64,000 bases of DNA, from contig JADFJB010000002.1 of assembly GCA_022566355.1 (NCBI GenBank), forward strand, positions 1 to 64,000, given 5' to 3'. Shown in pieces: positions 1-64,000 of this stretch (positions are counted from its first letter, which is position 1; every line of letters begins with the position of its first letter). The notes beneath the pieces are model-generated. The model ran no database searches. It was not told where the DNA came from and saw only the letters and a list, made by a program, of their open reading frames with translations. Both the position numbers and the translations under genes were made by a program. The DNA is from a candidate division KSB1 bacterium (GTDB taxonomy: Bacteria > Zhuqueibacterota > JdFR-76 > DREG01).

Positions 1-1
1 T

Positions 2-85
2 TTTGGATTAAAGCTTGCAGGAGAGACAAGACCGGTTCTCGGACAACTTGATTTTTTATCGGGGATCTATGTGCGGACTGTGTAA
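2..85 (+). CDS. C-terminal end of an unidentified protein (partial)
   Basis: An open frame enters from the left edge and ends at TAA 83-85, giving 27 residues that end in GIYVRTV. The composition (aromatic, Gly and Val with a sensible reading frame) looks coding, and the hairpin at 90-123 directly follows the stop. The fragment is too short to assign a family. It would be convergent with the cupin operon. It could also be chance open frame. Confidence 0.4.
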   Translation, partial: FGLKLAGETRPVLGQLDFLSGIYVRTV

Positions 86-89
86 CAAG

Positions 90-123
90 ATTCCCGATAA
101 TCCCGCCCAGGCGGGACGGGAAT
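90..123. terminator. Nested GC-rich inverted repeat, possible terminator or dispersed palindromic element
   Basis: Outer arms ATTCCCG (90-96) and CGGGAAT (117-123) enclose inner arms CCCGCC (102-107) and GGCGGG (110-115). The element sits between the stop at 83-85 and the convergent cupin gene. It lacks a good T-run, so it is either a bidirectional stem-loop or one copy of a REP-like element. The high GC contrasts with its surroundings. Confidence 0.45.
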
Positions 124-186
124 GACAGTTTTAGAAATCAGTTATGAGGTTTGTGAATTATCCAGGTTAAATAATACTCTAGTTCT

Positions 187-537
187 TTATTTTATGGTTT
201 CCACATTGGGGATCAGGCAGATAAATTTAAATTTTTCAGAGCCGGTATTGCGAAATTGATGCTCTTCATTTGGAGAAACCAACACTACATCTCCAGGATT
301 TAGCTCGTGCTTTTTGTCTTTCCCGATCAATTCACCTTTTCCTTCAAGTACCAGCACTTCATGTTCATAATCATGAAAATGATAGGGTGAACTTCCGTTT
401 TCATCAACTTCAAATAATCGCATCCTGAAATTAGGTGCGCCATCTTCTTCAGAAAGCAACAGGCGCATTTTAACCTTCTCAGCGCCTTGCATATTTACTT
501 CTCTCAAATTCACATTTTCCATTTTTTTTACCAGCAT
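187..537 (-). CDS. Small cupin-domain protein
   Basis: A single-domain cupin of about 116 residues. Counting from the first in-frame ATG (552), cupin motif 1 is visible as H58-x-H60 followed by E65, and motif 2 as the PGD turn (86-88) and H98, the usual metal ligands of the beta-barrel. Substrate is not deducible; such proteins range from sugar isomerases to metal-dependent dioxygenases or sensors. The longest frame starts at 552, overlapping the upstream stop as ATGA. A GGAGG at 543-547 lies 5 nt before a second ATG at 537, so Met6 is preferred. It is the last gene of the acpS-nnr-vanZ-alaX-cupin run. Confidence 0.85.
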   Translation of the reverse strand: MLVKKMENVNLREVNMQGAEKVKMRLLLSEEDGAPNFRMRLFEVDENGSSPYHFHDYEHEVLVLEGKGELIGKDKKHELNPGDVVLVSPNEEHQFRNTGSEKFKFICLIPNVETIK

Positions 538-548
538 AAAATCCTCCA

Positions 549-1784
549 TCATTCATTGTCTGTTTTTTGTGAAACTAAAAAGTCTCTAATTATATCCAAC
601 ACTTCCAGTTTTTTTGATTTTGTTACTCCATGAATCTCAATGAATTTACTATGCCCTCCACCTTTAACCTCCATGCTTTGTTGAAGTGTGGATATAATTA
701 GACGTAAATCCGGTGAATCTTCACGACTACATGCTACGATGACTATAACCGGATCCTGGTTTGTGTGAAATATGACGCTACCGAGAATTTCTTTACTAAC
801 AGCACGCGTCAGAAATTTTAGATCTTGAATACCTTTTTGCTCAAATCCCAATTGCAAAATATCTTCTTTTCTTTTGTGACATCGGGCAAGGATCTCTTTT
901 GCCTCAAACAACAATAATTCTTCCCCCATTTTCCGAACCTGTTTCTCACGTTCGGCGAGGTTGGCTTTCAAAGCGATCACCTCGTCAGCCATTTCAGGAT
1001 CGGTTAACGACAAGTTCTGGGCAATTTTTTGAGTCGTAATGACACGGTTTTGATAATCTTCCAGCGCCCTCCATCCCGCTTGAAATATAATCCGGATATT
1101 ACCCCGGACTTTTTCCCAGGATAACATTTTGATCATTCCCACTTCGCCGGTGGTTTTAACATGGGTTCCTCCGCATGGATCCAAATCAAAATCTTTTATT
1201 GAAACAAGCCGAATGGGCCGATCCATTTTGGGTGGTAATTTACGGAGATTCAAAGACTCTAATTGATGATGTTGAACCCAGGTACTTTCAACCGATCTAT
1301 TTTCAAAAACAATTCGATTTGAATACTCCTCTAACTCCAGGGCTTTTTCCCATGAAAATTCCTTTAATTTTACGTCGATAGTACTCTTTGTTTCACCAAG
1401 AGAGGATGATAGCGTATCGACACGGAAGCGCTCAAATGTCTGCGCTAAAATATGAAAAGCGGTATGTTGCTGCATAAAAACATAACGGCGATGCCAGTCT
1501 ATTTTTCCGGTTATTTTATTCTCTTTGAGCGGAATTTCCATTAAATGAAGAACCATATCTCCTTCTTCCAGCACTTCCAACACAGGCTGATCATTCAATG
1601 TGCCCAAATCATGCATTTGACCACCCGAGGTAGGATAGAAAGCCGTTTGATCTAAAACGACAGCAAAGTGATCTCCCTTGCGAAATTGTTCAACCAGGTT
1701 GGCCTGAAACTTCGTTAAATAGCTGTCATCATAGTACAACCTATTTTCGATGGTACTGGCTGTTTCAAAATCTGCTTCTCTCAA
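549..1784 (-). CDS. AlaX-type alanyl-tRNA editing protein with DHHA1 domain
   Basis: A free-standing homologue of the alanyl-tRNA synthetase editing domain, expected to hydrolyse Ser-tRNA(Ala) (and perhaps Gly-tRNA(Ala)) in the cytoplasm. The 411 residues contain the QTAFYPTSGGQ region (46-56), zinc ligands H107 and H111 in HTAFH, C204 and H208 in CGGTH, then a coiled segment and a C-terminal DHHA1-like domain with GGGHSKF near 376. The length matches the long AlaX-L class. The start is TTG at 1784, supported by AAAGGA a few bases upstream inside the end of vanZ, and the stop overlaps the cupin ATG. The second His of the usual HTAQH motif is kept although Gln is replaced by Phe. Confidence 0.9.
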   Translation of the reverse strand: MREADFETASTIENRLYYDDSYLTKFQANLVEQFRKGDHFAVVLDQTAFYPTSGGQMHDLGTLNDQPVLEVLEEGDMVLHLMEIPLKENKITGKIDWHRRYVFMQQHTAFHILAQTFERFRVDTLSSSLGETKSTIDVKLKEFSWEKALELEEYSNRIVFENRSVESTWVQHHQLESLNLRKLPPKMDRPIRLVSIKDFDLDPCGGTHVKTTGEVGMIKMLSWEKVRGNIRIIFQAGWRALEDYQNRVITTQKIAQNLSLTDPEMADEVIALKANLAEREKQVRKMGEELLLFEAKEILARCHKRKEDILQLGFEQKGIQDLKFLTRAVSKEILGSVIFHTNQDPVIVIVACSREDSPDLRLIISTLQQSMEVKGGGHSKFIEIHGVTKSKKLEVLDIIRDFLVSQKTDNE

Positions 1785-1785
1785 C

Positions 1786-2184
1786 TCAATCCTTTAGTTT
1801 CTTTGGATCCTTCGGAAAACCGAAAGATTTACTTTCTATTTTGTAGTAACGCCGGTAAACAATAACACCTAAAACAACCCCGATACAATCGGCAAACCAA
1901 TCTAGCCATTCACTTGATCTGCCAAGAACAAATAATTGGTGGATTTCATCGGAGGCGCCATAGAGAATCCCTGAAATAATCGAAATTAAAAGAAGCTTTT
2001 TGGAAATGGACTCCATGCTGCCAAAATGTATTGCCCTGGCGGTTAACCAACCCAAAATAAAGAATTCAATGATGTGTAATACTTTGTCGCTTAATTTAAC
2101 GCCAATTGCCGGTAAGCCGCCTTTAAATGATGAAAGATAATAAATAAAAACGGCATAGAAAATGACTGGAAAAACAAAGAACAA
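1786..2184 (-). CDS. VanZ-like small membrane protein
   Basis: A polytopic membrane protein of about 132 residues with four hydrophobic stretches. The family signature is visible as SDKVLHIIEFFILGWL (32-47) and GASDEIHQLFVLGRSSEWLD near 97-116. VanZ-family proteins are envelope proteins of poorly defined role; one member lowers teicoplanin susceptibility. The start is uncertain. The longest frame begins at a TTG (2184) with weak ribosome-binding sequence, whereas a good AAGGAG lies at 2223-2228 and only rare ATT/ATC codons follow it in frame. The gene follows nnr closely and precedes alaX by 1 nt. Confidence 0.85.
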   Translation of the reverse strand: MFFVFPVIFYAVFIYYLSSFKGGLPAIGVKLSDKVLHIIEFFILGWLTARAIHFGSMESISKKLLLISIISGILYGASDEIHQLFVLGRSSEWLDWFADCIGVVLGVIVYRRYYKIESKSFGFPKDPKKLKD

Positions 2185-2232
2185 AACCTTAAAAATATTT
2201 CTTTTTTCGATTTCTGAAATTACTCCTTGTTG

Positions 2233-3828
2233 CTAATAAATACGTTCAATCTTCGGTCGCGAATACTTAGATACAAGATCTACTTCCTGGTTTTCCAAGT
2301 CTGCAAGAGTTTGAGAAACATTTTCCATAATATCTCCGGCGATGACTCCCCTTTGACCCGTTTGCCACGCCGCGCGATCTCCAGCCAATCCATGAAGATA
2401 GGCGCCCAATACTGCGGCATCTATGGCCGTCAATCCCTGGCCCAATAAACCCGCAATAATTCCAGTTAATACATCTCCGGCGCCGGCTGTTGCCATACCC
2501 GAATTTCCGGTAATATTGAAAAATATATTTCTATTTGAATCACCTATAATTGTCGGCGCTCCTTTTAATAGAAGAACCACTTGCCATTTTTTCGCAAATT
2601 CCCGCACAATTTCAACAGGAGCTTTGAGGATCTCTTCAGAAGAAATTTTACATAAGTGTGACAGCTCACCCACGTGTGGAGTTATGATTATATCACCTTC
2701 ATAATCTTTGAATAAACTTATATCTTCTGCAATACTATTCAAGCCATCGGCATCAATTACAATAGGTAGCGATTGCTCTTTTAGCACACGATGCACAAAA
2801 ACTATCGTTTCAGAATGGCTGGATAATCCGGGACCAAGCGCTAAAACACGGCTCCATTGCAATGCTTCATGTAGCGCATCATACGCATTGGCTGAAATAC
2901 TGCCAGTTTCAGTTTCCGGTAACGGGACCGTCATAACTTCTTGCAATGCGGCTTCAAAGATAACGTTTAAACTCTTTGGACATCCCAGCATAACCATTCC
3001 GGCCCCTGATCTCAAGGCAGCCTTTGAGCACAGCATTGCCGCTCCTGTTAGCCCGGTAGATCCTGCCAAAACCAGTATTTTGCCGAATTGATTTTTATAG
3101 GCATTCTTAGGCCGGTCAGGAAGCATTATTCTATAATCACCTCTTTGAGGCAAAAATGCTTGAGCACCCAATTTTTCAAACGCAAAATCCGGGACATTCA
3201 AATCCGCGATAGCTAGCTCTCCGACAAATGTTTTTCCCGGATACAACAGCATTCCGGTTTTTACATTTCCCATTGTTACGGTTAAATTGGCTTCAACGCA
3301 TTTACCCAGAATTTTGCCTGTATCGCAATCTAATCCCGTGGGCGCATCCACAGCCACAACGTCGCCTTTATGAGAATTTATTTTTTCAATTATATCCAAA
3401 TAAATTCCCCGAATATCTCCTTTTAATCCTGTCCCCAATAACGCATCGATAAGGATATCATAAGATTGTAAATTCAAATTCGGATCCCAGGATAAAAGCT
3501 CGATAATGGGCAACCCTAACTTAACCGCGATGTCCAGGTTGATTTTCGCATCACCGGAAACTTCCGCTTTTTTACCGACCAGCCAAAAATGTGCGTTTGC
3601 TCCCATTCTGTTCAACTGTCTGCCAATCACAAATCCATCACCGCCGTTGTTACCCTTGCCGCAAAATATCCCAATGGATTTGCCAGCTATTGGATGAAAC
3701 TTTTGTGCAATATGCTGGGCGGTTTTTAATCCTGCATTTTCCATTAAAATTAATCCGGGAATACCCAATGTATCGATAGCAAATTGATCGGCTTTACGCA
3801 TTTGTTCAACAGAGAGTATATATTCCAT
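2233..3828 (-). CDS. nnr: Bifunctional NAD(P)H-hydrate epimerase / ADP-dependent dehydratase
   Basis: Repairs damaged NAD(P)H hydrates. Counting from a TTG at 3846, the N-terminal YjeF-N domain (about 10-230) epimerises NAD(P)HX and shows GKGNNGGDG (63-71) and LDCDTG. The C-terminal YjeF-C/ribokinase-like domain (about 240-525) is the ADP- or ATP-dependent dehydratase with the nucleotide motif GNSGMATAGAGDVLTG (447-462). The fusion is the normal bacterial arrangement and the length is typical. The preferred start is ATG at 3828, because the protein then begins MEYILSVEQMRKAD like its relatives; the TTG at 3846 overlaps the acpS stop. Pairing with acpS is common in bacteria. Confidence 0.95.
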   Translation of the reverse strand: MEYILSVEQMRKADQFAIDTLGIPGLILMENAGLKTAQHIAQKFHPIAGKSIGIFCGKGNNGGDGFVIGRQLNRMGANAHFWLVGKKAEVSGDAKINLDIAVKLGLPIIELLSWDPNLNLQSYDILIDALLGTGLKGDIRGIYLDIIEKINSHKGDVVAVDAPTGLDCDTGKILGKCVEANLTVTMGNVKTGMLLYPGKTFVGELAIADLNVPDFAFEKLGAQAFLPQRGDYRIMLPDRPKNAYKNQFGKILVLAGSTGLTGAAMLCSKAALRSGAGMVMLGCPKSLNVIFEAALQEVMTVPLPETETGSISANAYDALHEALQWSRVLALGPGLSSHSETIVFVHRVLKEQSLPIVIDADGLNSIAEDISLFKDYEGDIIITPHVGELSHLCKISSEEILKAPVEIVREFAKKWQVVLLLKGAPTIIGDSNRNIFFNITGNSGMATAGAGDVLTGIIAGLLGQGLTAIDAAVLGAYLHGLAGDRAAWQTGQRGVIAGDIMENVSQTLADLENQEVDLVSKYSRPKIERIY

Positions 3829-3842
3829 GATTGTCTTATTTT

Positions 3843-4211
3843 TCAATCAATTATAACAAATGCAACGGCATATTGGTGGCAATGTGATAGTGACAGGTGA
3901 ATGGTCGTTTCTCTCAATTCACTTTTTGTGTGAGAATTAAGACAGATTTGGGGGGTCCCGTTTTTTTTGTTAATGATTTCACAATCGTGCCATGGAATGG
4001 TTTGTTTCACTACCTGGTTTGCCGCTTTATAAAAAGCTTCTTTTGCTGCAAAACGGGCAGCCAATGAATTAACTCGATAGCTACCATCGGAAAGCCGGCA
4101 GTAGTCCAGTTCTCGTTCGGTATAAATCTTACACAAAAAACGCAGACCATATTTATCGGTCATCAACTGAATTCGCTCAATTTCTATTATATCAACTCCA
4201 ATAGCCTTCAA
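3843..4211 (-). CDS. acpS: Holo-[acyl-carrier-protein] synthase
   Basis: Transfers the 4'-phosphopantetheine arm from CoA to a serine of acyl carrier protein, activating fatty-acid synthesis. The 122 residues match the family length. Metal ligands are visible as D7 in GVDIIEIERI and E58 in RFAAKEAFYKA. The C-terminal SLSHCHQYAVAFV strand is also typical. It is the first gene of a five-gene minus-strand run and is divergent from the sigma factor at 4316, so its promoter must lie within about 100 bp. Confidence 0.95.
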   Translation of the reverse strand: MKAIGVDIIEIERIQLMTDKYGLRFLCKIYTERELDYCRLSDGSYRVNSLAARFAAKEAFYKAANQVVKQTIPWHDCEIINKKNGTPQICLNSHTKSELRETTIHLSLSHCHQYAVAFVIID

Positions 4212-4275
4212 TTTATCTCCATAGGATTCGTAAAAAAAGGATAAGACAAAAGCTCAGTTTATGCAAGTAATTTGC

Positions 4276-4295
4276 TATAATACGCTTGATATAAT
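4276..4295 (+). promoter_or_regulatory. Two TATAAT-like hexamers upstream of the sigma-factor gene
   Basis: TATAAT occurs at 4276-4281 and again at 4290-4295 in the short divergent region between acpS and the sigma gene. No convincing -35 hexamer sits 16-18 bp before either one, so this is a weak promoter candidate. Confidence 0.3.
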
Positions 4296-4315
4296 CATGA
4301 ATATACTTTATTTTA

Positions 4316-4951
4316 ATGAAATTATTATCATTCAACTTTGAGCGTGTCGTGATTCAGGAAATTGATCGACTATTAATTCATAGAGTGCTGGCTGGCGAAG
4401 ATCATGCATATGACGAACTCATGAAAAGATATCGTCAAAGCGTTTACAATCTGGTTTACCGAATGATCGAAAACCCGCAAGTTACAGAAGATATTGTTCA
4501 AGAGACATTTATCAAAGCCTATAATGCTTTGTCATCCTTTAACGAAGAATTTGCTTTTTCTACCTGGTTGTTTAAAATAGCGACCAATCATTGCATCGAC
4601 ACATTAAGGAAGAAGAAACTCCGCACCTATTCCCTTGATACACCCATCCAAACTAAGGATGGTACCGTGCAGCGAGATTATGCCGATGATAGCTATAGCC
4701 CGGAAAGTTTTACCATCGCTAGCGAACATACTTCCATCATATTAGATGCGGTGGAAGATTTACCGGAAAAATATAAAACCGTTATTAACATGCGGCACCG
4801 GGATGATAACTCTTACGAAGAAATTAGTGAAACTTTGCAAATTCCAATCGGAACTGTAAAGGCGAGAATTTTCCGAGCCCGGGAAATATTAAAAAGGATT
4901 TTAAAAGAAAAGGGCTACGTCCACCCTATACGGCAGGGTTCGGGGAAATAG
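4316..4951 (+). CDS. ECF (sigma-70 region 2/region 4) RNA polymerase sigma factor
   Basis: An extracytoplasmic-function sigma factor of the RpoE/SigW type. Region 2 spans about residues 35-105 (ELMKRYRQSVYNLVYRM, the core-binding DIVQETFIKAY, then the FSTWLFKIATNHCIDTLRKK promoter-melting segment). Region 4 spans about 140-200 with the helix-turn-helix YEEISETLQIPIGTVKARIF. The first 16 residues look like an unusual extension; no clear ribosome-binding site precedes the ATG, and a GTG at codon 12 is an alternative start. No anti-sigma gene follows, so its control is not visible here. It is one of only three left-side genes transcribed toward the origin. Confidence 0.93.
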   Translation: MKLLSFNFERVVIQEIDRLLIHRVLAGEDHAYDELMKRYRQSVYNLVYRMIENPQVTEDIVQETFIKAYNALSSFNEEFAFSTWLFKIATNHCIDTLRKKKLRTYSLDTPIQTKDGTVQRDYADDSYSPESFTIASEHTSIILDAVEDLPEKYKTVINMRHRDDNSYEEISETLQIPIGTVKARIFRAREILKRILKEKGYVHPIRQGSGK

Positions 4952-5120
4952 TTGCAAGCTACATCCTCAAATTTTGCAGAACTCAATGATACCTATTAAT
5001 GTATTTCTGCAGGCTCCTTGTTAAAAAACAGCAACTTCCATAATATTAAAAAATTAAAAATAGATTCCCTTCGACGGGTCCGGACACAGCTACCTGTATG
5101 ACATTTATGGACTTTTTTTG

Positions 5121-5153
5121 ATCTGTGATAATCCGTGTTCGTCTGTGGCTGAA
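5121..5153. repeat. Intergenic tract resembling a dispersed repeat text
   Basis: The stretch ATCTGTGATAATCCGTG, followed by TTCGTCTGTGGCTGAA, resembles intergenic repeat text that I recall from many environmental genomes. Only one copy is seen in this window, so the assignment rests on memory. It lies between the sigma gene and the end of lptD, within the 223-bp convergent gap 4952-5174, which otherwise shows nothing beyond a long-loop inverted repeat near 4976-5014. Confidence 0.3.
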
Positions 5154-5174
5154 GTGCTTCCACAAAATCCTCGA

Positions 5175-7769
5175 TCATTGGTAGCCAAAAATCGTCGACC
5201 GGCCGCTGCGCTTTTCCAGCTTAATATCACTCAATAAACTGGACTTGATATTAATCTTGAAATAGAATCGTTTGTAGGGTCCGGTTGGTGTCCATGAAAA
5301 ACTCGCCTCCCAGCAGTGCAGATCACGATAAATGGATATATCCTGAGCTACCATAATTTGTTTTTTAAGATCATATCTTGCATTATAATTAACACGCCAA
5401 TTTTTTGTTAACTGCATGTTACCTCGCATATTCAGCCAAATTGTTTTTGTGGGAAAGTTCGGATTGAATTTTGAAACTTGATAGCTGAAAGAAAAATTGG
5501 CCTGCCATGGTGTTTTTCCTGCAGAACGCATCTCCCCCGCTTCTTCAAAGCGGTTTCTTGTGGGCTTTGATCGATCCAGTAAATCTCCTGCAACGGAATC
5601 AACTGTTGTTTCCGTTGCCTGTTTGCCAAAGCTAAATGTTTTATAGTCCAACCTTAATGAGGAAGAAATATTAAAATTCGTTAATCGCACCGGTTTCCAA
5701 GGATTCTCTTTGTACAAGAATTTATTGACCTGCCCAGTCGTTCCAAATTTGTAGAACGTGTGCCCCATACTCAATGTTAAATTAAATAATCGGCTGGGAC
5801 TCACCCTGAGATTAGATGAAATACCAGACCACTTTAAAGAGTCCAATTTGAAATTGTGGCTCGTGGACAAACTATAGCTGAATAAATCAACCTTCTTTTC
5901 ATTTTCCCCACTGCCGGTTTTCATTTGAAATAAGTTATTCAAACTCAAAGCAATACTTTTCTTTCCTCGAGATGGCGTAGAACCAAAGGCGCTGCCGCTA
6001 AACCGGTCTTTCCTAACAATGTTTCCCAATGTGTCCTGAATTTCCTGGTAATAACCATAATCCGGATCGGAAAAATCCGGTTGAAATTGAAAGGAAATAC
6101 TGGGGGTCATAATATGTCGAATCGAAACACCTCCCAACCTACTGGTTTGGAACATACCATATAACTTGGTGTTTGCGCTTATACTGGTATTAAATGTTCG
6201 CCTGACTGAAAATCCGTTTTTATCACGAGACTTTATTGTATTGGTCTCTTCATCCAAAAAATACTCCTTTTTACGATCTTGCCAGATCTCTTCATACCTG
6301 AGGTTTTGAGAAAATGAGAAATATTTAAACAATCGCAATGGCGCCGAAAAACTGAGGTTATGCTCAACTCCCGCAAATTTGTTGATATTAAATGTGGTGT
6401 CAGTCTGAGTAAAAGAGGTATCGGTTTGAACGATGGTACTAGTCTTAATAGAACGAGTTTTTGATCGTCGGTTTAACATCTGGTTGTTGTAGGAAAAATA
6501 AATGTTCTCGAACCATCTCTTTTCATTTGAAGCGCTTGATGAATTCTTCTTTGACCGAAACAAATTGACCAACGGTTCTTGACCATGGCGAAAACTTACC
6601 TGGGGAAAAGTTTCGGTGAGATTATTTGTGTCCAAAAATTGGCTGCGGGATAAATTAACCGTCAGGCTGTTTCGGCTTTTAGGCCAACTCTTGGTTAGGG
6701 TTGCATTCGAACGGATTTGTCTCGTAAGCCTTTGCTCGCGATTAGCGCTGAATTCCTGGTAGTAACTCGCATCACTCACAAAAGAACCGCCGGCACTGAT
6801 TCTCATTGTTGGCGAAATCGTTTGAGAGTGCCTGAAATTAACATCCCAGCGTCGCTCCTTTTGGGTATCACTTATATTCTTACGTACCATCGATCCGGAT
6901 ATGGACCCATTTAACAGATACCGTAGAGCATAATTTGTGGTTGAATGCAGCATGATACCGGTTTTTTCAAAAAAATCTACTTCCATTCTTGTATCCCAGT
7001 ATTGACTTGCGGCCCAGTAATAACCAAGTCCACGAAGATATCTTCCCTCAAAAGAACTCTGGCCATAACGGGGAACCAATATTCCCGAATGCCTGCCTTT
7101 TTTATTAGGAAAGACACCATATGGCAAAGCAATCAAGGGAATTCCACGAAGATACAGCACTATCGGCTTCGCAATCACTCGGTCTTTAGGAATCATTTTC
7201 ATCTTACTACTTTTAAAATAATAGTGCGGGTCCGGTAAACTGCAGGTACTAAATGTTCCACCCTTCACAAAAATTTCATCTCTCGAATTTAATTTCACTG
7301 TCGATCCGATATAATACCCCTCTTCAAATTTAGTACGGCCTTTTGTGATCCGACCCTTTTGGGTGATAAAATTATAGACTATCTTTTCGCCTGACATTTC
7401 CTGTCCATTATCAATAAATACCGGGTAGCCGACCCATTTAGGTTCGCTGCCATTTTTGCCATCGGTAGCCGTTGTGTCCAACATCGGTTCGGCAATCAGG
7501 GTGTTCAGCTTCCAATCGATTGTTATTAATCCTGCATTTAATTGCATCCCTTGGTACTTTACTTCAGCGTCGCCGGACAAGCGAGTAATTTTTGAACCCG
7601 CTTCAATATTGACATTATGCGCACGATAGTCAATGGTGGTATCGATATCCGGTTGTTCAGTAAATGTATAGTTGCGTAATGTATCAGGGGGTGTTTGCGC
7701 AGATAAAGAATCCCCGACCTGCAAAAGAATGAGTATAAACAAAAGAACAATGTAAAAGATCGATTTCAT
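5175..7769 (-). CDS. lptD: LPS-assembly outer-membrane protein LptD
   Basis: The outer-membrane translocon subunit that inserts lipopolysaccharide into the outer leaflet. Residues 1-24 form a signal peptide. An OstA-like N-terminal domain follows (about 45-160, with ITRLSGDAEVKYQGMQLNAG and MSGEKIVYNF), then a large barrel domain of alternating aromatic strands from about 215 to the end. Only two cysteines were noticed, C176 and C819, against four in the E. coli protein; they sit where an N-domain to barrel disulfide would be expected. The length of 864 is slightly above the E. coli protein. It is the last gene of rarA-ROK-lptD, with 6 nt between it and the ROK gene. Confidence 0.9.
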   Translation of the reverse strand: MKSIFYIVLLFILILLQVGDSLSAQTPPDTLRNYTFTEQPDIDTTIDYRAHNVNIEAGSKITRLSGDAEVKYQGMQLNAGLITIDWKLNTLIAEPMLDTTATDGKNGSEPKWVGYPVFIDNGQEMSGEKIVYNFITQKGRITKGRTKFEEGYYIGSTVKLNSRDEIFVKGGTFSTCSLPDPHYYFKSSKMKMIPKDRVIAKPIVLYLRGIPLIALPYGVFPNKKGRHSGILVPRYGQSSFEGRYLRGLGYYWAASQYWDTRMEVDFFEKTGIMLHSTTNYALRYLLNGSISGSMVRKNISDTQKERRWDVNFRHSQTISPTMRISAGGSFVSDASYYQEFSANREQRLTRQIRSNATLTKSWPKSRNSLTVNLSRSQFLDTNNLTETFPQVSFRHGQEPLVNLFRSKKNSSSASNEKRWFENIYFSYNNQMLNRRSKTRSIKTSTIVQTDTSFTQTDTTFNINKFAGVEHNLSFSAPLRLFKYFSFSQNLRYEEIWQDRKKEYFLDEETNTIKSRDKNGFSVRRTFNTSISANTKLYGMFQTSRLGGVSIRHIMTPSISFQFQPDFSDPDYGYYQEIQDTLGNIVRKDRFSGSAFGSTPSRGKKSIALSLNNLFQMKTGSGENEKKVDLFSYSLSTSHNFKLDSLKWSGISSNLRVSPSRLFNLTLSMGHTFYKFGTTGQVNKFLYKENPWKPVRLTNFNISSSLRLDYKTFSFGKQATETTVDSVAGDLLDRSKPTRNRFEEAGEMRSAGKTPWQANFSFSYQVSKFNPNFPTKTIWLNMRGNMQLTKNWRVNYNARYDLKKQIMVAQDISIYRDLHCWEASFSWTPTGPYKRFYFKINIKSSLLSDIKLEKRSGRSTIFGYQ

Positions 7770-7775
7770 GATCGA

Positions 7776-8732
7776 CTAATTTGTGAATACCATCGATCCT
7801 GCCCCGATAATTCCGGCATATTCTCCAAGTTCAGCTCTTCTAATTTCAACCATAGATTGTGGAATTGACATAGAATGTTTTTGTAGGGATTTTTTCATTG
7901 GATCAAACAATACCGAACCGGCATTGGAAATACCTCCTCCAATTGCTATCATATCCAGGTTTAATAAATTGATTACGGAACCCAAAGCAATCCCCAAATG
8001 CGTGCCTACATTATTCATGACTTGAATGCATAACTTATCACCGGCGTTTGCAAGATCCGATATTCTTTTCGGAGTCCATTCATCCTCAGGCAATTCATTC
8101 AATTTGGATTTTGGATTTTGCGAAATCATTTGGTTCGCTTGTTCCACAATCCATTTGGAACCAACATATCTTTCGATGCATCCATTTTGGCCGCACTTGC
8201 ATTGGGGCCCATCAAAATTCACTGTGAAATGCCCAAATTCTCCAGCTATACCAATTGAACCATGGTAAATCTTCTTATTAAAAACCAATCCAGCTCCGAC
8301 TCCTGTACCAAGAACTACCAGCATAAAATAATTTGAGTCGCGACCAGCTCCAAATAAACTCTCTGCAAATGCAGCAACCGTTCCATCATTGTCCACAAAA
8401 GTTGTTAAACCAAATTCTTTTTCTATGATTTCTTTTAAATTTTCCTTGTGCCAATTAGGAAAATTAGGGGGGTCATACACCTCCCCGGTTCCAACTTTTA
8501 CCTGACCTGCGCATCCAATACCAATTCCGACAATGTTATTATTAAGATCCAGGAGTTTCTTTATTTCCAATTTTAAATTTCGGATTATTTGTTTTGGGCC
8601 TTTTCTTGCTTCGGTATCCCTGTAGGATAAATGTTCATATTCGCCAGATTCCATAACAATCGCTGTCTTTAAATTTGTGCCACCAATGTCAACGCCAATA
8701 GATTTCTTCAATATTCTACTTTTCTCCCGCAT
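7776..8732 (-). CDS. ROK-family sugar kinase (glucokinase-like)
   Basis: A cytoplasmic ATP-dependent sugar kinase, most likely acting on glucose or another hexose. The phosphate motif DIGGTN is at 15-20, the catalytic Asp in DND at 114-116, and the ROK zinc site uses H168 with C178, C180 and C185 (CKCGQNGC). Repressor-type ROK proteins carry an N-terminal helix-turn-helix; this one does not, so it is an enzyme. The ATG at 8732 lies inside the end of rarA (17-nt overlap). A TTG at 8711 giving MKKSIGVDIGGTN is an alternative start. The sugar specificity cannot be read from the sequence. Confidence 0.9.
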   Translation of the reverse strand: MREKSRILKKSIGVDIGGTNLKTAIVMESGEYEHLSYRDTEARKGPKQIIRNLKLEIKKLLDLNNNIVGIGIGCAGQVKVGTGEVYDPPNFPNWHKENLKEIIEKEFGLTTFVDNDGTVAAFAESLFGAGRDSNYFMLVVLGTGVGAGLVFNKKIYHGSIGIAGEFGHFTVNFDGPQCKCGQNGCIERYVGSKWIVEQANQMISQNPKSKLNELPEDEWTPKRISDLANAGDKLCIQVMNNVGTHLGIALGSVINLLNLDMIAIGGGISNAGSVLFDPMKKSLQKHSMSIPQSMVEIRRAELGEYAGIIGAGSMVFTN

Positions 8733-10068
8733 TCTTGTTTCTTCGTTTTTGCCAAAGATGTATTAAATATTCGTTTACCTGCTTTTCATAACCATTGTTG
8801 GAGGGGTGATAATAAATTCTATCTGCAAGTTCCTTCGGTAGATATTCCTGGTTAGTAAAATTATTTTCAAAATTGTGAGGATATTTATAATCTTCTCCAT
8901 AACCGGCTGTTTTCATCAGGGGTGTCGGTGCATTCCGTAAATGTAACGGAACTGCCAATTGCTTATGGGTTTTTACATCTTCCAGTGCTCTCTGAATGGC
9001 TAAATAAGAAGCATTACTCTTCGGTGCCGATGCCAGATAAGTTGCCACCTGGGCAAGCACCAATTTAGCCTCAGGCATTCCTATGTAAGTGACGGCTGTA
9101 AATCCCGAAGTAGCAACCACGATCGCCTGGGGATCAGCGTTACCAATATCTTCAGATGCTAGAATGATCATTCGCCGTGCGATAAATTCTGGTTTCTCCC
9201 CGGCATCAATCATTCGCGCCAACCAATGGAGCGCGGCGTCGGGATCAGAGCCACGGACACTTTTAATAAATGCAGAAATGACATCATAATGATAATCTGC
9301 ATTTTTATCGTAATATAATGACCGGCTTTGAAAAGCTTGCTGCAGTATTTCATTCGTTATTTTAACTTCATTTCCATCACTTTTTCCACCCATGGAAACA
9401 GCCAATTCAAGAGCGCTTAGTGCGACTCTTGCATCTCCGGATGACATCCGGATCAATAGTTCGATGCTGCTATCCGAAAAATCAATTTGAAGCTTGTTCA
9501 ATGTTTGATCTGATGATAAGGCATTGTCAATAATCTCCCGGATTTCATCTGCTTCCAGTTGAAATATTTGGAAAACCCGGCAACGAGATAAAAGCGGTGA
9601 ATTCACTTCGAATGATGGATTTTCAGTCGTCGCCCCAATTAAAATGATCGTACCGTCTTCAACTTCATGCAATAAAACATCTTGCTGCGCTTTGTTGAAA
9701 CGATGGATTTCATCTATAAAAAGAATGGATCTCTTTTGCAATCGGTTTAAGTTGATTCTGGCCTGCTCCAATACTTTGCGAACCTCTTTTACCCCAGCAG
9801 CAACTGCGCTTAAGGAATAAAACGAGCTTTGGGTTTCGTTTGCGATTACTCTTGCCAGGGTGGTTTTCCCGACACCTGGCGGCCCCCAAAAAATCATAGA
9901 AAACAATTGATCACTCTTTATTGCTTTGTAGAGAATTTTATCTTCACCTAAAATGTGCTTTTGTCCGACAATCTGATTTAAATTTTGCGGACGGACACGA
10001 TCTGCCAACGGCCCGGTTGGCTTTTTAGACGAATCTTGAGGATCTTGTTTTTCAAACAAATCTTGCAT
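8716..10068 (-). CDS. rarA: Replication-associated recombination protein A (AAA+ ATPase)
   Basis: A RarA/MgsA/WRNIP1-family clamp-loader-like AAA+ protein that acts at stalled replication forks. Walker A GPPGVGKT is at 62-69, Walker B ILFIDEIHRFNKAQQD near 114-129, and sensor 1 GATTENPSF follows. The C-terminal tetramerisation domain contains RGSDPDAALHWLARMI and EDIGNADPQA. The 450-residue length is typical. It starts the operon with the ROK kinase and lptD. A gap of 193 bp separates it from the next gene upstream. Confidence 0.95.
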   Translation of the reverse strand: MQDLFEKQDPQDSSKKPTGPLADRVRPQNLNQIVGQKHILGEDKILYKAIKSDQLFSMIFWGPPGVGKTTLARVIANETQSSFYSLSAVAAGVKEVRKVLEQARINLNRLQKRSILFIDEIHRFNKAQQDVLLHEVEDGTIILIGATTENPSFEVNSPLLSRCRVFQIFQLEADEIREIIDNALSSDQTLNKLQIDFSDSSIELLIRMSSGDARVALSALELAVSMGGKSDGNEVKITNEILQQAFQSRSLYYDKNADYHYDVISAFIKSVRGSDPDAALHWLARMIDAGEKPEFIARRMIILASEDIGNADPQAIVVATSGFTAVTYIGMPEAKLVLAQVATYLASAPKSNASYLAIQRALEDVKTHKQLAVPLHLRNAPTPLMKTAGYGEDYKYPHNFENNFTNQEYLPKELADRIYYHPSNNGYEKQVNEYLIHLWQKRRNKNAGEK

Positions 10069-10195
10069 AAATCTCCTAAAAAGTATCGCTAACCTATTAT
10101 TTTAATTTGGCTTAATTTAATTGAATTCGCTAGGAAATTCAATAGAAAGCGGGAGCCGCTGGCAGGACATCAAGAGGATAAATTATACTATAAAG

Positions 10196-10233
10196 AAAAA
10201 GCGGCTGATAAAATTAAGTATCAACCGCTTTTT
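10196..10233 (-). terminator. Rho-independent terminator
   Basis: Arms AAAAAGCGGCTGATA (10196-10210) and TATCAACCGCTTTTT (10219-10233) form a 15-bp stem with one non-Watson-Crick position and an 8-nt loop. On the minus strand that position is a G-U pair and the stem ends in a U-run, so it most likely ends transcription of the 10262-10615 gene. Confidence 0.8.
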
Positions 10234-10261
10234 AATAACTAAAGAACTATATATAAGCGAA

Positions 10262-10615
10262 CTAGGACTTGGTTACATCTTCCTCTGCAACAATCACTTC
10301 TTCAACTTTTACATCCTTTTTGCCAACCTCTTCAAGCGCTTGTTCTTTTGTTTTTAATTCATCTTTCAGGGAATTGATATCCGTAATCAGTTCCTTTACG
10401 CTTTCATCTTTTTCCAATTCGGAGACTTTACCTTCTGTTGTTTTCCCATAAACATATTTGCCAAGCTCTTTGAACTTACCATCAGTTTTTCTTTTCAATC
10501 CGGATATGGCCAATTTTAACTTGCTAATTGCTGTGAATTCTTTGGTTTTTTCCGTTGCAAATGTAATCGAATCCTCAACCCCTTTTTTAATATCTTCCCA
10601 AACTTTTGCAGCCAT
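10262..10615 (-). CDS. Small Lys/Glu-rich coiled-coil protein of unknown function
   Basis: I do not recognise a named family. The 117 residues are highly charged. The N-terminal half (about 1-60) resembles amphipathic helices of small stress or phasin-like proteins (VWEDIKKGVEDSITFATEKTKE), and the second half (about 65-105) is a likely coiled coil. There is no signal peptide or membrane segment. It is a believable gene because a purine-rich ribosome-binding site (AAGGAGG-like) precedes the ATG and a strong terminator follows the stop. It follows the MtnX-like gene by 15 bp. Confidence 0.75.
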   Translation of the reverse strand: MAAKVWEDIKKGVEDSITFATEKTKEFTAISKLKLAISGLKRKTDGKFKELGKYVYGKTTEGKVSELEKDESVKELITDINSLKDELKTKEQALEEVGKKDVKVEEVIVAEEDVTKS

Positions 10616-10630
10616 TTTTAACCTCCTTTT

Positions 10631-11272
10631 TTAAGATTTACTTTTTTTATTAAATTGATCAATGATATCAGAAAAATTTCGGAATTCAATAAACTCAATT
10701 TCGTTTTTTAAACAATGTTTAGCAAGGTCATTTTTGGCAAAAATTATATCGGCTTCCTTTATTGCACAAACATCTGATAATCCATCTCCTATCAGTATCA
10801 ATTCATCACCCGGTTCCTTAAACCGGCGAAGATGGTATCCCTTGCAATTAGCACATTTACCACATGACCATTCATAATAAGGAAACTCCGCTTTTAATTT
10901 ACCATTACTCCAAAATAATTTATTGGAGTATACGGTTAAGTAGTTTAATTCGTTTCGTAATAATAATGGTTGTATATAAAAATCCATCCCATCACTAACA
11001 ATGCTTACCTGATCTGAACCGGCTTCACATTGTTTGACAAAATCGAAAAAAAACGGATCGATTCTTTGACTGTTTATGAATTCATACAATTGATGCCGGG
11101 AAATATTTAACTGCGCAACCGAATGGAGGTACATCTCCTTAGAATCTATCTTGCCTTCTTTCCATAAATCGACAAAACTTTTGGCTTTCCCGTTTGTGAA
11201 TTTGGTAAAGAACTCGTTTCCTACATCATTGAGGCTAATCGTGCCATCAAAATCGCAGAATACTTTAAACAT
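10631..11272 (-). CDS. HAD-IB phosphatase, MtnX/SerB-like
   Basis: A haloacid-dehalogenase phosphatase of the MtnX/phosphoserine-phosphatase group. Motif I is D7-F-D9-G-T, motif II is SDG (93-95), and motif III is GDGLSD (162-167). A CGKCANC cluster (C137, C140, C143) matches the cysteine patch of MtnX-type enzymes. MtnX dephosphorylates a ketopentenyl phosphate in methionine salvage, but no other salvage gene is nearby, so the substrate is uncertain and the gene name is withheld. The 147-bp gap upstream (11273-11419) shows no clear signal. Confidence 0.8.
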   Translation of the reverse strand: MFKVFCDFDGTISLNDVGNEFFTKFTNGKAKSFVDLWKEGKIDSKEMYLHSVAQLNISRHQLYEFINSQRIDPFFFDFVKQCEAGSDQVSIVSDGMDFYIQPLLLRNELNYLTVYSNKLFWSNGKLKAEFPYYEWSCGKCANCKGYHLRRFKEPGDELILIGDGLSDVCAIKEADIIFAKNDLAKHCLKNEIEFIEFRNFSDIIDQFNKKSKS

Positions 11273-11419
11273 ATCCTGCGACTTTGCTCCCTTCGGTTTC
11301 TTGCTGGGGGAAATTGTAATAACTATAAATATTTCGGATCGTCACAAACTTCCTTTAGTTGTTTTATGCTGTCTTTTCAGAACTTGGAAAATATTTTTAT
11401 CTCATCGCAAAAAAGACAA

Positions 11420-14134
11420 CTATTTCTCTTTTAAAACCGCTTGTGCAGCGGCTAACCTGGCAATTGGCACCCTGTATGGTGAACAGCTAACATAATTCAT
11501 TCCCACTTTGTGGCAGAATTCAACGGATTTCGGCTCTCCTCCGTGTTCTCCGCATATTCCGATTTTAAGATCCGGTTTAGTAGATCTACCTTTTTCCACA
11601 CCCATCTTGACAAGCTGTCCGACTCCTTCCTGATCTAATACCTGGAACGGATCTTCCGGAAGAATATTCATCTCTTGATACGCTGCCAAAAACTTTCCTG
11701 CGTCATCCCTGCTGTATCCATAAGTAAGCTGGGTTAAATCGTTGGTACCAAAAGAAAAGAAATCGGCAACTTCGGCAATCTTGTCTGCGATAAGAACCGC
11801 TCGGGGAATTTCAATCATTGTTCCAATTGAATAATCGACTTCTATGCCGTATTCTTCTTGAACCCTTTTGGCAACTTTCTCAATAATTTCCCGCTGGTGG
11901 ATCAATTCTTCTTTGGTTCCAATGAGGGGGATCATAATTTCCGGGTAAACGTTGATCCCTTCTTTTACCAATTCACAAGTTGCTGCAATGATTGCATGAG
12001 CTTGCATTTCGGTTATTTCCGGGTAAACAATGCCCAGGCGGCAACCGCGATGGCCTAACATCGGATTGAACTCGCTTAGGCTTTCAACTTTGTTCCTCAC
12101 ATCTTCCAAAGAAATACCCATTTCATCGGCCATCTCTTGCTGTTGCTTTTCTTCGTGAGGTAAAAATTCATGCAACGGTGGATCAAGAGTACGAATGGTT
12201 ACCGGTAAATCTTTCATAACTTTTAGGATTTCGTAAAAATCGCCTTTTTGCATGGGAAGCAGTTTGTCGAGCGCAGAGCGACGACCCGCTTCATCATCAG
12301 CTAAAATCATTTCCCGCACCGCTTTTATACGATCCCCTTCAAAAAACATGTGCTCTGTTCGACAAAGTCCAATTCCTTCCGCACCGAAATTCCGGGCCAC
12401 TTTGGAATCATGTGGCGTATCTGCATTGGTGCGAACATTCAATTTGCGGATGCCATCTGCCCATTCCATCAACCTGCCAAAATTTCCGGATAGCTGGGAT
12501 TCGATCGTTGCTACCTCTCCCGTCATAACCTCACCCGTCGTTCCATTTAAAGAAATATTATCGCCCTCTTTAATTACGAGATCTCCAATTCGGATTTCTC
12601 GATTCGAGTAGCTTATATTCAAAGTGCCAACACCTGCAACACAACAAGTACCCATTCCACGCGCTACAACCGCGGCATGAGAAGTCATGCCACCTCGGGA
12701 GGTTAAAATTCCATTAGCTACATGCATTCCCCCAATATCCTCCGGTGAGGTTTCGATTCGGACCAGGATGACTTTTTCTCCTCGTTCCACCCACACCTCC
12801 GCCTCATCGGCATGAAATACAACCCTACCCGTTGCAGCACCTGGCGATGCCGGTAATCCTTTAGCAACTACATTTTTTTTCGCTTCAGGATCAAATTGCG
12901 GGTGCAGCAGATGTTCGAGTTGATTCGGGTTAATTCTCAGTACCGCTTCATCGCGAGTGATTAATCCTTCATCTACCATTTCCACTGCGATTCGAACAGC
13001 TGCTTCTGCTGTTCTTTTGCCATTCCTGGTTTGAAGCATCCACAATTTGTTTCGTTGAATTGTAAACTCAATATCTTGCATATCCCGGTAATGATGATCC
13101 AGTTTTTTGTATATTCCAACCAATTCCTGATATGCTTCAGGCATATATTCTTCTAATGATAAAGCTTTTTCTTTCCTGACCTCTTCCGGCATATCGCATT
13201 GAATAGCTGTTAGTTGACTATGCTTTTGGGTGATTTGTTGAGGTGTTCGAGTTCCCGCAACAACATCTTCACCCTGTGCATTTATTAAATACTCTCCAAA
13301 AAACACATTCTCGCCTGTAGCCGGGTCACGAGTAAAGGCAACGCCGGTTGCACAATCATCACCCATATTTCCAAAAACCATCGCCTGAACATTTATGGCT
13401 GTTCCCCAATCTGCTGGGATTCCATTCAGTTTTCGATAAGTGATCGCTCTTTGGTTCATCCAGGAATTAAATACAGCGCCGATAGACCCCCATAACTGTT
13501 CCCAGGGATCTGTTGGGAAATCGGCTCCTTTCTTTTCTTTAATCAACATTTTAAAAAGGGTAACCAATTCCTTTACGTCAGCTGCTATGAGATCCGCATC
13601 TAGTTTAACGCCCCGAACAGCCTTCATTTCATCGATAATAACTTCAAACGGATCCTCTGCTTCTTTTGATTCCGGCTTCAAATCCATAACGACATCGCCA
13701 TACATCTGAACAAATCGACGATAAGAATCCCAGGCATAGCGTTCGTTGTTAGATTGTTTAATAATCCCCTGAACGCTTACATCATTTAAGCCGAGGTTAA
13801 GGACAGTGTCCATCATCCCCGGCATCGAAGCCCGAGCGCCTGACCTGACCGATAGCAAAAGCGGGTTGGTCGAATCATTAAATTTAGCGCCCATACTATT
13901 TTCAACTTCAGAAATAGCTTCTTTAACCTGGGCTTCTAATTCCTGGGGATATTTATGGTCATTTGCATAGTACCTTTTGCAAACTTCGGTTGTAATTGTA
14001 AAACCAGCGGGAACCCGAATTCCCAGGTTGCTCATTTCAGCTAAGTTTGCTCCTTTTCCTCCCAACAAATGTTTCATTTCAGATTTGCCTTCAGCTTTGC
14101 CATCGCCAAAGGAGTATACCATTTTAATAGACAT
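11420..14134 (-). CDS. ppdK: Pyruvate, phosphate dikinase
   Basis: Interconverts pyruvate, ATP and phosphate with PEP, AMP and pyrophosphate, usable in gluconeogenesis or pyrophosphate-linked glycolysis. Domains run in the usual order: ATP-grasp nucleotide-binding (about 1-350, with KGANLAEM and SVRSGARASMPGMMDT), phosphohistidine domain with catalytic His486 in GGMTSHAAVVARGMG, and the PEP/pyruvate TIM barrel with LGHRGCRLG, FGTNDLTQ and the acid-base Cys in GICGEHGGEP. The start is ATG 14134, with AAGGAG 6 nt upstream; a TTG just before it is less likely. About 904 residues is the family norm. Confidence 0.97.
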   Translation of the reverse strand: MSIKMVYSFGDGKAEGKSEMKHLLGGKGANLAEMSNLGIRVPAGFTITTEVCKRYYANDHKYPQELEAQVKEAISEVENSMGAKFNDSTNPLLLSVRSGARASMPGMMDTVLNLGLNDVSVQGIIKQSNNERYAWDSYRRFVQMYGDVVMDLKPESKEAEDPFEVIIDEMKAVRGVKLDADLIAADVKELVTLFKMLIKEKKGADFPTDPWEQLWGSIGAVFNSWMNQRAITYRKLNGIPADWGTAINVQAMVFGNMGDDCATGVAFTRDPATGENVFFGEYLINAQGEDVVAGTRTPQQITQKHSQLTAIQCDMPEEVRKEKALSLEEYMPEAYQELVGIYKKLDHHYRDMQDIEFTIQRNKLWMLQTRNGKRTAEAAVRIAVEMVDEGLITRDEAVLRINPNQLEHLLHPQFDPEAKKNVVAKGLPASPGAATGRVVFHADEAEVWVERGEKVILVRIETSPEDIGGMHVANGILTSRGGMTSHAAVVARGMGTCCVAGVGTLNISYSNREIRIGDLVIKEGDNISLNGTTGEVMTGEVATIESQLSGNFGRLMEWADGIRKLNVRTNADTPHDSKVARNFGAEGIGLCRTEHMFFEGDRIKAVREMILADDEAGRRSALDKLLPMQKGDFYEILKVMKDLPVTIRTLDPPLHEFLPHEEKQQQEMADEMGISLEDVRNKVESLSEFNPMLGHRGCRLGIVYPEITEMQAHAIIAATCELVKEGINVYPEIMIPLIGTKEELIHQREIIEKVAKRVQEEYGIEVDYSIGTMIEIPRAVLIADKIAEVADFFSFGTNDLTQLTYGYSRDDAGKFLAAYQEMNILPEDPFQVLDQEGVGQLVKMGVEKGRSTKPDLKIGICGEHGGEPKSVEFCHKVGMNYVSCSPYRVPIARLAAAQAVLKEK

Positions 14135-14347
14135 CAATTGCTCCTTAACTTATTATCATTCGAATATAAAACTTTAATTAAAGACAGCGGAATCTTTACT
14201 AAACTCTTACTAAAAAAGAAATTTATCTACTTTAACTCAACTCCTGCAATCCCCTGAAAATCACTTTTTACATCCCTTACAATATGTTACCCAAAACCAA
14301 TTTTAAGACGGTCGTTTGAAGAGGAAATCTGAAACTAAAGGACGTAT

Positions 14348-16024
14348 CTATTTTCCAAGTTTCATTGAATATTCTGTAGGATTGGTTAGAACTTCAAATG
14401 CGGTTTGGAAAATATGGTCTTCTTGAAGATTAGATTCAACCTGACCGCGCGACCCATTTAACTTTGCGGCAATCTCTTTTCTTAGATTCTTTTGGATAAA
14501 GTCTCTGTGTGCTTCAAATTGATTGTTTTTGATTTGATTTAACGATTCGCGTATTGAGATCAGTTGATCCTCAAGTCCCGCGAAATTATTTTCTGCAATT
14601 ATTTTTTCAAGGTTTTTAATTTCTTCTTCTCCCTCCAGATCGAAGGTGAATTCATTTTCTTCTATATATTTTCTAAATTCAGCCAATAATTGATCACTTA
14701 TGCCCGGCGTTTTAGTAAAACTTCCGGAGTATGAAATGGCAAAATTAAAAAACATGGATTGTCGAATTAGGGCTCTTTCATAACTGGATAATATTTCGGG
14801 GTCAAATTCTATATCCGGTTTTATACCTCCGCCGCCATATACGATCCTTCCAGATTTAGTGCGGTATTCTTTTCTATTTGTTTTTGAAGAATCAGAAATT
14901 AGTTCGGAATCCTGATTTCTAAATATGTGGCTGTCTCTATTTAAACGGGACAGCTTCTGAATCAATCTACCGCTGGGAACGTAATATTTTGCAGTTGTAA
15001 GTCGAAGTGCCGTGTTTCGAGAAAAAGGAACAACTGTTTGCACTAAACCTTTACCAAAAGTTCTTGACCCAATGATTAATCCACGATCCAAATCTTGAAT
15101 GGCGCCTGCAACAATTTCTGAAGCTGACGCTGAAAATCCATTCACCAGGACAACCATAGGCAAATCCGGTAGAACGGGCTCGTTTGGCGAATGATATTTC
15201 ATATTCGATCGTTCCGAGCGGCCTTTTGTATAAACAACAAGCTCTCCTTTTGGTAAGAACAGGTCTGCTACATTAACAGCAGAATTCAGAAGTCCACCAG
15301 GATTATTCCTTAAGTCTAAAATTAATCCTTTCATGTTTTTGGCTTTAAGTTCCTTCAAAGCTTCTTCAAGCTGATCGGCAGCATACTTGGAGAACCGGGT
15401 TAAACGGATATAACCGATGTCATCTTTTATAATGTCAGCATAGGAAACGTCATGAACGACAATCATGGCTCGTACCAATCTAAATTCAAGAATGTCTGCC
15501 TCTCCAGATCGCTTGGCTTTTAATCTTACAGATGTACCAGGCTTTCCCCGTAACAATTGTGCAATTTCAGAAAGAGAACGATCTTCTGTGTTCTTTCCAT
15601 CAACTTCAATAAGTACATCTCCTTCATGAATATTTGCTTTCCCTGCAGGATCGTCTTCATATGGCGGTTCAACAACAACTGTTAATCTCCCTCTTTTGCT
15701 TATCGTCATTCCCACACCGCCGTATTTTCCTTCGGTTACGGTACGGAGATTGTCATTTTCTTCCTGTTCCACAAAATTTGTATACGGATCGAGCCGACTG
15801 GTCATCCCTTCAATACCGGCTCTTATGAAAGCTTCCGGATCAACCTCCTCGACGTAGCGGAATGATATCTCCTCATAAATACGCTTGAAAAGCGTCATGT
15901 TTTTCTTGAGTGTCACATAGAGATCGGGATCCATGGTGGTCGAAGAATTTGCCAGCCAACCACTGAAGGTAATTGCAACTAAAATTAGAACGATGATAAC
16001 ATAAGGTTGAGTTTTTTTACTCAT
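14348..16024 (-). CDS. C-terminal processing peptidase (S41) with PDZ domain
   Basis: A periplasmic or envelope serine protease of the CtpA/Prc family. Residues 8-24 are a signal anchor, the PDZ domain spans about 97-180, and the protease core follows with the dyad S300 (SASASEIVAGAIQD) and K325 (RTFGKGLVQT). A C-terminal extension of about 200 residues is largely helical and acidic. The substrates are not visible; related enzymes trim C-termini of envelope proteins and murein hydrolases. It is followed by a 210-bp gap before ppdK and preceded by a 145-bp gap after tmk, so it may have its own promoter. Confidence 0.93.
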   Translation of the reverse strand: MSKKTQPYVIIVLILVAITFSGWLANSSTTMDPDLYVTLKKNMTLFKRIYEEISFRYVEEVDPEAFIRAGIEGMTSRLDPYTNFVEQEENDNLRTVTEGKYGGVGMTISKRGRLTVVVEPPYEDDPAGKANIHEGDVLIEVDGKNTEDRSLSEIAQLLRGKPGTSVRLKAKRSGEADILEFRLVRAMIVVHDVSYADIIKDDIGYIRLTRFSKYAADQLEEALKELKAKNMKGLILDLRNNPGGLLNSAVNVADLFLPKGELVVYTKGRSERSNMKYHSPNEPVLPDLPMVVLVNGFSASASEIVAGAIQDLDRGLIIGSRTFGKGLVQTVVPFSRNTALRLTTAKYYVPSGRLIQKLSRLNRDSHIFRNQDSELISDSSKTNRKEYRTKSGRIVYGGGGIKPDIEFDPEILSSYERALIRQSMFFNFAISYSGSFTKTPGISDQLLAEFRKYIEENEFTFDLEGEEEIKNLEKIIAENNFAGLEDQLISIRESLNQIKNNQFEAHRDFIQKNLRKEIAAKLNGSRGQVESNLQEDHIFQTAFEVLTNPTEYSMKLGK

Positions 16025-16169
16025 AATTCCTCCGACAGTATTTCGAAAAATAAGGTTCGTTTAATCATTGCTTGAACGAAAACTCGAATAACAGTGTCCC
16101 TATTGCAAATTAATTCCAGCTAAAAACATGCGAGAATGACAGATAGGTTCTTTTCGACCAAACACTAAT

Positions 16170-16823
16170 TTAAAAGTTTTTTTTTAAATCTGTTTTTATA
16201 AGTTGCCAAATCTTTTTTGAAATTTCCTCTATTTTATCATTTCCATTAATTATTTTTACCCGGTCCGGCTCATCTACGGCAAGTTGTAAATATCCTGCCC
16301 GTACTTTTTGATGAAATGACAGCTTTTCATTCTCCAACCGATCACGATTAAAACCCGCTTTTCGCTGACGATCTGCAGCCATTTGTGGCTCCACATCGAT
16401 AATTAAAGTAATCTTGGGTTTTACACCATGTGTTGCAATGTGATTTGCCATTTTGATTTTGTCAAGTTCAATGCTTCTTCCATAGCCTTGATAAGCTACT
16501 GTCGAATCATAAAACCGATCACAAATTACGATTGAACCACGATTAAGTTCTGGAATGATTTTTTCTACGATTAACTGAGATCGTGCAGCAGAGTATAATA
16601 GTAGTTCCGTGTAGGAATTCATCATCGTTAATGATCGGTCCAATAAAATTTCTCGAATAAGTTCTGAAATTTTTGATCCTCCCGGTTCTCGAAACAGATA
16701 TACCGGGCAATTCTTTACAGTATAGCTTTCTTTTGTTTTTTTGTACAATAATTCAGACTGAACGGATTTTCCGCTGAAATCAATTCCTTCAAAACTAATC
16801 AATAGTCCTTTACCCGGTTTCAT
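16170..16823 (-). CDS. tmk: Thymidylate kinase
   Basis: Phosphorylates dTMP to dTDP for DNA synthesis. The P-loop is EGIDFSGKS (12-20), with Phe where most relatives have Gly. The substrate motif FREPGG and the DRFYDSTVAYQGYGR segment are conserved, and the LID region is DRQRKAGFNRDRLE. The 217-residue length is normal. It is the last gene of the long operon starting at 23793, 12 bp after the MATE gene. Confidence 0.95.
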   Translation of the reverse strand: MKPGKGLLISFEGIDFSGKSVQSELLYKKTKESYTVKNCPVYLFREPGGSKISELIREILLDRSLTMMNSYTELLLYSAARSQLIVEKIIPELNRGSIVICDRFYDSTVAYQGYGRSIELDKIKMANHIATHGVKPKITLIIDVEPQMAADRQRKAGFNRDRLENEKLSFHQKVRAGYLQLAVDEPDRVKIINGNDKIEEISKKIWQLIKTDLKKNF

Positions 16824-16835
16824 ACAGCCTTCCCG

Positions 16836-18173
16836 TTATAAATCAATCAATTTCCACTTGCCCCCATGAAAACGCCAATAGTTCAACAATACTCTCATCA
16901 TTTCATCAATACTCAAAACAATCCAAATGCCTCCCAACGAAAAGCTGAAAATAAATGCAACAACCCATGTTGCGCCAATTTCTATGACGATCACAGAAAT
17001 CATTGAAAGAAACATCAACCATTTAAGATCACCTGCGCCCCGAAGATTTCCACCCATAACCGTATTCAATGCCTTTGGGATTTGAATCAAAGCAAAAATT
17101 ACGATAATACTCATTGCCATTTGAATAACTGTAGGGTCATCTGTAAAAATTTTGATGAGCGAATCGTTTAAAAATATGATACAAGAAACAATCAAAAGAA
17201 CAAAAACTAAAGTCACGTAGACCGCTGTTTTACCGGTTTGCTCTGCACGTTGGTGTTCATTCGCGCCAATGTTCTGACCCACCAAGGTCATGGCGCCTAA
17301 ACTGAATCCCATAAAAACCATGGACAGAACTGCTTGTATTCGCATAAATACTTGATGGACTGCTAGAAATAAAATTCCTAATCTAGCAACATAAAACGTG
17401 ATAACTATTTGGCCAATTGCCCAGGATAATTGTTCAACAGTTGTTGGTAAACCAATTTTAAAGAGCCTTTTAAAACTCTTAAGATTCGGTGTTGTAATTT
17501 CCCGAAACGAAAGAAATAGCCGGCTTTTTCTTGATCGTAATATATATATCGTGAGAAAAAAGCCTATTGAGTGAGAAATACCCACAGAATAGGCTGCCCC
17601 ACGAACCTCCATTCGAGGAAACCCCAATAAACCAAATATTAAGATTGGCGCCAAAATTAGGTTAAGCGTATTGATGATTAAATTCAAAAACATAGAAATT
17701 TTCGTGTCCCCGGCTCCTCGAATAATTCCGACAGCAATAAAATTTGTGACAATCAGAGGGGCAAATACTGAAAGAATTTGCAGGTACTGAACTCCGGCCT
17801 GCTGGGCGATAGGTTCGCTTTCGCGAATTAACTTAAATAGTAATGTTGCGCCGAAGTACCATGTGAGTCCCGTTAATATCGAAATAATGATGCCCATTAA
17901 AAGAGCCTGGGCCATTATGTGGTTGGCTTCCCAAGTATTGTTCGCCCCTAAATGACGATTGATGATAATAGAGCTACCCACAACGAAAGTCAAAAGAAGT
18001 GTGAAAAATAATATGATGATCTGGATGGCCATCCCGACACCGGCGAAGGCAGCTGCACTAATCATACCCACCAGAATAGCTTCGATTGTCCACATGATTG
18101 TTTGTGAAGATAAATCGACAATCGCAGGCAACGAAGTTTTTAGTATGTCCTTTAGTGGTGAGCTAGTTCTCAT
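16836..18173 (-). CDS. MATE-family efflux transporter
   Basis: A 12-helix inner-membrane antiporter of the multidrug and toxic compound extrusion family. The two-fold repeat is visible: the first half contains AFAGVGMAIQI and RHLGANNTWEA, and the second half contains LGAMTLVGQNIGANEHQRAEQTG. Export of cationic compounds or metabolites by Na+ or H+ exchange is typical, but the substrate is unknown. It lies between ino1 and tmk in an operon; no ribosome-binding site is obvious at the ATG. Confidence 0.93.
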   Translation of the reverse strand: MRTSSPLKDILKTSLPAIVDLSSQTIMWTIEAILVGMISAAAFAGVGMAIQIIILFFTLLLTFVVGSSIIINRHLGANNTWEANHIMAQALLMGIIISILTGLTWYFGATLLFKLIRESEPIAQQAGVQYLQILSVFAPLIVTNFIAVGIIRGAGDTKISMFLNLIINTLNLILAPILIFGLLGFPRMEVRGAAYSVGISHSIGFFLTIYILRSRKSRLFLSFREITTPNLKSFKRLFKIGLPTTVEQLSWAIGQIVITFYVARLGILFLAVHQVFMRIQAVLSMVFMGFSLGAMTLVGQNIGANEHQRAEQTGKTAVYVTLVFVLLIVSCIIFLNDSLIKIFTDDPTVIQMAMSIIVIFALIQIPKALNTVMGGNLRGAGDLKWLMFLSMISVIVIEIGATWVVAFIFSFSLGGIWIVLSIDEMMRVLLNYWRFHGGKWKLIDL

Positions 18174-18217
18174 TGGTTAATGAGGTAGAGGAAATATGTT
18201 GATGGATTATAATCAAA

Positions 18218-19531
18218 TTATTGGTAATAATCTAAGCCAAGATGCGTAATTTGTTCTTCGCCCATTAAATACCTGAGAGTATTTTTCAATTTCATATGCT
18301 GTATAAAAAGATCGTGTTCCGGGTATAAGTCGGGTAAACACATCGGACTTTTGAGATAAAATGACAGCCATTCTTGAATCCCTTTCATACCTGCCCTTTG
18401 TGCTAAATTCATAAAAAGGACAAGGTCCAAAACTATCGGCGCTGCCAAAATGCTATCCCGACAAAGGAAATTTATCTTGATTTGCATAGGATATCCCATC
18501 CAGCCAAAAATGTCTATATTATCCCACCCTTCCTTATTATCCCCCCGGGGGGGATAATAATTTATACGAACTTTATGATAAAAATCTTTGTACAGATCCG
18601 GGTATATATCCGGTTGAAAAATATATTCAAGGACGGAGAGCTTACTTTCTTCTTTGGTTTTAAACGACTCCGGATCGTCTAAAACTTCACCGTCCCGGTT
18701 GCCAAGAAGATTGGTTGAAAACCACCCGGATAATCCAAGTAATCTGGCTTTAAGGCCTGGTGCTAAAATTGTTTTCATAAGGGTTTGACCGGTCTTAAAA
18801 TCTTTTCCTGCAATAGGAACATTTTTCATGTCGGCAAGCTGGATCATTGCAGGAAAATCTACCGATAAATTCGGCGCGCCATTAATAAACGGAATCCCAC
18901 ATTGCAGCGCTGCATAAGCATAAAGCATACTTGGAGCAATTTCAGGATGGTTTGCATCTATAGCTTTTTCGAAAGTATCCATTGATTGGTGAATTTCGCC
19001 AGTCTTGATGAAAATTTCGGTACTGGCGCACCAGATCATCACAACATCTCTTAGTTGGTACATTTCCTTAAACGATTGAATATCATCCATCAATTGGTTG
19101 GCTAAATCTCGTTTGGAATTTCCTGTCTTTACATGAGTTCCAGATAATTTTTTAACATACTCCTGGTTAAAAACAGCCTTTTGCGGCTTCATGGATTCGA
19201 GCTCGTCTTTGACAGAATCCAAATGATGACGTTCCAATACACCCGCTTTTAAAGCAGCTTGATATGCATTATCTTCGAAAATATCCCAAGAGGTAATGAC
19301 TAAATCATCAAGGTTATATAATGGAACCAACTCTTTTATGAGCGGGTTTTTGTGTTCGGTTCGTTTTCCTAACCGAATGGCGCCCATTTGGGTAAGTGAT
19401 CCTATCGGTTTGGCTAACCCTTTTTTTATGGTCTCAACACCTGCGATAAAAGTGGTACTGACTGCCCCTAATCCTACCAACATAATCCCAAGCTTACCTT
19501 CAACGGGTTTAATATCAGCCCTATTTGTCAT
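18218..19531 (-). CDS. ino1: Inositol-3-phosphate synthase
   Basis: Converts glucose-6-phosphate to 1L-myo-inositol-3-phosphate using NAD+. The Rossmann nucleotide loop is GIMLVGLGAVSTTFIAG (15-31). The catalytic-domain segments INGAPNLSVDFPAM, IAGKDFKTGQT and LSGWFSTNLLGNRDG are characteristic of the family. The 437-residue length is typical for prokaryotic forms. Directly upstream is a CDP-alcohol phosphotransferase of the inositol type, so the pair points to phosphatidylinositol synthesis. An unusual 27-nt GC-cored palindrome lies inside the coding region at 18534-18560. Confidence 0.95.
   Translation of the reverse strand: MTNRADIKPVEGKLGIMLVGLGAVSTTFIAGVETIKKGLAKPIGSLTQMGAIRLGKRTEHKNPLIKELVPLYNLDDLVITSWDIFEDNAYQAALKAGVLERHHLDSVKDELESMKPQKAVFNQEYVKKLSGTHVKTGNSKRDLANQLMDDIQSFKEMYQLRDVVMIWCASTEIFIKTGEIHQSMDTFEKAIDANHPEIAPSMLYAYAALQCGIPFINGAPNLSVDFPAMIQLADMKNVPIAGKDFKTGQTLMKTILAPGLKARLLGLSGWFSTNLLGNRDGEVLDDPESFKTKEESKLSVLEYIFQPDIYPDLYKDFYHKVRINYYPPRGDNKEGWDNIDIFGWMGYPMQIKINFLCRDSILAAPIVLDLVLFMNLAQRAGMKGIQEWLSFYLKSPMCLPDLYPEHDLFIQHMKLKNTLRYLMGEEQITHLGLDYYQ
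18534..18560. repeat. Near-perfect palindrome inside ino1
   Basis: TTATTATCCCCCC (18534-18546) and GGGGGGATAATAA (18548-18560) are exact inverted repeats around a single G at 18547. On the coding strand they encode the NYYPPRGDNK segment of ino1, so the palindrome is at least partly imposed by the protein sequence. Confidence 0.8.
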
Positions 19532-19583
19532 CTCAACCTCATCAATTGTTCTTCAAAATTCTTCTTTTCGGCTAAAAACCACA

Positions 19584-20255
19584 TTAACCCATTTTGTCAA
19601 ATTCATCAATGATTTCATCTTTCTTTCCGTTTTCCTTGCTATAAATGAAGTATATTCTCTGGATAGCCGTGACATTTGTCATTATCGCAAGTATGACCAT
19701 TCCTACTGACAATGCATATACATGAATGAGCGCCGCCGCACCCATTGTGATTATTCTTTCTGGCCTTTGGAAAATTCCAACTTTGCAAGAAAACCCCAAT
19801 CCTTCAGCTCGTGCCCGAACATAACTAACCATCACAGACCCACCCAAAGCAATACAACTTGCTATAGATGATTTAAACATATCTTGAGAAATGAAATAAT
19901 ATGCAATACCAAAATAAACAATCATTTCTGCCTATCTATCCAGCGTCGAGTCATACAATGCCCCAAAGCGAGTTACCTGGTTTGATGCACGCGCTATTTT
20001 CCCATCCAGAATATCGAATATTCCCGAAAGAAAAACAAAAACGGCTCCCAATCTGAGGGAACCCGTCGCAAAAAAATAACCGGAAAACATACTAATACTA
20101 AACCCAACGGTTGTAAAAGCATTCGGATTAATATTTAATCGGACAAGAAAATTGCCTAGTGGTTCAATTATCTTTAGAAATGTGGTCTTCATCGAATCCC
20201 AAACATTTTTTATCGAAACCATTTTATCCTTTTCCACCACTAAACCCATCTTCAT
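19584..20255 (-). pseudogene. Phosphatidylinositol-phosphate-synthase-like CDP-alcohol phosphotransferase, interrupted by an in-frame amber codon
   Basis: Would transfer inositol phosphate onto CDP-diacylglycerol (or a related CDP-alcohol) in the inner membrane. The first half, up to 19935, contains the complete family motif DGxxAR-x8-GxxxD-xxxD as DGKIAR...GALYDSTLD. TAG at 19932-19934 follows LDR, where relatives usually have Tyr. The frame then continues without shift through AEMIVYFGIAYYF and SYVRARAEGLGFSCKVG to IFQRPER, the inositol-type signature, to 19584. A single substitution of TAT or TAC explains the break. The second half has an ATG (19923-19925) two codons later and could be reinitiated. 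The first ATG overlaps the rsmI stop; ATG at 20222 with AAGGAT before it is an alternative. Confidence 0.85.
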
Positions 20256-20929
20256 TTTGACATTCCTTGAACAACTAAAACGAACTCGCCTTTATTAATC
20301 CTCTGCTCGTATGTTTGAATTGCTTTTTCTATAGTTGTTCGATTTATCTCTTCATACAATTTAGTTAATTCCCGGGCAATAACTAAGTCACGATTGCCCA
20401 AATATTCAAATAATTCTTTTAACGTTTTCAATAACCGATGGCGAGATTCAAATAATACAATTGTCCGTTTTTCCTCACTCAATTGAACCAGTCTTGATCT
20501 ACGCCCTTTTTTCACCGGTAGAAATCCTTCAAACACAAATCGATTTGTAGGCAATCCGGAAACTACTAATGCAGCAAGTAGAGCTGATGCGCCTGGAGCC
20601 GGAATTATCGGTATGTTTTTCTCAATTGCTTGATTTACAAGATAATACGCTGGATCTGAAATTCCAGGTGTACCGGCGTCAGTGATTACTGCAATATTCT
20701 CATTGTTCATAAGCTTCTTAATAATAATCGGCGTTTTCTTGGCCTGGTTATAAGAATGAAAACTTGTAACTTTCGTCGAGATCTTATAATGATTTAAAAG
20801 CACTCGACTGGTTCTTGTATCTTCTGCAGCAATCAAATCAACTTTTGAAAGAACATCACATGCGCGATATGTAATATCACCTAAATTCCCGATTGGCGTA
20901 CTAACAATATAGAGAGTCCCGGTTTCCAT
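20252..20929 (-). CDS. rsmI: 16S rRNA (cytidine-1402 2'-O)-methyltransferase RsmI
   Basis: Methylates the 2'-O of C1402 in the ribosomal decoding centre using S-adenosylmethionine. The tetrapyrrole-methylase-like fold is shown by LYIVSTPIGNLGDITYRA (6-23), AAEDTRTSRVLLNHY (34-48) and the SAM-binding VITDAGTPGISDPAY (79-93). At 225 residues it lacks roughly the last 50-60 residues of the E. coli protein, a form also seen in other lineages. It begins 3 bp after the lat stop, and its own TGA overlaps the next ATG. Confidence 0.93.
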   Translation of the reverse strand: METGTLYIVSTPIGNLGDITYRACDVLSKVDLIAAEDTRTSRVLLNHYKISTKVTSFHSYNQAKKTPIIIKKLMNNENIAVITDAGTPGISDPAYYLVNQAIEKNIPIIPAPGASALLAALVVSGLPTNRFVFEGFLPVKKGRRSRLVQLSEEKRTIVLFESRHRLLKTLKELFEYLGNRDLVIARELTKLYEEINRTTIEKAIQTYEQRINKGEFVLVVQGMSK

Positions 20930-20932
20930 CTA

Positions 20933-22261
20933 TTAATTTAATACAGCATGAATCGATTTGCTTAATACTTCGATTCCTTCATCGATTTCACTTTCCGAAA
21001 TTATTAAGGATGGACGAAATCGTATCGATTTTATACCGCTTTTTAGAATCACCATTTTTCGGGAAAACGTCTCGTTAATAATTTTATCTCGTATTTCCCG
21101 TGACGATAATTCGAAAGCTAAAAACAGACCTCTGCCGCGAACATTTGAAACTAGTTCCGGAAAATTCCCAACCAGGTTTTTTAATTTACTAAGAAAATAT
21201 TCTCCCTGAATCGCGGCATTTTCAACGAGATTGTCTTGAGTAATGATCTCTATGTACTTTTTACTGCGAACGATATCAACAAAGTTACCGCCCCAGGTTG
21301 AATTGATCCTGCTCGACTCCTGAAACACATGGCCTTCTATATCATCGATCCTTTGGGATACAACAATTCCACAAACCTGTATCTTTTTACCAAAGCACAA
21401 AATATCCGGTTCTATACCAAAGTGTTCAAAAGTCCACCACATCCCGGTAATTCCGGCACCGGATTGAATTTCGTCAAAAATCAACAAAATATCATTTTGA
21501 TCACATATTTGTCGCAAACTTTCGAAAAATTCCTTGCGAAAATGGTTGTCCCCTCCCTCTCCTTGGATCGGCTCTATGATAATTGCTGCAATGTCATCCG
21601 TGTTTTCCTGAATCGCATTTTTAATCTGATTTATACTTTCTTGTTCAAGTTGAATCACCTTATTCCTACTTTCCTCATTCAATGGAAAAGTGATTTTAGG
21701 ATTTAGAACTCTGGGCCAATCAAATTTGGCAAAATACATGGTTTTACGTGGATCTGCTGTGTTCGTTATGGAAAGAGTATATCCACTTCTGCCATGGAAC
21801 GCTTCTTGAAAATGTAAAATTTTTAAACCCCGCTCTTCTTTATAACCTTTGGCAAAGTTCTTTCTTATTTTCCAATCGAATGCTGTTTTTAATGCATTCT
21901 CAACAGCAAGAGCGCCGCCGGAAATTAAAAAAATATATTTGAATACATCTTTTGGTAAAGTGTTTTCAAAAAATGTTTCTACAAATTCTGCAAGTTCCGT
22001 TGTATAAAAATCAGAATTGGAGGGCTTCTGAGTTGCGGCTAATGCAAGCTTTGACTGAACATCCGGCATACACATTTGGGGATGGTTAAATCCCAATGGA
22101 TTACTGGCAAAAAAAGTAAAAAAATCCAAATAACGATCGCCACTGCGGGCTTCTACAAGATAATTGCCACAACTGTTTCTTAAATCGACTACAAAGTCAT
22201 AGCCATCTACCAACATGTGCTTACTTAAAACACTCATTACTTCGGATGGCTTGATTTCCAT
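20933..22261 (-). CDS. lat: L-lysine 6-aminotransferase
   Basis: A class-III PLP aminotransferase that moves the epsilon-amino group of lysine to 2-oxoglutarate, giving 2-aminoadipate 6-semialdehyde (which cyclises to piperideine-6-carboxylate). The signature FGKKIQVCG (290-298), with PLP-binding Lys292, sets Lat apart from ornithine and GABA aminotransferases. FHGRSGYTLSITNT (155-168), IIEPIQGEGGDNHF and FDEIQSGAG are also typical. It follows the aldehyde dehydrogenase by 44 bp, and together they convert lysine to 2-aminoadipate. Confidence 0.93.
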   Translation of the reverse strand: MEIKPSEVMSVLSKHMLVDGYDFVVDLRNSCGNYLVEARSGDRYLDFFTFFASNPLGFNHPQMCMPDVQSKLALAATQKPSNSDFYTTELAEFVETFFENTLPKDVFKYIFLISGGALAVENALKTAFDWKIRKNFAKGYKEERGLKILHFQEAFHGRSGYTLSITNTADPRKTMYFAKFDWPRVLNPKITFPLNEESRNKVIQLEQESINQIKNAIQENTDDIAAIIIEPIQGEGGDNHFRKEFFESLRQICDQNDILLIFDEIQSGAGITGMWWTFEHFGIEPDILCFGKKIQVCGIVVSQRIDDIEGHVFQESSRINSTWGGNFVDIVRSKKYIEIITQDNLVENAAIQGEYFLSKLKNLVGNFPELVSNVRGRGLFLAFELSSREIRDKIINETFSRKMVILKSGIKSIRFRPSLIISESEIDEGIEVLSKSIHAVLN

Positions 22262-22305
22262 TACAATCTCCTAAGAACAGATTTGATGTGTCTGCTTTCT
22301 TATAT

Positions 22306-23793
22306 TTATCGATTATCAATTTGGGCTTTTTGTAATTTATTGCTGAAGTCCACATAACATGTTTTTACTTCGGAAAAAAATTCGTAAACCTGCCAGCCGC
22401 CTTCTCTATGGCCATTGCCTGTTGCCTTTACACCACCAAAAGGCATATGGCATTCAGCGCCAATCGTCGGCCCGTTAATGTATGTAATTCCGGCTTCTAT
22501 GTCTCTCATCGCTTTGTATGCTGCATTGATGTCTTTTGTATAAACCGAAGAAGAAAGCCCATAAGTGGAATCATTCAGAACATCAACACCTTCATCGAGA
22601 GATGAAACTTTCAAAACAGATAAAACCGGTCCAAAGATTTCTTCCTTGGCTATTCTCATATCCCTGCTAACATCTGTAAATATTGTGGGTTTGTAGAACC
22701 ATCCCTTTGCTAAACTTCCCAGATTTGCTGTTTCTCCTCCGCAAAGCAGTTTGGCACCTTCGTTTTTTCCAATTTCAACATATTTACTTATAATTTCAAC
22801 CTGGGATTGATTGATAAGAGGACCTACTTCGACAGACTCATCAAGACCATCGCCAAGCTTTAAGTTGTTTGTCCTTTTCACCAGCATCTCTAGAAACGAA
22901 TCATGAATTTTCTCATCCAGAATTAGTCGACTGGTAGCAGTACAACGTTGTCCGGTTGTTCCAAATGCTCCCCACAAAACACCTTCAAGAGCTAATTCCA
23001 GGTTGGCATCTGCCATAACAATTTGACCATTTTTTCCACCCAACTCCAGGGACACGCGTTTTAATTGAAAGCCTGCATTTTGATTTATGGATTTACCAAC
23101 TTTTGTCGAGCCGGTAAAAGAAATCAAATTAATAACGGGATGATTCACAATGGGATTGCCAACTTGCGATCCCGTTCCATGCACCAAATTGATAGCGCGT
23201 GGAGGAACCCCCGCTTCTGCCAGAATTTCAACAAAAAGAGTCGCTGTCGCTGGCGTATCTGATGCCGGTTTAAAAACAATCGTATTCCCACAAGTTAATG
23301 CTGGAAAAATTTTCCATGTTGGTATTGCCATTGGAAAATTCCAGGGTGAAATGATCCCTGCTACACCAATTGGAATCCGGGTAGTCATATTGAATTTATT
23401 GGGTAATTCCGACGGAACCGTGCGGCCAAATAAACGACGACTTTCACCAAAGGCATAATAAGCGGTATCTATCCCCTCTTGTGTATCTCCTCTGGTTTCG
23501 GCCAATATTTTTCCCATCTCACGAGTCATTAGCCTGGAAATCTCTTCTTTTCTAGCAGACATAATATCACCGGCTTTTTTCATAATCTCCCCTCTTTCGG
23601 GAGCAGGCACTAGCCGCCAACTATCAAAAGCTTTCCTTGCAGCCTCAACCGCTTTGTTAACATCCTCTTCATTTGATTTGGGAAAAACGCCGACTATTTC
23701 ATCCCAATTAGCCGGATTTCTGTTTTCAAAAGTTTCCCCGGAAAAGGAATCCACCCATTCACCGCCAATAAAGTTTTTGAACTGTTTAGTCAT
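22306..23793 (-). CDS. Aldehyde dehydrogenase, probably 2-aminoadipate-semialdehyde dehydrogenase
   Basis: An NAD(P)+-dependent aldehyde dehydrogenase of 495 residues. Catalytic Cys284 lies in GTTGQRCTATSRL, general-base Glu250 in SLELGGKNG, the cofactor motif is FTGSTKVGK (226-234), and the oxyanion Asn is in SPWNFP (149-154). Specificity is inferred from its position just upstream of lat: oxidation of the Lat product to 2-aminoadipate. The sequence alone would also allow other semialdehydes. It appears to be the first gene of an operon running to tmk; the 260-bp region upstream (23794-24053) shows no gene. Confidence 0.88.
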   Translation of the reverse strand: MTKQFKNFIGGEWVDSFSGETFENRNPANWDEIVGVFPKSNEEDVNKAVEAARKAFDSWRLVPAPERGEIMKKAGDIMSARKEEISRLMTREMGKILAETRGDTQEGIDTAYYAFGESRRLFGRTVPSELPNKFNMTTRIPIGVAGIISPWNFPMAIPTWKIFPALTCGNTIVFKPASDTPATATLFVEILAEAGVPPRAINLVHGTGSQVGNPIVNHPVINLISFTGSTKVGKSINQNAGFQLKRVSLELGGKNGQIVMADANLELALEGVLWGAFGTTGQRCTATSRLILDEKIHDSFLEMLVKRTNNLKLGDGLDESVEVGPLINQSQVEIISKYVEIGKNEGAKLLCGGETANLGSLAKGWFYKPTIFTDVSRDMRIAKEEIFGPVLSVLKVSSLDEGVDVLNDSTYGLSSSVYTKDINAAYKAMRDIEAGITYINGPTIGAECHMPFGGVKATGNGHREGGWQVYEFFSEVKTCYVDFSNKLQKAQIDNR

Positions 23794-24053
23794 TCATTCT
23801 CACCTTTTACAAAAATTGAAACACAATATATCAATAAAATGTATAACCACAAAGGATATGAAAGAATTGATGAAATGTCAAGGCAATGTACTTGCTACAA
23901 CCCCTTCCCTCAAGATCAAAATTCCCCTCCTTATTAAGGATGTTTTTAGCTGAAAAGGAAAACCCTTTCTTCCGTTTATCGCCATCTATTTGATTTTCAA
24001 GAAGTAAGGAAATTTGAAGTGTTTTGATTGCTAGCAGACTAAATAAAGTTAAC

Positions 24054-25442
24054 TCATTTAGTTCGGGCAAATTCAATTCTTCTGTTGGCTGCCCTGCCTT
24101 CCGGCGATGCATTTGAAGCAATTGGATTTGATTCTCCATACCCAACGGCTCTCATCCTTTCCGCTGCAATTCCCTTTTTAATAATATAAAGTTTTATAAC
24201 ATCCGCTCTTTGCTGTGAAAGTTTTAAATTGGCCGTCCAATCACCCGAGCTATCTGTGTAACCACGGATTTCGATTTCGATTTCCTGATGATCTGTAAGG
24301 GTTTGAAAAACAGTGTCAAGAACGATGAATGATGCAAATGTAAGCCGGGAGCTGCCACTTTCAAAATTTATTCCCTTTAGAATGATCGGCGTTTCTTTGG
24401 TCAAGATTTCCGGTTTTTCATCAGGGCAACCATCACCATCTTCAAATCCATTCATGTTCTCAGCTTCGTTTGGACATTTATCCTTATCATCTTCGATACC
24501 ATCCCCATCATTATCTGGATCAGGACAACCATCATCGTCTTGAAAATTGTCTATATCTTCCGCTATATTAGGGCATTTATCCCTAAGATCAGGTATTCCG
24601 TCCCCATCATTGTCGATGTCCGGACAACCATCCTCGTCTTGAAATCCATCCAAATCTTCAGGCAAGTCAGGGCAACTATCAAGTTTGTCGAGTATTCCGT
24701 CTTCGTCATTATCTAAGTCAGGACAACCATCTAAATCTTTGTAGTTATCATAATCCTCCGCTGCATCGACACAGAGGTCCCATCGATCAAAAATACCATC
24801 TCCATCGGTATCCTTATTGGGATTATTGAAAAATGTCAGTCCTATTCCCACTTCTGCAACAGCTCGATTGTCATCTCCCGTTCCAATTGTATCTTCATTA
24901 CCTTTTAGTAAATAATGAATTCTTGCAAATAATGATGTACTAATTCCAGCCGATAGAAATTTTTCAACTCCGACTCCAACTAAAACGGATACATTCGTTG
25001 TCCTTCCATTGATGCTCTCACCCTGATCCCAAACAGATTCTGTCCCTCTCATATCCCGAACATCCCAATTCAATATACCGCCACCAAAAGTAAGAAAAGG
25101 GCGAAAGCTTTTGTTTGGATCGGGCAACCAATCTAAACTTAATGTTACCGGATAAAGTAGCGTTTTAAAGTTACCCGTGGGCTGGAATTGAGAACCATTC
25201 GGATCGCGAGGATAAACCCAACCATATGCTCCATTAAACTTAAGAGTAAATTTTTCAGATATTCCGTAAGAAATTGAAATTCCTCCCCATTGATCTATCG
25301 TACTATGGTCTACATCACCCAAAATCATCTTCACGCCAGAAGCATACGCTCCAACTCCCAAGTGGCCTTTGGTTTCCTGAGCTTGAATTAAACTGTGCCA
25401 TCCTAAAGAGGTTAGTAGCACCAATGAAAGTGAAAACTTCAT
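24054..25442 (-). CDS. OmpA-family outer-membrane protein with thrombospondin type-3 repeats
   Basis: An outer-membrane protein in three parts. Residues 1-22 are a signal peptide. An eight-strand-like barrel (about 24-205) follows. Then come four acidic thrombospondin type-3 repeats (about 212-345) of DxDxDGIxDxxDxCP type, each near 36-40 residues and expected to bind calcium. The OmpA C-terminal domain (about 350-462) has FESGSSRLT, IEIRGYTDSSGDW, LSQQRADVIKLYI and GYGESNPIASN, the peptidoglycan-binding fold. It tethers the outer membrane to the wall. AAGGAG lies 6 nt before the ATG. It is divergent from the 25697 gene across 254 bp. Confidence 0.92.
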   Translation of the reverse strand: MKFSLSLVLLTSLGWHSLIQAQETKGHLGVGAYASGVKMILGDVDHSTIDQWGGISISYGISEKFTLKFNGAYGWVYPRDPNGSQFQPTGNFKTLLYPVTLSLDWLPDPNKSFRPFLTFGGGILNWDVRDMRGTESVWDQGESINGRTTNVSVLVGVGVEKFLSAGISTSLFARIHYLLKGNEDTIGTGDDNRAVAEVGIGLTFFNNPNKDTDGDGIFDRWDLCVDAAEDYDNYKDLDGCPDLDNDEDGILDKLDSCPDLPEDLDGFQDEDGCPDIDNDGDGIPDLRDKCPNIAEDIDNFQDDDGCPDPDNDGDGIEDDKDKCPNEAENMNGFEDGDGCPDEKPEILTKETPIILKGINFESGSSRLTFASFIVLDTVFQTLTDHQEIEIEIRGYTDSSGDWTANLKLSQQRADVIKLYIIKKGIAAERMRAVGYGESNPIASNASPEGRAANRRIEFARTK

Positions 25443-25579
25443 CCTGTTCTCCTTAGTATTGTTGTACTATTAGAATCCAGTTGTGTTACTATGTATCAAA
25501 AAATGAAGCATAATTCAAGGAAATATTAACTTAGAATTCTTTTAACTGCCTACATTTCAGCCAAATAAATCGTTTCTAC

Positions 25580-25608
25580 TTGATTGTAGAATTTTTGGTA
25601 CATATATT
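25580..25608 (+). promoter_or_regulatory. Candidate sigma-70-type promoter for the barrel/CpoB gene
   Basis: TTGATT (25580-25585) and TATATT (25603-25608) are separated by 17 bp, ending 88 bp upstream of the ATG at 25697. The hexamers are close to the bacterial consensus. The assignment is by eye only. Confidence 0.42.
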
Positions 25609-25653
25609 GTAGGAATTTGTAATCAGTTCATACATAACGAGATAAATGTTCAG

Positions 25654-25681
25654 ATGAAATGAATAATATGAAATGAATAAT
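25654..25681. repeat. Tandem duplication of a 14-bp unit in the leader
   Basis: ATGAAATGAATAAT is repeated exactly, twice head to tail, just before the ribosome-binding site TAAGGAG of the 25697 gene. It may be a slippage product or may affect translation of this leader. Confidence 0.75.
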
Positions 25682-25696
25682 TTTTAAGGAGTTACT

Positions 25697-26980
25697 ATGA
25701 GAAAGTTAATATGTATAGCAACATTAATGTTGCTTGTAGTTGGAAACGTATATGGGCAATATAATAAAGGCGCCGGTATAAACTTGGGACAGAATTTTTT
25801 GTTTGGAGATTCACCTGTAACTGATACCGGTTTAAGACCAAAAATTGAAGCTTATACTTATTATCAGTTTTCTCCTAGGTTTACTATAAAATTTCAAGCA
25901 GGCTATGGAGAAATGAAAGCTGTAATTAATAAAAGCACTTTTAAAACAGCCATGATTCCTATTGAGCTGATAGGTAGCTATGCTTTAAAAGACTCGCCTA
26001 CTTTTCCATTTTTACACGCCGGAATAGGACTTGTGAATATTAAAAATGTCGGAACACCGAATAATTATAATTCAAAATTTGTGAGCCACCTTATTGGTGG
26101 TTTAGGAATGAATATCGCAATTAATCCTAATTTATCTTTTTTGATTTCTAGTGATTTTCGGTATATAAAAAATGATATGGTCAACGGAATAGATGGCGGC
26201 TTTTTCACCGATGGTTTTATTAGTTTTCAAACAGGATTGGCTTTTAATTTTAACAAAAAGAAATATAAGAAAAAACAGGAAATTATGCCGAGATCTGATG
26301 TGATTGCCGATGCAGAAATACCCGAAGCAATTCCACAACCCCAAGATAGTGATATTTACCAGGATATGATAAAACTTCGGTCTCGCATTGACCGGTTAGA
26401 AATAGAAATTGCACAAAAAACAAACCGAATAAACCAACTTGTCACCAATATAACCAGCAAAGATAAAAACATTAATAAATTGGAAACGCAAATTGCTGAA
26501 TTAAGAGACACAACTCCTGAAGTACAGCCTTTAAAACGACCTGAAACACAAACAGTTCAAGCCTTGCCTGCAAAGATTAATAAATTCGGTACCTCTCAAG
26601 TGAAACAAAAATATGATGTGGCTCTTGCAAATTTTAACGATCGAAATTACAATGCCGTTATCATAGGTTTGTCCGATCTACAGGAAAAAAATTCCAACCA
26701 TTCACTCGCTAGTAATTTTGCTTATTGGATTGGCGAGTCTTACTTCGCATTGAAAAATTATAGTGAGGCATTAAAGTCTTTTACAAAAGTAAATACTTTT
26801 AAATATTCATCAAAATTAGATTACGCCTTGTATATGGAAGGGCGATGCTATTACAACATTGGAGATAATAACAAAGCTGCGCAGATATTCGGGGAATTCT
26901 TACAAAAATATCCATCAAGCGGACTATCCGCAAAAGCTGCTAGTTACTTACAAAAGGCTCAACAAAGAATAATTTCATAA
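25697..26980 (+). CDS. Outer-membrane barrel fused to coiled coil and CpoB/YbgF-like repeats
   Basis: An unusual three-part envelope protein. Residues 1-20 are a signal peptide. About 22-190 are alternating beta strands like a small outer-membrane barrel (YQFSPRFTIKFQAGYGEM, FPFLHAGIGLVNIKN, FISFQTGLAFNFN). About 225-275 form a coiled coil (IDRLEIEIAQKTNRINQLV). About 305-425 are tetratricopeptide-like repeats resembling CpoB/YbgF (YWIGESYFALKNYSEALKSF, YNIGDNNKAAQIFGEFLQKYPSS). In Gram-negative bacteria CpoB coordinates wall synthesis with Tol-Pal; here the module would be attached to an outer-membrane anchor. It is read divergently from the OmpA-type gene and ends at a terminator. Confidence 0.85.
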   Translation: MRKLICIATLMLLVVGNVYGQYNKGAGINLGQNFLFGDSPVTDTGLRPKIEAYTYYQFSPRFTIKFQAGYGEMKAVINKSTFKTAMIPIELIGSYALKDSPTFPFLHAGIGLVNIKNVGTPNNYNSKFVSHLIGGLGMNIAINPNLSFLISSDFRYIKNDMVNGIDGGFFTDGFISFQTGLAFNFNKKKYKKKQEIMPRSDVIADAEIPEAIPQPQDSDIYQDMIKLRSRIDRLEIEIAQKTNRINQLVTNITSKDKNINKLETQIAELRDTTPEVQPLKRPETQTVQALPAKINKFGTSQVKQKYDVALANFNDRNYNAVIIGLSDLQEKNSNHSLASNFAYWIGESYFALKNYSEALKSFTKVNTFKYSSKLDYALYMEGRCYYNIGDNNKAAQIFGEFLQKYPSSGLSAKAASYLQKAQQRIIS

Positions 26981-26996
26981 TCATTTAAGAAAAAAT

Positions 26997-27031
26997 AAAA
27001 AGCCTGATTCGAAAACTCAATCAGGCTTTTT
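26997..27031. terminator. Bidirectional rho-independent terminator between convergent genes
   Basis: AAAAAGCCTGATT (26997-27009) and AATCAGGCTTTTT (27019-27031) are a perfect 13-bp inverted repeat with a 9-nt loop. A-runs and T-runs on both sides allow it to serve the 25697 gene and, in the other direction, glyQS, whose stop codon overlaps it. Confidence 0.9.
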
Positions 27032-28340
27032 ATTGTAATTTATCTTTAAAAAACACTTTTAACTGATCAATACCCACCCTTATTTGCTCCATCGTATCCC
27101 GATCTCTAACCGTAACTGTCTGGTTTTCAATAGACTCTGTGTCAACTGTTACGCAGTAAGGCGTTCCTATTTCATCTTGCCGTCTATATCTACGGCCAAC
27201 TGCCCCTGATTCATCATAAAAAACTGTCGTATGATTTCTTAATGAGTCGGTAATCTTCCGAGCTATTTCAGGCATGCCGTCTTTTTTAACGAGGGGAAAA
27301 ACACCTACTTTTATCGGGGAAATGTGAGGAGAAAATTTCAACACAACTCTCCGGTCTCCCTTCACTTCTTCTTCCCGATATGCATCGATAAGTGTGGTCA
27401 GTAATGTTCGATCACATCCTGCAGAAGTTTCTATAATATATGGAACAAAACGATCACGAGTCGCTTCATTAAAATAAGACAGATCTTTCCCTGAAAATTT
27501 GATATGCTGCTTTAAGTCAAAATCCGTTCGGTTATGAATTCCCTCAAGTTCTTGCCAACCAAAGGGGAACTCATATTCGATATCAAAAGCCGACTTAGCA
27601 TAATGAGCAAGCTCGTCTGCATCATGTTCATGAAATCTCAATTTGTTTTCAGTAATACCCAAACTTACATACCAGGACATGCGTTCCTCTTTCCAATAAT
27701 TCATCCATTCCTGGTCGTTCTCCGGTTTCACAAAATATTGCATTTCCATCTGTTCAAATTCACGCGTGCGAAAAATAAAATTTCCCGGAGTGATTTCATT
27801 ACGAAAGGCTTTGCCGATTTGACCAATTCCGAAAGGTACTTTTTGCCTGGACGATTTTTGCACATTCACAAAATTAACATAGATCCCCTGGGCGGTTTCC
27901 GGACGCAAGTAAATAATACTTGAGCTGTCTTCCACGGGGCCAATATTTGTTTTAAACATCAAATTGAATTGGCGAGTATCCGTTAATTCTCCACCACAGT
28001 TCGGACATTTTTCACCTTCCACCTGGTCTTCTCGAAAACGCTTCTTACAATTTTTGCAATCTACCATAGGATCGGTAAAACTATCTACATGTCCGGATGC
28101 CTCCCATATTTTGGGGTGCATTAAAATGCTGGCATCCAATCCTTCAATGTCTTGCCTGGAAGTAACCATGGATTTCCACCAAAATTCCTTGATGTTCTTT
28201 TTCAATTCTACGCCCATCGGGCCATAATCCCAACAACTGTTAATACCTCCATAAATTTCGCTTGATTGGAAAATAAATCCCCGTCTTTTACATAACGAAA
28301 CCAATTTATCCATGATCGTTTCAATTTTTTTTGCTGACAT
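27030..28340 (-). CDS. glyQS: Glycyl-tRNA synthetase, single-chain (dimeric) type
   Basis: Charges tRNA-Gly. This is the eukaryote/archaea-like class II enzyme, not the bacterial two-subunit GlyQ plus GlyS. Motifs visible: [25 protein letters not shown] (19-43), the zinc-like [14 protein letters not shown] insertion, [24 protein letters not shown] and the C-terminal anticodon-binding domain beginning near KVGVFPLV. The 436-residue length is typical. It begins directly at the recO stop and is the last gene of the envC-to-glyQS operon. Confidence 0.95.
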
Positions 28341-29126
28341 TCAAACAGCTCCTACTCTATTTTCATTGGGCCTAGAAATTTTTTTAAAAAATCTTAGTGC
28401 CTTTAATTCTTTTATTCCCTCAACATGATGTTGTAAAAATCGCCATATAATATACTTAACTTCACTTAGGATAGCATCTTCTATTCTTTTGTCAACTAGC
28501 TGAATTGGGGTGGAATCACGTAATTCCAAAATCAAATGAATACATTCTATTGAAATTTTTATAACTCCCTCAGTGCCAAACTTACAATTCGAACAATAAT
28601 AACCACCAAGAGAAAACTTGAATCTCACGGTTTCATTGGCCGGGAATTGCCCACATTTTAAACAGCGTCGAAGTTTCGGCCTAAATCCTGAAGTTTCCAA
28701 CCAACGCCAAACAAATTGATATAGAATTAATTCCGGGTTGTTGGCTTTTTCAATTGATGTGAGTGTTTCCACAAAATATGAATATAGTTGGGGATTTGGA
28801 TGCTCTTTCATTTCTAATTGATTGACGATCTCCGCAGCTGCCAAAGCTAAAGAAAACCGTGAGATATCACTTGAAAAGTAATGAAATGACTTAAAAATAT
28901 CCGCCTGGGAAAGCGTTTGTAGCTCTCTGTTTTCTTTTAAATAATAAACCAATTGAACTTGATGTAAAAGATCTATGGCGCCGCCAAATTTACTTTTAGG
29001 GCGACGAGCTCCTTTTGCAATCAAAGCAACTTTTCCATAATCTTTGGTATAACAAGTCACTATTTTGCTGGATTCAAGGTAATCTTGCGACCGAATAATA
29101 ATACCCTCTGTTTTAATGATGTTCAT
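28341..29126 (-). CDS. recO: DNA repair protein RecO
   Basis: A recombination mediator that, with RecR, loads RecA on SSB-coated single-stranded DNA. It has an N-terminal OB-fold (about 1-80: IIKTEGIIIRSQDYLESSKIV and GKVALIAKGARRPKS) and a helical C-terminal part. A zinc-ribbon-type pair CLKC and CSNC is visible near residues 153-182. The 261-residue length is normal. It lies between mgtE (7 bp away) and glyQS (adjacent). Confidence 0.93.
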   Translation of the reverse strand: MNIIKTEGIIIRSQDYLESSKIVTCYTKDYGKVALIAKGARRPKSKFGGAIDLLHQVQLVYYLKENRELQTLSQADIFKSFHYFSSDISRFSLALAAAEIVNQLEMKEHPNPQLYSYFVETLTSIEKANNPELILYQFVWRWLETSGFRPKLRRCLKCGQFPANETVRFKFSLGGYYCSNCKFGTEGVIKISIECIHLILELRDSTPIQLVDKRIEDAILSEVKYIIWRFLQHHVEGIKELKALRFFKKISRPNENRVGAV

Positions 29127-29133
29127 AAAATCA

Positions 29134-30534
29134 TTAACTAAATTGGGTTAAGTAGATTGTGATCATTCCAAAATAAATTAGCACCCCTAAAATATCATTG
29201 CTTGTTGTAATAAGTGGACTGGTTGCTATGGCCGGATCAATATCCAGTCTTTTTAACACAAACGGAAGAATCGTTCCGGTAAGAGCCGCATTAATAACGA
29301 CAACAACCAATGCGAGAGCAATAACAAACCCTAATCTAAAATCATGAAACCAAAGGCCGGAGATTAAAAAAATCGCTAGTGCAAGTGAAAAACCCAGTAG
29401 CAATGCAACCCATAATTCCTTACGCATTCTTCTTCCTGTTTCCAACATGCCAATTTCACCGGTGGTTAATCCACGAATGATAACAATCGCTGACTGGTTT
29501 CCAACATTTCCGCCAATTGCCATAACAAGAGGAACAAAAAACACAATATAAATCGCACGAGTTAAAGACGTTTGAAACTGGCTCATCAAAAATCCTGAAA
29601 CAATTTCTCCCACAAAGGAAATCGCCAACCACGGTAATCGAGCGCCTGTGATACGTAGTATAGAGGTCTCCTGAATGTCAATATCTGTAATACCGGCTAT
29701 TTTCTGAACATCTTCGCTCGCTTCATCTTCAATCACATCAACAATGTCATCAATGGTTATTCGTCCTACCAGTTTCTTTTCATCATCAACAACCGGGATA
29801 GAAATCAAATCATATTTCTTGAATAGTTTCGCAACTTTCTCCTGATCGATGCTTGTACTAACGGAAATAACATCTTCATTCATAATATGTTGAACTTTTA
29901 CGCCTGGCCGGGCCAATAATAGTTTTTGCAACGGAACAACCCCATTTAACACCTCAGAATCATCGATCGCAAAAACATTGTAAATTTCATCGACTTCTTC
30001 AGTCCTTCTTCGAATCTTCTGAATTGCCTGATCTACGGTCAGTTCTTTACTCACCGCGACGAATTCTTTAGCCATGATTCCGCCGGCAGTATCTTCTTCG
30101 TACAAAAGAAGTTCCCGAACTTCTGCGGAATCTTCTTTGTCAATGGAATTAAGAATTTTCTCAGCAACCTCTTCCTTCAAGCCGCTGATAAAATCCGCTG
30201 CATCGTCAGAATCCATCTCCTTAACAATTTCTGAGATTCGGGCTGTGTCTGCTTGAGCCAAATACTCGGATTGCATCGGTGGGTTCAGTTCAAGTAGTGT
30301 TTCGGAAACAACATCAGGTTCAAGAAGATTGAATAAATAAGTTCGCTCGTCCCGATTTAGGTGCCGCGATAATTCGGCAATATCGGAAGGATGCAAATCT
30401 TTTGCGATGTTCAAAATAAATCCGTCAGCCTTTGAACCAATCAAATCCTTTAAATCATCAAGTGTTGATTCGATCCATTCGGGATTTAATTTTGGATCAT
30501 CTTTTGGTGCAAGTGTTGGCTCAGTATTTTCCAT
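29134..30534 (-). CDS. mgtE: Magnesium transporter MgtE
   Basis: A Mg2+ channel of the inner membrane gated by cytosolic magnesium. The N-terminal helical domain (about 15-140, HPSDIAELSRHLNRDERTYLF and MDSDDAADFISGL) is followed by two CBS domains (about 145-270, EEDTAGGIMAKEFV and VVDDEKKLVGRITIDDI) and five transmembrane helices (about 295-466) with GGNVGNQSAIVIIRGL. The length is typical. Its first 49 bp overlap the end of rsmA in a different frame, and AGGAGG lies 13 nt before the ATG. Confidence 0.96.
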   Translation of the reverse strand: MENTEPTLAPKDDPKLNPEWIESTLDDLKDLIGSKADGFILNIAKDLHPSDIAELSRHLNRDERTYLFNLLEPDVVSETLLELNPPMQSEYLAQADTARISEIVKEMDSDDAADFISGLKEEVAEKILNSIDKEDSAEVRELLLYEEDTAGGIMAKEFVAVSKELTVDQAIQKIRRRTEEVDEIYNVFAIDDSEVLNGVVPLQKLLLARPGVKVQHIMNEDVISVSTSIDQEKVAKLFKKYDLISIPVVDDEKKLVGRITIDDIVDVIEDEASEDVQKIAGITDIDIQETSILRITGARLPWLAISFVGEIVSGFLMSQFQTSLTRAIYIVFFVPLVMAIGGNVGNQSAIVIIRGLTTGEIGMLETGRRMRKELWVALLLGFSLALAIFLISGLWFHDFRLGFVIALALVVVVINAALTGTILPFVLKRLDIDPAIATSPLITTSNDILGVLIYFGMITIYLTQFS

Positions 30535-31280
30535 TCTTTTACTGGAACCTCCTCGGCTCTACGATGAAATTCAAATGGTTGATTTTCAAAATCATCTTGG
30601 GAAAAAAGAGATTTAAGAGAATTTGTCAACAGTTTCCTTCGCTGGTTGAATGCTTTTTTAACCACCTGTTGATAGGTTTGTAATTCACAACCAAGATTAA
30701 CATTTTTGCGGCATTCAAGAGTAATCACCGCAGAATCCACTCTTGGTTTTGGTCTAAACACACTATTCGAGACAACAAACCGTTTTTTCACTGAATAAAA
30801 TGTTTGAACCAATACGGATAAAATACCATAATCTTTATTTCCATGAGAAGCGACAATTCTTTCCGCTACTTCTCTCTGAACCATGAAAACAGCTCTCCTT
30901 ACTTGTGGATATAAATCAATCAATTTAAACAATACCGAGCTTGTAATATTATAAGGCAAATTTCCCACCCACTTTAACTCCTTCTTCACAAAATTCTGTT
31001 TTTCCAAAGTCCAATCTAAAAAATTTTGATGAATAATATTTATGTGGGAATACTTTTTTAATGTATCATTAAGATATTCAACACACCGTTTATCTATCTC
31101 GATTGCATATACCGTATTCTTGAGTTCAAAAAAAAATTGGGTCAGGATTCCTTTTCCTGGTCCAATTTCAATGAGTACATCGTTCGGAGAAATATCAAGC
31201 AGTGAAATGATCTTACTAGCTATATTCCGATCTATAAGAAAATTTTGACCCAGTGATTTTTTTGGAATGATATTCTCCAT
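30486..31280 (-). CDS. rsmA: 16S rRNA (adenine-1518/1519 N6)-dimethyltransferase
   Basis: KsgA-type methyltransferase that dimethylates two adjacent adenines near the 3' end of 16S rRNA, a late 30S assembly step. The sequence starts KKSLGQNFLID, has the SAM motif IEIGPGKGILTQF and the catalytic VGNLPYNITSSVLF. The 264-residue length is normal. It sits between tatD and mgtE in the operon, with a 49-bp overlap into mgtE. Confidence 0.96.
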   Translation of the reverse strand: MENIIPKKSLGQNFLIDRNIASKIISLLDISPNDVLIEIGPGKGILTQFFFELKNTVYAIEIDKRCVEYLNDTLKKYSHINIIHQNFLDWTLEKQNFVKKELKWVGNLPYNITSSVLFKLIDLYPQVRRAVFMVQREVAERIVASHGNKDYGILSVLVQTFYSVKKRFVVSNSVFRPKPRVDSAVITLECRKNVNLGCELQTYQQVVKKAFNQRRKLLTNSLKSLFSQDDFENQPFEFHRRAEEVPVKEWKILSQHLHQKMIQN

Positions 31281-31309
31281 CTGCTGATTCCATAGTTTAA
31301 TACAATCTT

Positions 31310-32080
31310 TCAGTTTTTTAATTTAGGAAACAAACAAAATGCATGATCCGTCGTTATGCGGCCAACTTCTTCCACGGTTATATTTCTAAATTCCGCTTGT
31401 TTTTGGGCAATTTCTTTCACAAAGCCCGGTTCGTTTCTTTTGCCTCGATATGGAACCGGCGCCATAAAAGGTGCATCTGTTTCCAATAATTGATCGCTTA
31501 GCTTAACTGCTTTTGAAATCTCTGCCGTTTTGGAGTTCTTAAATGTTATCGTTCCTGTAAATGATACCGAAAATCCCAAATCTAATACTTCCCTGGCCGA
31601 TTTTTCATCTTCGGAAAAGCAATGGAACACCCCTGTTACATTTTTAAATTGTTTTTTCTTCACACAATTAATCAAATCGGCATATGCCTCACGGTTGTGA
31701 ATAATCACGGGTGTTTTTGTAACTTTGGCCAATTCCAAAAATTCCATAAATACTTGTTTTTGTGTGTCCCGGGGGGCATAATCCCAATAGTAATCCAATC
31801 CTATCTCGCCAATCGCTACCACTTTTTCATGATCCATTAATTTTTCAAATTGATCCATTTGATTGTTGTTGTAACTTTTAGAATCTTGCGGATGTGTGCC
31901 GACTGCGGCATAAACCGATCCATATCTTTCCGCAAGCTCAATGGCATACTGGCTGGTTTGGAGATCAAGACCCGGGACGATTATCTTACCGATTCCGGAC
32001 TCTTCTGCCCGCAAGATTACTTCATCCAGATCCTTTTGAAAATCTTCTAAAGTCAGATGACAATGTGAATCAATAAGCAC
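31310..32080 (-). CDS. tatD: TatD-family metal-dependent deoxyribonuclease
   Basis: A TIM-barrel metallohydrolase acting as a 3'-5' exonuclease or related nuclease. The metal-binding H6-C-H8 motif (IDSHCHL), the Glu in AIGEIGLDYYW, HNREAY, GVFHCFS and ETDAPFMAP are all present. The 256-residue length is typical. The start is GTG at 32080, whose G is also the last base of the metG TAG, a one-base overlap. Confidence 0.95.
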   Translation of the reverse strand: MLIDSHCHLTLEDFQKDLDEVILRAEESGIGKIIVPGLDLQTSQYAIELAERYGSVYAAVGTHPQDSKSYNNNQMDQFEKLMDHEKVVAIGEIGLDYYWDYAPRDTQKQVFMEFLELAKVTKTPVIIHNREAYADLINCVKKKQFKNVTGVFHCFSEDEKSAREVLDLGFSVSFTGTITFKNSKTAEISKAVKLSDQLLETDAPFMAPVPYRGKRNEPGFVKEIAQKQAEFRNITVEEVGRITTDHAFCLFPKLKN

Positions 32081-34155
32081 TACTTAACTTTTGATCCCGG
32101 TTCAATATCGCGGTCTAAAATTAGCAAAGAAATATTATCTTCACTTGAGGCAGCCAAAAGCATTCCCTTAGACTCAACACCTCTGATAACTGCTGGCTCC
32201 AGGTTCGCTACTACCACAATGTGTTTTCCAACCATCTCCTCCGGCGAATATGCCTTTGCCAACCCGGCAACGAGCTGACGCTTTTCTGATCCCAGATCAA
32301 TCTGGATTCGCAGCAACCTATCGGTGTTTTCTACTTTTTCTACTTCAAGTATTTTTGCAACTTTTAAATCCAATTTACTGAAATCTTCATATGAGATAAA
32401 TTCCATCAGTTTTTCCTTTGTTTTTTCAATCGCATCTTTGGGTGTTTCCTCTCCCGTAGCGGTTTGAGTCAATCGTTCGATTTCTTTTTCAATAACTTCG
32501 TCTGAAATTTTGGGAAAGAGGATTTGGGTGCGGCCCAATAGATGTCCCGTTCGTAACGTTAATTCACCAAGATCGTCCCAATTTTGTTTCTCAATTCCTC
32601 CGTTTAAGTTCATCATTTGCCAAATTCGAGCAGCACTAAATGGAATAAACGGGCTACTGACTATAGCTAATGTCTTTGTGAGTTCCAGGCATAAATTCAA
32701 GGTAGTTGCACAACTCACGGGATTTTCCCGTCTTGTAAACCATGGCTGTTTGTCATTAAAATACTTATTTGCAAACCGGGCCAAATCCATCATCGCTTTT
32801 ACAGCAGGACGAAATTGAAACTTTTCTAAATATTCTCCAACTTGAACGGGTAATTCTTTCATTGCTGTTATAGCTTGTTTATCCAGTTCGTCCAGCTCCG
32901 AACGAATTGGAACTCGCCCGGAAAAATATTTTTCAATAAAAGTTAACGTTCTATGAACAAAATTACCGAGTATATCTGCTAGTTCAAAGTTGTATCTGGA
33001 TTGAAAATCCTTCCAGGAAAAATCAGAATCTTTAGTTTCTGGTAAAAGCGAGATTAACGAATAGCGCAAGGGATCCGGTGGAAACCTGGTTAAATAATCA
33101 TCCAGCCAGATGGCATAGTTTCGACTCGTGGAAATTTTACTGCCGGCAATATTCAAAAATTCGTTTGCCGGAATCTCAGCAGGCAAGACGTATTCCCCGC
33201 GCTGCATTAAAACTATAGGCCAAAAGATGGCATGAAAAACAATATTATCTTTACCGATAAAATGAACCAGTTTAGTGTTCTGATTGATCCAATAGTCTTT
33301 CCATTTTTCAGGATTACCGCTTTTCTTGGCCCATTCCTTTGTCGCAGAAATATACCCGATAGTAGCCTCAAACCAGACATACAACACTTTCCCTTTCATA
33401 TTCTTAAGCGGAACCGGTATTCCCCAATCCAGATCTCGGGTGATTGCCCGATCTTCCAGTCCCTTTTCAAACCAGCCATTACAGTAATTTATCACATTGT
33501 TTTTCCAATGGTTCTTTGATTTTATCCATGCTTGGATTTTATCCTGAAATTTACCTAAGGGTAAGTACCAATGTGTGGTTTCCCGAATAACCGGCGTTTC
33601 CCCGCAGATGGCACAATGAGGATCTATTAATTGCATGGGTTCCAGCCATGTGCCGCAAGATTCACATTGGTCCCCTCTTGCCCCATCCTTTCCGCAATTA
33701 GGATTTGGACACACACCCTCAACATAACGATCTGCCAGAAATCGCTTACAACGCTCACAATAAAACTGCTCTTCGGTTTTGGTAATCAAATCGTTGTTTC
33801 TGTACAAGTGCAAAAATATTTCCTGGGATGTGCGATGATGGACTCTTAGCGAGGTTCGCGAAAAATTATCGAAACTGATGCCAAACTGTTCGAAAGCTAC
33901 TTTATGGTTCTGATGATAAAAGTCTACAACCTCTTGTGGTGTAATACCCTTTTTGTCCGCTGTAATAGTAATCGGTACACCATGTTCGTCTGTCCCACAA
34001 ATAAATATGATATCCCGGCCTTTTAGCCTCTGATAACGAACATAAATGTCTGCTGGTAAATAGGCTCCGGCAATCTGGCCAATATGAAGCGGACCGTTAG
34101 CATAAGGTAGGGCGCTTGTGACTAAAATTCTCTCATTTAGTGTGGCTTCGATCAT
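32080..34155 (-). CDS. metG: Methionyl-tRNA synthetase with C-terminal tRNA-binding domain
   Basis: Charges initiator and elongator tRNA-Met. The class I HIGH-type motif is HIGQ at 24-27, and the connective peptide contains two zinc knuckles (CERC..CPNPNC and CESC..CAIC). The second signature is KISTS rather than KMSKS, within GSKISTSRNYAIW. A helical anticodon domain follows, then a C-terminal EMAP/Trbp111-like tRNA-binding domain (about 585-691) of the DFSKLDLKVAKILEVEKVE type. The 691-residue length is normal. It lies between holB (23 bp) and tatD. Confidence 0.96.
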   Translation of the reverse strand: MIEATLNERILVTSALPYANGPLHIGQIAGAYLPADIYVRYQRLKGRDIIFICGTDEHGVPITITADKKGITPQEVVDFYHQNHKVAFEQFGISFDNFSRTSLRVHHRTSQEIFLHLYRNNDLITKTEEQFYCERCKRFLADRYVEGVCPNPNCGKDGARGDQCESCGTWLEPMQLIDPHCAICGETPVIRETTHWYLPLGKFQDKIQAWIKSKNHWKNNVINYCNGWFEKGLEDRAITRDLDWGIPVPLKNMKGKVLYVWFEATIGYISATKEWAKKSGNPEKWKDYWINQNTKLVHFIGKDNIVFHAIFWPIVLMQRGEYVLPAEIPANEFLNIAGSKISTSRNYAIWLDDYLTRFPPDPLRYSLISLLPETKDSDFSWKDFQSRYNFELADILGNFVHRTLTFIEKYFSGRVPIRSELDELDKQAITAMKELPVQVGEYLEKFQFRPAVKAMMDLARFANKYFNDKQPWFTRRENPVSCATTLNLCLELTKTLAIVSSPFIPFSAARIWQMMNLNGGIEKQNWDDLGELTLRTGHLLGRTQILFPKISDEVIEKEIERLTQTATGEETPKDAIEKTKEKLMEFISYEDFSKLDLKVAKILEVEKVENTDRLLRIQIDLGSEKRQLVAGLAKAYSPEEMVGKHIVVVANLEPAVIRGVESKGMLLAASSEDNISLLILDRDIEPGSKVK

Positions 34156-34178
34156 TGTTTTCGATCTCGATAAAATAG

Positions 34179-35348
34179 CTATGCTGCAACTTGCTGAAGC
34201 TCAATTAAGTCGTTTAAATAATTAATAAAAATAAGGTCAATGTAGATATTTCTATCTACTAGTTCAATATAATAATCTGTCTTTTCCAGGGCTTTTGAAA
34301 TTTTGCTTGAATTATAAATAGTGAGTAGTTGATCGAGCTTTTCCGGTTCGTCAGCATTGAATAACAAATCATTTGACGAGCCTGTTTGATAACTCAAAAT
34401 CTGAACATCTCGCAACCAACTTATTGCACTTAAGAAAAGCTCTCTTATTTCGCCACGGTTTTTTCCTCGCGTGAGTTTACCGATCAACTGGAACCTCTTG
34501 TTGATATCTACTTGTTTTACGGTCAGCAATAACTGCCAGGCTTCATCACGCAACCGATAAAAATCGACTTTAGTTAGATCCATAGCTTTTCTAAAATTGC
34601 CCATGGATAATCTGGAAATTATTGCACTTTTATCTTCGCTAATTCCAAGTTCTAAACATTTTTCTTTAATTTCGTCTCTTCTCAACGGCGAAAACTTGAT
34701 CTTCTGGCAACGGGAAAGGATTGTCGGTAATACCTGGTCTAACCTTGATGTAGTCAAAATTAAGATTAGATTTTCGGGTGGCTCTTCGAGTAATTTCAAT
34801 AGAGAATTAGCTGCTTCCATCCTCATTTTTTCTGCTTCGGATATAATAAACACTTTCGTTTCTGCATTGAATCTTGTAAAACTGGCTAATTTTTTTAATT
34901 CGCGGATCTTGTCTATCAATATTTCCGAACTTGATGAGTAAGAAGAAGATAAATACGGATTTTTTGAAAGTTTTTGTAAATGTTCAATTGTTTCTTTTTC
35001 TGCCAGGTTTTTGGGACCGGAAAAGACAAACTTGAAATCGGGATGTGTTAGTGATCCGATTTGCCTGCATGCGTTACAATTCTGACAGGGCTTTTTTGAC
35101 TCCGCCCAACAATTGATTGCTTTTGCGAATTCTATGGCTGTAATATTTTTACCGCATCCTTCCGGTCCGTAAAATAAAAAGGAATTAGCCAAGCGATTGT
35201 TTTCTATGATTCTTGTAAGGATAGCTTTTACCCTGCTTTGCCCAATAATCGAACCGAAATCTATTTTATTTTCAGAATCATCTGATGCTTTTGTTTTCTT
35301 TACTTCAGCGGGAATATTTGTGAATAAATCATTCATTATACTATTCAT
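34179..35348 (-). CDS. holB: DNA polymerase III delta-prime subunit (clamp-loader)
   Basis: An AAA+ subunit of the sliding-clamp loader. The P-loop is GPEGCGKN (61-68), with Asn in place of Thr or Ser, in line with delta-prime not hydrolysing ATP. A zinc module is visible as C80, C88, C91 and C94. The sensor/SRC segment appears as TTSRLDQVLPTILSRCQKI. The 389-residue length is a little long for delta-prime. The ATG follows the envC-like stop codon without a gap. Confidence 0.9.
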   Translation of the reverse strand: MNSIMNDLFTNIPAEVKKTKASDDSENKIDFGSIIGQSRVKAILTRIIENNRLANSFLFYGPEGCGKNITAIEFAKAINCWAESKKPCQNCNACRQIGSLTHPDFKFVFSGPKNLAEKETIEHLQKLSKNPYLSSSYSSSSEILIDKIRELKKLASFTRFNAETKVFIISEAEKMRMEAANSLLKLLEEPPENLILILTTSRLDQVLPTILSRCQKIKFSPLRRDEIKEKCLELGISEDKSAIISRLSMGNFRKAMDLTKVDFYRLRDEAWQLLLTVKQVDINKRFQLIGKLTRGKNRGEIRELFLSAISWLRDVQILSYQTGSSNDLLFNADEPEKLDQLLTIYNSSKISKALEKTDYYIELVDRNIYIDLIFINYLNDLIELQQVAA

Positions 35349-36521
35349 TTATAATTGACGCGATACAATACGTCTATTTTTCGTTAGCCATTTTATAGGA
35401 TTGATGGGCTTATCACTTTGTCGGATTTCAAAATGAAGCATTGGTCCGGAATCGGATTCACCAACCCTTCCAATTAAATCTCCCGAATATACTCTCTGGC
35501 CATATCCCACCGATATCTCAGATAGATGGGTATAAACCGTGTAATAATTGCCGACATGCCTGACCATAATGACATTACCCCGCCCGCGCAACCAGGTGAT
35601 TACGCTAACCACTCCTGGAAATACAACTCGGACCTCATCTCCAACCGGGGCTCGAATATCTACGCCATCATTTTGATAATGAGTATTGGTTACCGGGTTT
35701 TTAATCCGGCCGAATTGCTTAATAATTTTACCGCTAACCGGCCAAAAAAGCTTTCCTTTTGTCGTTGCAAAACTTCTGCCTGTAAGGGGTGGTAAAACGG
35801 AATCTCTCACTAGGAACCGCTCAATCTCCTTGGCTGCAAGCTTATATTCTTCTATTCTTTGGGCTATGAACCTGGTATCGTTGCGAACTGTCGCCAGAAT
35901 ATTTTCTTTGTCCGATTTTTTCGATTGAAGTCTAGATTCTTCTGTGTTCTTTTCGGCCAGGATCTTTTCATGGGCATCTAACTTAGCTTTATTTAGTTTA
36001 TTCGTATGTTCGATATCTAGCTTTTTATCCTGTAGGCTTAGTACGCGACGCTTGTCGGCTTCTGTGACTTTTTGTATATATTTCACCCAGACAATAACCT
36101 GGTTAAACGACTTTGCTGTTAACAAAACCTCCAGATCACCAAGCTTCCTTCGTTTATAGAAATTAACCACCCGGTTGGAAAATATTGCCTTTTGTATTTT
36201 GAATTCATCTTGTAAACCCAGGAGTTCATTATTGCTGGCGACAATGCTTCGTTTTAATTGAATTTCTTCATGCCTTAGCTGCCGGGTAAACTTATGCATC
36301 AAATTGATTTCCCGGTCTATTACCTGTAGCTGTTCTAATGTTGACATTTCTTTCTGTTTCTGATCTTCCAGCTTTTGCCTGTATTTGCTGAGCTCCAAAC
36401 GTATACCTTCCAACCGGGAGTTTGGAATTTTATCCTGCGCTTTGGATTGAAACGAAAAAAAGGCGACAAATGACAATATTAATATTAAATTTTTTATTAA
36501 TCTTGTAATTTGCATGATCAT
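35349..36521 (-). CDS. EnvC-like murein hydrolase activator (coiled coil plus degenerate M23/LytM domain)
   Basis: A periplasmic protein with a signal peptide, a long coiled coil (about 35-240) and a C-terminal LytM domain (about 265-390). Counting from the upstream TTG (36530), the active-site pattern HxGxD is changed to N287-D-G-V-D291, and the first His of HxH is Met364, leaving H335 and H366. Loss of these metal and catalytic positions is expected for an EnvC/NlpD-type activator of amidases rather than an active endopeptidase. ATG codons at 36521 and 36515 are both more plausible starts than the TTG. It heads the operon leading to holB and metG. Confidence 0.88.
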   Translation of the reverse strand: MIMQITRLIKNLILILSFVAFFSFQSKAQDKIPNSRLEGIRLELSKYRQKLEDQKQKEMSTLEQLQVIDREINLMHKFTRQLRHEEIQLKRSIVASNNELLGLQDEFKIQKAIFSNRVVNFYKRRKLGDLEVLLTAKSFNQVIVWVKYIQKVTEADKRRVLSLQDKKLDIEHTNKLNKAKLDAHEKILAEKNTEESRLQSKKSDKENILATVRNDTRFIAQRIEEYKLAAKEIERFLVRDSVLPPLTGRSFATTKGKLFWPVSGKIIKQFGRIKNPVTNTHYQNDGVDIRAPVGDEVRVVFPGVVSVITWLRGRGNVIMVRHVGNYYTVYTHLSEISVGYGQRVYSGDLIGRVGESDSGPMLHFEIRQSDKPINPIKWLTKNRRIVSRQL

Positions 36522-36673
36522 TAAAATCAAAATATATACTTAATCAACTTATTTATATTAAAACTCTGCGCTTCTTTGTGCACTTTTAATCATAAATTGC
36601 AAGCCTAAAGGATAGCGGTTTACTTAAAAAATATCCAGCAAAAGGTGATGGATCATGGCGGTTGAATTACAGT

Positions 36674-37867
36674 TCAGTTTAATGTAGGCAAACAAACCTT
36701 CCCTAATATAGCATGCACCCGAGCTCCAGTAGCAGAAGGCACGTTATTGGGTTTTCCCAGCAAAGTAAAATATGCAAGGATTGCAAAGCAGGCTGCTTCT
36801 TTAATGTCTGGATCAATTCCAATAATTTCTGAAGTCAAAATCTCTGAGTCCGAAAAATAACTCTGTAATCTCTTCATTAAAAATTGGTTTTTCACTCCCC
36901 CACCGCTAACGAGGATTTCATTCCACTTTTTTTGTTCTTGTAAATTATTAATCGCATAACTAATGGTTTTTGCTGTAAGTTCGGTAACTGTGGCCAATAC
37001 ATCCAAATGAATAATTCTTTTCTTTTCTATCCTATCCCGTGCTTTTTCCAAAAATGTCGACAAAAACAATTCTCTACCGGTTGATTTGGGCGGAAATTTA
37101 TAAAAATATGGCTCCTCCAGTAACAACTCTAATAAATCGTCGTGTATCTTACCTGATTTTGCTATTTCGCCATCCTTGTCGAACGGCATTCTAAAATAAC
37201 GGTTTGCAAAATAGTCAATCAAAACATTTCCCGGTCCAGTATCAAAAGCCACGATATTTTCAGGTTCAACTTTTACTGGCAGTGAGGTTATATTAGCGAT
37301 CCCGCCAATATTCAAAACGATCCGGTTCTTTTGTGGATGGATAAAATACAAAGCATCAAAAAAAGGAACAAGTGGTGCACCCTCACCGCCCAAAGCCATA
37401 TCTGCGATTCGAAAATCTCCCACTGTTAAAATTCCGCAACTATTAGCAATAATCGCAGGATCACCAACCTGCAACGTTCCGGCTTTGTGCTCCTTTGCTT
37501 CCTCTCTTTTTGGCAAATGGATGAGGGTGTGTCCGTGGGATCCGATAAAATCAATGCTTTCAGAGTTTATTTTTTTTTCTCCGAGAAATTCTAGCAGGTA
37601 GTCCGAAAAGAGAAAACCAAGTTCAAAATTTAATCGACAAATTTCTTCTAATGAACTTTTGTTGGGAAACATGTTCCTTAAAATTAATTCCTTGATATTT
37701 GGTGCATACGTTTTTGTATCAAATGATAGAACTTCAAATCCCGGAGGTCCATTTGAAGTTGACTCGATCCGGAGATGAACCATGTCAAGGCCATCGACAG
37801 ATGTGCCGGACATTAATCCAATGGCTTGAACAATTTTTTTGTTTTTTAAATTCTCAAGCCATTTCAT
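36674..37867 (-). CDS. anmK: Anhydro-N-acetylmuramic acid kinase
   Basis: Cleaves the anhydro ring of 1,6-anhydro-MurNAc and phosphorylates it to MurNAc-6-phosphate during peptidoglycan recycling. The ATP motif GLMSGTSVDGLD (17-28), GSHGHTLIH, QVGDPAIIA, VGDFRIADMALGGEGAPLVP and AFDTGPGN are family signatures. The 397-residue length is typical. It overlaps the amino-sugar kinase gene by 14 bp, and its product is the substrate of MurQ, encoded at 58995. Confidence 0.96.
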   Translation of the reverse strand: MKWLENLKNKKIVQAIGLMSGTSVDGLDMVHLRIESTSNGPPGFEVLSFDTKTYAPNIKELILRNMFPNKSSLEEICRLNFELGFLFSDYLLEFLGEKKINSESIDFIGSHGHTLIHLPKREEAKEHKAGTLQVGDPAIIANSCGILTVGDFRIADMALGGEGAPLVPFFDALYFIHPQKNRIVLNIGGIANITSLPVKVEPENIVAFDTGPGNVLIDYFANRYFRMPFDKDGEIAKSGKIHDDLLELLLEEPYFYKFPPKSTGRELFLSTFLEKARDRIEKKRIIHLDVLATVTELTAKTISYAINNLQEQKKWNEILVSGGGVKNQFLMKRLQSYFSDSEILTSEIIGIDPDIKEAACFAILAYFTLLGKPNNVPSATGARVHAILGKVCLPTLN

Positions 37868-38831
37868 TGGATGATTTCAAATTAGACAAAATTTTATCCG
37901 TGACTTTAATCTTTAATTTTTTTAACCCCAATAAAATAGCCCCCTTGACCGGTTCTAGTTCCGGCTCGTGAATATTAATCAATTTAAAATGCTTTCCCAG
38001 GTAAGATTGCAATTTCGGCATTACCTTTTCCTTCTGAAGAAAAATAGAACCTACCGTTGCAACTTCTATAGAACCCTCTAATTTTCCCATTTGCCTTGCT
38101 ATCGAAAGTATTAAATTCCCCAATTCCTCGATTGACCGCAATATGATTTCGTTTGCGATTTGATCGCCTGAAGCCGCTTCACGAAATACCAACGGAGCAA
38201 TATCCGCTATCTCTTCCTTTACTCCCTCTTTTGCTTTATAGATTCTCGGAATTATCTCATGTATAGATTCTACTTTAAAATGATTTTCCAAGCAACTGCG
38301 TAATTTTGTTGATGGTCCCCGGTGATCATAATCTTTGAGTGCGGCTATCAATGCTTGTTGGCCTATAAAATAACCACTTCCTTCATCGCCTAATAAATAG
38401 CCCCATCCTCCGGATCTAAACAATTGGCCTGAGTCGTCTACCCCAAAACAAATTGACCCGGTTCCGGATATAGTAATGATACCTTCCCTTCCGATAAATG
38501 CCCCGATCAGTGCAACATATGCATCGCTGGTAACAAAAACCTTATTCTCAAACCCTAAAGACTCAACTGCTTTTTGTGCCCTTTTTTGATCTGGTTCCCG
38601 TCCTGCTCCGGCAAGCCCAAGCGACCAAAACACAATTTCTTCTGGTTTAAGTTTTCGTTTTTCAATAAAACTCGTAACTAAAGTTGAACAAACTTCTTTG
38701 ACTCCTGTTTCTCCAACAACTAATATGTTAGATGGACCCGCTTCGGTGGTGCAGATTGTTTTTCCGTCCAGATCACTTAAAACCGCTTTTGTTTTAGTTC
38801 CCCCGCCATCGATTCCGATTAAATATTGCAT
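37854..38831 (-). CDS. BadF/BadG-type N-acetylglucosamine (or MurNAc) kinase
   Basis: An ASKHA-fold kinase of the BadF/BadG/BcrA/BcrD group. The phosphate-1 motif is IDGGGTKTKAVLSDLDG (7-23), followed by WSLGLAGAGR, ISGTGSICFG and GGWGYLLGDEGSGYFIG, as in GlcNAc kinase and in the clostridial MurNAc/GlcNAc kinase MurK. The 325-residue length is typical. Coupling to anmK supports a role in recovering amino sugars from the wall. Exact substrate preference is inference. Confidence 0.9.
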   Translation of the reverse strand: MQYLIGIDGGGTKTKAVLSDLDGKTICTTEAGPSNILVVGETGVKEVCSTLVTSFIEKRKLKPEEIVFWSLGLAGAGREPDQKRAQKAVESLGFENKVFVTSDAYVALIGAFIGREGIITISGTGSICFGVDDSGQLFRSGGWGYLLGDEGSGYFIGQQALIAALKDYDHRGPSTKLRSCLENHFKVESIHEIIPRIYKAKEGVKEEIADIAPLVFREAASGDQIANEIILRSIEELGNLILSIARQMGKLEGSIEVATVGSIFLQKEKVMPKLQSYLGKHFKLINIHEPELEPVKGAILLGLKKLKIKVTDKILSNLKSSNEMA

Positions 38832-38946
38832 AATACTCTAAACTAAATAATTCAACAGCGGATAACACTGAAAAAAGTTATAAAGCCTGTCTTTTATCTT
38901 GATTTCCTTTTGGAGGGTTCTAATTACTTTGTTGTTTTAGCTTATT

Positions 38947-38960
38947 GTTTTGTACAAAAC
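38947..38960. promoter_or_regulatory. Perfect 14-bp palindrome upstream of the amino-sugar kinase operon
   Basis: GTTTTGTACAAAAC is an exact palindrome in the 161-bp gap between the bioY stop and the kinase start. An 11-bp inverted repeat (AACACTGAAAA at 38864-38874 and TTTTCAGTGTT at 38962-38972) encloses most of the gap. It could be an operator for the kinase-anmK operon. The lack of a GC-rich stem argues against a terminator. Confidence 0.45.
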
Positions 38961-38992
38961 ATTTTCAGTGTTCTTCGATCAAAAAGGGAAAG

Positions 38993-39562
38993 CTAAATCA
39001 AATTTCCTTTTTTCATATGATTGGTTATCCAGGCCGCAACCATTGCTTTTATCAGTGCTCCCGGTATAAACATAACAAAACCTACCATCAATGCTTTTTT
39101 TAGTGGGAGATGATTCCCCATATATAGCTTTGAAATTAGCCATAAATAAGGGACTCCCAAACCAAAAATCCAAATTTGCCCAATAACATTAATAATAAAA
39201 ATCCTCCTAAAACTCTTTTTGTTTTCTTTTTCTCTGTCTATCCTTTTGCCGACCCAATAGGCACATATTGGAAACGAAAGTAAATATCCAAATGTGGGGG
39301 TAAAAACAACTCCCAAACCTGATGTTCCGGCAAAGACCGGAAAGCCGATTAATCCTAAGGCGAGATATAACAACATGCTATAACCGCCCCAAATAGCGCC
39401 CAATAAATTCCCCGATAATAATACAAATAACGTTTGCAACGTAAAGGGAACCGGAAACATTGGAATACGGATTTGTGCACCCACCGCAGTTAACGCAGCC
39501 ATAAAACTGGAAAGGATTAATAATTTTAGCGGTGTGTTGACACCGGATTTGATTATATTCAT
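38993..39562 (-). CDS. bioY: Biotin transporter BioY (ECF S-component)
   Basis: A six-helix membrane protein that binds biotin and works alone or with an energy-coupling-factor module. The signatures VGAQIRIPMFPVPFTLQTLFVLLSG (near 27-51) and the GxxxGL-rich ALGLIGFPVFAGTSGLG segment are clear. The 189-residue length is normal. No EcfA/EcfT genes are in the window. The patatin gene is divergent, 74 bp away, so biotin-dependent control would have to act in that short region; no BirA-type operator was recognised. Confidence 0.94.
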   Translation of the reverse strand: MNIIKSGVNTPLKLLILSSFMAALTAVGAQIRIPMFPVPFTLQTLFVLLSGNLLGAIWGGYSMLLYLALGLIGFPVFAGTSGLGVVFTPTFGYLLSFPICAYWVGKRIDREKENKKSFRRIFIINVIGQIWIFGLGVPYLWLISKLYMGNHLPLKKALMVGFVMFIPGALIKAMVAAWITNHMKKGNLI

Positions 39563-39636
39563 AGAAATCTGTTGAAATTTATGTTGTTTCGTTACAAAAT
39601 TAAGGTTTAATCCAAATCAATTCAACTGGTATACCA

Positions 39637-42315
39637 TTGCTTTTAACAATCAAAATATTTTCTTTAACCCAGCAAAAACTTAATTTTTGGGTTAGCTCAG
39701 CACTTTTAGGGATTATCTTTCTCTTTCACACCACCGATGTCGGTGCATTTCAGCCCAGTAAAATTTCGCTGCCTACAAATTCCAAAAGCTTACAAACGGA
39801 GCTACTTTTTCCTCGTTATAGAAATTTAGAACCCAGAATTGCGTTGGTTCTTAGCGGCGGTGGTGCCCGGGGTATTGCTCACATCGGTATATTAAAAGTT
39901 CTTGAAGAGAACAATATCCCGATTCATTATATTGCCGGAACAAGTATGGGTAGTATTGTGGGAGGACTATTTGCTTCCGGGTACTCGGCTGACGAAATTT
40001 GGCAACAGTTGAGCAGCATTCTTTGGCAAGAAATCATCGAAGATAAACCACAACGAACAAGCCTGCTCTTTTCAAAAAAACAATCCGAAAACCGTCACTT
40101 GCTTCAAATTCGTTTAAAAGGCACAAAACCCTATATACCCCCGGCAATTTCTCCTGGCCAAAAAATGTATAACCTGCTTTACCAGTTGGTTCTCAACGCG
40201 CCATATCATGCAACAAATAATTATGATAACCTGAAAATACCCTTCCGTTCTGTTGCAACTGATTTAATCCGTGGAAAGACTGTTTTGTTTGATCATGGAG
40301 ATCTTGCTCAAGTGATGTTGGCAAGTTCGGCCATTCCATTATTATTCTCTCCGGTTTCGATAGATACCTTCCTGCTTGTAGATGGCGGCGTTTTAGCAAA
40401 TATCCCAGTTCCAGGAATAGTAGAATTTAATCCTGATTTGATCATTTCTATCGATACGACTTCTCCCCTTCGACCAAAAGATAAAATCCTTTTACCCTGG
40501 CAATTAGCCGACCAGGTTACAACCATTATGCAAGTCAGCCAGAAAAACAAAGCAAGAAAAGAGTCGGATATTGTAATAACACCAATTTTAAGGAATCGTA
40601 CGAATACGGATTTTGATAGTCTCGAAATCGTTTACCAAGCCGGTATTGATGCATGCCGGAAATCTATCGGGACAATCAAAAAGGCAATTCAAAACATCGT
40701 AACAACCGAAAATTTTCTAGATAAAAAATATTACATTGCCAACCTCACGGTTAACGGCTCACACAGTTTTGAGAAAAATGGTTTTTTACCGGAAGTCGGG
40801 ACCTCCGTAGAAAAAAACAAACTCTTAGATACATTTCAATCTCTATATAATTCCGGTCTTGTTGATTCCGTATACGGTTTGGAAGTAGATTCAAATGCGG
40901 TTGAAATCTTCGTTACATTTTCTCCTATTTTAGAAGAAATAAAATTTACTAACAACCAACAACTGTCAGATAGTCTTCTCGCTTCGATAATGAGAAACAA
41001 AAAGGGTAAGTCATTTAATATTCACACATGGCAGCTGGATCGTGAAGACATTTTAAAACTCTATCGAAAGAATGATTTTCCACTAGCCAGAATTTATAAG
41101 GAAACTTTGGATCGTTCTTTGGGCATTCTTTCCATCTTTATTGATGAAGGAAAAATCGAATCCGTCAATTTATCCGGAAACAAGAGAACTCGTTCTTCTA
41201 TTATTCTGAAGGAATACGGTTTAAAAAGGGGTGATTATTTTCGTAACTCCTTGTCCCTTAAAGGGGTAACAAATCTTTACGGAATGGGGCTTTTTGATCG
41301 TGTTCAACTTGAATATACCTGGCGTAATGATAAACTTTATCTAAATTTACGCGTTGGAGAAAGACCGTCAACTTTAGTAATTTTAAGTTATAATTTCAGC
41401 AAGGATTACGAATTTCAATCTCTTTTTCAATGGCTCGATCACAATCTTTTCGGACTTGGTAATCAAATTAAGATCGGTGGAATTGCCGGAAAAAGACACC
41501 TTTCCGGAGATTTAGAAATTCAGTTTAATCAAATATTCAACTCAGATTTTTCATTTCAATTCCATAATTACTCTTTTCAAAAACGATTGTATGCTTTTTC
41601 ACAAGGAGATATTTCCGGTGAGTATAAAGAACAACGCACCGGACTTCGTGCTTCATTTGGAAAACAGTTAAGGCGAGACGGCCTTTTGTCAACCGAATTC
41701 AGCGTAGAAAAAATTCGGCTGAAACCTGTCTTTGGATTCGGTTTTCCTGATTATAAGGACACCCTTGTTAGCCTAAAATTACAGTGGGTTGTTGACTCAC
41801 TTGACAAATTGCCCTTTCCCAAAAATGGAAGATACAATCTGTTTTATTATAAAATGTCCCCCCAATTTTTTGGTAATAGAAAATCGTTTTTTAAAATCTA
41901 TTCCAGGTTCGAATCTTACTATAGCTTTTTAAAACGATGGACCGTTAGTCCAAAAATTGTTTGGGCTGCTGCGGAGAATACGACACCCTTCCCGGAATTT
42001 TTCGATATGGGAAACAATGATCACTTTTATGGGTTTCGTTTAAATGAACTTCGCGGCCGGAGATTAATCCGAGCGAATTTGGAATTGCGCTATTTTATGC
42101 CGAGTAAAATACCAATTGATACTTATTTCTCTATTCGATACGATTTGGGGGCAATATGGAAAAACAGTTCAGATCAAATTGTAAGCAAGGATTTTATATC
42201 TGGGATTGGCGCTAAAATTTCTTTCGATTTAATCCTTGGTATCTTTTCTTTCAGCTATGGTGAAAATTCGAAGAATGGAAAAGACCTTTCTTTTGATTTA
42301 GGCTTTCAATTTTAA
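39637..42315 (+). CDS. Patatin-like phospholipase with POTRA and outer-membrane barrel (PlpD/type Vd-like)
   Basis: An outer-membrane or secreted lipase. After a likely signal segment (about 16-37), the patatin domain (about 66-335) has the oxyanion loop GGGARG (74-79), nucleophile Ser103 in GTSMG and Asp249 in DGG. POTRA-like domains follow (about 360-560, INNE- and SGNKRT-type strands), then an Omp85-type barrel (about 570-892) ending in SFDLGFQF with a terminal Phe. This is the PlpD arrangement, but at 892 residues it is longer than the Pseudomonas protein. The start is a TTG at 39637 without a good ribosome-binding site. It is one of the few left-side plus-strand genes. Confidence 0.92.
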   Translation: MLLTIKIFSLTQQKLNFWVSSALLGIIFLFHTTDVGAFQPSKISLPTNSKSLQTELLFPRYRNLEPRIALVLSGGGARGIAHIGILKVLEENNIPIHYIAGTSMGSIVGGLFASGYSADEIWQQLSSILWQEIIEDKPQRTSLLFSKKQSENRHLLQIRLKGTKPYIPPAISPGQKMYNLLYQLVLNAPYHATNNYDNLKIPFRSVATDLIRGKTVLFDHGDLAQVMLASSAIPLLFSPVSIDTFLLVDGGVLANIPVPGIVEFNPDLIISIDTTSPLRPKDKILLPWQLADQVTTIMQVSQKNKARKESDIVITPILRNRTNTDFDSLEIVYQAGIDACRKSIGTIKKAIQNIVTTENFLDKKYYIANLTVNGSHSFEKNGFLPEVGTSVEKNKLLDTFQSLYNSGLVDSVYGLEVDSNAVEIFVTFSPILEEIKFTNNQQLSDSLLASIMRNKKGKSFNIHTWQLDREDILKLYRKNDFPLARIYKETLDRSLGILSIFIDEGKIESVNLSGNKRTRSSIILKEYGLKRGDYFRNSLSLKGVTNLYGMGLFDRVQLEYTWRNDKLYLNLRVGERPSTLVILSYNFSKDYEFQSLFQWLDHNLFGLGNQIKIGGIAGKRHLSGDLEIQFNQIFNSDFSFQFHNYSFQKRLYAFSQGDISGEYKEQRTGLRASFGKQLRRDGLLSTEFSVEKIRLKPVFGFGFPDYKDTLVSLKLQWVVDSLDKLPFPKNGRYNLFYYKMSPQFFGNRKSFFKIYSRFESYYSFLKRWTVSPKIVWAAAENTTPFPEFFDMGNNDHFYGFRLNELRGRRLIRANLELRYFMPSKIPIDTYFSIRYDLGAIWKNSSDQIVSKDFISGIGAKISFDLILGIFSFSYGENSKNGKDLSFDLGFQF

Positions 42316-42605
42316 GACAGAAACGGCAATTCTTCAACTATAAATAGTACTGATTCATTTTGAAAATTCAATTTCTTTTATGATCGTTGTATTGAAGCTT
42401 TATCGTAACATTCTGGTAACTTCTATTTATTAAAAACAGCTTCTTTTATAGGTAAAAGTAGATTCTCTACGACGGAAAGTCCCACAATTTTTTTGAATGA
42501 CATATTCTAGCTCTTTGGGGGGAATCCAATGCACTCTCGATAAACAACTGTATTCTCCGCGAACTCTGCATTAATATCTCGGTTCCTGAGAAATACTGTA
42601 CCTGC

Positions 42606-45038
42606 CTAACTCTCCTCACCTTCCATTAAAGCGGCAACATCAGCCACTTTATCTCCTGGGTTTAGCCTGATTAGTCGAACGCCCTGTGTGTTTCTGCCAA
42701 TAATCGGAATGGTCTTAATCGGTAAACGTATGATGAGACCATTAGATGTAATAATCATCAAATCTTCCGTTTCGTAGACACAACGAATTGAAACCAACTT
42801 ACCTATTTTTTCCGTGGTTTTGACAGCGATTACACCTTTTCCGCCACGACGAGTAATTCTGTAATCTGGTACATTACTTCGTTTTCCATAGCCATTTTCA
42901 GACACTACAAGAAGAGTTGCTCCGCGCATGACAGTTACCATTCCAATCACCTGATCGTCCGAAGCTAATTTTACTCCCTTTACACCAGCAGCGGTTCGTC
43001 CCATGTTTCGAACTTCTTTTTCGGCAAATCTTACCGCTTTGCCTTTTTTGGTGGCCAGAATAATTTCCTGTGTTCCGTCTGTCATTTTTGCATCGATCAG
43101 CCTATCCTCTTCTCTAATAGTAATAGCGGCAATACCACCACGCCGAGGTTTACTGAAAGCGCTTAATTTGGTTTTCTTAATAATACCTTTCTTTGTGGCA
43201 AAAACAATACTGTGTTTATCATCAAATTGTCTCACCGTAATCGCTGCTCGAACGAATTCGTTCTTATTCAGTTGCAGTAAATTTACAATGGCCCGCCCCT
43301 TGGTTGCACGGCCTGATTGGGGAATATCATAAACTTTTTGCCAATAACACCGACCTTCTGTCGTAAAGAACAGAACGTAGTGGTGAGTGGAAGCCACGAA
43401 TAATTGTTCGACAAAATCTTCTTCCGTATTGGAAGCACCGGTGGAGCCTTTACCTCCCCGAATTTGCCTTCTATAACCGGTAACCGGGAATCGTTTGATA
43501 AAACCTCTATGAGAAATTGTAACGACCATATCCTCTTCGGCAATCAAATCTTCCAGATCAAATTCTTCTACAATGTGGAAAATCTCGGTTCGTCTTGCAT
43601 CACCAAATCTATCTTTTAGCTCCAAAAGTTCATCTTTAATAATTTTCATTCTTAATGCTTTGCTTTCCAAGACACTTTTCAAAAGTGCGATTTGTTTTAT
43701 TATCTCCAAGTTTTCATCTTCTATTTTCTTTCTTTCCAGGCCGGTCAATCTCTGTAAACGCATTTCTAATATTGCCTGTGCCTGTATTTCGGAAAGCTTA
43801 AATTGTTCCATTAAATTTTCTTTTGCATCACTTGGATTCTTAGATTTTTTAATGAGTGCAATGATCGCATCAATATTGTCTAATGCGATTTTTAAACCTT
43901 CCAAAATGTGGGCGCGTTTTTCCGCTTTCTCCAGGTCAAATTGTGTTCTTTTTACTACTACTTCATGGCGAAAATCAATAAAATGCTGGAGTGCTTCATG
44001 TAAATTAAGTGTCTTGGGTTCGCCGTTAACTAATGCAAGAAGATTCACCCCAAAGGTCGTTTGCATTTGTGTATGCTTATATAGTTGATTTAACACGACT
44101 TCTGCTACTGCATCCCGCTTTAAATCCAGGACAATACGCATTCCGTCACGATCCGATTCGTCCCTGATATCACTAATTCCTTCAACTTTTTTCGTCTGAA
44201 TCAAGTGAGCTATTTTTTCTTGCAATCTTGCTTTATTCACCTGGTAGGGTAACTCGGTTACAATAATACTTTCTTTACCGTTTTTATTTGTTTCAACATT
44301 AGCCCGTGCCCGCAAAATGACCCTACCCTGACCTGTTTCATAAATTTGCTTTAATTCCCTGCTTCCATAAATAATCGCTGCTGTTGGAAAATCCGGGCCT
44401 TGAATAGCTGTCATTAAACGATCTAAATCTGCTTCCGGTTCATCTATTAAAATGATTAATCCATCGATAATTTCGTTTAAGTTATGAGGCGGAATATTTG
44501 TGGCCATTCCGACAGCAATTCCGGTTGCTCCATTCACAAGTAAATTTGGAAAGACCGATGGTAAAACCGTCGGTTCTTCTAAGGTTTCATCAAAATTCGG
44601 AATAAATTTAACCGTGTTTTTTTCAAGATCCCGCAAAATCTCCATTGAAATCTTCGATAATCTAGCTTCGGTATACCGCATAGCTGCCGGTGAATCACCA
44701 TCTACAGAACCAAAGTTTCCTTGACCATCAACCAGTGGATACCGAAGAGAAAATGTTTGGACCATTCTTACCATACTATCATAAACTGCTGTATCGCCAT
44801 GGGGGTGGTACTTTCCTAGAACCTCGCCAACAATCCTTGCACTTTTTTTATAAGCTTTATCCGGGGTTAAACCCAAGTCTCGCATACCATATAAAACCCT
44901 CCTGTGTACCGGTTTCAATCCATCACGAACGTCCGGCAACGCTCGAGCAACAATCACGGACATCGAATAATCCAAATAGGACTTTTTCATCTCTTCTTCG
45001 ATATAAACCGGAATGACTCTATTTCTATTTTCAGACAT
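42606..45038 (-). CDS. gyrA: DNA gyrase subunit A
   Basis: The breakage-reunion subunit that introduces negative supercoils with GyrB. Catalytic Tyr122 lies in [10 protein letters not shown], and the quinolone-region segment [12 protein letters not shown] carries Thr83 and Asp87. The C-terminal beta-pinwheel contains the GyrA-box-like [11 protein letters not shown] and a second RRGGKG. The 810-residue length is typical. It follows gyrB by 33 bp. The convergent gap 42316-42605 (290 bp) holds no recognisable gene or terminator. Confidence 0.97.
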
Positions 45039-45071
45039 TATTTATCTAAAATCTCCTGTAATTCTTCTTTA

Positions 45072-47314
<2,243 letters not shown>

Positions 47315-47316
47315 CG

Positions 47317-48450
47317 TTAATTATTCTGTTCCAAAACTTTATCCTCAAAAGACTCGCTTTGAATATTGATATATTCAATTTTTTTGTTATAAATCGGTTT
47401 AAGTTCGATGCTAATATCACTTTGGTGAGTAGACAAAAAAATTTGTTTTAGTTCCAAAAAATATTCCGTAACCGCTTTTTCCCTTATTTCGTCAATTTCA
47501 CTATAAACATCATCTAATAAAAATATAGGATTTTCAAGTTTCTTATCCCTTAAAATTTTGAACTCTGCAATTTTCAATGACAATAAAAAACAGCGATGCT
47601 GGCCTCTCGATGCATATTTACGAACTTCATGTTCATCAATAAAAAAAGTTATTTCATCCAGGTGTGGTCCTATAATTGTACTGCCCCTGATTATTTCCAA
47701 ATTTCTATTTTTTTCCAACACCTCTTTGAAATCCTGATAATCATTTAAATCAAGATCAAAATTTGGTTTATAACTAATAGAAAAATTTTCTACATACGAA
47801 GTTATTTCCTTATGAATTGGAATTGCATACAATTCTAAATCTTTCAAAAATTCCTTTCTCTTCAACGAAATGGCTTTCGATTTGTGAAACAATTCTTCAT
47901 CCCATGGTTCAATTTTATCTAAAAATTTATACCTGCTTTTTTTCGCATCCTGCAAAATTTTATTTCGCTGTTTCAAAATCCGAACATATTCTTGTAAAAG
48001 TTTAAAGTAATCTTTATCAAGTTGGGACAATACGAAATTTATAAATCTTCTTCGCTCAAATGGTGGGCCAGAAGTTATCGAATCATCTTCCGGTGTTAAT
48101 ATTACAATCGGAAATGATCCAATCAATTCAGACAATGATTCAATTTTAGAATGATCAATTCTAATTTGCTTTCCCAATTTTGTATCATAATAAATCTGAA
48201 TATTTTTCTCTATACCACTGTCTAAATAAATATTTGCTGTTAATCTAAAATTGTCTTTTTGAAATTGAATTAAATTAGCATCATTTCGTGTACGAAAACT
48301 TTTACTCAAACAAACAACAGAAATAGCTTCCAATAAATTGGATTTTCCAAAACCATTTAAACCATAAACGACATTTATAGAATCACAAAAATTATATTTT
48401 TTGCTGGAAAAATTTCTGAAATTTTCAACATTCAAATTCCTTAAAATCAA
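47317..48450 (-). CDS. recF: DNA replication and repair protein RecF
   Basis: An SMC-like ATPase that helps load RecA at gaps. The P-loop is GLNGFGKSN (30-38), the signature region is RKYASRGQHRCFLLSLKIAEF, and Walker B is PIFLLDDVYSEID. The 377-residue length is normal. It lies 11 bp after dnaN, the standard arrangement at bacterial origins. Confidence 0.96.
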   Translation of the reverse strand: MILRNLNVENFRNFSSKKYNFCDSINVVYGLNGFGKSNLLEAISVVCLSKSFRTRNDANLIQFQKDNFRLTANIYLDSGIEKNIQIYYDTKLGKQIRIDHSKIESLSELIGSFPIVILTPEDDSITSGPPFERRRFINFVLSQLDKDYFKLLQEYVRILKQRNKILQDAKKSRYKFLDKIEPWDEELFHKSKAISLKRKEFLKDLELYAIPIHKEITSYVENFSISYKPNFDLDLNDYQDFKEVLEKNRNLEIIRGSTIIGPHLDEITFFIDEHEVRKYASRGQHRCFLLSLKIAEFKILRDKKLENPIFLLDDVYSEIDEIREKAVTEYFLELKQIFLSTHQSDISIELKPIYNKKIEYINIQSESFEDKVLEQNN

Positions 48451-48461
48451 TAAACGCTCCG

Positions 48462-49652
48462 TTAGTCAGAAACGGAATAACTGCTTTCATCAATAGCAGT
48501 TGTCTTATTTTCAGCAGAATTTTCTGTTTTATAATTTTCATTTAACCTGACAGGCATTAGCAACATAAGTAAATCTTCATTTTCTTTTTGCTGCATCGGT
48601 AAGATCATCGTAGCAGTAATAGAAGTGTCCAACAAAATCCTGGTTTGTTCCGTATCAACATGTTTTAAAACATCCAAAAAATATTGAGAGTTAAATGCAA
48701 TATTTAAAGGATCTCCTTCTAATTCTCCATCTAATTCTTCCCGGCCTTCGCCGCCAACATCAATATCCTGAGATGAAACTTCAACTTTATTGCTTTCCAA
48801 AGATAATTGAATTTGATGGGTTAAAGTACTCGAAAAAATAGAAACACGGCGAATACTGCCAACTAAAAAATTCGTATTTAGTACTAATTTTTTAGTATTG
48901 TTTTTTGGAATCACGTTGTCATAATCCGGATATTCACTTTCCACTAAACGTGAATATATTCGAATATTCTCTAGTTCAAAAACTACATAATTCTTACTAA
49001 ATTCTATCTTAACATTACCCTCAGACTGTTCAATATTCTTATTCAACAGAGACAAAGCTTTTATGGGTACAATAAATTCTGTATCTTCACCTTTATACAT
49101 AAAATTTCTATTTATTATTCGCGATAATCTATGGCCATCCGTGCCGACCAGTCTTAACTCATTTGACGAAATTTGAAATAAGACACCCATCAATGCTGCA
49201 CGCAATTCATCCATGGAAACAGCAAACATAGTTTTTTCTATCATTCTTTGGACTTGCTGTTTTTCCATTTCAAAACCGTTCATATTTTCTTCAACTGGCA
49301 TTAACGGAAAATCAGCACCAGGATCTCCAACAATTCTATACTCACCTCTATTTGTGCTAAGTTTAATTCTGTATCCATCTTCCTGTTCAAAACGAATTTC
49401 TTCATTTCCCAATTCTCTAATAATTTCATTTAAGAATTTTGCAGGAATAGCAATGACACCATTTTCTTCTCCATTAACCTCGAATGAAGTTGAAGTTAAA
49501 ATTTCCAGATCAGTTGCTGTTAATTTTAATTGCTTATCTTCTAATTCAAACAAAATATCTGTTAATATTGGAGACGTTGTTTTAACAGGCACAACTCCAA
49601 TAATTTTTTGAAGCGCTTTATGAATTGTGTTTCGCGCTACAGAAAATTTCAT
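48462..49652 (-). CDS. dnaN: DNA polymerase III beta subunit (sliding clamp)
   Basis: The ring-shaped processivity clamp. The three-fold repeat is visible from the N-terminal MKFSVARNTIHKALQKIIGVVPVKTTSPIL through RAALMGVLFQISSNELRLVGTDGHRLS to the C-terminal ALDTSI-like end with TMILPMQQKENEDLLMLLMPVRLN. At 396 residues it is slightly longer than usual because of a polar tail of about 25 residues after the normal MPVRL terminus. The tail is Thr/Ser/Glu-rich and may be disordered. A purine-rich site precedes the ATG. Confidence 0.96.
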   Translation of the reverse strand: MKFSVARNTIHKALQKIIGVVPVKTTSPILTDILFELEDKQLKLTATDLEILTSTSFEVNGEENGVIAIPAKFLNEIIRELGNEEIRFEQEDGYRIKLSTNRGEYRIVGDPGADFPLMPVEENMNGFEMEKQQVQRMIEKTMFAVSMDELRAALMGVLFQISSNELRLVGTDGHRLSRIINRNFMYKGEDTEFIVPIKALSLLNKNIEQSEGNVKIEFSKNYVVFELENIRIYSRLVESEYPDYDNVIPKNNTKKLVLNTNFLVGSIRRVSIFSSTLTHQIQLSLESNKVEVSSQDIDVGGEGREELDGELEGDPLNIAFNSQYFLDVLKHVDTEQTRILLDTSITATMILPMQQKENEDLLMLLMPVRLNENYKTENSAENKTTAIDESSYSVSD

Positions 49653-50464
49653 TTTAGTCCTCCAATATAGATTTCTAATTAGGTTAAATTAAAGCTATTT
49701 GAAAAATAGAAAGATATAAAAGTATTCAAATTACCGATAATAAGAATTAATTTCAAACTATTTGTTCATATTATACATAAAGGGTATAACTGTTTTTATT
49801 ATTATATTTATAATTAAACTTAGTTGTTATAGTAGTCTTGTGGATAATGTTAATAAATTCTATCTTATTGTTTATAACTTATTGATTATTATAAACATAT
49901 ATTTTTATAAATTTATTATTTTTGTGGATAACAAGTTTATAACTTCCTAATAACCGTGTAAAAAAGTTTTTATTAATATTCCAAATTTAACTCTTTTTTT
50001 TCTTTTTTTATTTATCAACATAGAAAACAGCAAATATAAACATTTTGATGTGGATTACTTTTTTAGATTAAAATTGAGATTCGTTTTAATAAAGTTGGAT
50101 TATTTATGAATTATAGTTTTAAGCTTAAAGTTTCCTAATTGTCATCCCGTCGCGCAATGGAATATATTTCCATAAAAAGGGAATAGTAAAAATAGTAGGT
50201 ATAAATTAGTTGGAAAATAGATTTCTTCTGGATGATAGTGATAAGGTTTATGAATAGATTAGGTAAATAGATTTTTTTAATTATATTTGGGAAAAATTTA
50301 AATTGACTTTTTCGATAGAAAACTCGACCCCATTAACGGATAAGGGGTTAAATTTATTTTATAGAAGTTTTTATTAGAATGATATATTAGAATGATATAC
50401 TAAATCAAATTAGAAAATTATAATATGTTGTATCACTAATTTTGATTTTTTTTATATTTAAAAA
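49653..50464. other. oriC: Very AT-rich intergenic region with inverted DnaA boxes (candidate second part of oriC)
   Basis: An 812-bp stretch without a gene between dnaN and dnaA. Exact TGTGGATAA boxes lie at 49839-49847 and 49923-49931. One-mismatch copies are TGTGGATTA at 50049-50057 and TTATCAACA at 50012-50020. The 49760-49990 part is almost pure A and T and could unwind easily. A 13-bp tandem repeat is at 50373-50398. The exact boxes point the opposite way from those on the other side of dnaA, so dnaA lies between two clusters. Confidence 0.6.
50373..50398. repeat. 13-bp tandem duplication downstream of dnaA
   Basis: ATTAGAATGATAT occurs exactly twice, head to tail, about 70 bp beyond the end of dnaA. 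Its role is unknown; origin regions often carry short direct repeats. Confidence 0.75.
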
Positions 50465-51826
50465 TTAAACGGATAATTCAATTTTTCTTCTTATTTTTTC
50501 AATTTCCAGGGAAAATTGTTTATCATTTTTTATTTTCTTTTCAATATTTTGGCAAGCATGAATTACTGTACTATGATCCCTTCCGCCAAAATGCAACCCG
50601 ATAGTTTTCAATGCATAATTTGTTAATTCTTTAGAAAGAAACATAGATAATTGTCTTGCTAATACAATCTCTTTTTTTCTGGTTTTTGCTCTTATTAAAT
50701 CTTCTTTAATCTTGAAATAATCACAAATAATACGTTGAATCATTTCGATAGTTAAAGGGGTATTTTTTTTCTTAATGAAGTCTCTTAATACCCGTTTTGC
50801 TAGATCCAAAGAAATGTCCTCACCATTAAGTGATGCGTGAGCAAGTAGTTTTATCAAGGCGCCTTCTAGTTCCCTGATATTTGAAGTAATGTTAGTTGCG
50901 ATAAATACGATAATATCATTATCAATTTGAATATTATCTTGTTCCGCTTTTTTTTGTAAAATAGCCATCCTGGTTTCAAAATCAGGAACCTGAACATCTA
51001 CGATTAATCCGGATGTAAAACGAGAAATGAGTCTTTCTTCCAGTCCTTTAAGTTCGGAGGGAGGTCGATCACAGGATAATACGATTTGCTTGCCTTTTTG
51101 TTGAAGCTCATTAAAAGTATGAAAAAATTCTTCCTGGGTTCTTTCCTTGCTTGTAAAAAATTGGATATCATCAACTAATAGCAGATCAACGCTTCGGTAT
51201 AGTTTACTGAATTTTGTTGTACTATTATTTTGAATTGAAGTAATAAAATCTAAAGTGAATTTTTCACTGGAAATATATAGAATTCTATGTGCTTTGCCAT
51301 TCTCAACAGCAAAGTTACCAATTGCTTGGGTAAGGTGTGTTTTTCCCAACCCAACACCACCGTAAATTAAAAGAGGATTAAATGTTGTTTTTCCCGGTGC
51401 TTCGGCTACCGCCAATGAAGCTGCTTTTGCAAATTGATTACTGTTTCCTTCTACGAAATTATCAAATGTATAACGGTCATTTAACCGTGTGTTTGTCGGC
51501 AAGGACAATTCGTTTGTGATAGTTGGTTTTTCCTGATAATTGTTAACACCTGGAAAAGAGTTTTCTATTAAAGCTATGGTATAATTTATTGATGGGACAA
51601 AACCAAATACGTCGAGAAATACATTATTAAAGAGATCCTTGTAATGTTCTTCAATCCATTCATAGTGAAATCGACTTGGAACTTGGATTACTAGCTTTGA
51701 ATCATGAATCCTTAATGGAACAATGGGCTTGAACCATGTAGAAAATGTTTGCGGAGGTATCTTCTTTTCAATTTTAACAAGGCATTTATTCCATGTTTCT
51801 TCTATACTTTCATAAACTTCCGGCAT
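50465..51826 (-). CDS. dnaA: Chromosomal replication initiator protein DnaA
   Basis: Binds origin DnaA boxes and melts the origin. Domain I (about 1-85, TWNKCLVKIEKKIPPQTFSTWF) binds partners, and a short linker follows. The AAA+ domain III (about 115-335) has P-loop GGVGLGKT (156-163) and LLLVDDIQFF. The C-terminal DNA-binding domain has the signature GGRDHSTVIHACQNIEKKI. The 453-residue length is typical. AAAGGAAC precedes the ATG. It is the first minus-strand gene left of the strand switch. Confidence 0.98.
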   Translation of the reverse strand: MPEVYESIEETWNKCLVKIEKKIPPQTFSTWFKPIVPLRIHDSKLVIQVPSRFHYEWIEEHYKDLFNNVFLDVFGFVPSINYTIALIENSFPGVNNYQEKPTITNELSLPTNTRLNDRYTFDNFVEGNSNQFAKAASLAVAEAPGKTTFNPLLIYGGVGLGKTHLTQAIGNFAVENGKAHRILYISSEKFTLDFITSIQNNSTTKFSKLYRSVDLLLVDDIQFFTSKERTQEEFFHTFNELQQKGKQIVLSCDRPPSELKGLEERLISRFTSGLIVDVQVPDFETRMAILQKKAEQDNIQIDNDIIVFIATNITSNIRELEGALIKLLAHASLNGEDISLDLAKRVLRDFIKKKNTPLTIEMIQRIICDYFKIKEDLIRAKTRKKEIVLARQLSMFLSKELTNYALKTIGLHFGGRDHSTVIHACQNIEKKIKNDKQFSLEIEKIRRKIELSV

Positions 51827-52151
51827 TAAAAAAGTTCCTTTTTTTGACGATTGAAATTAGGTTATCTTGTTCATTAATATAAGTATATAAAACAACCAAT
51901 TATTTTAATAATTGATTTATAAAGAATAATAAAATTGGTTATCCACATATTATCCACATAAAAAACATTCTATAAATTTAACCGAAAATAAGGATTGTTT
52001 AAGTAAAAGTCAATTGAGTATATAAAAAATTTTAAAGATTGTAAAATCCTTTTAATTTCAAAAAAAACTTGATTTTTGTGTGAGCTGTATTTTATATTCT
52101 TATCTATTTTTTGAAGCTATTTTTAGTAAAAACAGGGCATAAGGAGTATTG
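51827..52151. other. oriC: Candidate origin of replication between dnaA and rpmH
   Basis: A 325-bp gene-free, AT-rich stretch. Two exact TTATCCACA boxes at 51939-51947 and 51950-51958 are in the same orientation and start 11 bp apart, one helical turn. Transcription polarity switches here: dnaA and nearly all genes to the left run leftward, rpmH and all genes to the right run rightward. That strand switch is the strongest argument for placing the origin here. Confidence 0.75.
52069..52097 (+). promoter_or_regulatory. Candidate promoter of the rpmH operon
   Basis: TTGATT (52069-52074) and TTATAT (52092-52097) are 17 bp apart, ending about 55 bp before the rpmH ATG. This is an eye-match to sigma-70 hexamers in very AT-rich DNA, where chance matches are common. 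Confidence 0.33.
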
Positions 52152-52307
52152 ATGAAGAGAACTTATCAACCAAGTAATAGAAAAAGGAAAAATGTTCATG
52201 GTTTTAGAGAAAGAATGAGCTCTCGATCCGGCCGGGACATATTAAAGCGAAGACGCGCAAAAGGAAGAAAAAAATTATCCGTTAGTGATGAATTTGGTCC
52301 TAAATAA
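52152..52307 (+). CDS. rpmH: Ribosomal protein L34
   Basis: A 51-residue, strongly basic large-subunit ribosomal protein. The product begins [13 protein letters not shown] and continues [20 protein letters not shown] with AKGRKKLS, the nearly invariant L34 pattern. The last residues SDEFGPK extend a little beyond the usual end. AAGGAG at 52141-52146 lies 5 nt before the ATG. It begins the rightward operon rpmH-rnpA-yidD-yidC. Confidence 0.97.
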
Positions 52308-52321
52308 ATAAAAAAAAGAAA

Positions 52322-52666
52322 TTGGTAATTAGAAACACTCTAAAAAAATACGAAATAATACGTGGAAAGAAAGAGATACAAAGAGCGTTTGAGTCAGGAT
52401 TTAAAAAAGCGGGTACTTTTATAACGGTTTTTTATCTTAAAGGAAAAACCAGAAAAATCGGGTTTACTGTTTCCAAGAAGTATAAGAAGGCAATAGATAG
52501 AAATAGAGCAAAGCGAATAATGAAGGAGATTTATCGAACAAATAAGGAATATTTTTCATCTGGGGTATGGCTGATCTATTGTAAATATTTTGAAACTATA
52601 CCAGCTTATAGCGATATGAAAGATGATATTTTGCAAATTGTTCAAAAAATAAAAGTAAATGAGTAA
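52322..52666 (+). CDS. rnpA: Ribonuclease P protein component
   Basis: The protein subunit of RNase P, which trims the 5' leader of tRNA precursors. The family RNR motif lies in KKYKKAIDRNRAKRIMKEIYR (about 52-72), preceded by the FTVSKK strand. The 114-residue length is typical. The start is most likely the TTG at 52322, 14 bp after the rpmH stop, with only an A-rich leader. Its end overlaps yidD by 8 bp. Confidence 0.95.
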   Translation: MVIRNTLKKYEIIRGKKEIQRAFESGFKKAGTFITVFYLKGKTRKIGFTVSKKYKKAIDRNRAKRIMKEIYRTNKEYFSSGVWLIYCKYFETIPAYSDMKDDILQIVQKIKVNE

Positions 52667-52871
52667 AAAGATTATTGTTTTTTTCATTCGTTTATACCAA
52701 GCAGCTATTTCTCCATTATTTCCACCGACATGTAGATTTTATCCATCTTGTTCAGAATATAGCATTCAAGCCTTTCAAAAAAAAACTTTTTCCCGCGCAA
52801 TACGATTAACTGTTTGGAGAATATTACGCTGCAACCCATTGGTTAAAGGCGGGTATGATCCTGTTGAATAA
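52659..52871 (+). CDS. yidD: Membrane protein insertion efficiency factor
   Basis: A 70-residue, basic, membrane-associated helper of YidC. The family pattern FIRLYQAAISPLFPPTCRFYPSCSEYSIQAF (about 9-39) with the two cysteines and RILRCNPLVKGGYDPV near the end is complete. It overlaps the rnpA end and is followed 25 bp later by yidC, the standard order. Confidence 0.96.
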   Translation: MSKKIIVFFIRLYQAAISPLFPPTCRFYPSCSEYSIQAFQKKTFSRAIRLTVWRILRCNPLVKGGYDPVE

Positions 52872-52896
52872 ATTAAGAAAGTTATAATATAAAATT

Positions 52897-54702
52897 ATGG
52901 ATAAGAAAACGATTATTGCGATTGTTCTGGTTGGACTGATTATTATCTTTACGCAGACAGAAATTTATAAACGAATAGTTATGCCGGTACCCCAGAATGT
53001 TCCTGCAGAGTCCTTCTTTGATGAAGAGATTATTGAAAGACCCGATCCCACAGAAGAAGAAGATGAATCATTAAGAGAAAGTCAAAGCATAACAATTCCA
53101 GCTGAAGTTAAAACTTTAGACAGAGAAGTTGTGGATGAGTTTTCAACATTGGGAACCGAAGAGAAGGTGGAAGTGATAAATATTGTTTCCAATTTATTTG
53201 ATGTTAAAATATCAAATAAAGGGGGTGGAATTATTCAGTGGAAATTAAACACTTACCTCGATGCCGATAGCAATAACGTAAATCTTGTTCCCAATACCGA
53301 AATTGGAGTTCCGGGTGTTGGGATGATTCTAAGTCTAGAGTCAATACAATTCGACAACTATATATATTCATCGATTATACATACTCCCAGTGCGGGACGG
53401 ACTATTTTTTTAGAAAACGAGAATGATGTATTTAGTATCAGTTATCGACTGGATTTTTCCGAGGGAAAGTCAATTGAAAAGAAATTTACTTTTTATGGAA
53501 ATCGATATGATTTCGATCTGGAGTTAAACTTAGAAGGATTTGCTAACTTGGCGATTGATAGAAGCTACCTTTTGCGATGGGATTCTGGTTTGCTACCTAC
53601 GGAATATCCCCTGCTTGATGATTTATCCTATAACAAAGTTTATGCTTACCTTGGAGATGACTTACAAGATTTTGAGACAGATGAAAGCGAAAGAGGAATC
53701 GAATCAAAAGAAGTAACCGGAACAGTTCATTGGGCTTCATTAAGAACAAAATATTTTTGTATAGCAATAGCCCCAATTGATGTCAAGGGAAGAGGTATCA
53801 TTTATTCTGGGAGTGAAATCCAAATAGAGCCAGAGGTAAACTTCACACATTACAAATTTGCCATCAATATGCCTTTTGCCGCAGGGACCAACCAGTTAAA
53901 TAGATTCAGTTTATATTTGGGGCCCATTGAATATAATAGACTTAAAGCGGTAAATTTTGAGCTTGAAGAGTTAATTATGAATTCCGGAATTTACGAAAGT
54001 TTATTCAGACCTTTCAGTATTTTAATTTTAATATGTCTAAAGTTCTTACATAAGTTTATTTCAAACTATGGCGTTGTTATCATCATTTTTTCAATTTTGA
54101 TAAAAATAATCTTATACCCGCTAACACACAAAAGTTATACTTCGATGAAAAAGATGCAACTGGTTCAGCCACTAATGACTGAATTGAGAGAGAAGTATAA
54201 GGGAGATTCCCAGCGTTTAAATAAAGAAATGATGAAGTTATACAAAGACCACGGGGTCAATCCCCTGGGAGGCTGTCTGCCAATGTTACTCCAAATGCCA
54301 CTTTTGATTGGTTTATTTATTGTATTTCGATCGACGATTGAACTACGGGGAGCGGAATTCATTTGGTGGATTTCAGATTTATCGAAACCGGATACTATTT
54401 TTACACTGCCATTTTCTCTGCCAATCTACGGGAACCATGTAACAGTACTCCCGATTGTGATGGCGCTGTCGATGTTTTTACAGCAAAAAAGTACTATTTC
54501 AGACCCTCGACAAAAAATGATGATATATTTTATGCCGGTTTTCTTTTTGCTGCTTTTTAATACATTTCCTTCTGGGCTGAATTTATACTATACTCTGTTT
54601 AACTTTCTTACGATTCTGCAACAGAAATTTGTAAAAACAGACACAATTCAACTTAAACCGGTTGAGAAAAAACCGGTTCGTAACAAGAAAAAGAGAAAAT
54701 AG
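52897..54702 (+). CDS. yidC: Membrane protein insertase YidC
   Basis: Inserts and folds inner-membrane proteins with or without the Sec translocon. The N-terminal helix (about 5-20) is followed by a large periplasmic domain (about 75-350) typical of Gram-negative YidC. The conserved five-helix core (about 375-580) has LTHKSYTSMKKMQLVQPLMTELREKYKGD and GGCLPMLLQMPLLIGLFIVFR. The C-terminus is a basic Lys/Arg tail. The 601-residue length is typical. No jag/khpB gene follows; 54703-54878 holds only a short inverted repeat (ACTACCT 54758-54764, AGGTAGT 54780-54786). Confidence 0.97.
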   Translation: MDKKTIIAIVLVGLIIIFTQTEIYKRIVMPVPQNVPAESFFDEEIIERPDPTEEEDESLRESQSITIPAEVKTLDREVVDEFSTLGTEEKVEVINIVSNLFDVKISNKGGGIIQWKLNTYLDADSNNVNLVPNTEIGVPGVGMILSLESIQFDNYIYSSIIHTPSAGRTIFLENENDVFSISYRLDFSEGKSIEKKFTFYGNRYDFDLELNLEGFANLAIDRSYLLRWDSGLLPTEYPLLDDLSYNKVYAYLGDDLQDFETDESERGIESKEVTGTVHWASLRTKYFCIAIAPIDVKGRGIIYSGSEIQIEPEVNFTHYKFAINMPFAAGTNQLNRFSLYLGPIEYNRLKAVNFELEELIMNSGIYESLFRPFSILILICLKFLHKFISNYGVVIIIFSILIKIILYPLTHKSYTSMKKMQLVQPLMTELREKYKGDSQRLNKEMMKLYKDHGVNPLGGCLPMLLQMPLLIGLFIVFRSTIELRGAEFIWWISDLSKPDTIFTLPFSLPIYGNHVTVLPIVMALSMFLQQKSTISDPRQKMMIYFMPVFFLLLFNTFPSGLNLYYTLFNFLTILQQKFVKTDTIQLKPVEKKPVRNKKKRK

Positions 54703-54878
54703 CATAGAATTATTAGTTTTGTTTTTTGAAATGGGGTTGTCGAAAATGCCCACTTTTACTACCTGGGAAGGGAATCGAAAGGTAGTTTAACTTGAGGAAG
54801 AACAATACGTTATGATTCCTCCAAACAGGATTGTGTTTATTTCTTTCTGAATTTTTCAATAGCCCTTTAATTTAAAGA

Positions 54879-56288
54879 ATGAGTTTCTTTACTGATACAA
54901 TTGCTGCAATTTCAACTCCTTCCGGTGAAGGTGGAATTGCTGTCGTTCGAGTAAGCGGTCCGCAAACATTAGAACTTATACAGAAATTATTTTTGCATAA
55001 GGGGTGGTTTGGTGGCGATGAATCTCACATTGCGCGGGTGGGTTATTTCCTCGATAAACCAGGGGGAGAAAGAATCGATCAAGTGGTTGTAACATTATTC
55101 AGAGAACCCAATAGTTACACCGGTGAAAATTTAATAGAAATAGGATGTCATGGAGGTCAATACCTGGCGGGATTAATTTTGGAAACTATCCTTCATGAAG
55201 GGGCATGCTTAGCAGAACCGGGAGAATTTACCAAGCGAGCCTTTGTCAACGGCAGAATGGACCTTGCACAGGCGGAATCCGTAGCAGACTTGATACACGC
55301 AAAAACCCGGCAGAGCGTTCGCTATGCGATGCGTCAATTACAAGGTGGTTTCTCGGATCAGGTTAAAGGAATACAAAACAACATACTTGAGTTATTGGCT
55401 AATCTAGAGTTGGAGTTGGATTTTTCGGAAGAAGATATTGTAATCCTTCCCAAGCAACAAGTAGTTAACCAGGTTGACAAATTAATAGAAAAACTAAACG
55501 CTCTTTTGGGAACGTACCAACGAGGAAGAATGATTCATGAAGGAATTAGAACGATCATTGTTGGTAAACCGAATGTTGGTAAATCCAGTTTGTTTAATGC
55601 CTTACTTGGTTTTGAACGAGCAATCGTTGATCCTACTCCCGGGACAACTCGCGATGCACTAGAAGCACAACTGGATATTGGGGGCGCTCTTTTTCGCTTA
55701 ATCGATACGGCCGGAATACAGAATTCCGATGAGAAGATAGAGAAAAAGGGAATAGAGATTACGGAGTCTCACTTGAGAGATGCGGATTTGATATTGTTTA
55801 TATTGGATTTAACGACAGGTTTTAAAGAAGAGGATCAAGTCATTCTAAATAAAATACAGAAAATAGTTACTGAAAAAACCAAAGAGTTTACACCTGGAGT
55901 TATTGTTTTATGGAATAAAAGCGATATTGTGACGGACGATTCCCATGAAAATGTATTTCCGGAATGGAAGACCATTATTATATCCGCTGTCAGCAATAAA
56001 GGATTGTTGAATTTGCACGAAGCCCTTGCTAATTATTTAATTCCCTCAAATGGAAAACAAGAGGAAAGACAGGATGAATTGATTACCAATTTACGACATC
56101 GTAATGCATTGCAAGGAACGGTGCAAAATTTGGAAAGGGCAAAAGTAAACGTTGAAAATGGAATCGGGAATGAATTTATTGCGGTGGATGTACGAGAATC
56201 TTTAGATTCCATAGGAGAGATTATTGGAAAAAAAACACCGGAGGACATTCTACATTTTATATTTGACAATTTTTGTATAGGCAAATAA
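54879..56288 (+). CDS. mnmE: tRNA modification GTPase MnmE
   Basis: With MnmG it installs 5-carboxymethylaminomethyl groups at wobble uridine 34. The N-terminal formyl-THF domain starts DTIAAISTPSGEGGIAVVRVSG. A helical domain carries the inserted G domain (about 215-380) with G1 GKPNVGKSS, G3 DTAGI and G4 NKSD. The conserved C-terminus ends FDNFCIGK with the Cys. The 469-residue length is typical. A perfect parS site begins 1 bp after the stop. Confidence 0.97.
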   Translation: MSFFTDTIAAISTPSGEGGIAVVRVSGPQTLELIQKLFLHKGWFGGDESHIARVGYFLDKPGGERIDQVVVTLFREPNSYTGENLIEIGCHGGQYLAGLILETILHEGACLAEPGEFTKRAFVNGRMDLAQAESVADLIHAKTRQSVRYAMRQLQGGFSDQVKGIQNNILELLANLELELDFSEEDIVILPKQQVVNQVDKLIEKLNALLGTYQRGRMIHEGIRTIIVGKPNVGKSSLFNALLGFERAIVDPTPGTTRDALEAQLDIGGALFRLIDTAGIQNSDEKIEKKGIEITESHLRDADLILFILDLTTGFKEEDQVILNKIQKIVTEKTKEFTPGVIVLWNKSDIVTDDSHENVFPEWKTIIISAVSNKGLLNLHEALANYLIPSNGKQEERQDELITNLRHRNALQGTVQNLERAKVNVENGIGNEFIAVDVRESLDSIGEIIGKKTPEDILHFIFDNFCIGK

Positions 56289-56304
56289 TGTTTCACGTGA
56301 AACA
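56289..56304. other. parS: parS centromere site (perfect 16-mer)
   Basis: TGTTTCACGTGAAACA is a perfect 16-bp palindrome identical to the classical chromosomal parS sequence bound by ParB. It fills the short gap between mnmE and mnmG, about 4.2 kb from the candidate origin. Confidence 0.9.
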
Positions 56305-56332
56305 AAAGAACTACGGTTCTTGGAGAAAATGA

Positions 56333-58249
56333 ATGATAAAATCTGTTTATGATCCATATGATGTAATTGTTATTGGGGCGGGACATGCAGGTTGTGAAGC
56401 CGCTTTAATTGCCGCCAGAATGGGGGCCAAAACATTACTGGCAACAATGAACATTTTTACTGTTGGACAGATGTCCTGTAACCCTGCGATGGGAGGATTG
56501 GCAAAAGGACATCTGATTCGTGAGATAGATGCCCTGGGTGGTGAGATGGCACGCAACACGGATAAAACGGGTATTCAGTTTCGTATGCTGAACAAATCCA
56601 AAGGACCCGCTGTTCGGGCGCCGAGAGCACAGTGTGATCGAAAAGAATACGCATGGCAAATGCGTCTCACTATCGAGCACCAACAGAATTTGCATCTTAA
56701 ACAAATGATGGTTGATGGCATTTATGTAAAAGATCAGAAAGTTGCTGGAATTAGATTAAAATCCGGGACTGTGATTTTAGCCAGGGCGGTAATACTAACT
56801 GCCGGGACATTTTTAAATGCCAGGATGTATACAGGCCTTTCTCCGATTGAAGGCGGAAGAGCCGGAGAAGAAGCCGCAAAAGGTGTTTCGTCTGACCACG
56901 AATCTTTAGGATTTCGATTAGGTCGGCATAAGACCGGAACACCTCCAAGGATAGATGGCAAGACTGTGAATTTCGACAAAATGGAAGTTCAACCGGGAGA
57001 TGATCCTCCTCCGCCATTTTCCTATCAAACAGAGAGTCTTGAGCTCGAACAAGTACCTTGTTATTTGACATACACAACGGAGGAAACTCACGACACTTTA
57101 CGCACAGGACTCGATGAATCTCCTATTTTTACAGGACTAATCAATGGTGTAGGACCTCGTTATTGTCCCTCAATTGAGGATAAAATTGTGAGGTTTAGTG
57201 ACAAGAAAACACATCAACTTTTTCTTGAACCGGAGGGAAGAGGAACCACAGAAATGTATGTGAATGGATTTTCGACTAGCCTTCCGGAAGACGTCCAGGT
57301 TCGAGCACTTCGCACTGTCCCAGGTTTGGAAAATGTTGAAGTAACTCGCCTGGGATATGCTGTGGAATATGATTTTTTCCCAACAGATCAAATCAAACCA
57401 ACCCTGGAAACAAAGAGAATTGAAGGATTGTATTTTGCCGGGCAGGTTAATGGCACATCCGGGTATGAAGAGGCAGGTGCCCAGGGAATCATGGCGGGAA
57501 TTAATGCGGTGTTAAAAATTCGAAGCGAAGAGCCTCTTGTTCTGGAGCGTTCCGATGCGTACATCGGTGTTTTAATCGATGATCTTGTTACTCAATGTCC
57601 CGAGGAGCCCTATCGAATGTTTACGTCAAGAGCCGAATACCGACTACTATTACGGCAAGACAATGCAGATATACGGCTGCTAAAATATGCTCAAAAGTAT
57701 AATCTTCTTCCAAGCCATGTTTTGGAAAGAATGCTGTTAAAACAAAAACTGATCAAAGAAATGATAAGTCAATCCACTGGAATAAAAGTCAGCCCCAATG
57801 AAATGGAAGAGATTTTCAAAAAATATAATTCTTCACCAATTTCTCAATCAGAATCGTTAAATCAGTTATTAAAGAGACCGGAAATACCATTAAACGCATT
57901 AAAGCATTTTTTCAAAATGGAAATTCCTGATAAGCGATTAAAAGAAGAGGTCGAGGAGCAAGTTGGAATTGATATTAAATATGAAGGCTATATTCGCCGT
58001 CAAGAAACGATGGTGAACAAATTTAGGAATCTTGAAAAGTACTTTATTCCGGATTCAATACTTTATGGAGAGGTTAATGCACTTTCGGCAGAATCTGTTG
58101 AAAAGCTTTCACAATATCGCCCAATATCTTTGGGACAAGCTTCTCGAATTTCAGGCGTCACGCCGTCCGATATTTCAGTGTTGATGATTTACCTTGCAAA
58201 AGGTACAATGAGATCTAAAAAAACAACAGAAGAAACAGTTGTTTCGTAG
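56333..58249 (+). CDS. mnmG: tRNA uridine 5-carboxymethylaminomethyl modification enzyme MnmG
   Basis: The FAD partner of MnmE. The dinucleotide motif IVIGAGHAGCEAALIAARMG is at about 12-31, followed by SCNPAMGGLAKGHLIREIDALGG and RGPAVRAPRAQCDR-like text. Further signatures are GLSPIEGGRAGE, GRHKTGTPPR, and FAGQVNGTSGYEEAGAQGIMAG. The 638-residue length is typical. It lies between two parS sites, and its end overlaps the longest rsmG frame. Confidence 0.97.
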   Translation: MIKSVYDPYDVIVIGAGHAGCEAALIAARMGAKTLLATMNIFTVGQMSCNPAMGGLAKGHLIREIDALGGEMARNTDKTGIQFRMLNKSKGPAVRAPRAQCDRKEYAWQMRLTIEHQQNLHLKQMMVDGIYVKDQKVAGIRLKSGTVILARAVILTAGTFLNARMYTGLSPIEGGRAGEEAAKGVSSDHESLGFRLGRHKTGTPPRIDGKTVNFDKMEVQPGDDPPPPFSYQTESLELEQVPCYLTYTTEETHDTLRTGLDESPIFTGLINGVGPRYCPSIEDKIVRFSDKKTHQLFLEPEGRGTTEMYVNGFSTSLPEDVQVRALRTVPGLENVEVTRLGYAVEYDFFPTDQIKPTLETKRIEGLYFAGQVNGTSGYEEAGAQGIMAGINAVLKIRSEEPLVLERSDAYIGVLIDDLVTQCPEEPYRMFTSRAEYRLLLRQDNADIRLLKYAQKYNLLPSHVLERMLLKQKLIKEMISQSTGIKVSPNEMEEIFKKYNSSPISQSESLNQLLKRPEIPLNALKHFFKMEIPDKRLKEEVEEQVGIDIKYEGYIRRQETMVNKFRNLEKYFIPDSILYGEVNALSAESVEKLSQYRPISLGQASRISGVTPSDISVLMIYLAKGTMRSKKTTEETVVS

Positions 58250-58268
58250 CGGGTTTGTTCTTTTAAAT

Positions 58269-58985
58269 ATGTTTCACGTGGAACAAATGAAGGAGCCTCT
58301 GCTTGTAAAGAGCCAACTAGAGGCGCTTGACAAAGGTATGGGGCTTTTAAATATTAATTTCTCATCCAAACAAAGAGATCAATTTAAAAGCTATTTAGAA
58401 CTCTTGTATTTGTGGAATAAAAAAATCAATCTTTTTTCACAGCACGATTCAAACAGATTGGTTGAACGGCATATCTTGGAGTCTGTAGCTTGGACAATCA
58501 ATCTCGAAAAAATGATAAATTCCCCGGTTATGGATATTGGTAGCGGGGCAGGGTTTCCTGGAATTCCAATAGCGATTTTGTTTCCGAATGTTGAGCTTGT
58601 TTTGGTTGAATCTAAGAAAAAAAAGGCAATCTTTTTAGAAGAGATATCCCATAGATTAGGACTAAATATTACGGTTTTTCCAGATCGCATAGAAGAACTT
58701 AACAGTCAAGTTTTTCATAAGGAACGCTATCCTTTGGTATTAGCAAGAGCCGTCACTTCATTAACCAAACTTTTCCAATGGGCCAATAAGCTGCTTCAAA
58801 AAAAAGGTAAGCTCGTGACTTTTAAAGGCGATCAACTAGAACAGGAAATGACAGATTTGAAAAGAGACCATTTAATAAAGAATCCTTTTTCAACAAAAAT
58901 TGTTAAATACCAAACGCCCATTAATTTAATAAATAAACCCGAAAAGCAAGAGCGCAGGATAATCATTATTCAAAAGGAAAACTAG
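58269..58985 (+). CDS. rsmG: 16S rRNA (guanine-527 N7)-methyltransferase RsmG
   Basis: Methylates G527 of 16S rRNA. The SAM motif VMDIGSGAGFPGIPIAILFPN (about residues 83-103) and the LARAVTSLTKLFQWA segment are diagnostic, with LWNKKINLFS near the start. The preferred start is ATG 58269, giving MFHVEQMKE. These first residues are encoded by the parS site at 58270-58285, an overlap known from rsmG genes in other bacteria. A TTG at 58239 and an ATG at 58287 are alternatives. Confidence 0.94.
   Translation: MFHVEQMKEPLLVKSQLEALDKGMGLLNINFSSKQRDQFKSYLELLYLWNKKINLFSQHDSNRLVERHILESVAWTINLEKMINSPVMDIGSGAGFPGIPIAILFPNVELVLVESKKKKAIFLEEISHRLGLNITVFPDRIEELNSQVFHKERYPLVLARAVTSLTKLFQWANKLLQKKGKLVTFKGDQLEQEMTDLKRDHLIKNPFSTKIVKYQTPINLINKPEKQERRIIIIQKEN
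58270..58285. other. parS: parS centromere site (one-base variant)
   Basis: TGTTTCACGTGGAACA differs from the perfect palindrome at one position and matches the commonly tolerated parS variant. It overlaps the start of rsmG and lies about 2 kb from the first parS. Confidence 0.88.
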
Positions 58986-58994
58986 GTTTAAAGC

Positions 58995-59924
58995 GTGGGA
59001 AACGAAGTCTACAACGAATTGGTGGGATTAATCACGGAAGCCAGAAATCCAGTTTCGATGAAAATCGATGAAGAATCTATTGAAAACATCTTAAGAATTA
59101 TCAATTCTGAGGACAAGAATATACCTGCCGTTATTGAGAATGAAATTCCATACATAAAAAAAGCGGTTGAACTTGTTGTTGATGCTTTTAAAAATGGCGG
59201 CAGGCTAATTTACATCGGTGCGGGAACAAGTGGTCGGCTTGGTGTTTTAGATGCTTCCGAATGTCCCCCAACCTATGGCACCCCGCCGGAAATGGTGCAA
59301 GGAATTATTGCCGGTGGCTATGATGCATTGGTAAAATCACAAGAAGGATCGGAAGATCGAAGGGATGATGCAAAAGTAGATCTCAAAGAAAAAAGGGTTA
59401 GCGAAAAGGATGTTGTTTGTGGAATTACAGCAAGCAAACGAACCCCATACGTCATCGCCGGAATTGAATATGCTAAAAGCATAGGCGCAAAGACCATTTT
59501 TGTAACTTGTAATAAAAGGGAAGAGGTTAAGCTTACAGTTGATGTCGCTGTTTGCCCGGTTGTTGGGCCCGAAGTGATAATGGGTTCTACACGGATGAAA
59601 GCCGGAACGGCCCAAAAGCTAGTATTAAATATGATTACAACGACAGCGATGATACAAATCGGTAAAGTGTATGAAAACATGATGATTGATCTGCAAATGA
59701 ACAGCAAAAAGCTTGAGGAACGATCAAAAAGAACCATCATGATTGTAACAGGGGTTAGCTACCAAGAGGCGGAAAAAATTCTTCGTGAAGCAGGTGGGCA
59801 CGTTAAAACAGCAATTGTAATGCTGTTAACCGAAACAGGAGAAGCCGAGGCGAAAAAGCTGCTAACCTTATCAGACGGCTTTGTAAAAAAAGCAATCAAT
59901 TTGGTCCGAAATAAAAAAGGCTGA
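58995..59924 (+). CDS. murQ: N-acetylmuramic acid 6-phosphate etherase
   Basis: Removes the lactyl ether from MurNAc-6-phosphate to give GlcNAc-6-phosphate and D-lactate in wall recycling. The SIS domain contains LIYIGAGTSGRLGVLDASECPPTYG (about 71-95), SEDRRDDAK, and GPEVIMGSTRMKAGTAQKLVLNMI. The 309-residue length is typical. The start is a GTG, 9 bp after the rsmG stop. It completes the pathway from anmK, which lies 21 kb away. Confidence 0.96.
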   Translation: MGNEVYNELVGLITEARNPVSMKIDEESIENILRIINSEDKNIPAVIENEIPYIKKAVELVVDAFKNGGRLIYIGAGTSGRLGVLDASECPPTYGTPPEMVQGIIAGGYDALVKSQEGSEDRRDDAKVDLKEKRVSEKDVVCGITASKRTPYVIAGIEYAKSIGAKTIFVTCNKREEVKLTVDVAVCPVVGPEVIMGSTRMKAGTAQKLVLNMITTTAMIQIGKVYENMMIDLQMNSKKLEERSKRTIMIVTGVSYQEAEKILREAGGHVKTAIVMLLTETGEAEAKKLLTLSDGFVKKAINLVRNKKG

Positions 59925-59930
59925 TCTGTT

Positions 59931-62900
59931 TTGCTCCAGAGAATTAAAAAAACTTTATATAATTCAGCCCAGTTTAATCAAGCCATTAAAGCGATTGGTA
60001 GAAATCACAAAACAATAATTGGTGGTTTAAAGGGAGCATCCGTTTCTTTTTTCACAGATTATTTGGTTACAGAAGATCATAATCATATAGTTATAATTAC
60101 TTCGGATCACGAACGAGCCGAAGAAATCTGGGGCGATCTAACTTCAATTTCCGCTGGTGAGGACATCCTTTATTTTCCATCGAGAAAAGAAAGCAAGCAA
60201 AGAATAAGTATTCCCCATGAACAAATTGGTCTTCAGTTAAACACGATTAACCAACTTTTGGACGGGACCCCAAATAAAATTGTAACAACGATTTCTGCGA
60301 TTTCTGAGAAAATTCCAGGATCTGGCAGTTTGCAAAGTCAAAGGATTGTTTTGGAAACAAGTCAGGAATATGAACTTGAATTTCTAGTAGAGGAATTGGT
60401 CGAATTCGGATATGAACGAACCGATCTGGTTAGCAGTGTTGGTGAATTTAGTGTAAGGGGGGGATTGATTGATGTGTTTGCTTTTGAATCTGTTTGTCCG
60501 GTTCGTATTGAATTCTTTGGCGATGTTGTAGACACCATCCGAATTTTCGATGTCACTACGCAAAGATCAAAAGAGAAAATCCAACGGTTTTCAATTTTAC
60601 CGCCGCCGGGCAAGAACAATGGACAATATGCTGAAGCACAAAATGATCTTTTGGATTTGTTGCCGGAAAAAACCATTTTACTTTTAGATCAACCGGAATT
60701 ATTCGAACGGGTGTTCATAGGGTTGAAAAAGCCGATGGACAGGGATGAGAGTATTCAAGAATGGCAGGAAGAAGAAGTAGACAAACAATGGGAAAAAATT
60801 CAAGAGAAGTTTGAAAAATTCAAGACAATTCTTCATCCTCACCTTGGTTCACAAGACGGAGTTGATATCCATTTTCGAATGCTCGGCATGAATGATTATC
60901 GCGGTAATATTCGGGAGTTGCGAAAAGATATTAACCAATTCTATGGAGGGAAGCCGGCACACGTTTTTGTTTTGCTAGAAGAAAAATTTGAAGTAGAACG
61001 CATGCACGATCTTCTTCAAGAATTTGAACAAAACATTCATATTGGTCAGGCGGTTCTTCATAGCGGATTCCAATATGCAAACGAAGGCATATTTGTTATA
61101 ACGGAAAAAGATTTATTTGGTCGTATACCACGCAAGCGGAACTGGGGTAAATACCGGGGCGGGACGCCGATCTCGAAGTTGAATACATTATCTCCGTCTG
61201 ATTTAGTAGTTCATGTTGATCATGGGATCGGCAGATATACCGGACTGGAAAAAATAACAGTGGCTAATGCGGAAAGGGAATGTTTAAAAATTCGTTATAG
61301 AGATGGCGACTTACTTTTTGTTCACATAGATCAATTATGGCGGATTAGTAAATATTCCGGGGCGGAAGGAATGGTGCCTAAATTGAGCCAGTTAGGCGGC
61401 AAGGATTGGGAAAAGATAAAAGAGAGGACACGGAAATCGGTTGAAAAAATGGCCAAGGATTTGCTTCAATTGTATGCAACCCGAAAAACCAAAGAGGGGT
61501 TTGCCTTTTCTACTGATTCTTTATGGCAAAAGGAATTGGAAGCATCCTTTTTATACGAAGAGACACCAGATCAACTGAGCACCATTGAAGAAGTTAAAAA
61601 AGACATGGAATCCAGAGCTCCAATGGATCGATTGATCTGTGGTGATGTTGGGTTCGGTAAAACCGAAGTTGCTTTACGAGCCGCGTTTAAGGCGGTTTTG
61701 GATGGAAAACAAGTTGCCATTCTGGTTCCGACAACTGTTCTTGCTCAACAACATTATAGTACTTTTTGTGAGCGGCTTTCTCGATATCCTGTAGAAGTTG
61801 GTTTGCTATCCAGGTTTAAAACGACCAAAGAACAGAAAAAAGAAATAGAAAAATTAAAATCCGGCAAATTAGATATTGTTATCGGAACCCACCGTCTTCT
61901 CTCAAAAGACGTTGAATTTAAAAATCTAGGATTATTTATCATCGATGAAGAACATCGATTTGGTGTCAAGCAAAAGGAAAAATTAAAATCAATTCATAAG
62001 CTTGTGGATGTTTTATCATTGTCCGCAACCCCAATCCCGCGAACTTTGTATTTTTCTATGGCGGGCAGCCGCGACATGTCTGTCATTAATACGCCACCCG
62101 ATGAAAGATTGCCTGTGATTTCCCAGGTTTTACCGTTTGACAAAAAAATTATTAAGAGCGCTATTTTGGAGGAAATTTATCGTGGCGGACAAGTCTTTCT
62201 GGTTCACAATGCTGTGCGGTCAATATATTCAATGGAAAACCTGATATTAAAATTAATTCCGGATATTCGAATCGCGGTCGCTCATGGGCAGATGTCACCT
62301 CATGAACTTGAGAAAGTGATGACTGATTTTGTTGAAAAAAAATATGATTGCCTCATTTGTACAATGATAATTGAATCGGGACTGGATTTACCGAATGTGA
62401 ATACTTTGATTGTAAATCGAGCCGACAAACTTGGTTTGGCCCAACTATATCAAATCAAAGGAAGAGTAGGAAGGTCAAACCGGCAAGCATTTGCCTACTT
62501 CTTAGTTCCTCCAATTAAGTACCTTACACCAAGCGCACTCAAACGGCTCCAAACGATTGAAGAACATTTTGAGCTGGGAGCGGGTTTGCAAATTGCTATG
62601 AAAGATTTGGAAATCCGAGGCGCGGGTAATCTATTGGGTTCGGATCAAAGCGGGTTTATCAATGTGATCGGATTTGATCTGTATTGTAAATTACTCGAAG
62701 AATCAATTTCGAATCTAAAGAATGAAAAAATAGAAGTTGCAGAAAACGGACATTTAAAAGATGTTGTTATCGACGTTGATTTTGATGCTTATATTCCTGA
62801 CGATTATGTCTCAATTGATTTTGAAAGAATAAACATCTATCAACGATTAAACATATCCAAATCAAAAGATGATTTGTTTGAATTGGACGAAGAACTAAGG

Positions 62901-63224
62901 GATCGTTTTGGTCAATTGCCTAAACCAGTTCGTACTCTTCTTGAGATAACTAGGCTTAGACAACTTTGCGCATCGTTGGGAATCGATAAGTTTAAAATTA
63001 GAAATCGCACCCTAACTGCTTATTTTTCAGATAGTTATTACACAAAAGCAAAGCAAAAATCATTACAGCAAATTCTTTCATTAATTCAAGCATCTTCACC
63101 GGAAAAGCTACAATTTTTGCATGGGAAGAAATTTGGTTTTAAATTTCAATTAAGAAGCACTGACGAAACGTCACTAAACGATACAAAAGAATTTTTTAAG
63201 AGGTTAGAACAAAATACTGTATAA
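59931..63224 (+). CDS. mfd: Transcription-repair coupling factor Mfd
   Basis: Removes RNA polymerase stalled at lesions and recruits UvrA. The UvrB-like N-terminal part (about 1-330), RNA-polymerase-interaction region (about 415-490, LSPSDLVVHVDHGIGRYTGLEKI), the SF2 motor with Walker A CGDVGFGKTEVALRAAFKA, Walker B IIDEEHRFGVKQKEKLK and the RecG-like motif YQIKGRVGRSNRQAFAYFL, and the C-terminal TRCF domain are all seen. At 1097 residues it is slightly shorter than the E. coli protein. The start is TTG 59931, just after murQ, with AAAAGG upstream. Confidence 0.97.
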   Translation: MLQRIKKTLYNSAQFNQAIKAIGRNHKTIIGGLKGASVSFFTDYLVTEDHNHIVIITSDHERAEEIWGDLTSISAGEDILYFPSRKESKQRISIPHEQIGLQLNTINQLLDGTPNKIVTTISAISEKIPGSGSLQSQRIVLETSQEYELEFLVEELVEFGYERTDLVSSVGEFSVRGGLIDVFAFESVCPVRIEFFGDVVDTIRIFDVTTQRSKEKIQRFSILPPPGKNNGQYAEAQNDLLDLLPEKTILLLDQPELFERVFIGLKKPMDRDESIQEWQEEEVDKQWEKIQEKFEKFKTILHPHLGSQDGVDIHFRMLGMNDYRGNIRELRKDINQFYGGKPAHVFVLLEEKFEVERMHDLLQEFEQNIHIGQAVLHSGFQYANEGIFVITEKDLFGRIPRKRNWGKYRGGTPISKLNTLSPSDLVVHVDHGIGRYTGLEKITVANAERECLKIRYRDGDLLFVHIDQLWRISKYSGAEGMVPKLSQLGGKDWEKIKERTRKSVEKMAKDLLQLYATRKTKEGFAFSTDSLWQKELEASFLYEETPDQLSTIEEVKKDMESRAPMDRLICGDVGFGKTEVALRAAFKAVLDGKQVAILVPTTVLAQQHYSTFCERLSRYPVEVGLLSRFKTTKEQKKEIEKLKSGKLDIVIGTHRLLSKDVEFKNLGLFIIDEEHRFGVKQKEKLKSIHKLVDVLSLSATPIPRTLYFSMAGSRDMSVINTPPDERLPVISQVLPFDKKIIKSAILEEIYRGGQVFLVHNAVRSIYSMENLILKLIPDIRIAVAHGQMSPHELEKVMTDFVEKKYDCLICTMIIESGLDLPNVNTLIVNRADKLGLAQLYQIKGRVGRSNRQAFAYFLVPPIKYLTPSALKRLQTIEEHFELGAGLQIAMKDLEIRGAGNLLGSDQSGFINVIGFDLYCKLLEESISNLKNEKIEVAENGHLKDVVIDVDFDAYIPDDYVSIDFERINIYQRLNISKSKDDLFELDEELRDRFGQLPKPVRTLLEITRLRQLCASLGIDKFKIRNRTLTAYFSDSYYTKAKQKSLQQILSLIQASSPEKLQFLHGKKFGFKFQLRSTDETSLNDTKEFFKRLEQNTV

Positions 63225-63244
63225 ATTTTATAAAGGGTAGGTGT

Positions 63245-64000
63245 ATGAAAAAGAACTGGATTTTGTTGGTCATTTTAAGTGTGTTCATCGGAATGTTTTC
63301 CGGATGCAATTCTAAAAAAACACAAATCGTAGCCAGGGCTGGGAATAGTTTGATAAGCCTTGAACAATTTGAAAGAGAATATCTAGAGTCAAATTCAATT
63401 CGATCTCTTCAAAATGCTTCAGGGGATGACAAGCAAAAATTTCTTGATAAAATGATCGACAAAGAAATGAAACTAATGTTTGCCAAACAAATGAATATAG
63501 ATAAAATTCCGGAAGTGAAGGATCAGATCGAGCAAGCGAGACTGCAGGCGGCATACATAGCGGCATTGGAGCAGCTTGTTATGTTCAAAATCATAAAAGA
63601 AAAAGAGATTCGGGAATTTTATGATCGTTCTGATAAAGAAATAAGAGTGCGACATATTCTTTTGGATCTACCCTCAAAGGATGACGCGGACTCTCTCACA
63701 AAAGTTGTCGAAAAAGCAGCTGGAATTATCCGGGAGCTTCGATCTGGTGGTGATTTCACTGAACTTGCCGGGAACTATTCAAAGGATGAATTTAGTTCGA
63801 AAAAAGGGGGAGATCTTGGTTTCTTAAAATGGGGAAGCATGGACAATAAATTTATGACCGCGGTGCTAAAATCCGGGAAATATCAAATCTATCCCCAACC
63901 AATTATTACCTCCAAAGGCGTTCATATTATTCAGGTTACCGAAAAGCGACCTGTTTTACAAAGGCCATATGAGATTGAAAGAACTGTTATCGTGCGAAAT
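63245..64000 (+). CDS. SurA/PpiC-like peptidyl-prolyl isomerase lipoprotein (partial, cut by the window end)
   Basis: 252 codons are read without a stop to the right edge. Residues 1-20 form a lipoprotein signal with lipobox FSGC and Cys20. A helical SurA-N-like segment follows (about 35-130). A parvulin domain (about 138-235) has IRVRHILLDL, GGDFTELAGNYSKDEFSSKKGGDLGFLKWG and SKGVHIIQVTEKRP, its catalytic core. It would assist outer-membrane protein folding in the periplasm. The ATG at 63245 follows AAAGGGTAGG and lies 20 bp after mfd, suggesting an operon. Confidence 0.92.
   Translation, partial: MKKNWILLVILSVFIGMFSGCNSKKTQIVARAGNSLISLEQFEREYLESNSIRSLQNASGDDKQKFLDKMIDKEMKLMFAKQMNIDKIPEVKDQIEQARLQAAYIAALEQLVMFKIIKEKEIREFYDRSDKEIRVRHILLDLPSKDDADSLTKVVEKAAGIIRELRSGGDFTELAGNYSKDEFSSKKGGDLGFLKWGSMDNKFMTAVLKSGKYQIYPQPIITSKGVHIIQVTEKRPVLQRPYEIERTVIVRN

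Follow-up and report, generated by a model that had tools for sequence, protein, structure and literature searches.

The closest described systems are phosphatidylinositol-phosphate synthases (PIPS) with solved structures, namely PgsA1 of Mycobacterium tuberculosis (6h53/6h59) and the proteins of Renibacterium (5d91/5d92) and M. kansasii (6wm5), together with BT_1523 of Bacteroides thetaiotaomicron. The latter belongs to the BT_1522-1526 inositol-lipid cluster, in which the transferase gene lies beside a myo-inositol-phosphate synthase gene (PMC9246714). B. thetaiotaomicron survives the deletion of PIPS, at a cost to fitness (PMC9246714). In the window, which is the whole analysed stretch of 64,000 nucleotides, a PIPS-like gene likewise stands beside a myo-inositol-phosphate synthase gene and is interrupted by one in-frame TAG. 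The features of this locus are as follows.

20252..20929, minus strand: rsmI, 16S rRNA 2'-O-methyltransferase, with a 4-base overlap with the PIPS start (ATGA)
19584..20255, minus strand: interrupted PIPS-like CDP-alcohol phosphatidyltransferase gene (pgsA1/BT_1523-like), from translation, profile and fold matches
19932..20255, minus strand: upstream open frame, 107 aa, with the complete catalytic motif inside
19938..20015, minus strand: CDP-alcohol phosphatidyltransferase catalytic motif, codons 81-106 (motif as quoted in PMC9246714)
19932..19934, minus strand: in-frame TAG, codon 108, the sole internal in-frame stop of the PIPS-like gene
19887..19970, minus strand: one continuous helix predicted by AlphaFold2, codons 96-123, with D102, D106 and residue 108
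19584..19925, minus strand: downstream open frame, 113 aa, from the ATG 2 codons past the TAG
19755..19826, minus strand: inositol-type signature SYVRARAEGLG..CKVG..QRPER, codons 144-167, nearly invariant
18218..19531, minus strand: ino1, myo-inositol-1-phosphate synthase, intact, directly downstream of PIPS

Reading frame and family of the interrupted gene

The PIPS-like gene extends on the minus strand from an ATG at 20255 to a TAA at 19584 and comprises 224 codons including the stop, or 223 residues. The first-pass annotation had named no strand; the plus-strand frame of 19584-20255 is not open and is full of stops. Its description of a frame that is intact save for one TAG was borne out (19934-19932, the only stop inside), as was the presence of an ATG two codons further on, which is located at 19925-19923. 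Owing to the TAG at codon 108, the gene is not a single uninterrupted PIPS reading frame. The frame with its stop is nonetheless no chance frame, because related genomes contain full-length homologues with 73-44% identity.

With the TAG read as Tyr, the protein matched the Pfam family CDP-OH_P_transf over residues 43-192, across the stop (1.3e-18), and the NCBIfam models for PIPS, archaetidylinositol-phosphate synthase and the BT_1523-type PIPS, all under the equivalog cut-offs. The AlphaFold2 model of the read-through protein had a mean pLDDT of 83.5, with the blocks spanning residues 101-140 at 91-98, and matched the PgsA1/PIPS and AF2299 folds. Together with the matches to solved PIPS chains (see below), these results confirm the family to which the gene had originally been assigned. 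The claim that both halves carry family motifs also holds. The catalytic motif DxxDGxxAR(x8)GxxxDxxxD is complete (D81xxD84G85xxA88R89...G98xxxD102xxxD106) and lies wholly upstream of the TAG, and the inositol-phosphate-site signature RARAE...RPER, which is invariant or nearly so among 32 sequences, follows after it. The partner gene ino1 was found intact and directly downstream (18218-19531), as first described, and the order aminotransferase-rsmI-PIPS-ino1 is kept in most relatives. The own genome contains one PIPS orthologue; a second CDP-alcohol transferase match is at 28% identity.

Codon 108 and conservation among relatives

All 59 related genomes that were searched had a PIPS match, and most of them contained a clear orthologue with 74-38% identity, none of which had a TAG inside. 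The related loci belong to metagenome-assembled genomes (MAGs) labelled Bacteroidota and Deferribacteres. Among 39 homologue loci covering the site, some of which are duplicates from the same genome, codon 108 was TAC in 24, TAT in 14 and TTT in one; two more loci are truncated at a contig end and lack the site. Tyr is thus the usual residue here (38/39, with Phe in the remaining locus), as had been proposed, and TAG occurred at this codon in none of the 39 homologue loci but only in the own genome. A second assembly of the same species was not found in one contig search. Candidates for a split homologue were rejected, as the C-half hits in two genomes (G018 and G058) lie at contig ends and two pieces in a third (G044) form a single open frame that contains an insertion.

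The nearest relative is 74% identical in the N-terminal and 77% in the C-terminal half, and the next relative 66% and 63%, respectively. With G002 as outgroup, the own genome had 6 unique residues in the N-terminal half compared with 9 in the nearest relative, and 9 compared with 7 in the C-terminal half, and hence no excess in either half. No further stops, indels or excess amino-acid change, such as would be expected had the gene been dead for long, were seen in the PIPS-like gene. Because both halves are equally conserved, purifying selection acted on the gene until very recently. This lack of decay implies that the lesion is very young, that it is an error, or that the gene still works.

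Stop codon usage and other interrupted genes in the same genome

RF1 is present and intact in the own genome (530 bits). TAG terminates 139 of the 665 long ORFs (21%), in agreement with its previously noted use as a normal stop. PylS had no match in the own genome, while one control genome was over the cut-off in the same search. The first-pass annotation had called for a search for an amber-suppressor tRNA. No tRNA with a CUA anticodon was among those found in the draft genome, with the Rfam scan covering 150 of 299 candidates, nor in a re-scan of 1.5 Mb. A targeted pattern with a CTA anticodon gave 65 matches compared with 83 for the reversed control, and ARAGORN recognized no tRNA in the 30 that were fetched. 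The in-frame TAG of PIPS does not recur in the relatives, and the interruptions in the own genome involve all three stop types.

These interruptions were surveyed as single stops flanked on either side by coding sequence of the same frame, in 1.5 Mb (about one third) of the own genome, and selected cases were checked with Pfam and against relatives. As a survey by composition alone is noisy, with many hits being ordinary tandem genes that share a frame, cases were counted only if a domain or a relative spanned the stop; the cases given here are thus a minimum, and others may have been missed. An ExoIII/endonuclease-exonuclease-phosphatase gene (L207:1968-2717; G000 contig C8:21968-22714) has a single in-frame TAA (L207:2349); this type was found in 5 of 12 relatives and is uninterrupted in G006, G008 and G010. 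A DUF5916 gene (L143:11163-13433, G000 contig C71) has a single TAA at 12672, and its homologue in G005 (42% identity) is uninterrupted; the own genome has five further DUF5916 matches. In-frame TGA codons occur in an OsmC-like gene (L162:7012-7536; G000 contig C1:47012-47536, minus strand), which was found in 1 of 12 relatives, and within the domain of a DUF559 gene (L153:1625-2029, G000 contig C139, minus strand). The TGA of the OsmC-like gene is probably not a selenocysteine codon, a reading that was rejected with neither tRNA-Sec nor SelB over the cut-off in the own genome. No obvious case of an interrupted housekeeping gene was encountered in the survey, which may have missed cases. Since single stops of all three types, the PIPS TAG included, occur in the assembly, the PIPS amber is not special and interrupted genes are a background feature.

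Further candidates include a TAG-interrupted BNR/sortilin-type gene with only weak relatives (L152:6196-7323, C129) and a TAG-interrupted PD40 repeat gene (L216:19600-19998, C13). A TerC-family gene (L162:5343-5729, C1, minus strand) has a conserved N-terminus after a TGA, with no start codon nearby. The inner TAA of prfB (RF2; L097 near 2530-2560, C77, minus strand) was rejected as an interruption, as it belongs to the canonical programmed +1 frameshift site AGGGGGTACCTTTGA.

Nonsense allele, sequence error or recoding

The amber codon looks like an ordinary nonsense lesion or a sequence error in a known gene, and a new reading of the genetic code is disfavoured. Thus, two of the four options initially listed, nonsense mutation and sequence error, were retained, while amber suppression and two reinitiated polypeptides fell behind. 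We consider a real, recent loss-of-function allele the leading explanation, with a probability of about 0.5. According to this interpretation, one base of the Tyr108 codon would recently have mutated to give a stop in the PIPS gene of an uncultured bacterium, within the conserved rsmI-PIPS-ino1 order, and the sampled population would carry a null or truncated allele. Ribosomes would terminate at the TAG via RF1, and the 107-residue product, which would end just past the last catalytic Asp and partway through a predicted transmembrane helix, should be inactive. Without appreciable read-through, synthesis of phosphatidylinositol-phosphate would then be abolished or impaired. In favour of a recent allele, the gene has just one lesion and no decay in either half, it is the sole PIPS orthologue of the genome, RF1 is intact while PylS and any detected CUA tRNA are lacking, TAG is a regular ORF terminator, and other genes of the genome are interrupted by single TAA or TGA codons. 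Moreover, a natural null allele is plausible because the B. thetaiotaomicron deletion is viable. Against it, the adjoining ino1 is intact, and the loss would be unusual given that a match was found in all 59 related genomes searched and a clear orthologue in most of them. An error in the consensus or assembly of the MAG, in which case the living cell would have a sense codon and make a normal full-length PIPS, is a strong contender that we rate somewhat lower. The genome is an assembly of 213 contigs, TAG is one base from either Tyr codon, the gene shows no other defect and is conserved throughout the phylum, and the isolated single stops in several other genes of the sampled third are what a modest rate of substitution errors would give. 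However, those genes are mostly accessory or dispensable kinds (OsmC, DUF5916, ExoIII-type), which is expected of real null alleles and not of random errors, and no obvious housekeeping gene is among those that the survey, which may have missed cases, picked up. For the leading explanation, the data show the stop, the family, the conservation of both halves, the presence of RF1 and the lack of any detected suppressor, whereas a TAG genuinely carried by the genome and a loss of function are inferred.

The two explanations that would keep the gene working despite a genuine TAG fare far worse. Amber read-through or suppression, by a suppressor tRNA, pyrrolysine or near-cognate Tyr decoding, would yield full-length PIPS and would agree with the lack of decay beyond the stop and with the intact ino1 gene; sequence data can never rule out a low level of near-cognate decoding. 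However, the tRNAs found, the pattern search and the 1.5 Mb re-scan contained no CUA anticodon, PylS is absent whereas RF1 is there, TAG commonly serves as a terminal stop, the TAG inside PIPS is shared by no relative, and one amber suppressor would be insufficient for genes cut by TAA and TGA, so that we regard this explanation as improbable. It is just as improbable that a bacterium with standard RF1 tolerates the TAG and keeps PIPS functional, be it that near-cognate decoding inserts Tyr efficiently or that a suppressor tRNA escaped detection in a part of the genome missing from the assembly. The lowest probability falls to a two-part PIPS, in which translation would stop at the TAG and reinitiate at the ATG six bases on, with assembly of the two polypeptides. 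The nearby ATG and the conservation of both halves would suit such an arrangement, but the break lies within a single uninterrupted predicted helix, to which both D102 and D106 belong, and no relative has a split gene, C-half-only homologues being situated at contig ends. Furthermore, the nearest relative, G001, already has this Met in its unbroken homologue (DRYAEM); it is thus ancestral, with no sign of a gain for reinitiation. In general, caution is advised when a gene of a draft metagenome-derived genome is flawless except for one in-frame TAG, as this need not mean recoding; isolated TAA and TGA interruptions occur in the same assembly here. If the nonsense allele is real, inositol-lipid synthesis would have been lost naturally in a group whose members nearly all retain the gene.

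Compared with known systems, the PIPS-like protein shares its fold with the PgsA1/PIPS structures listed above (Foldseek E down to 1e-9) and belongs to the same sequence family (phmmer 2e-26), with the complete catalytic motif and the RARAE...RPER signature. It differs in that its gene is interrupted by TAG and in that it scores slightly under the NCBIfam equivalog cut-off (152 compared with 170 bits). The protein also matches the BT_1523-type model NF052561 (4e-50), but is distant from BT_1523 in sequence (170 bits, with 350 needed), and, in contrast to the B. thetaiotaomicron cluster, the neighbours here are rsmI and a MATE gene. The gene resembles ordinary nonsense alleles and young pseudogenes, of which the TAA and TGA cases are examples in the same assembly, in having one isolated stop and no further decay, whereas unlike these the affected gene is otherwise conserved across the whole phylum sample.
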